From Allobrachymonas sp. (lineage in GTDB: Bacteria; Pseudomonadota; Gammaproteobacteria; Burkholderiales; Burkholderiaceae), in NCBI GenBank assembly GCA_030529305.1, contig JAUMXD010000002.1:1-41315 (forward strand): a stretch of 41,315 bases of DNA, in the 5' to 3' direction. Both the position numbers and the translations under genes were made by a program. The first letter of the stretch is position 1; the number at the start of each line of letters is the position of its first letter. Positions 1-41,315 of this stretch are shown here, in pieces. The notes beneath the pieces are model-generated. The model made no database searches. It was not told the DNA's origin and worked only from the letters and a program-made list of their open reading frames with translations.

Positions 1-797
1 TGGGCGAAGACGTTGAAAACATCATCAGCAAGCTGCTGCAAAGCTGCGATTACGACGCCGAAAAGGCCCAGCGCGGCATCATCTACATTGACGAAATCGA
101 CAAAATTGCCCGCAAGTCAGAAAACCCTTCCATCACGCGCGATGTGTCGGGTGAAGGCGTACAGCAAGCGCTGCTCAAACTCATTGAGGGAACCAAGGCC
201 AGCATTCCGCCCCAGGGCGGGCGCAAGCACCCGAATCAAGACTTTTTGCAGATCGACACCAGCAATATGCTCTTTATTTGCGGCGGCGCGTTTGATGGGC
301 TGGAAAAAGTCATCGAACGCCGCACCAGCGGTTCGGGTATGGGCTTTGGCGCAGAAGTGCGCAGCAAAAAAGAGCTGTCGCTGAGTGAAGTCTTCCAGCA
401 CATCGAACCGCAAGACTTGATCAAATTTGGCTTGATTCCTGAACTGATCGGGCGCATGCCCGTGATCACGGCGTTGGCCGAACTGGATGAGGCTGCGCTG
501 GTCAAGATTTTGACCGAGCCGAAAAACGCCTTGGTCAAGCAGTATCAAAAGCTGTTTGATATGGAAGGCGTGCAGCTCGAAATCAAGCCTAAGGCGCTGC
601 AAGCCGTAGCCAAAAAAGCGCTGGAGCGCAAAACGGGTGCCCGTGGCCTGCGTTCGATCATGGAGCGCATGCTGCTGGACACGATGTTTGAGCTGCCCGC
701 CATGCGCAACGTCGAGAAAGTGGTGGTAGACGAATCCACAGTCGAGGAAGACAAGCCACCGATGCTGGTGTACCGTTCCCAGGAAAAACAGGCCTAA
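1..797 (+). CDS. clpX: ATP-dependent Clp protease ATP-binding subunit ClpX (3' part)
   Basis: ClpX is the AAA+ unfoldase that recognises tagged substrates, unfolds them and feeds them to ClpP in the cytosol. The frame is open from the first base, so the zinc-binding domain and Walker A lie upstream of the window; about 264 of some 420 residues are present. Visible are Walker B ([10 protein letters not shown]), the RKH pore loop (GGRKHP), the sensor region ([11 protein letters not shown]) and sensor 2 (GARGLRS). The ClpP-docking tripeptide, IGF in E. coli, reads MGF here (SGMGFGAEV), a conservative change that keeps the key Gly-Phe. A strong terminator follows the stop codon, so lon is probably not co-transcribed. 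The adaptor SspB is encoded about 13 kb away in this window. Identification is very secure. Confidence 0.97.
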
Positions 798-810
798 AAG
801 GTAAGAAAAG

Positions 811-834
811 CGCGGCGTCATCGCCGCGTTTTTC
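811..834 (+). terminator. Intrinsic terminator of clpX
   Basis: Perfect 7-bp GC stem CGCGGCG / CGCCGCG (811-817 and 822-828) with a 4-nt loop and a run of five T, 13 nt after the clpX stop codon. Confidence 0.9.
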
Positions 835-1131
835 GTTTGTTTGAGCGCAGCGAGAAGCAAGAGCATAAAAGAGAGATCTCTAGGTGTTTTAGGTATGCGG
901 CTTGGTCTGGAATAGCGGTTTGGGCATGCTCCGACCCCGACAGCAGGCCTTAAAACTAAGAAGCCGTGCACAAATCGTGCATAAATACCACGCCATCAGA
1001 CCGTATCAGCTCATTGAAATATCGAGTACGCCCCCAACATGCTGAGACAATGAAACGCAAATAAGCGAGCGAAAGGCTCTGCCATCCATTAGAGCGATTG
1101 AGAGCAAAAGCCCGTTTTTCTGGAAAAAGAT
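835..1131. other. clpX-lon intergenic region
   Basis: About 300 bp without a credible gene; ORFs crossing it are antisense shadows of clpX or lon. It should hold the lon promoter, and the only candidate seen is the heat-shock-like site at 1013-1039. Confidence 0.6.
1013..1039 (+). promoter_or_regulatory. Possible sigma-32 (heat-shock) promoter of lon
   Basis: ATTGAAA at 1013-1019 resembles the sigma-32 -35 element CTTGAAA. CCCCAACA at 1032-1039 matches five of eight positions of the CCCCATNT -10 element, with a 12-nt spacer. It lies about 90 bp before the lon start. Lon is a classical sigma-32 target in proteobacteria; the assignment by eye is tentative. Confidence 0.35.
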
Positions 1132-3600
1132 ATGTCTGAATTCACCCATTTCCCTGCCGAACCCGTCGATCTGCCGCTGTTGCCACTGCGCGATGTGGTG
1201 GTTTTTCCGCACATGGTCATCCCCTTGTTCGTGGGGCGCAGCAAAAGCATTCATGCCTTGGAAGCGGCCATGGAAGGCGACAAGGCCATCATGCTGGTGG
1301 CGCAAAAGTCAGCTGCGCAAGAGGAGCCCACGACTGCCGACATGCACGCCACGGGCTGCATCGCATCGATTCTGCAATTGCTCAAGCTGCCGGATAACAC
1401 CGTGAAGGTGCTGGTGGAAGGCCGCCAGCGCGCCAGCGTGCAGGCTGTGGTAGAGCAAGAAAAATACTTTTCTGCTACCGTTTTGCCACAGGCGGCTACA
1501 GATGTTTTGTCAAAGCAAGAGCAGGGCGAGCTGGAGGCGCTGCGCCGGGCGGTGATGCAATCGTTTGAGCAGTACGTCAAGCTCAACAAAAAGATTCCGT
1601 CTGAAGTGCTGCTGTCAATCGGCAATATCGAAGAGCCAGGCCGCTTGGCTGACACCATTTCGGCGCACTTGCCGCTGGAATTGGATTACAAGCAGCAAAT
1701 CCTGGACGAAGCCAATGTGCACAAGCGCCTAGAGATGCTGTTTGCCAAGCTGGAGCAAGAAGTGGATATTCTGAATGTGGACAAGCGCATTCGGGGCCGC
1801 GTCAAGCGCCAGATGGAAAAGAACCAGCGCGACTTCTACCTCAACGAGCAGGTCAAGGCCATCCAGAAAGAGCTGGGTGAGGGCGAAGACGGCGTGGAGA
1901 TTGAAGAGCTGGAAAAGAAAATCCAGCAAGCCAAGATGCCCAAAGAGGCCTTGGCCAAAGCGCAGTCCGAACTCAAAAAGCTCAAGCTCATGTCGCCCAT
2001 GTCGGCCGAAGCAGGCGTGGTGCGCAACTACATCGAAGTATTGGCTGGCCTTCCCTGGAGCAAGCGCACCAAGGTCAAAAAGAATCTGGCCGAGGCCGAA
2101 ACCGTGCTCAATGCCGATCACTACGGGCTGGAGCGCGTGAAAGACCGCATTCTGGAATATTTGGCCGTGCAACAGCGCGTGGACAAGGTCAAGGCCCCCA
2201 TCTTGTGCCTGGTGGGGCCGCCTGGCGTGGGCAAAACCTCGCTGGGGCAATCCATTGCCAAGGCCACGGGCCGCAAATACGTGCGCATGGCGCTGGGCGG
2301 CATGCGTGACGAGGCTGAAATCCGCGGCCACCGCCGCACCTACATCGGTGCCTTGCCCGGCAAGATTTTGCAGAACCTGAGCAAGGTCGGTACGCGCAAT
2401 CCGCTCTTTCTGCTGGATGAAATCGACAAGCTCGGCGCGGATTTTCGTGGCGACCCCTCCAGCGCCTTGCTGGAGGTGCTTGACCCCGAGCAGAACCACA
2501 CTTTCAGCGACCACTACGTGGAGCAAGATTTTGACTTGAGCGAAGTCATGTTCGTGGCCACGTCCAACTCCATGAACATTCCGCCGGCCTTGCTGGATCG
2601 GATGGAGGTGATTCGCCTCTCGGGCTATACCGAAGACGAAAAAATCAATATCGCCCAGCAATACCTGCTGCCCAAGCAGATCAAGAACAACGGCGTCAAA
2701 GACGGCGAATTGGAGGTAAGCGAAGCCGCCATTCGAGACATCGTGCGTTACTACACCCGCGAAGCGGGCGTGCGCTCGCTGGAGCGCGAACTGTCGAAGA
2801 TTTGCCGCAAGGTCATCAAGGCCGTGCAATTGGGGCAGGCCAAAGGCCAGCAAGTGGTAACGCCCGACAATCTGTCCGATTACCTGGGCGTGCGCCGTTA
2901 CACCTATGGCCGTGCGGAGGAGAAAAACACCGTGGGCCAGGTGGTGGGCCTGGCTTGGACGGAGGTGGGCGGCGATCTGCTCACCATCGAAGCGGCCACC
3001 ATGCCGGGCAAAGGCAATATCACGCGTACAGGTTCGCTGGGCGAGGTGATGAAAGAGTCGGTAGAAGCCGCGCGCACCGTGGTGCGCAGCCGTGCCGCCC
3101 AATTGGGCATTGCCGACGATGCTTTCGAGAAGCGCGACATCCACATCCACGTGCCCGATGGCGCCACGCCCAAAGACGGTCCCAGCGCCGGCGCGACCAT
3201 GACGACGGCGCTGGTGTCTGCGCTCACCGGCATTGCCGTGCGCGCGGACGTGGCCATGACTGGCGAGATCACCCTGCGCGGTGAGGTGACCATCATCGGT
3301 GGCTTGAAAGAAAAACTGCTGGCGGCGCTGCGCGGCGGCATCCGCAAAGTCATCATTCCGCAAGAGAACGTGAAGGATTTGCAGGAAATCCCCGAAAACG
3401 TGAAGCAGGGGCTTGAAATCATCCCCGTGCGCTGGATCGATGAGGTGCTGGCCATTGCGCTGGAAGCGCAACCGCAGCCTTTGCCCGCTTCATCAGAGGC
3501 TGCGCCTGACGAGTTTGGGGAAGTCGCCGCCTTGGCGCCAAGTGCGGCCGATAAAGCGCGCAAAACCACCCGCAGCAAGCGGCAGGCCATCAAGCATTGA
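1132..3600 (+). CDS. lon: ATP-dependent protease Lon
   Basis: Lon is a cytosolic homo-oligomeric AAA+ serine protease that degrades misfolded and regulatory proteins. At 822 residues it is of normal length. The N-terminal substrate-binding LAN domain covers roughly residues 12-200, then a coiled-coil helical region. The AAA+ module has Walker A GPPGVGKTS near 362 and Walker B FLLDEIDKL. The C-terminal protease domain carries catalytic Ser685 (KDGPSAG) and Lys728 (GGLKEK), with the 43-residue spacing seen in E. coli (S679/K722). The start at 1132 gives the usual beginning (EFTHFPAEPVDLPLLPLRDVVVFP), preceded by GGAAAAAG. The C-terminal tail after about residue 790 is low-complexity and basic. 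The clpX-lon order is common in proteobacteria. Confidence 0.98.
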   Translation: MSEFTHFPAEPVDLPLLPLRDVVVFPHMVIPLFVGRSKSIHALEAAMEGDKAIMLVAQKSAAQEEPTTADMHATGCIASILQLLKLPDNTVKVLVEGRQRASVQAVVEQEKYFSATVLPQAATDVLSKQEQGELEALRRAVMQSFEQYVKLNKKIPSEVLLSIGNIEEPGRLADTISAHLPLELDYKQQILDEANVHKRLEMLFAKLEQEVDILNVDKRIRGRVKRQMEKNQRDFYLNEQVKAIQKELGEGEDGVEIEELEKKIQQAKMPKEALAKAQSELKKLKLMSPMSAEAGVVRNYIEVLAGLPWSKRTKVKKNLAEAETVLNADHYGLERVKDRILEYLAVQQRVDKVKAPILCLVGPPGVGKTSLGQSIAKATGRKYVRMALGGMRDEAEIRGHRRTYIGALPGKILQNLSKVGTRNPLFLLDEIDKLGADFRGDPSSALLEVLDPEQNHTFSDHYVEQDFDLSEVMFVATSNSMNIPPALLDRMEVIRLSGYTEDEKINIAQQYLLPKQIKNNGVKDGELEVSEAAIRDIVRYYTREAGVRSLERELSKICRKVIKAVQLGQAKGQQVVTPDNLSDYLGVRRYTYGRAEEKNTVGQVVGLAWTEVGGDLLTIEAATMPGKGNITRTGSLGEVMKESVEAARTVVRSRAAQLGIADDAFEKRDIHIHVPDGATPKDGPSAGATMTTALVSALTGIAVRADVAMTGEITLRGEVTIIGGLKEKLLAALRGGIRKVIIPQENVKDLQEIPENVKQGLEIIPVRWIDEVLAIALEAQPQPLPASSEAAPDEFGEVAALAPSAADKARKTTRSKRQAIKH

Positions 3601-3694
3601 AGGCGCTCCGGGTTCAGCACGCATGTTGTGAAGACTGAACGCCACATCGAATGCTGCTGGGCAAACCTTGCTCATGAAGAGCGAGCAAGCCCGG

Positions 3695-3723
3695 AGACAG
3701 ACGAGGAAAATTGAAGCTATAAT
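3695..3723 (+). promoter_or_regulatory. Promoter of the tRNA-Gly/tRNA-Cys unit
   Basis: Consensus -10 TATAAT at 3718-3723, preceded at about 18 bp by a weak -35 (GAGACA). The predicted start is just before the tRNA-Gly gene at 3737. Confidence 0.65.
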
Positions 3724-3736
3724 GCCGAGCTTCAAC

Positions 3737-3812
3737 GCGGGAATAGCTCAGTTGGTAGAGCGCAACCTTGCCAAGGTTGAGGTCGCGAGTTCGAGACTCG
3801 TTTCCCGCTCCA
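3737..3812 (+). tRNA. tRNA-Gly (anticodon GCC)
   Basis: A 76-nt cloverleaf: acceptor arms GCGGGAA / TTCCCGC, D-arm GCTCAGTTGGTAGAGC, anticodon stem CAACC / GGTTG around TTGCCAA (anticodon GCC), T-arm GCGAGTTCGAGACTCG, and an encoded CCA at 3810-3812. It reads GGY glycine codons. Confidence 0.96.
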
Positions 3813-3865
3813 GCTTCTCAAAAAGCGCCGCTGGCAAAGGAAGTGGCGCTTCTCTCCGAACTCAA

Positions 3866-3939
3866 GGCGCGGTAGCAAAGCGGTTATGCACCGGATTGCA
3901 AATCCGAGTAGGTCGGTTCGACTCCGGCCCGCGCCTCCA
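3866..3939 (+). tRNA. tRNA-Cys (anticodon GCA)
   Basis: A 74-nt cloverleaf: acceptor arms GGCGCGG / CCGCGCC, anticodon stem CGGAT / ATCCG around anticodon GCA, T-loop GGTTCGACTCC, encoded CCA at 3937-3939. It lies 53 bp after tRNA-Gly and is probably co-transcribed with it. Confidence 0.95.
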
Positions 3940-3983
3940 AACAGCTTCCTTTCTTTCAGCGCAACTGCGCTGCTGCAATCGCC

Positions 3984-4014
3984 AAAGGCTTCCAGATTTC
4001 TGGAGGCCTTTTTT
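3984..4014 (+). terminator. Terminator of the tRNA unit
   Basis: Hairpin AAGGC-TTCCAG / CTGGA-GGCCTT with a T6 tail, 45 nt downstream of tRNA-Cys. Confidence 0.85.
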
Positions 4015-4374
4015 CTTGGCCAAACCCGATGAATCATCATGGCGTGGCAACTCGTCTGGATGGTGTTCAAAGCAGTACGCGGCCCAGCTCACGGTGCCCG
4101 GCATTGGGCAGCTCTTGCGTCCCGGCCAACTTCTTTTGGGCTGGGTAGCTGCAAGCTGCACTTGTGCCCCAGAAAGAGGCGGCTCCAAGCAAGCAAACGC
4201 ATTCCCTGCTTGCGCTGCACAAACTTTCAAAGCCCAGGCTCTTTTTTGAAAAAACCTTTCTGGCTCTTTAATAGGCGGCAGGGCTGGCGAACGGTTTGTT
4301 TTTCATCGCTTGGCTACCGCCAGGGCAGCTTGAAAAAATAAAGCTTTGATGGCTCAGATTTTTTTTGCCTGATA
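4015..4374. other. Intergenic region before the metal-regulated operon
   Basis: About 360 bp with no convincing gene. Short ORFs here lack ribosome sites and overlap tRNA sequence. The base composition drifts to AT-rich toward the operon promoter at 4375. Confidence 0.6.
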
Positions 4375-4395
4375 TATAATTTAGGATTACCTAAA
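4375..4395 (+). promoter_or_regulatory. Promoter -10 and DtxR/MntR-type operator of the Mn/Fe transport operon
   Basis: TATAAT at 4375-4380 abuts a perfect inverted repeat, TTTAGG-ATTA-CCTAAA (4380-4395), lying 15 bp before the start of the DtxR-family regulator gene. The TTAGG...CCTAA layout resembles the half-sites of DtxR-type operators. Position over the transcription start fits metal-dependent autorepression. No good -35 hexamer is visible. Confidence 0.6.
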
Positions 4396-4410
4396 AATAA
4401 ATTCAGATAG

Positions 4411-5085
4411 ATGCCAACAAAAGAAGACTATCTCAAGATCATCTATGAAGAAGGTGGGCTGGAGAACATCGTTCCGAACAAGGTGATTGCCGAAAAGCTC
4501 GGCATTGCACCGGCATCCGTGTCTGAAATGCTGGTCAAGTTGGGCGGGCAAGGGTTGATCGACTACCAAGCCTACAAAGGCTCGCGCCTGACACCTGAAG
4601 GGCTGGCAATGTGCATGGATGTGGTGCGCAGCCATCGCTTGTGGGAGGTGTTCTTGATTCGCCATCTAGGTTACAGCTGGCGCGAATCACACGAAGACGC
4701 GCATCTGCTTGAACACGCAGCATCGCCCCGAATGCTGGAGCGCCTGGACGCTTTTTTGAACTATCCGCAAACCTGCCCGCACGGCTCACCGATTCCGCGC
4801 GAAGGCGAGGCTTTGCGCCAAGCGCGCTTGCAGCGTTTGTCTGACCTGGCCGTAGGCGACCACGCCATTGTTCGGCGGGTGGTGGAGGATGGCGCGCTGC
4901 TTGATTACCTGGAGCGCAATGGGGTAGAGATGCACCAGGCCATCCAGGTGTTGGCCGTTGAGGATTACGAAGGCCCCATCAGCTTTGCGCAGGGTGATCG
5001 AACGATCAGCATCAGCTACAAGGCGGCCACGCAGATTTTTGTAGAGCGCCAGGACGGCGCAAATTTGAAGAAAAGGAAATCATGA
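4411..5085 (+). CDS. mntR: DtxR/MntR-family metal-dependent transcriptional repressor
   Basis: A metal-responsive repressor expected to bind DNA when loaded with Mn(II) or Fe(II) and shut off the downstream importer. At 224 residues it is of the long (DtxR/IdeR/TroR-like) form. It has an N-terminal winged helix (TKEDYLKIIYEEGG, VIAEKLGIAPASVSEMLVKL), the metal-binding and dimerisation helices with the HRLWEVFL and SWRESHEDAHLLEH motifs, and a C-terminal FeoA/SH3-like domain from about 145. It is the first gene of the operon and its stop overlaps the lipoprotein gene by ATGA. A palindrome 15 bp upstream suits autoregulation. The ribosome site is weak. Mn versus Fe specificity cannot be decided by eye. 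Confidence 0.85.
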   Translation: MPTKEDYLKIIYEEGGLENIVPNKVIAEKLGIAPASVSEMLVKLGGQGLIDYQAYKGSRLTPEGLAMCMDVVRSHRLWEVFLIRHLGYSWRESHEDAHLLEHAASPRMLERLDAFLNYPQTCPHGSPIPREGEALRQARLQRLSDLAVGDHAIVRRVVEDGALLDYLERNGVEMHQAIQVLAVEDYEGPISFAQGDRTISISYKAATQIFVERQDGANLKKRKS

Positions 5086-6080
5086 TGAATGTCACTTCAC
5101 TTACACACCGGTTTTCAAGCCCCGCAAAGAAAGGGCTGCTGCCGTGGCTAGCGGCACTTGCGCTTTCGCTGAGTGCTTGTACGAAGCAAGCGCCGCAGGC
5201 TCCGCAAGCGCAGGCGCCGGCCAGCGAAGCGGCTGTTGTCAAAAAGCTCCATGTCGTTGCCACCACCACCATGATGCAAGACCTGGCGGCAGCCATTGGC
5301 GGCGATCGGGTACAGGCCAGCGCCCTGATGGGCCCCGGCATTGATCCGCACCTGTACCAGGCCAGTGCGGGCGATGTGAAAAAAATGCAAGAGGCCGATG
5401 TGGTGGCCTATCACGGCCTGCACCTCGAGGGCAAGATGGACCAGGTGTTTGATTCCTTGTCCAAACAGGGGCGACATGTCATTCACCTGGAAAAAGGTTT
5501 GGATAAAGCCAAGTTGCTGGCCGATGAAGATAACCCCCAACTGCACGACCCGCACATCTGGTTTGATGTGGCGCTTTGGAAAGATGCCGCCCAGCACACG
5601 GCTGACCGACTCAGCAGCATCGATTCCGCGCATGCCGCAACGTATTCGGCCAACCTGAAAGACTATCTGCTCAAACTCGACGAGCTGGATCAGTACATGA
5701 AAAAGCGCGTGCAAGAAGTGCCCGAAGGCCAAAGGGTGCTGGTTACGGCGCACGATGCCTTCCGCTACTTTGGCCGCGCTTACGGCTTCAAGGTGATGGG
5801 CTTGCAGGGCATCAGCACCGAAGCAGAGGCTGGTACGGCTGATGTGAGCGAGCTGGCCAACTTCATCGCCAAGAACCGCATCAAGGCGATTTTTGTGGAA
5901 TCGTCCGTGCCGCACAAAAACGTCGAGGCTTTGCAGGCTGCCGTCAAAGCCAAAGGCTTTGAAGTGACTATTGGCGGGGAGCTGTATTCGGACGCTTTGG
6001 GCGATGCCGCTTCGGGCCACGAAACGTATCTGAAGACCCTCAAAGCCAATATCGATACCATCGTGGATGCTTTGAAATAA
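5082..6080 (+). CDS. Metal ABC transporter substrate-binding lipoprotein (TroA/MntA/YfeA type)
   Basis: Periplasmic, membrane-anchored cluster A-I binding protein that captures Mn, Fe or Zn for the ABC importer. 332 residues. The N-terminus has a lipoprotein signal with lipobox LSAC (lipid Cys33), then a Pro/Gln/Ala-rich linker. Likely metal ligands are His90 (GIDPHLY) and His158 (HDPHIW), plus a Glu in FVESS and an Asp in LYSDALG; HAYDxFRYF-like sequence (HDAFRYFGRAYG) is also present. The long His-rich loop of ZnuA is absent, which argues for Mn/Fe rather than Zn. The start overlaps the regulator stop (ATGA), with AGAAAAGGAAA as ribosome site. Confidence 0.9.
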   Translation: MMNVTSLTHRFSSPAKKGLLPWLAALALSLSACTKQAPQAPQAQAPASEAAVVKKLHVVATTTMMQDLAAAIGGDRVQASALMGPGIDPHLYQASAGDVKKMQEADVVAYHGLHLEGKMDQVFDSLSKQGRHVIHLEKGLDKAKLLADEDNPQLHDPHIWFDVALWKDAAQHTADRLSSIDSAHAATYSANLKDYLLKLDELDQYMKKRVQEVPEGQRVLVTAHDAFRYFGRAYGFKVMGLQGISTEAEAGTADVSELANFIAKNRIKAIFVESSVPHKNVEALQAAVKAKGFEVTIGGELYSDALGDAASGHETYLKTLKANIDTIVDALK

Positions 6081-6097
6081 AAGGAAGCAGGAGCGAG

Positions 6098-6874
6098 ATG
6101 GGCACCAGCATGAGCAGCAATGCCAACGAATACGCGCTTGAGGTGCACGACCTGACCGTGGCCTACGACCTCAAGCCGGTGTTGTGGGATGTTGATTTGC
6201 GCATTCCCAAAGGCAGGCTGGTGGCCATCGTCGGCCCCAATGGGGCGGGTAAAACCACGCTCTTGAAAGCCATGCTGGGCCTGATTCAACCCGTATCGGG
6301 CGCGGTGCGCTTTCAGGGGCAGGACCAAGGTTTTCCCAAAAACCGGGTGGCCTATGTGCCGCAAAGCGAGAGTGTGGATTGGGACTTTCCCGCCACTGCG
6401 CTGGACGTGGTGATGATGGGCCGCTACGGGCACCTGGGCTGGTTCAAGCGGCCGGGGCGCGCAGAAGCTGCCCTGGCGCTGGATGCCTTGCAGCAGGTGG
6501 GCATGGGCGATTACGCCCAACGGCAAATCAGCCAGCTATCGGGCGGGCAGCAGCAGCGCGTGTTTCTGGCGCGGGCGCTGGTGCAACAGGCCGATATCTA
6601 TTTCATGGACGAACCCTTCAAAGGGGTGGATGCCCAAACCGAAAAAACCATCGTGGGCTTGCTCAAAGACCTGCGGGCGCAGGGCAAAACCCTCATCGTT
6701 GTGCACCATGATTTGCAAACGGTGGCTGAGTATTTCGATTGGGCGACGCTCATCAATCTGCGCATCGTGGCCAACGGGCCGGTGCAAGAGGTCTTCAACG
6801 AACAGAACATCAGCGCGCTTTATGGCGGGCAGCCCATGCAGCTGAAAGGGGCCGTGTCGAAGGAGTGCGCCTGA
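6098..6874 (+). CDS. Metal ABC transporter ATP-binding protein (TroB/MntB/YfeB type)
   Basis: Cytosolic ATPase that powers Mn/Fe import through the two downstream permeases. 258 residues with Walker A GPNGAGKTT, Q-loop (YVPQSESVDWDFP, typical of manganese/iron-type ATPases), signature LSGGQQQRV, Walker B IYFMDEPF and H-loop VVHHD. It begins 17 nt after the lipoprotein gene with GCAGGAG as ribosome site; an internal ATG at 6110 is a second possible start. The stop overlaps the next gene by one base (TGATG), so translational coupling is likely. Confidence 0.93.
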   Translation: MGTSMSSNANEYALEVHDLTVAYDLKPVLWDVDLRIPKGRLVAIVGPNGAGKTTLLKAMLGLIQPVSGAVRFQGQDQGFPKNRVAYVPQSESVDWDFPATALDVVMMGRYGHLGWFKRPGRAEAALALDALQQVGMGDYAQRQISQLSGGQQQRVFLARALVQQADIYFMDEPFKGVDAQTEKTIVGLLKDLRAQGKTLIVVHHDLQTVAEYFDWATLINLRIVANGPVQEVFNEQNISALYGGQPMQLKGAVSKECA

Positions 6875-7812
6875 TGGCCGATTGGATGCCTGCCTGGCAA
6901 GCCCTGTTGCAGGACTACACCTTTCAAACCGTGGCGCTGGGCGCGGCTTTGCTGGGCGCTATCAGCGGTGTGCTGGGCAGCTTTGCCGTGCTGCGCAAGC
7001 AAAGCTTGTTGGGTGATGGAGTGTCGCACGCGGCCTTGCCGGGCGTGGTGCTGGCTTTTTTGCTCAGCGGCAGCAAAAAGACCGAGGTGCTGCTGCTGGG
7101 CGCCTTGATCGGCGGCTTGCTGGCCACTTTTTTCATGCTCAAGATCGTGCAGCATTCGCGCATCCGTTTTGATGGTGCGCTGGCGCTGGTGATGTCGGTT
7201 TTTTTCGGGCTGGGGCTGGTGCTGCTCACCTATTCGCAAAAGCTGCCCAATGCCAACCAGGCGGGGCTCAAGCGCTTCATCTACGGGCAGGCTTCCACCC
7301 TGCTTCAGCGCGACCTGTGGCTGATGGCTGTGTGCGCGGCGGTGTTGCTTGCGGTGGTGGCCTTGCTCTGGAAAGAGTTCAAGCTCATCTCGTTTGACCC
7401 GGCCTTTGCGCAAACCCTGGGCTTTCGCCCCGGCCCCTTGGGGCTGTTGCTGTCGCTGCTGGTGGTGTTGGCCATCATCGTGGGCCTGCAAACCGTGGGC
7501 GTGGTGTTGATGAGCGCCATGCTGATTGCGCCCGCCACTGCTGCGCGGCAGTGGACGAATCGCCTGGGCCGCATGGTGATTTTGGCGGCGCTGCTGGGGG
7601 CCCTATCAGGTGTAGTGGGCACCTTGTGGAGTTCGGCCATGCCGGGCCTGCCCACCGGGCCCGCCATTGTGGTGTGTGCCACAGGGGCCACTGTATTCAG
7701 CCTTTTGTTTGCGCCAGGGCGTGGCGTGCTGCATCGCCTTTATCGCCGCATGCGGCAGCGCCAACAGGGCTGGGGCGCCGAACAAGCGGCGCAAAAAGGG
7801 CGGGGGGCTTGA
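6874..7812 (+). CDS. Metal ABC transporter permease 1 (TroC/YfeC type)
   Basis: Inner-membrane permease of the ABC-3 family. 312 residues, with about eight hydrophobic helices including the conserved segment GAISGVLGSFAVLRKQSLLGDGVSHAALPG (quoted in part: LLGDGVSHAALPG). The reading frame is open further upstream, but the start at 6874 is preferred. It has AAGGAG upstream, gives the normal N-terminus (MADWMPAW), and overlaps the ATPase stop as TGATG. The C-terminal tail is short, basic and hydrophilic. Two permease genes in tandem are typical of the Tro/Yfe subgroup. Confidence 0.92.
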   Translation: MADWMPAWQALLQDYTFQTVALGAALLGAISGVLGSFAVLRKQSLLGDGVSHAALPGVVLAFLLSGSKKTEVLLLGALIGGLLATFFMLKIVQHSRIRFDGALALVMSVFFGLGLVLLTYSQKLPNANQAGLKRFIYGQASTLLQRDLWLMAVCAAVLLAVVALLWKEFKLISFDPAFAQTLGFRPGPLGLLLSLLVVLAIIVGLQTVGVVLMSAMLIAPATAARQWTNRLGRMVILAALLGALSGVVGTLWSSAMPGLPTGPAIVVCATGATVFSLLFAPGRGVLHRLYRRMRQRQQGWGAEQAAQKGRGA

Positions 7813-7813
7813 G

Positions 7814-8968
7814 ATGACGCCGGGCATGGAAATTCAACTCATTGCCGTTTTTGTATCGATGGCCTGCGCCTTGCCGGGGTGTTTTCTCGTGCTGCGCCAG
7901 ATGGCCATGATGACGGACTCCATCACGCACACCATTTTGCTGGGCATTGTGCTGGCTTTTTTCGTCACGCACGATTTGAACTCGCCCCTGCTCATCATGG
8001 GGGCGGCGCTCATGGGCGTGGCCACCGTGTGGCTGACCGAAATGCTGAGCCGCACGCGCCTGGTGTCCGAAGATTCGGCCATCGGCATCGTGTTTCCGTT
8101 TCTGTTTTCAATCGCCATCATCTTGATCACGCGTCATGCGGACTCCGTTCACCTGGATACGGATGCTGTATTGATGGGCGAGCTGGCCTTTGCGCCTTTT
8201 AACCGCTGGATATGGGCCGGGCGCGACATGGGCGCCAAAGCCCTGTACACCACGGCCATCTTGCTGCTGCTTAACTTTGGCCTGATTGCCTTGTTCTTCA
8301 AGGAGTTGAAGCTCGCCTCGTTCGACGCCACACTGGCGGCCGTGCTGGGGTTTTCGCCTGCGCTGATTCATTACGGGCTGATGAGCCTGGTCTCTGTTAC
8401 GGCCGTGGGCGCTTTCGAGGCCGTTGGCTCAGTGCTGGTGGTGGTCTTCATGGTGGGCCCGCCGCTGAGCGCTTATTTGCTCACCCATGAACTCAAGCAC
8501 ATGCTCTGGATCAGCGCTGCGCTGGGGGCTTTGAGCGGCCTGCTGGGTTACCCCTTGGCCATGTGGCTGGATGCTTCCATCGCTGGCAGCATGGCGGCCA
8601 CAAGCGGCTTGATTTTTGCGGCCGTGTTTGTTCTTTCGCCCAAGCGGGGTTTGATTGGCCTGCTGCTGCGCAAGCAACGGCAGCGCCAGGCGTTTGCAGA
8701 GCTGACCTTTTTAACGCACCTGCTGAATCACGAAAACAAACCCGAAGAAAAAGAAGAAAACTCGCGCGCAAGTATTTCAAGCCATTTGCGCTGGGATGAG
8801 AAAAAGCTCACCGCCGTGATTCGATCTTTGCAAGCCAGTGGCAGCATTTACGACGAACAGGGCTTGTTGAAACTCACCGCCCAAGGCAGGCAAACGCAGC
8901 GGCAAGCGGCCGAACATTGGCTGGGGCATAGAGGCGATTTAACAGCCGATGCCACATTTCAAAAATAA
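7814..8968 (+). CDS. Metal ABC transporter permease 2 with C-terminal winged-helix-like extension (TroD/YfeD type)
   Basis: Second ABC-3 family membrane subunit, likely paired with the preceding permease. 384 residues; the membrane part (to about residue 285) has the family motif MMTDSITHTILLG and ends in a basic stretch. It is followed by roughly 95 hydrophilic residues, rich in charge and predicted helical, ending in SIYDEQGLLKLTAQG, which looks like the wing and last strand of a winged-helix domain. Simple ABC-3 permeases stop near 280-300 residues. The start at 7814 lies one base after the upstream stop codon; upstream in-frame sequence is inside the other permease and was discarded. Confidence 0.88.
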   Translation: MTPGMEIQLIAVFVSMACALPGCFLVLRQMAMMTDSITHTILLGIVLAFFVTHDLNSPLLIMGAALMGVATVWLTEMLSRTRLVSEDSAIGIVFPFLFSIAIILITRHADSVHLDTDAVLMGELAFAPFNRWIWAGRDMGAKALYTTAILLLLNFGLIALFFKELKLASFDATLAAVLGFSPALIHYGLMSLVSVTAVGAFEAVGSVLVVVFMVGPPLSAYLLTHELKHMLWISAALGALSGLLGYPLAMWLDASIAGSMAATSGLIFAAVFVLSPKRGLIGLLLRKQRQRQAFAELTFLTHLLNHENKPEEKEENSRASISSHLRWDEKKLTAVIRSLQASGSIYDEQGLLKLTAQGRQTQRQAAEHWLGHRGDLTADATFQK

Positions 8969-8973
8969 GGCAT

Positions 8974-9010
8974 AAAAAATCCGCCCGGCATCAAGCGGGG
9001 CGGATTTTTT
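8974..9010. terminator. Bidirectional terminator between the metal operon and mscL
   Basis: Stem AAAAAATCCGCCC / GGGCGGATTTTTT with an 11-nt loop. It has T runs on both strands and serves both convergent genes. Confidence 0.92.
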
Positions 9011-9030
9011 CATTGTGCTTGCAATCTGAA

Positions 9031-9450
9031 TTATTTCTTCAGGCTATCGCGAATTTCACGCAGCAGCACCACTTCTTCAGGCGTAGCAGGCGGCTCGGCC
9101 GGTGTTTCTTTTTTCATGCGATTGAATTGCTTGACCATCATGAAAATCACGAAAGCCAGAATAATGAAGTTCACCACGATGGTGATGAAATTGCCATAGG
9201 CAAATACGGGCACGCCGGCCTTTTGCAAAGCCTCCAGCGTGTCGGGCACGCCTTCTGGCGGCGTCGCCAGCTTGATATACATATTCGAAAAATCGATTTT
9301 TCCAACAATCATGCCAATCACAGGCATGATCAAGTCTTTAACGGCGGAATCGACAATCTTGCCAAATGCCCCGCCGATGATGACACCCACAGCCAAATCC
9401 ATGACATTGCCTTTAACGGCAAATTCCTTGAATTCCTGCATCATTCCCAT
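9031..9450 (-). CDS. mscL: Large-conductance mechanosensitive channel MscL
   Basis: Inner-membrane homopentameric channel that opens under membrane tension to release solutes on osmotic downshock. 139 residues, normal length. It has the N-terminal amphipathic helix ([25 protein letters not shown]), of which the pore-lining TM1 Gly/Ala pattern is clear, then a periplasmic loop, TM2 ([19 protein letters not shown]) and a C-terminal charged helix ending [14 protein letters not shown]. The start at 9450 has AAGGAAG six bases upstream; an alternative ATG is at 9444. Monocistronic, convergent with the metal transport operon. Confidence 0.97.
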
Positions 9451-9655
9451 AGGACTTCCTTTCCATTAAATGGTGTGTTGCTGCCGAATGTTCAGCCACA
9501 AACCCACCGGCTATTTCCATTTCTTGACGCGGGCGGATATTACCTGTATCCAGCTACACCCTTGAAAATGATGGTATCCATTGGTAAGCTGAATCTACAA
9601 TTCCTGCAGTTTTTGAGCAAAATCTCACAATTGCTTGGATTCATCTGTTTTTGTC

Positions 9656-10258
9656 ATGTCAACGCCTCCGTCATCTGATCGCAACCGCCGCGCCTGGTTG
9701 AAAGCCACCACCGGGCTGGGCGTATCAAGCGCTGCCTTGATGACATGCACGCTGGTCGGCAGCTTGCAGCCCAGCGAGCGCGAGGTGCAAGCTGCTGCGG
9801 GCGTTACCGTGGATATTGGCGATTTGCCTGCTGGCGAAAAGCGCGTGGTGCAGTGGCGCGGCAAGCCCGTGTGGATTGTGCGGCGCACACCCGCCATGCT
9901 GGCGGCTTTGCAGCAGCTGGACCCGGCCGAGCTGGCCGACCCTGACTCCCGCCGAACCCGCCTGCCCACGCCCGCGTTTGCGCGCAATGCCTGGCGCTCG
10001 CGCAGGCCCGAGGTGTTTGTGTGCGTGGGCCTGTGCTCGCACCTGGGCTGTGCGCCGATTGATCGTTTTCAGGCCGGGGCGCAGGCTGGTCTGCCAGCCG
10101 ATTGGCCGGGTGGTTTTGTTTGCCCCTGCCATGGTTCTACTTTCGACTTGGCCGGACGTGTTTTCAAAAACAAAACGGCTACAGATAATCTGGAAATCCC
10201 ACCGTATGTGTTTCTTTCGGATACACAGTTGTTGATCGGTTCCGAAACGAAAGCATGA
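9656..10258 (+). CDS. petA: Ubiquinol-cytochrome c reductase iron-sulfur (Rieske) subunit
   Basis: High-potential 2Fe-2S subunit of cytochrome bc1, carrying electrons from ubiquinol to cytochrome c1 on the periplasmic side. 200 residues: a Tat-type N-terminus (RNRRAWLKATTGLG) that stays as a membrane anchor, then the Rieske fold. Cluster ligands are Cys127 and His129 (CSHLGC) and Cys156 and His159 (CPCHGS); Cys132 and Cys158 form the usual disulfide. I chose ATG 9656; an in-frame TTG at 9635 exists, but neither has a clear ribosome site. It heads a petABC operon. Confidence 0.95.
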   Translation: MSTPPSSDRNRRAWLKATTGLGVSSAALMTCTLVGSLQPSEREVQAAAGVTVDIGDLPAGEKRVVQWRGKPVWIVRRTPAMLAALQQLDPAELADPDSRRTRLPTPAFARNAWRSRRPEVFVCVGLCSHLGCAPIDRFQAGAQAGLPADWPGGFVCPCHGSTFDLAGRVFKNKTATDNLEIPPYVFLSDTQLLIGSETKA

Positions 10259-10292
10259 GCAGGGCGCTGCCTTGCGTGTCGCTCATGCGCTC

Positions 10293-12086
10293 ATGACGCC
10301 ATTCATGCCAACAGATTCCACACTGCCAGCCCAAAAAGCCGCCCAAGCGCACGGTGCGCCCGGCGAGCAGGCGGCTGCGCAGCCGAAAGCTTCAGGGCAA
10401 CAACCCCAAGCCGATTCTGCATCTGCCGCTGTGCCAGCCAATGCAACAGGGCAAAGCACACAGGCGGCGGATCAGGACGGCACAAGCGTTGAACAAGCAA
10501 CGCAGGAGCAAACACAAAAGGGGCTAAAGGGCTGGCTGGCCTTGCGCCTGCCCTCAGTGCTGGGCTGGTACCAGCGCCATATGCGCAACTATTTCGTGCC
10601 CCAAAACCTCAGTATCTGGTACGTGTTTGGCGCACTGGCCTTGCTGGTGCTGGGCATGCAAGTGTTAAGCGGGCTGGCGCTGGCTGTGCATTACAAGGCC
10701 GATGCGCAGCAGGCCTTTGATTCGCTACAACACATCATGCGCCATGTGCGCGGTGGCGCGCTGATTCGCTATGCGCATTCCACCGGGGCATCGGCCATTT
10801 TCATCCTGCTGTATCTGCACATGGCTCGCGGCCTGCTGTATGGCAGCTACCGCAAGCCGCGCGAGCTGGTCTGGCTGGTGGGCTGCGCCCTGTTCGTGCT
10901 GGTGATGGCCGAAGCCTTTGTGGGCCACTTGCTGCCTTACGGGCAAACGTCTTACTGGGGCACGCAAGTCATCACCCAGTTGCTGGGTAGCATTCCGGGC
11001 GTGGGGCCATGGTTGGCCGATGTGTTGCGGGGCGGGCCCGAGGTGGGCAGCGCCACTTTGAGCCGCTTTTTCGTGCTGCACGCCATCGTCATCCCCTTGC
11101 TGCTGCTGGGCTTGGTGGCCTTGCATGTGCTGGCGCTGCATGATGTGGGCCCGTCTAACCCCGACGGGGTGGACTTGAGCCAAGGGCCGCGTGGCAACCG
11201 CTGGTCGCCCACGGCACCGGCCGATACGGTGCCGTTTCATCCCTATTACACCGTGCGCGATGTGTGGGCGGCAGGTGTGTTCCTCACGATCTTTTTTGCC
11301 ATTGTTTTTTTCGCACCGGAAATGGGTGGCCATTTTCTGGAGCCAGCCAATTTCACCCCCGCCAACCCTTTGCAAACCCCGCCACACATCACGCCCGTGT
11401 GGTACTTCAGGCCCTTTTATGCGATCTTGCGCAGCATGACGGCGGGTGCTACGCAGCTGCTGGCACTGGCCGTTCCGCTGCTGGCCCTGTGGGGGCTGCG
11501 GGCTGGGCGCGTGAAGGGCCGCCGCTGGTTGTACGGCGTGTTGCTGGCCGTGGCGCTGTCTTTGCTGCTGGGCCTGGTGCCTGCTGGGCTGGCTTGGGTG
11601 AAAGCCCCGGCCACTGCGTTGCAAGCCTGGGAGCAATTCGCCCGCTGGCCCGAGAACGTGCCTGTGCTGGGGCGCTTGTGGTGGCTGCTGTGCATGGGCA
11701 TCGGTGCCAGCTTTTGGGGGCTGGCGGCCATAGTGGCATCCATCGCTTTGCTGTGCGCTTTGCCTTGGCTGGATCGCAGTCCGGTGGCGTCCATTCGCTA
11801 TCGCCCGCGCTGGCATCGCTGGGTGTATGGGCTGTTTGCTGCGGCCTTTGTGCTGCTGGGCGCAGTGGGTGGCTTGCCTGCCACGGCTTGGAACGTGCTG
11901 CTGGGGCAAGTGGCGGCGCTGGGCTATTTCGCTTTCTTTCTGCTCATGCCGTGGTGGAGCCGACAAGGCACTTTTCGCCAAGTGCCCTTGCGCTTGACAG
12001 GGCGGGGCGGCGCAAACGCTGGCTCTGAAAAGGCAATCGCTGCCCATCAAAAAGCGGCTGACCAAACAGAGGAGCCCTCGTCATGA
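10293..12086 (+). CDS. petB: Cytochrome b of the bc1 complex, with long low-complexity N-terminal extension
   Basis: Integral membrane subunit carrying hemes bL and bH and the two quinone sites. 597 residues from ATG 10293. The core has heme ligands His162/His176 (helix B) and His263/His278 (helix D), and the Qo motif as PVWY (TPVWYFRPFYAILR), the form I recall as usual in beta- and gammaproteobacteria. Two features are unusual. About 70 Ala/Gln/Ser-rich residues precede the usual start of the family near GWLALRLPSVLGWY. The region after PVWY also carries an extra hydrophobic insert (WLYGVLLAVALSLLLGLV) before the PWLDRSPVASIRYRP segment. A TTG at 10272 is an alternative start. The stop overlaps petC (ATGA). 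Confidence 0.94.
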   Translation: MTPFMPTDSTLPAQKAAQAHGAPGEQAAAQPKASGQQPQADSASAAVPANATGQSTQAADQDGTSVEQATQEQTQKGLKGWLALRLPSVLGWYQRHMRNYFVPQNLSIWYVFGALALLVLGMQVLSGLALAVHYKADAQQAFDSLQHIMRHVRGGALIRYAHSTGASAIFILLYLHMARGLLYGSYRKPRELVWLVGCALFVLVMAEAFVGHLLPYGQTSYWGTQVITQLLGSIPGVGPWLADVLRGGPEVGSATLSRFFVLHAIVIPLLLLGLVALHVLALHDVGPSNPDGVDLSQGPRGNRWSPTAPADTVPFHPYYTVRDVWAAGVFLTIFFAIVFFAPEMGGHFLEPANFTPANPLQTPPHITPVWYFRPFYAILRSMTAGATQLLALAVPLLALWGLRAGRVKGRRWLYGVLLAVALSLLLGLVPAGLAWVKAPATALQAWEQFARWPENVPVLGRLWWLLCMGIGASFWGLAAIVASIALLCALPWLDRSPVASIRYRPRWHRWVYGLFAAAFVLLGAVGGLPATAWNVLLGQVAALGYFAFFLLMPWWSRQGTFRQVPLRLTGRGGANAGSEKAIAAHQKAADQTEEPSS

Positions 12087-13009
12087 GGTCGCATAAGCAG
12101 CCTTGGATGGCTCGCACAGGCAAACAGCTCTGCGCCCGTCTGACCGTAGTCTTGTTGGCTTGGCCCGTCTTGTCGTTTGCCAATGCGGCTCCTGTTTCAG
12201 CCGCGGCCAGCGATTCATCAGGGGCTGCCACAGAGGCTGGCAGCGAAGCAACAGGGAGTGCAGCAACAGTGGGGCAAGCGGCATCACCAGCAGTGGCACC
12301 AGCCAGCCAAGCACAAACGCCGTTGCGCCACTTGCCAGCCAGCCGCGATGAATTGGCCTCGCTGCAAAACGGGGCGCGCCATTATTTGCAATCGTGTGTG
12401 GCTTGCCACTCTGCCGCGCAGCTCACTTACGGGCAATTGCAAGACTTGGGCATGACGCTGGCAGACGTGCAGGCACTGATGCCAGACGACCCGCCGCAAT
12501 CGGGCACAGCGCCTATCTTGTCGCCCTTGCAGGCCCAGCAGGCTGTGCAGTGGTTTGGCGCGGCGCCGCCCGATTTGAGTTTGGCCACCCGTACACAGGG
12601 CAACTGGCGCTACAGCGGTGCGGATCATGTGTACAGCTATTTGCGCGGCTTTTACCGCGACCCCGGCACGCGCAGCGGCTGGAACAACACGGTGGTGCCT
12701 GGCACCGCCATGCCGCATGTGTTGGCAGCCTTGCAGCCCAGCGATGCGCCCAACGAGGGCGCAGAACCATCTGCCAGGACTGCATCCAGCCCAGCTTCTG
12801 CCAGCAGCGAGGCAGGGCAGAGCCAGGCACAGTTATCGCCAGCCGAATACGAACAAACTCTGGCCGACATCACCCACTTCATGCAATGGATGGCCGAGCC
12901 AGACCGCCAAAAACGCAAAAAATGGGGCTGGTGGGTTTGCGCGCTGTTTGCCGCCTTTGCCTTTGCAGCTTGGCGTTTGCACGCCAGTTACTGGAAAGAT
13001 ATTCAGTAG
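12083..13009 (+). CDS. petC: Cytochrome c1 of the bc1 complex
   Basis: Membrane-anchored c-type cytochrome that takes electrons from the Rieske protein. 308 residues: signal peptide (to about residue 36, SFANA-AP), heme site CVACH (Cys105, Cys108, His109), PPDLSLATR, the YRDP...GWNN stretch, axial Met210 (PGTAMPH), and a C-terminal anchor (WGWWVCALFAAFAFAAWRL). Two Ala/Ser/Gln-rich low-complexity stretches, residues about 37-80 and 220-250, flank the heme domain and are not part of the family core. Translation is coupled to petB through ATGA. AT-rich sequence follows. Confidence 0.95.
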   Translation: MRSHKQPWMARTGKQLCARLTVVLLAWPVLSFANAAPVSAAASDSSGAATEAGSEATGSAATVGQAASPAVAPASQAQTPLRHLPASRDELASLQNGARHYLQSCVACHSAAQLTYGQLQDLGMTLADVQALMPDDPPQSGTAPILSPLQAQQAVQWFGAAPPDLSLATRTQGNWRYSGADHVYSYLRGFYRDPGTRSGWNNTVVPGTAMPHVLAALQPSDAPNEGAEPSARTASSPASASSEAGQSQAQLSPAEYEQTLADITHFMQWMAEPDRQKRKKWGWWVCALFAAFAFAAWRLHASYWKDIQ

Positions 13010-13134
13010 CTATTGCGCCCGTATCAAGCAAGGCTTTTATTTTTATAAAAATCAATAAATACAATGAGATAGAAGTGAATTGAAATCCAATGCATTAATT
13101 TAAGTAATCGTCTGCAAGCGGTTGTCAATTTTTG

Positions 13135-13162
13135 TTTGAGTTAAAGTCATCTATAACTCAAA
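13135..13162. repeat. Inverted repeat upstream of sspA
   Basis: Perfect 9-bp arms TTTGAGTTA / TAACTCAAA separated by 10 nt. Possibly an operator or RNA hairpin; it has no T run that would make it a terminator. Confidence 0.6.
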
Positions 13163-13178
13163 TCACTTTAATTTATTG

Positions 13179-13197
13179 ATTTATCCATTTGATAAAT
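13179..13197. repeat. Second inverted repeat upstream of sspA
   Basis: Perfect 7-bp arms ATTTATC / GATAAAT separated by CATTT, 17 bp after the preceding repeat. Function unknown. Confidence 0.5.
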
Positions 13198-13309
13198 ATG
13201 AATTTTATCGATGAATTAAGCATCTCTATTTGCCCTTCAACAGGGGCTTGACACGTAGTGGATAATGGGGCATCCGCTTTTTTGCTTGGCTGATTTCTGG
13301 AGAAATAAA

Positions 13310-13921
13310 ATGATGGTTTTGTACTCGGGCACCACCTGCCCCTATTCGCACCGCTGCCGCTTCGTCCTGTTTGAAAAAGGCATGGACTTTGAAATCCGCG
13401 ACGTTGATCTGTACAACAAGCCCGAAGACATCAGCGTGATGAACCCCTACGGCCAGGTGCCCATTCTGGTGGAGCGCGACCTGATTCTGTACGAGTCCAA
13501 CATCATCAACGAATACATTGACGAACGCTTTCCACACCCGCAGCTCATGCCCAGCGACCCGGTGGACCGTGCGCGCGTGCGCTTGTTTCTGCTGAACTTT
13601 GAAAAAGAGCTGTTCACCCACGTTTCCGTGCTCGAAAACCGCGTAGCGCGCAGCAACGAAAAAACGCTGGACAAATCGCGCAGCCAGATTCGCGACCGCC
13701 TCACACAGCTGGCCCCTGTTTTCTTGAAGAACAAGTTCATGCTGGGCGACAACTTCTCGATGCTCGACGTGGCCATCGCGCCGCTGCTGTGGCGCCTGGA
13801 CTATTACGGCATTGAACTCAGCAAAAACGCTGCGCCCCTGCTCAAGTACGCCGAGCGCATCTTCTCGCGCCCGGCTTATATCGAGGCGCTCACGCCGTCT
13901 GAAAAGGTCATGCGCCGTTGA
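13310..13921 (+). CDS. sspA: Stringent starvation protein A (SspA)
   Basis: RNA-polymerase-associated protein of the glutathione S-transferase fold. In other proteobacteria it modulates transcription in stationary phase and stress. 203 residues. The N-terminal thioredoxin-like domain (MVLYSGTTCPYSHRCRFVL, DVDLYNKPEDISVMNPYGQVP) and the C-terminal helical domain are complete. The start at 13310 has GGAGA seven bases upstream; an in-frame ATG at 13265 would add 15 residues not seen in the family. sspB follows 54 bp later, the usual sspAB order, and petABC lies upstream as in many betaproteobacteria. Confidence 0.95.
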   Translation: MMVLYSGTTCPYSHRCRFVLFEKGMDFEIRDVDLYNKPEDISVMNPYGQVPILVERDLILYESNIINEYIDERFPHPQLMPSDPVDRARVRLFLLNFEKELFTHVSVLENRVARSNEKTLDKSRSQIRDRLTQLAPVFLKNKFMLGDNFSMLDVAIAPLLWRLDYYGIELSKNAAPLLKYAERIFSRPAYIEALTPSEKVMRR

Positions 13922-13975
13922 TGATGCGCTGGCGCTGACCGCGCTGCCACCGGCCAATTGCTTTCGGGTTTGAAC

Positions 13976-14536
13976 ATGTCTGCCATTGCCCCTCCGCTGA
14001 CTTCTCCCAAGCCGTATCTGATTCGTGCCTGGCACGAATGGATGTCCGACAACGGGCTCACGCCGCACCTCCTCGTCATGGTGGATGGCAGCGTGACCGT
14101 GCCGCGGGAATACGTCAAAAACAACGAAGTGGTGCTCAACGTCAGCCACGACGCCACGGGCAGCTTGAATCTGGGCAACGACGAGATTCGCTTCCAGGCC
14201 CGCTTTGCCGGGCGCGTGCGCGAAATCGTGGTACCGATTGACCGGGTGGCTTCCATCTTTGCGCGTGAAAACGGGCAGGGCATGGTGTTTGAAGCCTTGC
14301 TGGCCGAAGATGCTGAATTTAACGGCGGCGATGCGGCAGAAGGCGCTGAGTCGGATACCGGAGCTGCGGCTGAACGTTCAAGCTCCTCCTCAGGGTTGAG
14401 TTTGGTGAACAAAAGCGATTCGGCCGAGCCGCAGAAAAAGCCCAAGCGCCCAACAAGCCACGGGCCTGACGACGAAACCCCGCCGCCCGCACCCCCTTCT
14501 GCACCCAAGGGCGGTGGCCTTAAAGTCGTGAAATAA
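13976..14536 (+). CDS. sspB: ClpXP adaptor SspB
   Basis: Adaptor that binds ssrA-tagged proteins and tethers them to ClpX for degradation. 186 residues. The folded domain (PYLIRAWHEWMSDNGLTPHL, VNVSHDATGSLNLGNDEIRF-like, FAGRVREIVVPIDRVASIFAREN) spans about 10-105. It is followed by an acidic then Ser/Pro-rich disordered linker of about 70 residues and the C-terminal ClpX-binding tail GGGLKVVK, closely like the E. coli tail LRVVK. ATG 13976 is preferred over an in-frame TTG at 13958. It lies directly behind sspA, and the partner clpX is in the same window. Confidence 0.95.
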   Translation: MSAIAPPLTSPKPYLIRAWHEWMSDNGLTPHLLVMVDGSVTVPREYVKNNEVVLNVSHDATGSLNLGNDEIRFQARFAGRVREIVVPIDRVASIFARENGQGMVFEALLAEDAEFNGGDAAEGAESDTGAAAERSSSSSGLSLVNKSDSAEPQKKPKRPTSHGPDDETPPPAPPSAPKGGGLKVVK

Positions 14537-14846
14537 ACGCAGCCTTGCCAAAGACGTCCAAAGGGCGCTTGCGGCAGCTGTGCAAAGGGGCGGGATGCGG
14601 CGCTGGTAGTTGGGTTGCGGGTTGCGGGCTGCTTTGCATCTCCGGCCTGGCGCAACGCCTGCACTCTTGTTTTTGATCGCGCCGGGTTTTGGCCATGCTT
14701 TTTGCTCGCCTCAATTCACCTGCCAAAATGACAGCGGCTGCATAGAGCATGACACCGCCGCCCGCGCAGATCGGGCCTATGCATAAGCAAGGCCACAAAT
14801 CACGGGGTTTGGGCGGCCCCTTTTCCCCTGAACGGATTGAACACCC
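14537..14846. other. sspB-uup intergenic region
   Basis: About 310 bp. I examined it for a tRNA and found no T-arm. A short tandem GGGTTGC repeat is present near 14615. No clear promoter, terminator or gene is seen. Confidence 0.5.
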
Positions 14847-16787
14847 ATGAGTTGCCTGACCCTCGTCAATGCCCATTTGGCCTTTGGCCACTTGCCCTTG
14901 CTGGATGGGGCCGATTTTTCGCTGAATCTGGGCGAGCGCGTGGGCTTGATCGGGCGCAATGGCACAGGCAAATCTTCGCTGCTAAGAATCCTCGCAGGCT
15001 TAGAAAGCCCCGACGACGGCACCCTGCAGCGCCAGCAAGGGCTGGTAACAACTTATGTGCCGCAAGAACCAGAGCTGGACGGCCAAGCCACCGTGTTTGA
15101 AGCGGTACAAGCCGGGCTGGCGCCCACGCTGGAGCTGATCGCGCAATACGAAAGCGGGCAAGGCGACTTGGATGCGCTGCAAACGCAGATCGAAGCCTGC
15201 GACGGTTGGCAGTGGAAGCAGCGTGTGGACATGACCCTGCAAAAGCTCGGGCTGGATGGCAGCGCGCGCATCGGCACGCTGTCGGGCGGCAACATCAAGC
15301 GCGTGGCCTTGGCGCAGGCCTTGGTGATGCAGCCCCATGTGCTCTTGCTTGATGAGCCCACCAACCACCTGGATATGGACGCCATCATCTGGCTGCAAGA
15401 TTTGCTGCTGGACTTTAAAGGCGCAGTGGTCGTCATCAGCCACGACCGGGCTTTTCTGGATGCCATCAGCACCCGCATCGTGGAATTGGATCGGGGCAAG
15501 CTGCGCAGCTTCCCCGGCAACTTCAAGCAGTACCAGCAGCTCAAGCAAGAGCAGCTGGAGCAAGAAGCCACGCTCAACGCCCGTGCCGACAAGCTACTCG
15601 CGCAAGAAGAAGCCTGGATCCGCAAAGGCGTGGAGGCGCGCCGCACCCGTGCCGTAGCGCGCATCAATCGCTTGCAAGTGCTGCGCGAACAGCGCCAGCA
15701 GCGCCGCGAAGCACTGGGCCGCATGCGCATGGATGTGGATCGCGGCACGGCCAGCGGCAAGATCGTGGCTGAGCTGCAAAACGTGAGCAAGGCGTTTGGC
15801 GAGCGTGTGGTGGTGAACAACTTTTCGGCCACCATTTTGCGTGGCGACAAAGTGGGGCTGATTGGCCCCAACGGTGCGGGCAAATCCACCTTGCTCAAAC
15901 TGATGCTGGGCGAGCTGGTGCCTGATAGCGGCCAAGTGCGCCAGGGCAGCAATGTGCAGGTTGCCTATTTCGACCAGATGCGCAACGCGCTGGACCTGAA
16001 CGCCACGCTCGAAGACTTCATCAGCCCGGGCAGCGAATGGATTGAAATCGGCAGCCAGCGCCGGCACGTCAAAAGCTATTTGGGCGACTTTCTGTTCAGC
16101 CCCGCGCGGGCGGCCTCGCCCGTGCACAGCCTCTCGGGCGGTGAACGCAACCGCCTGCTGCTGGCGCGCCTGTTTGCACGCCCGGCCAACGTGCTGGTGC
16201 TGGACGAACCCACCAACGATCTGGACATCGACACGCTGGAACTGCTCGAAGATCTGCTGCAAAGCTACGATGGCACGGTGTTTCTCGTCAGCCACGACCG
16301 GGCTTTTCTCGACAACGTCGTCACCAGCCTGATCGTGAGTGAAGACAGCCCGCAACCCCCCGGCCTGTGGCGCGAATACGAAGGCGGCGTGCAAGACTGG
16401 CTGCAACAAAGCCAGCGCGCCAAAGCTGCACAAGCCGCGCAGGCAGCATCGTCTGCCCAAAGCGAGGGCAGCGCCAGCAGCGAGAAAAAATCAGGCGACA
16501 AAAAACAAGGCGCCACAGACAAGCCGCAGCCTGCCAGCGATGCCCAATCGGCACCAGCCAAGCGCAAACTCAGCTACAAAGAACAGCGCGAGCTGGAAGG
16601 CTTGCCCGCCCATATCGAAGCGCTGGAAGCCGAACAAGCCGCCTTGCGCGCCGAACTGGCCGACACCAGCATCTACCAGCGCGATGCCCAACGTGCTGCG
16701 GCCTTGCACACACGCGATGCAGCCATCGAAGACGAACTGATGCAGGCGCTGGAGCGGTGGGAGGAATTGGGGGCCGTTGCTGGGTGA
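14847..16787 (+). CDS. uup: ABC-F family ATPase, Uup type
   Basis: Soluble twin-ATPase of the ABC-F family; these act on ribosomes or DNA rather than as transporters. Uup in E. coli affects transposon excision and ribosome function. 646 residues. The first cassette has GRNGTGKSS (36-44), LSGGNIKRV and LLLDEPTNHLD; the second has GPNGAGKST, LSGGERNRL and LVLDEPTNDLD. Both have SHDRAFLD switch regions. After an Ala/Ser/Lys-rich linker, a C-terminal coiled coil (LSYKEQRELEGLPAHIEALE) matches the Uup DNA-binding domain and separates it from EttA. The start at 14847 yields the usual N-terminus. Confidence 0.93.
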   Translation: MSCLTLVNAHLAFGHLPLLDGADFSLNLGERVGLIGRNGTGKSSLLRILAGLESPDDGTLQRQQGLVTTYVPQEPELDGQATVFEAVQAGLAPTLELIAQYESGQGDLDALQTQIEACDGWQWKQRVDMTLQKLGLDGSARIGTLSGGNIKRVALAQALVMQPHVLLLDEPTNHLDMDAIIWLQDLLLDFKGAVVVISHDRAFLDAISTRIVELDRGKLRSFPGNFKQYQQLKQEQLEQEATLNARADKLLAQEEAWIRKGVEARRTRAVARINRLQVLREQRQQRREALGRMRMDVDRGTASGKIVAELQNVSKAFGERVVVNNFSATILRGDKVGLIGPNGAGKSTLLKLMLGELVPDSGQVRQGSNVQVAYFDQMRNALDLNATLEDFISPGSEWIEIGSQRRHVKSYLGDFLFSPARAASPVHSLSGGERNRLLLARLFARPANVLVLDEPTNDLDIDTLELLEDLLQSYDGTVFLVSHDRAFLDNVVTSLIVSEDSPQPPGLWREYEGGVQDWLQQSQRAKAAQAAQAASSAQSEGSASSEKKSGDKKQGATDKPQPASDAQSAPAKRKLSYKEQRELEGLPAHIEALEAEQAALRAELADTSIYQRDAQRAAALHTRDAAIEDELMQALERWEELGAVAG

Positions 16788-16878
16788 ACGGCTGCCTCTG
16801 GCGCTTTGTCTGCATAAAGCACCCAACAAGGGCGCTATTGCTACCAGCAGATAAGAAGCCGTTTGGATCATCCATGCT

Positions 16879-16907
16879 TTACCGCTTATCGGTAAGCGGC
16901 ATATAAT
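16879..16907 (+). promoter_or_regulatory. higBA promoter with palindromic operator
   Basis: -10 TATAAT at 16902-16907 and a weak -35 TTACCG at 16879-16884 (17-bp spacer). Perfect inverted repeat CCGCTTA-TCGG-TAAGCGG (16882-16899) fills the spacer, the usual place for binding by the HigA antitoxin. The -10 ends only 7 nt before the toxin ATG. Confidence 0.75.
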
Positions 16908-16914
16908 CGACTGC

Positions 16915-17196
16915 ATGGCCATTGTTTCCTTCAAGTGCCCGGATACCGAGGCGCTTTTTACCTCTGGCAAAAGCAAGCGGTTTGCTGCCATTCAGGCCGT
17001 GGCAGAACGCAAGCTCGCGCAACTGGAAGCAGCTGCCAGCTTGGACTTTTTACGCGCGCCGCCGGGCAATCGCTTGGAAAGCTTGATGGGCGACCGCAAA
17101 GGGCAGCACAGCATCCGCATCAATGCGCAATGGCGCATCTGTTTTATCTGGACACTGCAAGGCCCCAAAAACGTGGAAATTGTTGACTATCACTGA
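16915..17196 (+). CDS. higB: HigB-type toxin (RelE superfamily)
   Basis: Predicted ribosome-dependent mRNA endonuclease of a type II toxin-antitoxin pair. 93 residues, full length for the family. The core pattern is visible: IVSFKCPDTEALF at the N-terminus, then RLAQLEAA-like helix sequence (KLAQLEAAASLDFL), NRLESLMGDRKGQHSIRIN, WRICFIW and EIVDYH. The gene precedes its antitoxin, the HigBA order. There is no ribosome binding site and the -10 hexamer is 7 nt upstream of the start codon, so the mRNA may be leaderless. Confidence 0.92.
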   Translation: MAIVSFKCPDTEALFTSGKSKRFAAIQAVAERKLAQLEAAASLDFLRAPPGNRLESLMGDRKGQHSIRINAQWRICFIWTLQGPKNVEIVDYH

Positions 17197-17211
17197 AAAG
17201 GAGCAAACACG

Positions 17212-17514
17212 ATGCTGAAAAACGGAATGCGCCCCGTGCACCCTGGCGAAGTCTTGCGCCTGGACTATCTAGAGCCTCTGGGCATGTCGGCCAATGCCTT
17301 GGCCAAGCGCTTGCACTTGCCCGCCAGCCGCATCAACGACATCGTGCTGGAGCGCCGAGGCGTAACGGCCGACACGGCCATGCGTCTGGCCCGCTTCTTT
17401 GGCGGCGATGCGCAAAGCTGGATGAATCTGCAAAGCATGTACGAGCTGCGCGTGGCGCAAACGGCCCATGCCCAATCCATTGAGCGCGAAATCGAGCCGC
17501 TGTTTGCTGCCTGA
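17212..17514 (+). CDS. higA: HigA-type antitoxin (XRE family)
   Basis: Antitoxin that neutralises HigB and represses the locus through a helix-turn-helix. 100 residues. It has the HigA family start MRPVHPGEVLRLDYLEPLGMS, followed by the XRE helix-turn-helix (ANALAKRLHLPASRINDIVLERR) and TADTAMRLARFFGGDAQSWMNLQ. The start lies 15 nt after higB with a strong ribosome site AAAAGGAG, which would let the antitoxin be made more efficiently than the toxin. A bidirectional terminator follows. Confidence 0.94.
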   Translation: MLKNGMRPVHPGEVLRLDYLEPLGMSANALAKRLHLPASRINDIVLERRGVTADTAMRLARFFGGDAQSWMNLQSMYELRVAQTAHAQSIEREIEPLFAA

Positions 17515-17605
17515 TTGAAATTGAAGCAGGCTATGCGCAACCTTCGGCTGCATGTGGCAGCAGCCGGAACGCGGGTTCCATATTGCCGACGGAAGCAGAG
17601 AAACA

Positions 17606-17642
17606 AAAAGCCCGCCTTGTGCAAAAACAGGCGGGCTTTTTT
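17606..17642. terminator. Bidirectional terminator between higBA and tRNA-Leu
   Basis: AAAAGCCCGCCT / AGGCGGGCTTTT stem with an 11-nt loop and T runs on both strands. Confidence 0.92.
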
Positions 17643-17666
17643 GTATCCGTTACGGGCAAGAAAAGG

Positions 17667-17757
17667 TGGTGCCTCGAACCGGAATCGAACCGGTACGCCG
17701 TCTTTCGTTGGCGGCGGATTTTAAGTCCGCTGTGTCTACCAATTTCACCATCGAGGC
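17667..17757 (-). tRNA. tRNA-Leu (anticodon UAA)
   Basis: A 91-nt class II tRNA. Acceptor stem GCCTCGA / TCGAGGC, D-arm GTGAAATTGGTAGACAC, anticodon stem GCGGA / TCCGC around CTTAAAA (anticodon TAA), long variable arm, T-arm ACCGGTTCGATTCCGGT, and encoded CCA at 17667-17669. Confidence 0.96.
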
Positions 17758-17805
17758 AATACAAAGGCCCAGTAGATACAGCGCCTGTGCCAAATGCAGG
17801 GCGGG

Positions 17806-17833
17806 ATTCTACACGGGCGGTATGGGGAGTCAG
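17806..17833 (-). promoter_or_regulatory. Possible tRNA-Leu promoter
   Basis: On the minus strand, CTGACT (17828-17833) as -35 and TAGAAT (17806-17811) as -10 with a 16-bp spacer, overlapping the end of the DAHP synthase gene, about 40 nt before the tRNA. Confidence 0.45.
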
Positions 17834-18933
17834 TTGCGCACCGAGGTAGCTTTCAGCGCACGGCGCTGCTTCACGGCATCGGCCAGCTGCTGCAAAACGG
17901 GGGATGTTTGCGCCAGGCTGATGCAGGCGTCGGTAATGGATACGCCGTGCTGCAAGTCACAGCCACCTAACTCTTGCCGACCTTCTTGCAAGTGGCTTTC
18001 GATCATCACGCCGGTGATGCGTGTTTCGCCTGCGGCGATTTGTTGGGCCACATCGGCCGCCACTTCGATTTGCTTGCGGTGCTGCTTGCTGCTGTTGGCA
18101 TGCGAAAGGTCGATCATGACTTGCTCCCGCAAGCCGCTGGCGGCTAGTTGCTGGCAAGCGGCGGCCACATGTTCAGCGCTGTAGTTGGGCGCTTTGCCGC
18201 CACGCAGAATCACGTGGCAGTCGTTGTTGCCTCGCGTTTCGAAAATGGCGGCCTGACCCATTTTGGTCACGCCCATGAAGGCGTGTGCGGCTTGTGCGGC
18301 CACGATGGCATCCACAGCCACTTTGACGTTGCCATCGGTGCCGTTTTTGAAGCCCACCGGGCAACTCAAACCGCTGGCCAGCTGTCGGTGGCTGGGGCTT
18401 TCGGTGGTGCGTGCGCCAATGGCGCCCCAGGCGATCAAATCGCTGATGAATTGCGGGCTGAGAAGATCCAGAAATTCCGTGCCCGTGGGCAGGCCCAGGC
18501 CAATGATGTCGAGCAACAAACGGCGCGCACGCTCCAACCCTTCGTTGATGGCAAAGCTGCCGTCCAAATGGGGGTCGTTGATGTAGCCTTTCCAGCCCAC
18601 GGTGGTGCGCGGTTTTTCAAAGTACACGCGCATGATGATGAGCAACTCCTTGGCAAACGGTTGCACCATGCTTTTGAGTTGCTGTGCGTATTCCAGCGCT
18701 TGATCGTGGTCGTGAATCGAGCAGGGCCCTACCACCACCAGCAAGCGATCATCGCGGCCGTGCAAGACATTGGCTACCGCTTGGCGGTGCTGCCGGATTT
18801 GCTGGGCCAGTTCGGGGCTGAGCGGCAGGCGCTCTTGCAGCAAGGCGGGCGAAATCAGCGGGCGCACAGCCTTGATGCGCACATCGTCGATGCGGGTGGT
18901 GTCGAGTGTGGAGGGCAGGGTGTTTTCAAGCAT
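17830..18933 (-). CDS. aroG: 3-deoxy-7-phosphoheptulonate (DAHP) synthase, class I
   Basis: First enzyme of the shikimate pathway, condensing phosphoenolpyruvate and erythrose 4-phosphate in the cytosol. 367 residues, normal for the AroF/G/H family. It shows VVGPCSIHD (metal-ligand Cys71), the MRVYFEKPRTTVGWKG active-site segment, GARTTESPSHR, GFKNGTDGN, and the DLSHANSSK and GVMIESHL motifs. Which aromatic amino acid inhibits it cannot be told by eye, so the symbol aroG is conventional (aroF or aroH are possible). It lies upstream of tRNA-Leu on the same strand and is preceded by the CYTH gene, also on the minus strand. Confidence 0.92.
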   Translation of the reverse strand: MLENTLPSTLDTTRIDDVRIKAVRPLISPALLQERLPLSPELAQQIRQHRQAVANVLHGRDDRLLVVVGPCSIHDHDQALEYAQQLKSMVQPFAKELLIIMRVYFEKPRTTVGWKGYINDPHLDGSFAINEGLERARRLLLDIIGLGLPTGTEFLDLLSPQFISDLIAWGAIGARTTESPSHRQLASGLSCPVGFKNGTDGNVKVAVDAIVAAQAAHAFMGVTKMGQAAIFETRGNNDCHVILRGGKAPNYSAEHVAAACQQLAASGLREQVMIDLSHANSSKQHRKQIEVAADVAQQIAAGETRITGVMIESHLQEGRQELGGCDLQHGVSITDACISLAQTSPVLQQLADAVKQRRALKATSVRN

Positions 18934-18959
18934 GCCAAGAATTGTAAGGGCGGCTTGTT

Positions 18960-19640
18960 TTAGAGCTGTTCGGCAAGCAGCAGGCGGTAGCCGCGCTCGG
19001 CCTTGTTCTGTGCTTGGGGCGATAAGGCAAACGCTTGCTGCAAGATTTGCGAAACGGCAAACAGGGCGTCAGCACTGCCGTGTTTGAGTTCGATCTCAAT
19101 TTCGCTTATCGGCAGGCTGCGACCATTGCCTTCTATCGTGCCTACGTCCAGCGCCAGTTCCAGCAGGCTGTTAGAGCAGGGCAGTTGCCACTGCGTGCGT
19201 TGAATGCGCGTTTCAAACACAGGGCGCAAGTGCGGGGCGATGCTGGGGCTGCTCAAAAAGTCGCGAATGGGGGCATGGTCGATGCGATGCAGCTCCAGCG
19301 CTTGGGTGGCGGTGGTGTGTTCGATTTCAACACGGGTGTGCAGCCCTTGGCTGGCTGGGGCGGCATCGGCAGCAGCTGATGGGGCGTCTGGAGTAACGTT
19401 CGGGTTTGCAGGCTTTGGCGGCTTGAGCTTCAAGGTCTGCACCCAAGCATCGCCTTGCTGGCGCAGTCTCAACCCCATGCCTTGCCGGGCCAGTTCCAGT
19501 GCGGGGGTGTCGTAATAAATGCTGCGCAGCGCCTGCGTTTGCGGGGCAGAGGCAGCAGGGAACAGTTGCGTTACGCGCTCAATAAAAGCCTTTTGTTGAT
19601 TTGCGGGCAGGCATAAGGTGAGTTCGATTTCTGTATGCAT
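18960..19640 (-). CDS. CYTH-domain protein (triphosphate tunnel metalloenzyme family)
   Basis: Members of this family hydrolyse triphosphates, often inorganic tripolyphosphate, inside a beta-barrel tunnel. 226 residues: N-terminal MHTEIELTLCL, then SIYYDTPALELARQGMGLRLRQQGD, WVQTLKL, TRVEIEH, FETRIQRTQW, LELALDVGTIEG, ISEIEIELKHG, and a final helix ending ERGYRLLL. The N-terminal ExExK signature reads EIELT here, with Thr for the usual Lys. No C-terminal CHAD domain follows, unlike E. coli YgiF. A Pro/Ala-rich insert sits near residues 77-98. It is 26 bp upstream of the DAHP synthase gene. Fold assignment is confident, activity less so. Confidence 0.8.
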   Translation of the reverse strand: MHTEIELTLCLPANQQKAFIERVTQLFPAASAPQTQALRSIYYDTPALELARQGMGLRLRQQGDAWVQTLKLKPPKPANPNVTPDAPSAAADAAPASQGLHTRVEIEHTTATQALELHRIDHAPIRDFLSSPSIAPHLRPVFETRIQRTQWQLPCSNSLLELALDVGTIEGNGRSLPISEIEIELKHGSADALFAVSQILQQAFALSPQAQNKAERGYRLLLAEQL

Positions 19641-19661
19641 GATAAGCAGATGTTACAGGGC

Positions 19662-19689
19662 TTGAGTTTCCCCAGGAACTTTCTACAAT
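19662..19689 (+). promoter_or_regulatory. Promoter of the universal stress protein gene
   Basis: TTGAGT (19662-19667), 16-bp spacer, TACAAT (19684-19689); divergent from the CYTH gene. Confidence 0.6.
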
Positions 19690-19776
19690 GGCAATGCGCG
19701 AGGCGGTTTTTTAAAGAAACTTTAAAAGAGCAAAACGCGCATTCAACTTCATTCAACAATCAAGGAGGTGGAGATC

Positions 19777-20211
19777 ATGTTCAAGCATATTGTTTTTGCT
19801 ACCGACGGTTCGCCCAGTGCTGCAAAAGCCAGCAAGACAGCCATTGAGCTGGCGCGCCTGCACAGCGCCAAACTGACCGTGGTGTTTGTGATTGATCCCT
19901 ACCCCTATATGTCCTTGGGTGAGGGCACAGGCGATGCTTTTCAGGCTTACATGAATGCTGCCTACGCCGCTTCGGCCAAGGTCACGCAAGAGCTGGAAGA
20001 TCAAGCGCGCCAGGCTGGCGTTGCGCTTGAGAAGAGCGTGGTTGAAGGCGATGACGTGGCTGCGGCCATTGCCATGGTGGCCGACCAGCAGGGCGGCGAT
20101 TTGCTGGTGGTGGGCTCGCACGGCCGCAGCGGCATCCAGAAACTGATTCTGGGCAGCGTGGCCAGCAAGGTGCTGACCCTTTCCAAGGTGCCGGTGCTGA
20201 TCGTGCGCTGA
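19777..20211 (+). CDS. Universal stress protein (UspA family)
   Basis: Cytosolic single-domain Usp, of the ATP-binding type, induced by stress or growth arrest in many bacteria. 144 residues. FKHIVFATDGSPSAAKAS marks the first strand and helix; the nucleotide-binding GxxGxxxxG(S/T) pattern is present as VVGSHGRSGIQKLILGSVASKVL, and the end is VPVLIVR. The start at 19777 has a strong AAGGAGG at 19762-19768; the in-frame GTG at 19768 lies within that ribosome site. Monocistronic, with its own promoter and terminator. Confidence 0.93.
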   Translation: MFKHIVFATDGSPSAAKASKTAIELARLHSAKLTVVFVIDPYPYMSLGEGTGDAFQAYMNAAYAASAKVTQELEDQARQAGVALEKSVVEGDDVAAAIAMVADQQGGDLLVVGSHGRSGIQKLILGSVASKVLTLSKVPVLIVR

Positions 20212-20226
20212 TGGATGGCATGCACG

Positions 20227-20264
20227 GCCCTGTGTGCAGGAGGAGTTAACAAGGCGCACAGGGC
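20227..20264 (+). repeat. Long hairpin in the 3' region of the usp transcript
   Basis: Arms GCCCTGTGTGC / GCGCACAGGGC (11 bp with one G-T pair) around a 16-nt loop containing AGGAGG. It precedes the terminator and may protect or process the 3' end. Confidence 0.45.
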
Positions 20265-20281
20265 TGCAGTATGAATCAGTT

Positions 20282-20315
20282 CAACAAAAAAGCCGCTGAT
20301 GCGGCTTTTTTGTTG
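20282..20315. terminator. Bidirectional terminator between usp and ligA
   Basis: Perfect 15-bp arms (CAACAAAAAAGCCGC and its complement) with a TGAT loop; poly-T on both strands. Confidence 0.95.
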
Positions 20316-20357
20316 GGCGCAAGAAGTGTGCCGAATACCCAACAAGTTTCGGATTTT

Positions 20358-22592
<2,235 letters not shown>

Positions 22593-22601
22593 TCAATGCG
22601 C

Positions 22602-22647
22602 TGCGCACTTTAACAGGCCGCTCAAATCCACATTGGCCAAGTGCGCA
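22602..22647. repeat. Inverted repeat between ligA and rlmB
   Basis: Perfect 9-bp arms TGCGCACTT / AAGTGCGCA with a 28-nt loop, in the divergent promoter region. A second, overlapping pair CATTGGC / GCCAATG spans about 22631-22686. Function unknown. Confidence 0.4.
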
Positions 22648-22721
22648 AAGCAAACCAGACGCTTGGCAAATGTGAATGCGCCAATGAATTATTCAGCGCG
22701 TTTCTTGCGCATTGTGTTGCC

Positions 22722-23495
22722 ATGTCTTCTCATAAAAACGCTTCCCCCTCCAGCAAAACCCGCATGGTTTACGGCTTTCATGCCGTGGGCGTGCACCTCA
22801 AAACTGCGCCGCAATCCGTGCAAGAAATCTGGTTCGACCCCTCGCGGCGCGACGCGCGCATGCGCCAATTCCTGCAGCGCGCGCAAGAGGCAGAGCTTCA
22901 ACTCATCGAAGCAGACAGCGCCCGCTTGGCGCGCCTGGCAGGCAGCTTCAATCACCAGGGCGTGGTCGCACGCGTGGCCGCCGCACTTGCCAGTCATTCG
23001 CTGGACGATTTGCTCGACGGCTTGCAAAAGCCGCCTTTTTTGCTCGTATTGGATGGTGTGACCGACCCGCACAACTTGGGCGCTTGCCTGCGCGTAGCCG
23101 ATGGGGCCGGCGTGCATGCCGTGATCGCACCCAAAGACCATGCCGCAGGCATCAGCGCCGTGGTGGCCAAAGTGGCTTGTGGCGCGGCTGAAACCGTGCC
23201 GTACTTCATGGTCACCAATCTGGCGCGCACCCTCAATGAACTGAAAGAACGCAACATCTGGGTCATCGGCACCAGCGGCGATGCGCCGCAAACGCTTTAC
23301 CAGGCCGATCTGCAAGGCCCGCTGGCCCTGGTGCTGGGGGCTGAAGGCACGGGACTGCGCCAACTCACCCGCAAAACCTGCGATGCGCTCATCTCCATCC
23401 CCATGCTCGGCGCAGTCGAAAGCCTGAACGTATCCGTCGCCAGCGGCGTGTGCCTGTACGAAGCCGTGCGGCAGCGGGAAACAGCCAGCCATTGA
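22722..23495 (+). CDS. rlmB: 23S rRNA (guanosine-2'-O-)-methyltransferase RlmB (TrmH/SpoU family)
   Basis: SPOUT-fold enzyme methylating the ribose of a 23S rRNA guanosine with SAM. 257 residues from ATG 22722 (ATG 22764, giving MVYGFHAVGVHL, is an alternative). The N-terminal L30e-like RNA-binding domain runs to about residue 95. The SPOUT motifs follow: LVLDGVTDPHNLGACLRVADGAG, LALVLGAEGTGLRQLTR, and ISIPMLGAVESLNVSVASGV. Upstream in-frame sequence to 22641 has no family similarity. Divergent from ligA; a phage-like segment lies immediately downstream. Confidence 0.93.
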   Translation: MSSHKNASPSSKTRMVYGFHAVGVHLKTAPQSVQEIWFDPSRRDARMRQFLQRAQEAELQLIEADSARLARLAGSFNHQGVVARVAAALASHSLDDLLDGLQKPPFLLVLDGVTDPHNLGACLRVADGAGVHAVIAPKDHAAGISAVVAKVACGAAETVPYFMVTNLARTLNELKERNIWVIGTSGDAPQTLYQADLQGPLALVLGAEGTGLRQLTRKTCDALISIPMLGAVESLNVSVASGVCLYEAVRQRETASH

Positions 23496-23541
23496 CTGAT
23501 GGATGCTTTAAGCCTATTAGTACGCAAAAAACTATACATAA

Positions 23542-23553
23542 TACTCATCGTAT
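23542..23553 (+). repeat. Left copy of 12-bp direct repeat (candidate attachment core)
   Basis: TACTCATCGTAT, identical to 24684-24695 and 1142 bp from it. It lies inside a 28-bp stretch (23531-23558) whose complement resembles a dif site, with an XerD-arm-like TTATGTATAGT. Confidence 0.5.
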
Positions 23554-23613
23554 CAAATAGAAAGATGCTGCCGTCGTGAGCGTCTGCGCAAGCTCTGCCG
23601 CAAGGAGCAAGGC

Positions 23614-24225
23614 TTGCGGCTGCGTTGCCTGTACCGCTATCTGGGCTGGAGTCGGCGGCAGTGTGCGCAATTCTTTCATGTCAGCGAGCGTACTTTACAT
23701 AACTGGGAGTCTGGCTGCACGGCCATTCCCTTTGCCGTCATGAAGCTGCTGCGCGTTCTTTGCCGCCATGAGTTGCCCGGCAAGGCCTGGGATGGCTGGG
23801 TGTTTCATAGTGGCAAGCTGTGGACGCCAGAGGGACACGGCTTGCTGCCGCACGATGCGGCCTGCTGGTCGAATCTGGCCCGTCGGGCGCAGTTGTTCCA
23901 TGTCGTGCTCAGGGAAAACCAGCGATTGCGGTGCGCGCTTGCGCAGCAAGCGCAGGAGCGATCGGCTCCTGAAGCGCAGGCCGACGGCGGCGAGGGGGCC
24001 TCGCTTGCGGGGGAGTCCGCCGCCGGAGGGCGGCGCGTAGCGCCGCTAGATTTATCCAAAGGACACTTCTCCACAAAACACACCGCAAATCCAGCATTCA
24101 TGCGGCCTGCAGCAGAGGTCGGACACCCTGCCTTTTGGTCAGTGTCCACTAACAAGAAAGGGGGAAATCATGGCCCGCAACAAGCCGAGCCAAAGCCCGC
24201 CAGAGGCAGGAAAGGGGGTGGGTAA
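23614..24225 (+). CDS. XafT/VC1465-like (DUF3653) Xer recombination activation factor, N-terminus uncertain
   Basis: The protein resembles phage-encoded factors that activate XerCD recombination, known from the TLC satellite phage of Vibrio. Visible are LRLRCLYRYLGWSRRQCAQFF, a helix-turn-helix-like VSERTLHNWESG, then PFAVMKLLRVL, KAWDGWVF, LWTPEGHGLLPHDAACWSNLARRAQLF and a C-terminal tail of low complexity. The frame is open back to 23542 with coding-like sequence (RRERLRKLCRKEQG), but no ATG or GTG is available. The TTG at 23614 has AAGGAG six bases upstream. The open frame runs exactly out of the left direct repeat, suggesting the original 5' end was lost at a junction. Family assignment is from memory of motif pattern. 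Confidence 0.55.
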   Translation: MRLRCLYRYLGWSRRQCAQFFHVSERTLHNWESGCTAIPFAVMKLLRVLCRHELPGKAWDGWVFHSGKLWTPEGHGLLPHDAACWSNLARRAQLFHVVLRENQRLRCALAQQAQERSAPEAQADGGEGASLAGESAAGGRRVAPLDLSKGHFSTKHTANPAFMRPAAEVGHPAFWSVSTNKKGGNHGPQQAEPKPARGRKGGG

Positions 24226-24394
24226 TGGGTCACCCTGTCCGGGGTGTGTTGTGGCCCGTATGCGGGCTGTGAGGTGTGTTTCTGAAGCTTCTTGTTCTTT
24301 CCAAAAACGAAAGCCCCAGCCGTTGCAGGGCGTGGGGCCTTCTATCCGCAACTCAATGAAAGGAGTCTTGAATCATGGATGCAGCGAAGTGTAA
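24170..24394 (+). CDS. Small hypothetical ORF in the phage-like segment
   Basis: 74 residues beginning MARNKPSQSPPEAGKG, overlapping the end of the XafT-like ORF in another frame. AAAGGGGG lies upstream. Composition is basic with several Cys; I recognise no domain. A GC hairpin (24311-24341) lies within it, which argues against it being a normal gene. May be spurious. Confidence 0.25.
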   Translation: MARNKPSQSPPEAGKGVGNGSPCPGCVVARMRAVRCVSEASCSFQKRKPQPLQGVGPSIRNSMKGVLNHGCSEV

Positions 24395-24776
24395 GGCATT
24401 GGCGCGTCGTCGTAAACAGCGCCTTGGGGGTATCGGGGGCGTAGCCCCTGATGGCCAGCCAAGGGTTTGCCTCAAGCGGGGTGTTTCTCGCGTGGCGGGA
24501 TTGGAAACAGGCAAGGCCTGCCCTGCGCGTATTGGAAAGCCTTTGAGCGATATTCTTGGCACTGTCCTTGATAATCCCCTGCCCGTTTATTCCTCGGGGT
24601 CTTGCGGATTATTCAACACCTACAGCGGTTATTATTCGCCCATTATCGGAAAATCGTTCAAACCGATTATCTCTGGCGTGAATTACTCATCGTATTATTT
24701 ACTAATTAACTTGCCGTTAGGCATGCTTACTGCATTTCTAGTGAAGATTGCGCTGGTTGCAGGCTCTCTGTTTTAG
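24375..24776 (+). CDS. Hypothetical ORF running through the right direct repeat
   Basis: 133 residues from ATG 24375 with AAAGGAG nine bases upstream. The N-terminus is Arg/Lys-rich (MDAAKCKALARRRKQRLGG). The C-terminal third, encoded in more AT-rich DNA, is rich in Tyr, Ser and Gly and ends in a hydrophobic segment (LGMLTAFLVKIALVAGSLF). It overlaps the 3' end of the ankyrin gene by about 50 bp on the opposite strand. The frame reads YSSY across the right direct repeat, the same peptide read by the XafT-like ORF at the left repeat. No known family recognised. Confidence 0.35.
   Translation: MDAAKCKALARRRKQRLGGIGGVAPDGQPRVCLKRGVSRVAGLETGKACPARIGKPLSDILGTVLDNPLPVYSSGSCGLFNTYSGYYSPIIGKSFKPIISGVNYSSYYLLINLPLGMLTAFLVKIALVAGSLF
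24684..24695 (+). repeat. Right copy of 12-bp direct repeat
   Basis: TACTCATCGTAT, identical to 23542-23553. The flanking bases lack an XerD-arm-like sequence on the left side (CTGGCGTGAAT). Confidence 0.5.
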
Positions 24777-25521
24777 TCGAGTCCTGCTCTTCGGGTATGG
24801 GCAAGCCTTTGAGTTCAGCAGCCGATGCTGGTGACAGCGGCTGGGCTGGTTGTACGTTGTAGGCTGGTTGGCGTTGCCGCTGGGCGTTTTGGATGGCTTG
24901 GATGATGCCTGGGTTGGCGCCACGGCGGGCGAAGTCCAAAGCGGTCATGCCAAGTTGGTTTTTGGCCCACGGATCGGCGCCTTGTTCCAGCAGGAATTGC
25001 ACGGCTTTTTCGTTGCCGCTGTATTGCGCGGCCATCATGAGCGGCGTGGTGCGATTGGGTGCTTCAGTGTCGATAAAGGCATCGTGATCCAGCAGCAACT
25101 GCATGATGGCGATATTGCCTTTGGTCGCGGCGTAATGCAGCGGCGCCCAGCCGTGTTTGTTGACGGCTGCGCCGCGAGCGATTAATTGCTTGGTCAGCTC
25201 GTCTTGACCAGTGATGATGGCCAGCATGAGTGGCGATTCTCCAGCGCGATTGAGTGCATTGACATCAACCTGGCGGCTTTGCAGCAGAACCGGGATGGCT
25301 TTTTCAGACTGCTGATGAATTGCCAGTGTCAGCGCTGTGCGTCCTTTGGCGTCTTGTTGATTGGGATTGACGCCGCTTGCGATTTGCGTGCGTACGCCCG
25401 ATGCGTTGTTGCGAATGACAGTGGCTATCAGCTCATCAATAGATGCGGCTGAGGCGGCAGATGAGAACAGAAAAAATCCATAGAAAACAGATAGATATTT
25501 GTTTCTTTTAATACTCTTCAT
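24727..25521 (-). CDS. Secreted ankyrin-repeat protein
   Basis: 264 residues with a signal peptide (MKSIKRNKYLSVFYGFFLF, cleavage near SSAASA-AS), so it is periplasmic or exported. About five ankyrin repeats follow between residues 25 and 195 (for example GRTALTLAIHQQSEKAIPVLLQ, APLHYAATKGNIAIMQLLLDH, TPLMMAAQYSGNEKAVQFLLEQG). A Pro/Gln/Ser-rich tail ends the protein. Ankyrin repeats mediate protein binding; the partner is unknown. The start at 25521 has AAGGAAA upstream; 20 in-frame codons further up are ignored. It is the last gene after tatD on the same strand; the 99-bp gap allows its own promoter. Confidence 0.85.
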   Translation of the reverse strand: MKSIKRNKYLSVFYGFFLFSSAASAASIDELIATVIRNNASGVRTQIASGVNPNQQDAKGRTALTLAIHQQSEKAIPVLLQSRQVDVNALNRAGESPLMLAIITGQDELTKQLIARGAAVNKHGWAPLHYAATKGNIAIMQLLLDHDAFIDTEAPNRTTPLMMAAQYSGNEKAVQFLLEQGADPWAKNQLGMTALDFARRGANPGIIQAIQNAQRQRQPAYNVQPAQPLSPASAAELKGLPIPEEQDSTKTESLQPAQSSLEMQ

Positions 25522-25620
25522 GAAATTTCCTTCTTGCAAGATAAAGAGGTTAAGACTGATAGCTGAAGTTTTTTCTATCAAATGATCAAGGCTTGATGAT
25601 TCAAGAAAAAATCAATAAAA

Positions 25621-26460
25621 TCATTCGGTTGCCATCTCTAATTCATCTGATTTATCTGTTGTTTGAAAGGATTGCGGGCGAAACAGTTGTTGAAAATTGT
25701 GCGTGGTTTGGGCGGCTACTTCTTGCACGGAGAGCTGTTTGACGGCAGCAATTTGCTCAGCCACATGCACCACGTAGGCGGGCGAGTTGGTCTTGCCACG
25801 ATAAGGCACAGGGGCCAAGTAGGGGCTGTCGGTTTCAATGAGCATGTGCTCCAGCGGCACGTAGGCGGCAATGTCGCGCAAGTCTTGCGCATTGCGAAAG
25901 GTGATGATGCCCGAGAAAGAGATGTAGTAGCCCATATCCAATGCGGCTCGGGCCACCTCCATCGTTTCGGTAAAGCAGTGAAAAACGCCGCCACAGCAGC
26001 CACTGCCCTGCCCGGTTTCGCCCTCTTCGCGCAGGATAGCCAAAGTGTCTTGTGCGGCGCTGCGGGTGTGGATGACCAGGGGCTTGCCCAATTGCCGTGC
26101 GGCGCGGATATGGGTGCGAAAACGTTCGCGTTGCCAGTGCATATCGGCCACACTGCGGCCATTCAGGCGGTAGTAATCCAGCCCCGTTTCACCAATGGCC
26201 AGCACTTTGGGCAGGCTGCCGCGTTGCAGCAAATCATCCAGCGTGGGCTCTTGCCCCGTTTCATTGTCAGGGTGCACGCCCGCGCTGGCCCAGAAATTGG
26301 GGTAATCCAGCGCGAGCTGATACACCTCATCAAACTCTTCCAGGCTGATGCTGATGACCAGCGCTCCGCTGACTTGTGCTTGCTGCATGGCCTGCCGTAT
26401 GGCGGGCAAATTGGGGCGCAGTTCGGGAAAATTCAGATGGCAATGTGAATCGATGAACAT
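25621..26460 (-). CDS. TatD-family metal-dependent hydrolase (YcfH-like deoxyribonuclease)
   Basis: TIM-barrel metal-dependent hydrolase; family members have DNase or 3'-5' exonuclease activity. 279 residues from ATG 26460 (MFIDSHCHLNF). Metal ligands are His6 and His8 (HCH), Glu91 (GETGLDYY), His131, His161 (VFHCFTET) and Asp211 (ETDSPYLAP). The C-terminus (RPQSFQTTDKSDELEMATE) is acidic. In E. coli the homologue ycfH follows tmk-holB; here pilZ sits between. The frame is open 43 codons upstream but without family sequence. Confidence 0.92.
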   Translation of the reverse strand: MFIDSHCHLNFPELRPNLPAIRQAMQQAQVSGALVISISLEEFDEVYQLALDYPNFWASAGVHPDNETGQEPTLDDLLQRGSLPKVLAIGETGLDYYRLNGRSVADMHWQRERFRTHIRAARQLGKPLVIHTRSAAQDTLAILREEGETGQGSGCCGGVFHCFTETMEVARAALDMGYYISFSGIITFRNAQDLRDIAAYVPLEHMLIETDSPYLAPVPYRGKTNSPAYVVHVAEQIAAVKQLSVQEVAAQTTHNFQQLFRPQSFQTTDKSDELEMATE

Positions 26461-26887
26461 GGTGCAGAGAATGGAACGGGCTAACTGCGTGCCCCAGCCG
26501 TGGTTGGTGCTGGGATGCTGGATGAAGAATAAAGATACGTGCTTGTGCCGCTGAACGCAATTGCAGGCCACACACCTTTTACCCCGCATTTTGCTCCAAG
26601 CATTCAGGTTGCGGGCTGAGGGGCAAGCTCGCTGTTCGGTGGCGAAGGGGTTATAAAGCGGCGGCGCACGTTCGACTGCCTTTTCAAATCAAGTCTGCTT
26701 GAGCGATGAACAGAGCGCTGCTGCACACCATATAGCCAACACATGCGCAGCCGATGCGCATTTAAATGGCGCGGCATATTAAGAGGGGCTGGAGATTAGC
26801 TGACGCCCTGCCCGTCTTGAGGGTTCAAAGGCCTGTGTGTGGCAAAAATCGTGAATCAATAACTCAAGGACTTGGCACGCAAGACGC
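26461..26887. other. tatD-pilZ intergenic region
   Basis: About 430 bp without a supported gene. A near-palindrome GCGCATTTAAATGGCGC lies around 26757. No clear promoter or terminator was seen, though the gap is long enough for tatD to have its own promoter. Confidence 0.5.
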
Positions 26888-27295
26888 TCAGAACGTTTGC
26901 GTTTCGCGTTCGGAGCCGATGTGCGCGCCCAGAATGGATTCGATTTTGGCGCGCAGGTGTTCGGATTCGGGCGAGTCGGGAAATTGCACGCCAACGCCTT
27001 GCACCCGCTGATACATGGCGCGTGGGGGCGTCCACCAGATGACTTTGCCGCGAATGGGAAAACGCTCGTCGCCCGTGAGTTTTTCGGGCAGTGTCAGCAT
27101 GACGAAAACGGAGTCTCCCAGGCGCAAGTCCTTGTTGGTGGGCACGAAAATCGCGCCGTTCTGGATCATGGACATGTAGGTGGCGTAGAGCAGCCCTTTT
27201 TCTTTGATGTTGAATGGCAGCACCACAACCCGTTCATTGGGGTCTAGAGCAGGGGCAGCGCTGGCTGCGCCAGTGGCAGGGTTTTTGTCAGGCAT
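26888..27295 (-). CDS. pilZ: PilZ-domain protein (type IV pilus PilZ type)
   Basis: Small cytosolic protein needed for type IV pilus assembly in relatives; its PilZ domain usually does not bind c-di-GMP. 135 residues: an Ala/Pro-rich lead, then NERVVVLPFNIKEKGLLYATYMSMIQNGAIFVPTNKD in part, the GDSVFVMLTLPEKL and PIRGKVIWWTPP segments, and the typical end ILGAHIGSERETQTF. The RxxxR and D/NxSxxG c-di-GMP motifs are not evident, as expected for this subtype. It follows holB on the minus strand, the standard betaproteobacterial order. Confidence 0.9.
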   Translation of the reverse strand: MPDKNPATGAASAAPALDPNERVVVLPFNIKEKGLLYATYMSMIQNGAIFVPTNKDLRLGDSVFVMLTLPEKLTGDERFPIRGKVIWWTPPRAMYQRVQGVGVQFPDSPESEHLRAKIESILGAHIGSERETQTF

Positions 27296-27482
27296 TGGTA
27301 TCAGGCCTTGGATGAAGAATGCGCCATATGGTAACAGGCCGGCAGCGCTTGTGACAAGAATTTACAGTTATTCACTTGGCTTTGTGCGGGCGGAGCATGC
27401 ATGAGTGTTGCGGGTTTTCACGGCGCAGCATTTGCGTGCAGTGTTTGTATGCAACGGTGCAGCAGATAAGCTTTGGCTGCTT

Positions 27483-28559
27483 TCAAGCTGCCGCCAACGG
27501 CTTGCGTGGGGCTGGGGTGCTGCGGCGCATGCGGGCGGCTTGGGTCAGCAAGTTCTCCAGAAACAGACCGGGTATATAGGGGTGCTCGGCCGTACGGGCG
27601 GCGCTGGCCAGATCTTGTGCCCAGGCGGTGAGGGTGGCCCAGTCTTGCAGGTTTTGCGGGCGGGGCAAATCGTCTGCTGCAAAAAAGCGCGGCTCGCCGC
27701 CTGCCTTGATGGCAAGCAGATCGTGGCAGATTTTTTGCAGCACCACCAGCGTTTGCATGGGGGTAAAGGCGGCAAAGGCAGCGCCCTGCTCCGTCAAAGC
27801 GGCACGCGGCAAGTCTTTCCACTGCTGGCTACCGATGCCCAGGCGGGCCAAGTCCAGTGCGTCTTGCGGCCGCCCGCCTGCGGCGGTGAGCAAAGTGCTT
27901 GCATCTTCTGCGCCCAGCCCCTGCGTTTGTAGCCAAGCCAAGGCCGCATCGTGCGCGGGCCAGTGCATGGTGTGGACCTGGCAGCGGCTGCGAATGGTGG
28001 GCAGCAGCAGGTGGGCCGCCTCGCTGGCCAGCACGAAGCGGGTGTCGCCAGCAGGTTCCTCCAGCGTTTTGAGCAAGGCATTGGCCGTGATGATGTTCAT
28101 GCGCTCGGCCGGGTAGATTAGCACGGCTTTGCCCAGGTTGCGGCTGCTGGTGCGCTGGGCAAATTCAATGGCGGCGCGCATGGCTTCGATGCGTATTTCC
28201 TTGCTGGGCTTGCGCTTTTTGTCGTTGATTTCTTTCTGCGCTTTTTCGTCCAGCGGCCAACCTTGCTCCAAAGCCTGCGCTTCGGGCATCAGCATGCAGG
28301 CATCGGCATGGGTGTGTGCGTCCAGCGCATGACAGCTGGTGCAAGTGCCGCAGGCCAGGCCGTTGGGCTGTGGCTGCTCGCACAGCCAGGCCCGCATCAG
28401 GGCCATGCCCAGCTCTTGCTGGCCCAGGCCCGATGGCCCTTGCAGCAGCCAGGCATGGCCGCGTTGCTGCAAAAGCGCAATGGCTTGCTGCTCAATCCAA
28501 GGGGCCAAGGCGGGCGCAGCATCGGCCACGGCAGCAGGTGCAGATGGCGTTTTGCTCAT
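27483..28559 (-). CDS. holB: DNA polymerase III subunit delta'
   Basis: Clamp-loader subunit that acts as the rigid arm of the complex loading the beta clamp. 358 residues. The P-loop is degenerate (GPSGLGQQ, with Gln for the Lys), as normal for delta', which does not bind ATP. Zinc ligands Cys60, Cys70, Cys73, Cys76 (LACGTCTSC) are intact. [26 protein letters not shown] contains the SRC-box-preceding region, and TIRSRCQVH the SRC motif. The start overlaps the tmk stop by ATGA. Part of the mltG-tmk-holB-pilZ-tatD string. Confidence 0.95.
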
Positions 28560-29263
28560 AACCAGCCCTTGGCGCGAATGGCCGCAAAAACCTGCTCGCG
28601 CACGGCATCGACAGACTGGGCCGCGTCAATGCGCACAAAGCGCTGCGGGTTTTCGTCCGCGCGGCGAGCGTAGCCGCGCTGCACGTTTTCAAAAAACTGG
28701 GCGGATTCAGCCTCGAACTTGTCGGGCTGGCGCGCGCCGCTCAAGCGGGCGGCAGCAGTAGCAGCGGGCAGATCGAACCAGAGCGTCAAGTCCGGTTCTT
28801 GCAAGGCTGCAGCCTGCGCGGCTCCGCCCTGCCCTGTTGGCGCGCCCGCTGCCGGCTGGGGAGACGTTTGGGCCAGCACCATCTGCTCCAAGGTCAGCAG
28901 GGTTTGCCAATCAAAGCCGCGTCCGCCGCCCTGGTAGGCAAAGGTGGCGTCGGCAAAGCGGTCGCACAGCACAACCTGCCCTTCGGCCAGCGCCGGGGCG
29001 ATCACTTGTTGCAAATGGTCGCGCCGGGCAGCAAACACCAGCAGGGCTTCGGTGAGGGCATCCATTTTTTCGTGCAGCACCAGTTGGCGCAGGCTTTCGG
29101 CCAGGGGCGTGCCGCCAGGTTCGCGGCTGCACAGCACCTGGCGGCCGCTGGCTGCAAAGGCTTGCGCCAAAGGCGCGATGTGCGTGCTTTTGCCCGCGCC
29201 ATCAATGCCTTCCAGGCTGATGAAAAGGCCGCGCGGCGCGCTGGGGGCAGAAGGTGTGCTCAT
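28556..29263 (-). CDS. tmk: Thymidylate kinase
   Basis: Phosphorylates dTMP to dTDP with ATP for DNA synthesis. 235 residues, slightly long. P-loop GIDGAGKST (19-27), DR motif [23 protein letters not shown]-like region with [12 protein letters not shown], and the conserved [20 protein letters not shown]. An Ala/Gly/Gln-rich insert (about residues 137-160) is not in the family core. Both ends overlap neighbours through ATGA (with mltG upstream and holB downstream), so the three are translationally coupled. Confidence 0.95.
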
Positions 29264-30285
29264 GGTTTTTTGAGGATGAAGCGTTGCACGGCGCGGTTGT
29301 GCTGTTGCAGGGTTTCGCTGAATTCGCTCGCGCCCGTGCCGTCGTTGCGGGCGACAAAGTACAGCGCCTTGGTGTCAGCCGGGCTGGCTGCGGCGGCCAG
29401 GGCGGCCTCGCCGGGCATGGCAATGGGCGTGGGCGGCAGGCCTTGGCGGGTGTAGGTGTTGAATGGGGTGTCTTGCTGCAAGTCGGCCCGGCTGAGCGAG
29501 CCGTCGTAAGCCGCGCCCAGGCCGTAGATCACGGTGGGATCGGTTTGCAGGCGCATATTGATGCGCAAGCGGTTGACCATCACGCCAGAAACCATCGCCC
29601 GATCCGGCCCGTAGCCAGTTTCTTTCTCGACGATGCTGGCGAGCTTGAGCAAGTCGTAGGGTGTTTGCAGGGGCAGATCGTCGGTGCGGCTTTGCCAGGC
29701 GGCATCGAGCTTGCGCTGCATGGTTTGGTGGGCCATGCGCAGGATTTGCAGGTCAGACGTGTTGGGTGCGTATTTGTAGGTGTCTGGAAAGAACCACCCC
29801 TCAGCCGATGGCGTGCCCTGTGCGCCCTGGCCGCCCACGGCTTGCAGCAGTTCGGCGTCGCTCATGGCGGCGCTGTCGTTTTTCAGCCCCTCGGCCTTGG
29901 CCAAGGCAGCGCGCAACTGGCGCATGTTCCAGCCCTCGCCGATGCGGAACTTTTTCAACGCAAATTCGCCACGCACCAATTTGCGCAGCAGGCTGCGCGG
30001 GGTGTCGGTTTTGCGCAGTTCGTAATCACCGGCCTTGAAGCGGCTGCTTTGCCCAGTCACACTCAGCCACAGGCGCAGCGCCAGGGGCGACTGCTGCACG
30101 CCCGCATCCACCACGCTTTGCGTCACGGCGGCAGCGCTGGCACCGGGCTGAACCGAAAATTCAACCGTGGAACGCTTGAGCGCCAAGGGCTGACCCGCCC
30201 ACCAGAACACCCCCGCGCCCGCCAGGCCGGCCAGCACCACGCACAGCAACACGGCTGAGCCCACTTTTTTCCAGAAACTGCGCAC
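29260..30285 (-). CDS. mltG: Endolytic murein transglycosylase MltG
   Basis: Inner-membrane enzyme cutting nascent peptidoglycan strands and setting glycan length. 341 residues: one N-terminal membrane anchor ([21 protein letters not shown]), a LysM-like/YceG region, [11 protein letters not shown], and the catalytic Glu220 in ASIVEKETG followed by [19 protein letters not shown]. The gene starts the minus-strand operon and overlaps tmk by ATGA. It is divergent from ygfZ with 120 bp between the starts. Confidence 0.95.
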
Positions 30286-30343
30286 CCTGAAAATCTCGCT
30301 TTGAAAAAACCATGCCCGCTACGGACCCAAGCCCTGCAAAACT

Positions 30344-30371
30344 TTGCAGCCCAAGATCGAAGAATCATAAT
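30344..30371 (+). promoter_or_regulatory. Candidate ygfZ promoter
   Basis: TTGCAG (30344-30349), 16-bp spacer, CATAAT (30366-30371), 34 bp before the ygfZ start. Confidence 0.5.
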
Positions 30372-30405
30372 TCAGAGTCGCTTTCGTCCTTTTACTTTTC
30401 ACACC

Positions 30406-31584
30406 ATGAACCCAGCCGCCGCACCTCGACCAGACGTTTCTACCCCTGCCCCCCTTGATACCGCACACACCAACAGCGGTGTCATCCCCTTAGTGGGCGC
30501 GCAAGCTGACGCAAGCAACAATTGGGGCCTGGTGCGCGTGCACGGCGCAGATGCCAGCTCTTTTTTGCACAACCAGTTGACGCAAGACGTGATCCACATG
30601 GGAGCCAACGATGCGCGCTTGGCCGCTTGGTGCAACGCCAAGGGCCGCATGCTGGCGAGCTTTGTGCTGGTGCGTGAACAAGGCAGTGCTCAAGGCGCAG
30701 CGGATGAGCCTTCTTACCTGCTGTTGTGCCGACGTGATGTGATGGCCGGTTTCATGCAAAAGCTCAAAATGTTTGTGCTGCGCAGCAAGGTCGTGATTGA
30801 AGATGCAAGCAGCAGCATGGCGGCCTATGGCCTGCTGGGCGATACGGCGCGGGCGGCTTGGCAAGCGCATGGGCAAGAAATGCCCACAACGCCCTGGCAA
30901 TGCCTGAGCGCGCAAGAAGGGGGGCAGCGCCGCTATCTGGTCACGCTGTGCCCGGCCACGGTAGATGCTGCAACGCTTGCAACCACCACCCAGCCGCGCG
31001 CTGTGTGCCTGCAAACGCCCGAGCTGCCTGCGCCCGATGGAACCGCCTTGCCCCTGTGGCAATGGGAATGGGCAGAAGCCGCCAGCGGCGTGCCCAGCAT
31101 CGAGCAGGCTTGCAACGGCCTGTTTGTGCCGCAAATGATCAATTTCGAAAGCGTGGGCGGCGTGAGCTTTAAAAAAGGCTGCTACCCGGGGCAAGAGGTG
31201 GTGGCCCGCAGCCAGTTTCGCGGTGCCATCAAACGCCGTGGACAAATCGCTACGGTGCAAGCCACGGGATTAGCCGCAGGAGATGAAGTGTGGTTTTGTC
31301 CGCTGGCAGGCGACGCTAACCATAGCTCTGCACAGCCCGCAGGTGCAAGCAATGAAGGCGCCAACACTCCGCCTGAAGCTGAACCTTGCGGCACCCTGGT
31401 GCAAGTGGCTGCGCAAGCTGTTCTTACTTCGGATACATCAACAGCCCACAGCCTGGTGTTTGCCTCGCTGCAAAACAGCAGCGTAGAAGCCGCGCTTGCG
31501 GGCCAGGGCCAACTGCACGTTGGCCATGCCCAGGGGCCGGTGTTGCAACTTCACCCCTTGCCCTACCCTTTGATTGAGGTGTAA
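30406..31584 (+). CDS. ygfZ: YgfZ/GcvT-family folate-binding iron-sulfur assembly protein
   Basis: Folate-dependent protein that supports assembly or repair of certain Fe-S enzymes. 392 residues from ATG 30406. It starts with a Pro/Ala-rich lead, followed by VRVHGADASSFLHNQLTQDV, CNAKGRMLASF, and the family signature KGCYPGQEV (257-265, Cys259). The C-terminal beta-barrel domain carries a low-complexity insert (about residues 305-330). The frame extends upstream to 30301 through the promoter region and mltG start, which I reject. Its neighbour mltG is divergent, the usual arrangement in betaproteobacteria. Confidence 0.93.
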   Translation: MNPAAAPRPDVSTPAPLDTAHTNSGVIPLVGAQADASNNWGLVRVHGADASSFLHNQLTQDVIHMGANDARLAAWCNAKGRMLASFVLVREQGSAQGAADEPSYLLLCRRDVMAGFMQKLKMFVLRSKVVIEDASSSMAAYGLLGDTARAAWQAHGQEMPTTPWQCLSAQEGGQRRYLVTLCPATVDAATLATTTQPRAVCLQTPELPAPDGTALPLWQWEWAEAASGVPSIEQACNGLFVPQMINFESVGGVSFKKGCYPGQEVVARSQFRGAIKRRGQIATVQATGLAAGDEVWFCPLAGDANHSSAQPAGASNEGANTPPEAEPCGTLVQVAAQAVLTSDTSTAHSLVFASLQNSSVEAALAGQGQLHVGHAQGPVLQLHPLPYPLIEV

Positions 31585-31666
31585 GGCCAAGTGGGCTTAT
31601 ACGGAAAACATATCGCTCCGAACACAAGCGTCAAAAACTCCTACCTTGAGTGATTGCAAATAGTGC

Positions 31667-31694
31667 TTGCAAAAATTCGCATTTTGCATACACT
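31667..31694 (+). promoter_or_regulatory. hicAB promoter with inverted-repeat operator
   Basis: TTGCAA (31667-31672), 16-bp spacer, TACACT (31689-31694). A perfect inverted repeat TGCAAAA-ATTCGCA-TTTTGCA (31668-31688) covers the promoter. Another TTGCAAA lies at 31654. The -10 ends 7 nt before the hicA ATG. Confidence 0.55.
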
Positions 31695-31701
31695 TGCCAG
31701 C

Positions 31702-31956
31702 ATGAACAGCAAGCATCGAAAAACGCTGAAAGCCATTTATGCCAAACCCACATCAGCGACGATCGTCTTTTCGGATCTGGAGGGCTTGCTGCTGGCAGTG
31801 GGCTGCATATTGACGGAAGGGGCGGGCTCCCGTGTGCGATTCGACAAAGACGGACACGCCATGCTGTGCCACCGCCCGCACCCGGGCAAAGAAGCCAAGC
31901 GCTATCAGGTTGAACAAGCCCGTGAGTTTTTGGAAAGACTGGAGATCAGGCCATGA
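31702..31956 (+). CDS. hicA: HicA-type toxin
   Basis: Predicted mRNA-cleaving toxin with a double-stranded-RNA-binding-like fold. 84 residues from ATG 31702 (MNSKHRKTLKAIYAKP), followed by SDLEGLLLAVGCILTEGAGSRVRF and the family end HRPHPGKEAKRYQVEQAREFLERL. The frame is open upstream to 31654, but those codons lie in the promoter. The G-S-x-H catalytic His of some HicA proteins is Arg here (GSRVRF), which I believe is common in this subgroup. Its stop overlaps hicB by ATGA. No ribosome site is visible. Confidence 0.9.
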   Translation: MNSKHRKTLKAIYAKPTSATIVFSDLEGLLLAVGCILTEGAGSRVRFDKDGHAMLCHRPHPGKEAKRYQVEQAREFLERLEIRP

Positions 31957-32288
31957 GCAAAATGAGCTTCAAAGGCTATACCGCCCATATTGAATACGAT
32001 GACCGTGATGAAATCTTCTTCGGCCGTATTCTGGGCATTACCGACATCATCGGTTTTCATGCAGAAACTGTGGTTGATCTGAAGCATGCGTTTGAAGAGG
32101 CGGTTGACGACTACATTCAAAGTTGCCAAAAACTGGGCAAGGCGCCACAAAAAGCAGCCAGCGGAAAAATGATGCTGCGCGTATCTCCGCAAGTGCATCG
32201 TGCCTCTTTGATCACGGCGCAAGCACAGGGCAAAAGCCTGAATCAATGGGCGGAAGAAGTTTTGAGCGCAGCCGCCAACGCTTGTTGA
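31953..32288 (+). CDS. hicB: HicB-type antitoxin
   Basis: Antitoxin with a partially degenerate RNase-H-like N-terminal domain (FKGYTAHIEYDDRDEIFFGRI, ADIIGFHAET-like) and a C-terminal ribbon-helix-helix DNA-binding segment (GKMMLRVSPQVHRASLITAQAQGKSLNQWAEEVL in part). 111 residues. Translation is coupled to hicA through an ATGA overlap. It likely represses its own promoter through the inverted repeat at 31668-31688. A terminator lies about 40 bp downstream. Confidence 0.93.
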   Translation: MSKMSFKGYTAHIEYDDRDEIFFGRILGITDIIGFHAETVVDLKHAFEEAVDDYIQSCQKLGKAPQKAASGKMMLRVSPQVHRASLITAQAQGKSLNQWAEEVLSAAANAC

Positions 32289-32325
32289 ACTGCTCTGGCT
32301 ACGGTTATTCCCAGCCCTTCGCACA

Positions 32326-32352
32326 AAAAAGCCGTCTTAAAGGCGGCTTTTT
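32326..32352 (+). terminator. Terminator of hicAB
   Basis: Stem AAAAAGCCG / CGGCTTTTT with an inner CTT / AAG pairing; T5 tail. Confidence 0.8.
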
Positions 32353-32488
32353 GCCTGCTGTGCTGGCAGATACAGAATGGCCGTTGCAGCCGAATGCGAT
32401 ACAGGGCCTGAAGGTTCAACTCTTTCCATCGCCCAGCCTGCGCTTGTGCGCCTGATACAGCTTTGCCATCAGGCCCATCATTTCAGCA

Positions 32489-32965
32489 TCAAACGTAACG
32501 CACATCCACAATTTCGTAGTGGCGGGTACCGGCTGGAGCTTCAACCACAGCGGTGTCGCCTGCGTACTTGCCGATCAGCGCACGGGCAATGGGGCTGCTC
32601 ACGTTGATCAGTCCCAGTTTGAGGTCAGCTTCGTCTTCGCCCACGATCTGGTAGGTGATCTGCTCGCCAGAGTCTTCGTCTTCCAGATCAACCGTGGCAC
32701 CAAACACCACGCGGCCATCGGCATCGAGCGTGGCAGGGTCGATGATTTGCGCAGCGGCGAGCTTGCCTTCCACCTCTTTGATGCGGCCTTCGATGAAGCC
32801 CTGGCGGTCTTTGGCGGCATCGTATTCGGCGTTTTCGCTCAAGTCGCCGTGCGAGCGCGCCTCGGCAATGGCCGCGATCACGGCTGGGCGATCTTGCGTT
32901 TTGAGGCGATGCAATTCGGCCTTGAGTTTTTCTGCGCCTTTGAGGGTCAGGGGAATGGTGCTCAT
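32489..32965 (-). CDS. greA: Transcription elongation factor GreA
   Basis: Rescues backtracked RNA polymerase by stimulating transcript cleavage. 158 residues from ATG 32965 ([15 protein letters not shown]), with GGAG nine bases upstream. The N-terminal coiled coil carries the catalytic tip acidic residues in [16 protein letters not shown], and the C-terminal FKBP-like domain has [31 protein letters not shown] in part. Thirteen codons of open frame upstream lie in the leader hairpin region and are not used. A terminator-like hairpin in the leader is listed separately. Confidence 0.96.
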
Positions 32966-32976
32966 GGGAAAACTCC

Positions 32977-33009
32977 AAAAGAAAAACCGCCAAGCAAAAA
33001 GCAAGGCGG
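32977..33009 (-). terminator. Terminator-like hairpin in the greA leader (possible attenuator)
   Basis: Reading toward greA: CCGCC (33009-33005), a 13-nt loop with an inner GC pairing, GGCGG (32991-32987), then TTTTTCTTTT (32986-32977). It ends 12 nt before the greA ATG and overlaps its ribosome-site region. Transcripts stopping here would be about 60-70 nt. Confidence 0.6.
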
Positions 33010-33051
33010 ATTATTTAATGTGCTTGTTAGAGGATGCTGTAGCCTTTGTGC

Positions 33052-33077
33052 ATTATATATAAAAATGTATGCGTCAA
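33052..33077 (-). promoter_or_regulatory. Candidate greA promoter
   Basis: On the minus strand TATAAT (33057-33052) preceded by TTGACG (33077-33072); the 14-bp spacer is short, so regulation or a different -35 is likely. Confidence 0.5.
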
Positions 33078-33173
33078 GACACATGCTCTGGATGGATAAA
33101 AACAAACTGCCAAGGGGCTTGCAATCTGCCTGTTCTTTCCATCTTTCATCTTCTTACTTGCCACAAAAAATAT

Positions 33174-33195
33174 CTTATAAAATTGCAACTATAAG
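33174..33195. repeat. Inverted repeat upstream of the TonB receptor gene
   Basis: Perfect 6-bp arms CTTATA / TATAAG with a 10-nt spacer, ending 28 bp before the start codon. Possible regulator site; it does not read as a classic Fur box. Confidence 0.35.
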
Positions 33196-33223
33196 TTTCT
33201 TCGTGTCATAAAGGAGATTGTTT

Positions 33224-35398
33224 ATGCCCTCTCACCTGTTTACGCGTTGCTTTGCTGCATCCCTTTGCTGTGCATACTGTGTTGCCGAAGCACAAGAAAT
33301 CAACACGCTTCCCATCACAAAAGTTCAAGCACACAGGCCGTCTCCTGGAGAAATTGATTTGGATGTGCCAACAAATACTGGCAGTCGGCTGGGGCTAAGC
33401 ATCAAGGAAACACCCGCTTCCGTTTATCAAGTAGATCGCTTCACAATGGAGGCACGGGGTGATCGAACCACTCATGAGGCACTAAGGAATATGCCTGGTG
33501 TTCATGACGCCAACAAACCAAATGTAGGAGGCTCCCTGAGCTACCGTGGTTTCAGTGGCGCTCAAATCACTCACCTGTTCAATGGCACTTCAGTTCAATT
33601 CGATATGATAGCGGGGCGACCAGTAGATAGCTGGATTTATGATCGAGTTGAGTTAATAGGCGGGCCTTCTAGTTTTTTATATGGAGCAGGTGCAGTAGGA
33701 GGATCTGTTAATTACATAACTCGCTTACCCCAACGCAGCAATGCATATGAAGGCCTGTTGCGCTTGGGATCAAACGGTACGGCTCAAGCCGCTGTAGGAT
33801 TAAATCATGTCATCACTGGCGACTCCAAGCTGGGGAATTTTTTCCGACTGGATGCAAACGTAAAACGCAATCGCAGTCGCATGCAGGGCAATGTCAATAA
33901 CAGCCAGCAAATTGCCGCATCACTTTTATCTGACTTGACACCCAAACTCACGCATACTCTTGCATTGGAGTATCAGCATGAAAAAATAAACAGCCCATAC
34001 TGGGGAACCCCTTTGCTTAATCCACGTATAGGCAAAGGAAAAATAATTGAGGGAACGCGCTACAAGAACTACAACTCGATTGACGGCAGATACGAGCAAA
34101 AAATTAAATGGGCCAGATCTGTTCTTGACTATCGTTTGTCAGATGAAGTCAGTATAAAAAACACCCTCTATCATTACAACGCTCAACGTGATTATGAGAA
34201 TGTTGAAGCATATCGCCTGACACCCGACAATAAGCGTATTGTTCGCAATGAGGCTATTCTGCAACGGCACAAACAAAAACTTGTCGGAAACAGAACAGAA
34301 GTTTTGGCCCAAACCCATCTGGGAAAAATGAAGAGCGATTGGCTTTTCGGTGTTGATTATAGCCTCAACAAGCAAACGAGATTCCCTTATATTCTAAATG
34401 CCGAAGTAAGCACAGTCGATCCTTACGACTTTCAAACAGAAAATTTTTATGACATTCCTGGTATGAGGCAACAGTATAATCCAGATCGCACAGTAAGGGT
34501 TCGCACATTAGGCTTGTTCGCAGAAAATCGTACGAAGCTTGCGCCTTCGCTCTCTTTATTAAGTGGCTTGCGTCATGATCGCATTAAGATTGACTTAAAA
34601 AATCATCGTGCGATTAACGCGAATAACCCTGATAAATTCACTCGTCACTATGCTGCAACCACAGGACGAGTCGGTTTAATGTGGGAGATCAACCCATCAT
34701 CCAATGCTTATTTGCAATACTCTATGTCGGCAGATCCACCCTCTGGAATGCTGACTACAACAAGCTTTGGTCAGGCACGCACAAATACCGATTTGAGTAC
34801 TGGCAAGCAATTTGAAATTGGTAGTAAATTCAAATTACTGGACGGTCGTGCAACGGGAACGCTGGCAGCTTATCACATTGTGCGAAAGAATTTAGCCACA
34901 CGCGACCCATCCAATCCACAACAAACCATTTTGGTTGGGCAACAGTCTTCTCACGGTATAGAGCTTGCAGTGGATGCCCAGCTTACTAAGCAGCTAAGGG
35001 CTCAAGCCAATATGGCCTTTGTCAACCCCAAATTTGATAATTTCACAGAAATTGTTAAAGGAAAGCCTGTGTCGCGGGTTGGTAACATACCAAATAATAC
35101 ACCACGCAGTATAGCTAATATCTGGCTCAATTACGCATTCAAGCCTGGATGGAATGCATCTATGGGCGTGCGTAGAGTTTCAAGCGTGTATGGCGATAAT
35201 GCCAATACAATCAAAGCACCTGCTTACACTTTGCTGGACTTTGGCTTGGATTACAACTACAGTAAAAATCTAAAATTCAGAGCCAATCTACGAAATGCCA
35301 CCAATAAGCTTTATGCCAATAATATAACACATTCGCGCATGTTCTATTTGGGAGAGCCTCGTAGCTTTGATGTTTCAATGCGACTTAATTTCCAATAG
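33224..35398 (+). CDS. TonB-dependent siderophore/metallophore receptor
   Basis: Outer-membrane beta-barrel that imports a metal chelate using TonB energy. 724 residues from ATG 33224, with AAGGAG seven bases upstream. It has a signal peptide (cleavage near VAEA-QE) and a TonB-box-like LPITKVQA. The plug domain shows TTHEALRNMPGV, RGFSGAQITHLFNG, YDRVELIGGPSSFLYGAGAVGGSVNYITR; the barrel follows, ending RSFDVSMRLNFQ. The order of plug motifs fits the FhuA/FpvA-like siderophore group. The base composition is more AT-rich than the core genes. No sigma regulator or FecR partner adjoins it. The convergent ABC operon is the likely inner-membrane partner. The ligand is unknown. Confidence 0.92.
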   Translation: MPSHLFTRCFAASLCCAYCVAEAQEINTLPITKVQAHRPSPGEIDLDVPTNTGSRLGLSIKETPASVYQVDRFTMEARGDRTTHEALRNMPGVHDANKPNVGGSLSYRGFSGAQITHLFNGTSVQFDMIAGRPVDSWIYDRVELIGGPSSFLYGAGAVGGSVNYITRLPQRSNAYEGLLRLGSNGTAQAAVGLNHVITGDSKLGNFFRLDANVKRNRSRMQGNVNNSQQIAASLLSDLTPKLTHTLALEYQHEKINSPYWGTPLLNPRIGKGKIIEGTRYKNYNSIDGRYEQKIKWARSVLDYRLSDEVSIKNTLYHYNAQRDYENVEAYRLTPDNKRIVRNEAILQRHKQKLVGNRTEVLAQTHLGKMKSDWLFGVDYSLNKQTRFPYILNAEVSTVDPYDFQTENFYDIPGMRQQYNPDRTVRVRTLGLFAENRTKLAPSLSLLSGLRHDRIKIDLKNHRAINANNPDKFTRHYAATTGRVGLMWEINPSSNAYLQYSMSADPPSGMLTTTSFGQARTNTDLSTGKQFEIGSKFKLLDGRATGTLAAYHIVRKNLATRDPSNPQQTILVGQQSSHGIELAVDAQLTKQLRAQANMAFVNPKFDNFTEIVKGKPVSRVGNIPNNTPRSIANIWLNYAFKPGWNASMGVRRVSSVYGDNANTIKAPAYTLLDFGLDYNYSKNLKFRANLRNATNKLYANNITHSRMFYLGEPRSFDVSMRLNFQ

Positions 35399-35445
35399 TT
35401 TCTTATGCGCATATTCTAATATTTGGCATTCTAAATTGCTCTTAA

Positions 35446-35474
35446 CCCTTCCTTTTGCCAAGCAGAAGGAAGGG
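35446..35474. repeat. Strong hairpin between the convergent receptor and ABC operon
   Basis: CCCTTCCTT / AAGGAAGGG (9 bp) plus an inner TGC / GCA pair. There is no poly-T tract on either side, so termination would not be of the classic intrinsic type. Confidence 0.5.
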
Positions 35475-35537
35475 ATACAATAACTTATCTTAATCCATCA
35501 ATCTGAGTAGATTGTTGTAAAACATTAATCAACAATA

Positions 35538-36317
35538 TTACGCTATTCTTTTATTTTTAAACTTTGGAAATACGCCGAAATCATTCATTGAACATATATT
35601 TCCATAAAGAATGTTTAGAGCTGAAATATCCATTACACTTTCCACTGGACCCGATTTTATAATTTCACCATTATTCATGACTACAACATTATCGCAAAAC
35701 CAAATGATATGATTGGGATCATGAGTACATACTATGATAGTTTTTTCTCGCTCTTTTAACTCGTTTAAAATAGTCCATAAATTAATTTGATTTCTAAAAT
35801 CCAAAGCGGATGTAGGCTCATCAAGAATCATGATTGGTGTTTCTTGAGCTATAGCTCTGGTAATAAGAACCAATTGTCTTTGGCCTCCGGAGAGATTGGT
35901 GTACGCCCTAAAAGCCATATCCATTATGCCTGTTTCTTTTAGCGCTTTTTCGCATATTTTTATATCTTTCAGAGAGGGGGCAAAAATAGCACTCATCCCT
36001 GGATTTCTTCCCATGAGAACCATCTCATATACTTGATAAGGGAAAGAGGCACCATGCTCCTGAGGAACGAAAGAAATGAATTTTGAAGTTTCCAGGGGGC
36101 TGAAAGTTTTTAAGTTTTTTTCGTTGAGACGAATAGCCCCCTTATAATTTTTAAAAATATTTGCCAAACACTTAAGAAGAGTTGTTTTTCCACATCCATT
36201 TGGCCCGAAGATGCCGGTTATTTTATTTTTTTCAAATTTTAATGAAACTTCGTTCAAAATCTTTGTTTCTTTATCATAGAAGAAACTTAAGTTCTCCACA
36301 TTAAGAACGCTTTCCAT
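35538..36317 (-). CDS. Iron-complex/metallophore ABC transporter ATP-binding protein (FecE/BtuD type)
   Basis: Cytosolic ATPase of a type II importer for siderophores, heme or corrinoids. 259 residues: Walker A GPNGCGKTT, signature LSGGQRQLV, Walker B IMILDEPTSALD, and H-loop CTHDPNHI. It starts one base after the permease stop. Very AT-rich codon use. It is the last gene of the operon; transcription converges on the TonB receptor. Confidence 0.92.
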   Translation of the reverse strand: MESVLNVENLSFFYDKETKILNEVSLKFEKNKITGIFGPNGCGKTTLLKCLANIFKNYKGAIRLNEKNLKTFSPLETSKFISFVPQEHGASFPYQVYEMVLMGRNPGMSAIFAPSLKDIKICEKALKETGIMDMAFRAYTNLSGGQRQLVLITRAIAQETPIMILDEPTSALDFRNQINLWTILNELKEREKTIIVCTHDPNHIIWFCDNVVVMNNGEIIKSGPVESVMDISALNILYGNICSMNDFGVFPKFKNKRIA

Positions 36318-36318
36318 G

Positions 36319-37365
36319 CTAATACATCTTTCTTTTTGATCTCAATAAGTAAACCAAGTAAGGAGAACCCAAAAGGGATGTTATTATGCTTATTGGTATT
36401 TCCCCCATAATAATAGTTCTAGCCATTGAGTCGCATGCTATCATAAAAGAAGCGCCAAAAAGACAGGTTATAGGTATTAAATATCTGTGATCTGCACCTG
36501 ATGAAATCCTGGTAATATGTGGGATCATTAGCCCTATCCATGAAATGATTCCAACTTGTGACACTGAAGTTGAGCAAAGCAAAGTTGCTATCAATATAAG
36601 AGTAGCCTTGACGAATTCAATATTTATACCTAGAGATTTTGCTTCTTCATTTCCCATTGTAAGTATATTCAACTTCCAAGAAAAGGCTAAAGAAATAATA
36701 AACCCAAAAATAAAAATAGGAAGAAGCTTTAAAACAGACTTTGAGTCCGATGTGTAAAATCCACCCATCAGCCAAAACGAAATTTCTCTAAGACTTGAGT
36801 CGGAAGATATGATTTTTAAATAATTGAGAGCCGATGTAAAAATGGAGGAGACTATTAGGCCTGCTAAAATCAAATTAATCAAAGGTGTCGACTTGTTTTT
36901 TGTCGCTATAAAATAGGCTATAACCATTGCCAATATTGAGAACAAAAAGGATGAAACCTCAATAGGAAGAAGTCCGAAAACTATTGAAAATGCAGCGCCG
37001 CATGCAGCTCCGGAGGATATGCCCAAAACATAAGGCTCAACTAAGGGATTTCTAAACACCCCTTGAAACAAAAGTCCAGACAAGCTCAAAGATGCCCCCA
37101 CCAGTGCACTCATTAAGATCCGGGGGGTTCTTACATTTAAAATAATTGAAACAGAATTTTCGTCATGGATTTCATTGGCTTTAAGAAAAAGTGATTCATA
37201 TATAGATAGTATTTCGTTTATTTTTATCTTATAGTTCCCCTGGCTGGTTGCAAAGACAGCTATTCCTATCAGAGACAAAAATAATAAAAATATATATCTC
37301 CTCTTCTTTTTTTGAAGAGATATGATCTTTTCGGAAAACGATTTATCATTTTCAAGCATGGACAA
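36319..37365 (-). CDS. Iron-complex/metallophore ABC transporter permease (FecCD/BtuC type)
   Basis: Inner-membrane permease that works as a homodimer in type II importers. 348 residues with about ten helices. Family segments NVRTPRILMSALVGASLSLSG, FRNPLVEPYVLGISSGAACGA, WLMGGFY, MIPHITRISSGADHRYLIP and GEIPISIITSLLGSPYLVYLL are present. The start is TTG 37365 with GGAGA six bases upstream; ATG 37359 is the alternative. It directly abuts the methyltransferase stop codon. Confidence 0.92.
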   Translation of the reverse strand: MSMLENDKSFSEKIISLQKKKRRYIFLLFLSLIGIAVFATSQGNYKIKINEILSIYESLFLKANEIHDENSVSIILNVRTPRILMSALVGASLSLSGLLFQGVFRNPLVEPYVLGISSGAACGAAFSIVFGLLPIEVSSFLFSILAMVIAYFIATKNKSTPLINLILAGLIVSSIFTSALNYLKIISSDSSLREISFWLMGGFYTSDSKSVLKLLPIFIFGFIISLAFSWKLNILTMGNEEAKSLGINIEFVKATLILIATLLCSTSVSQVGIISWIGLMIPHITRISSGADHRYLIPITCLFGASFMIACDSMARTIIMGEIPISIITSLLGSPYLVYLLRSKRKMY

Positions 37366-38157
37366 TTAACGTCTCCAATGGATTTGCGTATATTTAGTTT
37401 CATCTTTATAAATGTATCCTTTTTCTTTTTTTAGATATGTTTCTTCTATGTAGCTCTTGATAGAACCATCAAATACATTTGTTTTTATTTTATATCTTGA
37501 TTTTATAAAATCAAGCGCACTCTCAATTGTCTTGTGATATCTATTGAAATGTGTATTTTCTAAAATATTGACATCCGGATTTATATTGAAGCATCGTAAA
37601 ATTTCACATATGATATCCGACTTGTTTAATTTGTCTTTATAATTTTTTCCAAGGATGTCATATATAGCCTTCTGCTCTTTTTCCCAAGACGTGAGACCTG
37701 AAAACCAAAATATATAACAGTGATCTTTGCTTGAGTTATTAATTTTCAACAAAGCTTCTGAAATATTCCTCATGATTAAAGAGTAAGAGGCAATAACTGC
37801 ATCAAATTGAAAAGAAAGCACTGTTTCTTCCCATTTTTTGTTGATAATTTCAATATTTTTTATGTTTTCTTGATCAATGTGAAGTTTTAGATGCTTCACC
37901 ATTTCCAGAGAAGGTTCTACTGCAACAACTTTTTTTACAATTCTGGAAAGAGGCAGTGAAAGCACACCTGGACCCGAGCCTATATCCAAGACGGTATAGT
38001 GCTTTGGAAAGTTGAAATTATTAGCTCGAATTATTCCGTCTTGCCGGATGAGATTTGAGTTATTGTAGCTCCTAGCCTCTTTAGGATCATCGTACAGGTT
38101 TTCAATCTCTTCATCCAATGATTCGTTCCAGATAGCGTCTAGCTTCTTTATATCCAT
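37366..38157 (-). CDS. Class I SAM-dependent methyltransferase embedded in the metal-uptake operon
   Basis: 263 residues. The Rossmann-type fold shows motif I VLDIGSGPGVLSLPL, the acidic end of strand 2 (VAVEPSLEM) and a motif-IV-like FDAVIASYSL. The N-terminal lead (IWNESLDEEIENLYDD) and the C-terminal third, Lys/Tyr-rich, match nothing I can name. The gene sits between the binding-protein gene (2 nt away) and the permease gene (no gap), so it is co-transcribed with the importer. The substrate is unknown. A role in modifying the imported chelate or a corrinoid-like ligand is inference from context alone. Confidence 0.82.
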   Translation of the reverse strand: MDIKKLDAIWNESLDEEIENLYDDPKEARSYNNSNLIRQDGIIRANNFNFPKHYTVLDIGSGPGVLSLPLSRIVKKVVAVEPSLEMVKHLKLHIDQENIKNIEIINKKWEETVLSFQFDAVIASYSLIMRNISEALLKINNSSKDHCYIFWFSGLTSWEKEQKAIYDILGKNYKDKLNKSDIICEILRCFNINPDVNILENTHFNRYHKTIESALDFIKSRYKIKTNVFDGSIKSYIEETYLKKEKGYIYKDETKYTQIHWRR

Positions 38158-38159
38158 AG

Positions 38160-39320
38160 TTAAAAACCATATTTTTCCATCCAGCCCAAGAGCTGTGCTT
38201 CCTTTATTTCCTTTGCCTTCTCTTCATTTAGAGCATATAATTTTTTATGGTATTCGTCTACATACTGATTTACATGGAAGTCAGCAAATTTTTCTGGATA
38301 AGCAGCTTTAGCCGAGATGCTTAAAATGACGGGAACCTCAAGCCTCCAGTCTCCCCACCACGTTAGAAGCCCCAAGGATGCGATTCTGTTATTTTTTATA
38401 GCGCTGATACTTGAAATGTTTTTGTATTCCTCTTTCTTCAAGATATCAATAGTTGGAACAACAGAACTTGTACTAAGCACAATAACATCAGGATTTAAGC
38501 TAATCAACTGCTCTGCCGACATTTTTGTTTTTTTACGCTCGCTATAGGCATTTTTAATTCCTGCATACTCTCTTACAAACTTCGCATCACCCGTATCTTC
38601 ACCCCAAACAGAACCAACCTCTTTCCCTTTGAGAAGACTGATATACATAACTTTAGGCTTATCTTCTTCTTTTATTTCAGACACTCTTTCCTGAATGAAA
38701 TTAACCTGTTCCTTCATTAGATTTATTATTTCACTTGCCCTTTCGGATTTGTTAAAAACCTCTCCAAGAAGTGTGATTCCCTCGTAATGTTTTTGAAGCT
38801 CAACTTTTTCATAATACCCTGATCCATTTATTACTACAAGAGGTATTTTTAGTTGATCTTCTATTGTCTCTATCGCTTTTTTTGTTATTTCGCTATTTTT
38901 TATATACTCGGAGTTTCTTAAAATCACAAGATCAGGTTTGCTGGCCACTATAGCCTCAAAATCAACGGCGCTCATGGGGTAACCAACAACTGGCAAGTCA
39001 TAAACCTCTGGGAACAAAACAGTTGTATCTCTTTTTTCTTTTTTTAGTTTTGAATCTATAATGCCGCCCGTTGCAACTATTTTCTCCTTCAGATTCATTG
39101 CTATCATGTTTTGAAGCACAAATCCTTTGTCAATAATTACGACTCTTTTTGGATCCTTCGGAATAGATATTTTTTTGCCTCGCATATCCGTAACTTCTTT
39201 TATTTCTTGGGTGATATGCTTTTCCCCGCTTACTGATTGCTGTTGACCTGAGCAGCCCATAAGGCAAGCAAAGATGATGATAGACGCAGCACAGCCAAAT
39301 TTTTTCACTTTATTAAACAT
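38160..39320 (-). CDS. Iron-complex/metallophore ABC transporter substrate-binding lipoprotein
   Basis: 386-residue binding protein of the FecB/BtuF class (cluster A). The lipoprotein signal has lipobox LMGC (Cys23). A TDMRGKKISIPKDPKRVVI segment opens the first lobe, SKPDLVILRNSEY and NPDVIVLSTSS mark the two lobes, and a long linker helix and a C-terminal WWGDWRLEVPVILSISAKAAYPEKF segment follow. The ribosome site GAGGTGA before ATG 39320 is strong. It is the first gene of the operon, downstream of the 30-bp palindrome at 39384-39413. Ligand identity cannot be read from sequence. Confidence 0.9.
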   Translation of the reverse strand: MFNKVKKFGCAASIIIFACLMGCSGQQQSVSGEKHITQEIKEVTDMRGKKISIPKDPKRVVIIDKGFVLQNMIAMNLKEKIVATGGIIDSKLKKEKRDTTVLFPEVYDLPVVGYPMSAVDFEAIVASKPDLVILRNSEYIKNSEITKKAIETIEDQLKIPLVVINGSGYYEKVELQKHYEGITLLGEVFNKSERASEIINLMKEQVNFIQERVSEIKEEDKPKVMYISLLKGKEVGSVWGEDTGDAKFVREYAGIKNAYSERKKTKMSAEQLISLNPDVIVLSTSSVVPTIDILKKEEYKNISSISAIKNNRIASLGLLTWWGDWRLEVPVILSISAKAAYPEKFADFHVNQYVDEYHKKLYALNEEKAKEIKEAQLLGWMEKYGF

Positions 39321-39738
39321 AAATCACCTCAATCAATATTAATAATAAGCAGATTTTCCTGGCAAGAAGTTTCTTCTTAATGGAATCATAAAAATATCAA
39401 TATTTTTATGATTATCGGGCAAAAAATAATGATTGATTCTCTAAAATTGATAGAGATCAGAATACTCTAAAAAAAATCTGGCTTTTGCTTGAGAAAGCGA
39501 ACCGCAAGAGTGTGTGCTTTTCTTGGATTTTCTCACAAAATGCAAGAATTGTCATCTTTGAGCAATACTTTGTTAATTTAGCTCAATGCGGTACGCATAG
39601 GCATTTACATAAGTCTGCTGGTAGCTACTATTGGCAAAAAGTAACCCATACTAGTTAATTTACCCGAAAGATTGCAACGCTGACATTGCACCTTAAGCGC
39701 TACGATGAGGCAATCCTCGCATGCGGCACAGCGGCTGT
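39321..39738. other. Intergenic region upstream of the metal-uptake operon
   Basis: About 420 bp of AT-rich DNA without a credible ORF. It holds the large palindrome at 39384-39413 and presumably the operon promoter. The composition returns to GC-rich near 39700, marking the apparent right edge of the island. Confidence 0.6.
39384..39413. promoter_or_regulatory. 30-bp palindrome, probable operator of the ABC operon
   Basis: Perfect 14-bp arms AATCATAAAAATAT / ATATTTTTATGATT separated by CA, 64-93 bp upstream of the binding-protein start. Size and position suit a dimeric metal-responsive repressor. It does not match the Fur, NikR or DtxR site patterns I know, nor the TTTAGG operator at 4380. 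Confidence 0.65.
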
Positions 39739-40101
39739 TTACTCATGCGGGTTTTGCTCCAGCTTGTTGAGCAACGCCTGAATGCGCTCGGGCGCAATGC
39801 GTTTTTGCATGAGCTGGATCAGGCCATCGCCTTCGATCATGGGGCGCAGCACGGCCACTTCGGCTGGGTAAAAGCGCACGTCCCAGTCGTTCAACTCTTT
39901 GTCGAACTCTTCATCCGACCAGTTTTTGCACTTGGCCAAGCAATACACCAGGGGCATGGCCTTGTTTTCGAGGAAAGATTTTTTATAAGGCTTTTGCTGC
40001 CAGCGGTTGGCAAACCAGTCCTTGTGCTCGGCCTCCAGCGTCAGCATGCGTTTGTTGATGGCTTTTTCAAGCGATGCGAGGGGAAAACTATAGAGTTTCA
40101 T
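39739..40101 (-). CDS. Hypothetical protein, 120 residues
   Basis: A small soluble protein with no signal peptide or membrane segment. It begins MKLYSFPLASLEKAINKRML; notable are WFANRWQQKPYKKSF, YCLAKCKNWSDEEFDKELNDWDVRFYP and a C-terminal helix rich in Leu, Gln and Glu. Codon use is GC-rich like the core genome, unlike the island next to it. No domain is recognised. No clear ribosome site. Confidence 0.6.
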   Translation of the reverse strand: MKLYSFPLASLEKAINKRMLTLEAEHKDWFANRWQQKPYKKSFLENKAMPLVYCLAKCKNWSDEEFDKELNDWDVRFYPAEVAVLRPMIEGDGLIQLMQKRIAPERIQALLNKLEQNPHE

Positions 40102-40291
40102 GGACGGGGCTCAGTTCAGGTTGTTGTGTGAGGTGTGGTTGATATTCAATGCTCGAACTTACACCATTGTTTGTATCAATTTGCAGAAAGGCATCGTTCT
40201 CTGCCAATATCTGTGCGATTTTTGCCGAAAAAATGGCTGCGATGACGCCTAGGGTACACAGCTTCTATGCGCACTCGGCGATTGACTCGAT

Positions 40292-41134
40292 TCAGCCTGC
40301 GGGCGATGCACCTGCTTGAACACACGCACTGGCATGCAGGCAAATGGCAGCGGCTGCGGCTACGTTGAGCGATTCTTCCCCGCCCGGCTGGGCAATGCGC
40401 ACCATCAAGCTGGCCTGCTGCACCAAGCTGCTGGCTACGCCCTGCCCTTCGTGCCCAAACACCCAGGCGCAGGGCGATGGCAAAGCGGCCTGATGCAGCA
40501 GACGCTGCCCCTGCAGATGCGTAACGAGCAGGGGCACTTGCAATTGCTGTACTTCATTCAGCGTGGCGTTTTCAAACAGGCGCAAAGCAAAATGCGCCCC
40601 CATGCCTGCGCGCAGCACCTTGGGCGACCACAACGCCGCCGTGCCCTGCAAAGCCAAAACCTGTTTAAAGCCCAGCGCGCTGGCGCTGCGCAAAATGGAG
40701 CCGACATTGCCTGCATCCTGAATGCGGTCAAGGATGACGGTGTTGGCGGCTGGGTCGATGGCCATGTTGGCCTGCGGCAGCGCTGCCACATTCAGCACAA
40801 AACCCATTTGCGCCGCCGATGGCAATGCGCTCAATTGGGCAAAAAGCGCATCATCCAGCACATGGATGTTCGATAGTTTGGGCAACAGGGCCTGCCAGCT
40901 GGCTGCGCTGCACGCCCACAGGCTGTGGCTGAACAGGGCCGCTTGCGGCTGTAGGCCACGATCCAAAGCGGCCCGGCAGAGGTGATCGCCTTCGATCCAG
41001 AGCTTGCCCAGCTTGCGATAAGCCGCTGGTTCATGGGCCAGTTTGCGCAGGGATTTGAACAGGGCGTTGTCGCGCGAGGTGATGGGCAGCACCTTGGCCC
41101 CGGCATGCTTGGCGTTTGTGCTTGTTTTCGTCAT
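40292..41134 (-). CDS. TrmH/SpoU-family RNA 2'-O-methyltransferase
   Basis: Predicted SAM-dependent ribose methylase of rRNA or tRNA. 280 residues: an N-terminal RNA-binding part (ITSRDNALFKSLRKLAHEPAAYRKLG in part), then the SPOUT motifs VILDRIQDAGNVGSILRSASALG, CAWVFGHEGQGV and RIAQPGGEESLNVAAAAAICL. It is distinct from the rlmB-like gene at 22.7 kb. Its ATG overlaps the rnhB stop (ATGA), a neighbour pair that is common in Burkholderiales as I recall it. The exact target nucleotide cannot be assigned. Confidence 0.88.
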   Translation of the reverse strand: MTKTSTNAKHAGAKVLPITSRDNALFKSLRKLAHEPAAYRKLGKLWIEGDHLCRAALDRGLQPQAALFSHSLWACSAASWQALLPKLSNIHVLDDALFAQLSALPSAAQMGFVLNVAALPQANMAIDPAANTVILDRIQDAGNVGSILRSASALGFKQVLALQGTAALWSPKVLRAGMGAHFALRLFENATLNEVQQLQVPLLVTHLQGQRLLHQAALPSPCAWVFGHEGQGVASSLVQQASLMVRIAQPGGEESLNVAAAAAICLHASACVQAGASPAG

Positions 41135-41315
41135 TCAACGCCCCTTTGGGCTGCCCCTGGTTGGGCCACCATCATTGCAGCCTGTGTATGTGCATCAAGC
41201 TTTGTATCTGCATGGCCCCTCTGCCGCATGGCAGGTAGCTGGTGCTGCTGCAAGGCAGCCGCCACGGGCGCAAAGCCGCAGCGGTGCTCGGGCGTGGGGC
41301 CCAGGCGCTGCAAGG
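41131..41315 (-). CDS. rnhB: Ribonuclease HII (3' end only)
   Basis: Sixty C-terminal residues, open to the window edge. LQRLGPTPEHRCGFAPVAAAL matches the end of RNase HII, where a HRRSFAPV-type motif closes the domain. It is followed by a tail of about 35 residues longer than in E. coli. RNase HII removes ribonucleotides from DNA-RNA hybrids. The stop overlaps the methyltransferase start. Confidence 0.72.
   Translation of the reverse strand, partial: LQRLGPTPEHRCGFAPVAAALQQHQLPAMRQRGHADTKLDAHTQAAMMVAQPGAAQRGVE

What the first reader, a model, noticed from the sequence alone, without database searches (positions are those of the whole stretch)
35538..39320. SAM methyltransferase built into a siderophore-type ABC import operon
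Gene order is binding lipoprotein, methyltransferase, permease, ATPase, with gaps of 0-2 nt, so the methyltransferase is an obligate co-product of the importer. FecBCD-type operons normally hold only transport genes. An enzyme at this position could modify the imported chelate to release metal, or act on a corrinoid or metallophore. This is the best candidate here for an undescribed functional unit.
Basis: partly seen in the sequence, partly recalled or inferred. Interest (0 to 1): 0.72.

Follow-up and report, generated by a model that had tools for sequence, protein, structure and literature searches.

The report
Metal importer operon carrying a methyltransferase
A four-gene bacterial operon for importing a chelated trace metal contains a methyltransferase, and the same pairing of this enzyme family with metal importers recurs, patchily, in distantly related bacteria and archaea, which suggests an undescribed chemical step in taking up metals such as nickel.

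Summary
On the minus strand lie a binding lipoprotein, a class I SAM methyltransferase, a FecCD permease and an ATPase, with gaps of 2, 0 and 1 nt. Gene GC is 32-37% between flanks near 60%, so the operon looks acquired. Genome G001 holds it at the same site. dN/dS of the four genes is 0.07-0.12.

The methyltransferase reaches no named NCBIfam cut-off. Its family recurs beside importers: of 79 hits in 32 genomes, 32 lie within 4 kb of a FecCD permease (chance at most 1.4) and 18 beside an Opp/Nik-type binding protein (at most 1.5). The importer type changed several times on the enzyme tree. Among 53 related loci searched, 3 carry molybdenum/tungsten and 2 cobalamin riboswitches near the enzyme. 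In one Spirochaetota lineage the cassette follows larE-, larC- and larB-like genes.

Best reading: an importer for a chelated trace metal, most likely nickel, with an enzyme that methylates the imported ligand. Recurrent linkage and selection are shown; metal, substrate and chemistry are inferred. A copper-type TonB receptor next door and enzyme-free relatives of the transporter argue for caution.

The parts
38160..39320 (-). substrate-binding lipoprotein of the FecB/BtuF class (386 aa; lipobox LMGC seen by eye)
   Evidence: PF01497 78 bits; nearest solved chains by sequence 4ovk, HI1472 (3psa), 2etv; 86% identical in G001
37366..38157 (-). class I SAM-dependent methyltransferase (263 aa), SAM motif VLDIGSGPG
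   Evidence: PF13649 40 bits, PF00398 39 bits; no NCBIfam cut-off reached; AF2 model pLDDT 95, pTM 0.90, class I methyltransferase fold
36319..37365 (-). FecCD-family permease (348 aa)
   Evidence: PF01032 284 bits; nearest solved chain HI1471, 204 bits
35538..36317 (-). ABC ATPase of the FecE/BtuD class (259 aa)
   Evidence: PF00005 102 bits; FecE model 203 bits, below its cut-off of 375
39385..39412 (.). 28-bp palindrome 64 nt upstream of the first gene, possible operator
   Evidence: one match in the window, 0 in 100 shuffles; its outer 9-nt arms with the same 28-nt span lie at the same place in G001 (L132 18062-18089) and in none of the other 161 loci; the inner part is not symmetric in G001
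33218..35398 (+). convergent TonB-dependent receptor of the CrtA type (726 aa from the TTG; an ATG at the third codon is a likelier start); possible outer-membrane partner, link not shown
   Evidence: 797 bits over nearly the whole length to PDB 9rvq, the copper-chelate receptor CrtA of PMC12914433; His358, essential there, aligns with His351 here (counted by hand)

Best explanation
The operon encodes a complete type II (FecBCD-like) ABC importer for a chelated trace transition metal, most likely nickel, with a dedicated cytoplasmic methyltransferase acting on a small molecule. Proposed working: the lipoprotein captures the metal chelate, permease and ATPase move it into the cytoplasm, and the methyltransferase methylates the ligand (a donor N, O or S group), lowering its affinity so that the metal is handed over or the ligand is not rebound. 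Shown: intact operon, foreign composition, purifying selection on the four genes, and recurrent linkage of this enzyme family to importers of two unrelated architectures. Inferred: co-transcription, the identity of the metal, that the substrate is the imported ligand, and that methylation serves release.
For: Linkage: 32 of 79 family hits within 4 kb of FecCD and 18 of 79 near SBP_bac_5, chance at most 1.4 and 1.5. Exchange of partner: FecCD and Opp labels need 7 and 6 changes on the tree, at least 4 forced by well-supported branches, so the enzyme seems to follow the cargo, not one transporter fold. Metal: seven genes, larE-, larC- and larB-like, then MT, binding protein, permease and ATPase, packed in L162 and in the same order in L161; the permease there is 43-44% identical to the window's. 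Three Opp-type binding proteins tested score best or second best to NikA (TIGR02294, 171-236 bits, cut-off 393). In the host genus, permeases at E <= 1e-80 occur in G001 and G005, two of the three genomes with ureG, and in none of the six without. Fold: near full-length matches to S-methyltransferases TmtA/GtmA and histamine N-methyltransferase. Selection.
Against: No activity, ligand or metal was measured. Relatives carry Mo/W riboswitches (L114, L115, L123) and cobalamin riboswitches (L124, L073), so the family is not tied to nickel. The convergent receptor is of a copper-chelate family. The lar linkage comes from two closely related genomes, one lineage, and larC was found in 0 of 8 host-genus genomes. 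The ureG link rests on nine genomes, several incomplete. Transporters of the same subfamily without the enzyme exist in the genus (L136, L134). Seen from the binding protein, 14 of its 72 relatives of 45% identity or more share a contig length with an enzyme relative. 48 of 120 family members had no recognised ABC gene in their predicted operon, some on short contigs. The fold lists also hold protein and rRNA methyltransferases. Synonymous divergence from G001 is 0.73-1.10 in the operon against 0.37 in greA, so replacement or drift since the split is possible.
Confidence: 0.5

Rival explanations
1. The methyltransferase makes or tailors the chelator (a one-enzyme metallophore system): it methylates, or transfers an aminocarboxypropyl group to, a common metabolite to give the ligand that the importer recovers.
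For: The enzyme pairs with NikA/CntA-like binding proteins, a class that in staphylopine systems works with a SAM-using synthase (recalled). Eight loci carry a second methyltransferase (PF00891) in the operon, and L018 another methyltransferase followed by a TonB receptor.
Against: No synthase, opine dehydrogenase or exporter was recognised among the recurrent neighbour groups that I had scanned; only 9 representatives were scanned, so this is weak. The 12 MacB/FtsX-linked members are a group apart (the 11 in the tree form one clade).
Confidence: 0.27
2. The operon is a corrinoid importer and the enzyme remodels corrinoids.
For: A cobalamin riboswitch lies 540 nt before two family members and two FecBCD sets in L124. 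A source names the Methanofastidiosum binding-protein relative 'corrinoid ABC transporter substrate-binding protein'. The permease scores 247 bits to a BtuC model.
Against: That model's cut-off is 461. The nearest solved permease is HI1471, not BtuC. The family also sits in Opp/Nik-type operons, beside lar genes and near Moco riboswitches.
Confidence: 0.1
3. The receptor and the operon form one acquired copper-chelate uptake system.
For: Receptor 797 bits to CrtA with the essential His retained; receptor and operon are adjacent in both genomes.
Against: The receptor differs in composition (GC 0.44, GC3 0.41 against 0.31-0.34) and is convergent. CrtA loci are reported with PepSY_TM genes. I saw no copper gene among the relatives that I annotated, but did not search for one.
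Confidence: 0.08
4. The methyltransferase is a passenger: a generic enzyme caught in the operon without a role in import.
For: Transporters of the same subfamily occur without it in the genus (L136, L134). Its substrate is unknown.
Against: Recurrence far above chance, repeated pairing with two importer types, dN/dS 0.117.
Confidence: 0.05

Closest known systems
FecBCD/BtuFCD/MolBCA type II ABC importers
   Same: Permease PF01032, ATPase PF00005, binding protein PF01497; nearest solved permease HI1471 and, second among solved binding proteins, HI1472
   Different: Contains a methyltransferase gene; cut-offs of the FecC, FecD, BtuC and FhuB models are not reached
DUF364/DUF4213 'heavy-metal chelation' proteins in metal ABC contexts (PMC2954201, passages read)
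   Same: An uncharacterised protein recurrently next to metal ABC importers; a DUF364/DUF4213 gene (L128) and an FmdE gene (L126) lie just before the methyltransferase cassette in two similar loci
   Different: Different family; not in the window operon
Lar nickel-pincer-nucleotide genes (function recalled)
   Same: In L162 and L161 the same kind of cassette follows larE-, larC- and larB-like genes
   Different: larC in 0 of 8 host-genus genomes searched
Cnt opine-metallophore systems (staphylopine, pseudopaline; recalled)
   Same: SAM-using enzyme coupled to a metal-chelate importer; Opp-type relatives score to the CntA model
   Different: No synthase or opine dehydrogenase match in the operon or its scanned neighbours; importer class differs in the window
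ChuW-type anaerobic haem degradation (recalled, not tested)
   Same: Methylation coupled to metal release from an imported chelate
   Different: ChuW is a radical SAM enzyme; this is a class I methyltransferase

Membership tests
Type II (FecCD/BtuC) ABC importer | FecCD permease domain | tested here: met
   PF01032 284 bits, cut-off 26.5
Type II (FecCD/BtuC) ABC importer | binding protein of PF01497 and an ABC ATPase in the same operon | tested here: met
Type II (FecCD/BtuC) ABC importer | known substrate class by equivalog model | tested here: not met
   all models listed for permease (16) and binding protein (8) are below cut-off, as are the 25 shown of 193 for the ATPase
Class I SAM-dependent methyltransferase | glycine-rich SAM motif and Rossmann-like fold | tested here: met
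   VLDIGSGPG with D58, G60, G62, G64 invariant in 52 sequences; model and fold matches
Class I SAM-dependent methyltransferase | methyl transfer activity | not testable with these tools
   none
Named methyltransferases (UbiG, UbiE, RsmA, RsmG, TehB, BioC, CpaM) | score at or above the curated cut-off | tested here: not met
   UbiG 42 of 103 bits; all 22 listed models below cut-off
Opine-metallophore (Cnt) system | nicotianamine-synthase-like CntL and opine dehydrogenase CntM in the locus | tested here: not met
   no such domain among the eight proteins scanned, 32489-41134; other parts of the genome not examined
MolBCA molybdate/tungstate importer | Mo/W ligand or regulation | tested here: inconclusive
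   sequence similarity to HI1471 and HI1472; Moco riboswitches at 3 of 53 relatives' loci; only tRNAs matched in the window
CrtA TonB-dependent copper transporter (receptor 33218-35398) | full-length similarity and the essential His358 | tested here: met
   797 bits, His351 aligned (PMC12914433)
CrtA TonB-dependent copper transporter (receptor 33218-35398) | PepSY_TM gene following (over 75% of loci in the paper) | tested here: not met
   the ABC operon follows; no PepSY match among the eight proteins scanned

The most novel reading that the evidence does not exclude
A general, undescribed route of trace-metal acquisition in anaerobes and their gene recipients: one family of class I methyltransferases, paired interchangeably with FecCD-type and Nik/Opp-type importers of Ni, Co and Mo/W chelates, releases the metal inside the cell by methylating the ligand.
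Probability: 0.3. Interest if true: 0.85.

Novelty: new variant of a known kind. Interest (0 to 1): 0.6.

Why it matters
How anaerobes free Ni, Co, Mo and W from chelates after import is, as far as I know, largely open. One enzyme family that recurs beside importers for different metals offers a direct genetic and biochemical handle, and would give a role to proteins now named only class I SAM-dependent methyltransferase. Ten searches of the held open-access library were made. Seven of them combined methyltransferase with transporter or metal terms; five of the seven returned no paper, and the listings (seven and one) show no title or abstract start that describes this pairing. Of all listed papers I opened two (PMC12914433, PMC2954201). 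The searches were narrow and subscription papers are not covered.

Tried and rejected
Housekeeping enzyme: not supported, no NCBIfam cut-off reached. Plasmid origin: no match among 72,556 plasmid records by protein or DNA. Nickel-pincer nucleotide itself as the substrate: unlikely for the window's lineage, since larC was found in 0 of 8 host-genus genomes (G002 not searched). NikR operator: the palindrome reads TCATA-N16-TATGA, the reverse of the NikR box as I recall it. Split larC in L161: I first read it as two genes; it contains an assembly gap of 100 N, so nothing rests on it. Promoter and terminator scan: no excess over shuffles. Donor: the nearest named relatives are Treponemataceae MAG proteins (MT 58%, PBP 67%), unnamed ones are slightly nearer, and no DNA of those contigs was fetched, so no donor is claimed. 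A search of the order of G683 (20 genomes) gave only G683 itself.

Counts. Operon tally (loci L001-L079, L112-L147 and the window): 120 family hits above 100 bits, the window and the G001 copy among them: FecCD 25, FecCD plus Opp 3, Opp 21, FtsX 12, binding protein only 9, ATPase only 2, none recognised 48; annotation by my own profiles and a 200-nt gap rule. The tree kept 112 of the 120 (length filter), of which 55 bear no label. Enrichment: 79 hits. The 12 genomes were picked partly because their loci were known to be linked (19 of 47 near FecCD, 27 near either). From, 7 of 8 hits were used there (the eighth, G068, is in the set), 25 of 40. The genome list was drawn up after the neighbourhoods of most of these loci had been seen, so choice could bias it: among the left-out genomes whose region I had seen, one region was Opp-linked (G650) and three showed no ABC gene (G756, G520, G453). 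Counting all 15 left-out hits as unlinked would give 13 of 47 near FecCD and 20 of 47 near either, still far above chance. The SBP list was cut by the tool and I entered only the entries that I judged near, so that count is a lower bound. Rfam was run on 53 of the 162 loci; besides the five riboswitches named it listed, away from the point, c-di-GMP, FMN, TPP, T-box, PYLIS and group II intron matches and tRNAs.
Full report
WHAT IS THERE. The window's minus strand holds four complete genes in the order binding lipoprotein (39320-38160), methyltransferase (38157-37366), FecCD permease (37365-36319) and ATPase (36317-35538), with gaps of 2, 0 and 1 nt. Pfam places all four above its cut-offs. No listed NCBIfam model reaches its cut-off for any of the four (for the ATPase 25 of 193 were shown), so no substrate can be named by homology. 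Gene GC is 0.32-0.37 and GC3 0.31-0.34, while greA on one side and the SpoU methylase on the other have GC3 0.68 and 0.71 (profile). The operon therefore looks acquired. A convergent TonB-dependent receptor (33218-35398) has intermediate composition (GC 0.44, GC3 0.41).

IT IS MAINTAINED. The window's own assembly is not held. The nearest held genome, G001, carries receptor and operon at the same site between greA and SpoU. Identities of the operon proteins are 80-90%, and dN/dS is 0.091 (ATPase), 0.079 (permease), 0.117 (methyltransferase) and 0.068 (binding protein), against 0.030 for greA and 0.090 for the receptor. Synonymous divergence in the operon is 0.73-1.10, against 0.37 in greA and 0.65 in the receptor, so the ratios are rough and replacement or drift since the split cannot be excluded. 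Sixty-four nt upstream of the first gene lies a 28-bp palindrome (39385-39412). It occurs once in the window and in none of 100 shuffles. Its outer 9-nt arms with the same 28-nt span sit at the same place in G001, amid diverged sequence, and in none of the other 161 fetched loci; the inner part is not symmetric there, and a strict palindrome finder did not report it in G001. It may be the operator; the regulator is unknown.

THE FAMILY TRAVELS WITH IMPORTERS, PATCHILY. A scan of the genome collection with an alignment of relatives gave 79 loci, and 36 further loci of 4.5 to 20 kb, six of them from the host genus, came from whole-genome searches. The family is rare in bacterial samples: 8 of 296 Spirochaetota genomes and 26 of 398 genomes of the phylum of L078 (titled Bacillota) at E <= 1e-30, and 4 of 394 genomes of the class of G068 at E <= 1e-25. 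I annotated the loci with profiles built from the loci themselves. Of 120 family members above 100 bits, 25 are in predicted operons with a FecCD permease, 21 with Opp-type genes, 3 with both, 12 with a MacB/FtsX unit, 9 with a binding protein only, 2 with an ATPase only, and 48 with no recognised ABC gene, some on short contigs. As a chance test I took 79 hits in 32 genomes with all FecCD permeases and the counts of oligopeptide-class binding proteins. 32 hits lie within 4 kb of a FecCD permease (at most 1.4 expected) and 18 near an Opp-class binding protein (at most 1.5); 47 are near one or the other. For the 32 hits first found by the phylum searches, 13 are near FecCD (0.54 expected) and 20 near either (about 1.3); the choice of genomes and a worst-case count are told under Tried and rejected. 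Same length is taken as same contig. These include a Treponemataceae MAG (MT 58%, binding protein 67% identical) and a Methanofastidiosa contig. From the other side the match is poorer: 14 of 72 binding-protein relatives of 45% identity or more.

On a tree of 112 members the FecCD and Opp labels need 7 and 6 changes, at least 4 of them forced by well-supported branches; the 11 FtsX members in it are one clade. The enzyme has been paired repeatedly with two unrelated importer architectures. I infer that it acts on what is imported, not on a particular transporter.

WHICH METAL. Evidence from relatives: (a) In two closely related Spirochaetota genomes the cassette follows a PP-loop ATPase gene (larE-like), larC (PF01969) and a PF00731 gene (larB-like), recalled as the nickel-pincer nucleotide genes. 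In L162 the seven genes are packed with one 3-nt gap or overlaps of 4 to 50 nt; L161 has the same order. The permeases there are 43-44% and the L161 binding protein 32% identical to the window's. (b) Three Opp-type binding proteins beside the enzyme score best or second best to NikA, below cut-off. (c) Molybdenum/tungsten riboswitches lie 91 nt before the enzyme in L114 and L115, and between enzyme and binding protein in L123. (d) Cobalamin riboswitches lie 540 nt before two family members in L124 and before an Opp operon ending in the enzyme in L073. (e) A DUF364/DUF4213 gene (L128) and an FmdE gene (L126) precede the cassette in two similar loci; DUF364 was reported near metal ABC importers in PMC2954201 (passages read). 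(f) A MinD-like ATPase recurs (L003, L005, L007, L015, L121, L122). In the host genus, permeases at E <= 1e-80 occur in G001 and G005, both with ureG; the third ureG genome, G002, is 62% complete, and the six without ureG have none. That favours nickel in this host but rests on nine genomes. G001 also holds a second importer of the subfamily with no methyltransferase visible (L134, cut by a contig end), and G005 one without it (L136).

AGAINST NICKEL. The neighbouring receptor matches the B. pertussis copper-chelate transporter CrtA over nearly its whole length (797 bits), including the histidine found essential there (PMC12914433: outline, passages and section 4 read). Whether receptor and operon work together is not shown; they differ in composition and are convergent. 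larC was found in 0 of 8 host-genus genomes.

MECHANISM. I commit to this: the importer brings in a metal chelate and the methyltransferase modifies the ligand in the cytoplasm so that the metal is released or the ligand is not rebound (0.5). The main rival is that the enzyme makes or tailors the chelator (0.27). Enzymes that process the imported ligand are common in importer operons (haem oxygenases, siderophore esterases, corrinoid amidohydrolase; recalled), and ChuW is a recalled precedent for methylation coupled to metal release. The literature searches and their limits are told under Why it matters.

VERDICT. As an importer it is a known kind; with a recurrent methyltransferase it is a new variant. 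The interest lies in the recurrence of the pairing across phyla, not in this single operon.

Noticed in passing
window 33218-35398: TonB-dependent receptor of the CrtA copper-chelate family, without the PepSY_TM gene usual for that family, next to the importer in two genomes.
   Followed up: partly
window 39385-39412; L132 18062-18089: 28-bp palindrome upstream of the operon, outer arms retained in G001; its regulator is unknown.
   Followed up: partly
window 39739-40101: 120-aa protein without any Pfam or NCBIfam match; 94% identical in G001.
   Followed up: no
L008, L009, L011, L013, L022, L024, L025, L031, L032, L037, L042, L068: In Methanomicrobiales the enzyme follows a Yip1 - CARDB-like - ATPase - FtsX/MacB unit; function unknown.
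   Followed up: no
L003, L006, L014, L017, L020, L027, L029, L036: A second methyltransferase group (one member scanned: PF00891 with dimerisation domain) in the same predicted operons.
   Followed up: partly
L006, L007, L015, L016: Two or more binding proteins for one permease-ATPase pair in methanogen cassettes.
   Followed up: no
L018 11033-13668: Desulfobacter cassette followed by a further methyltransferase (DVU_1556-like, below cut-off) and a TonB-dependent receptor.
   Followed up: partly
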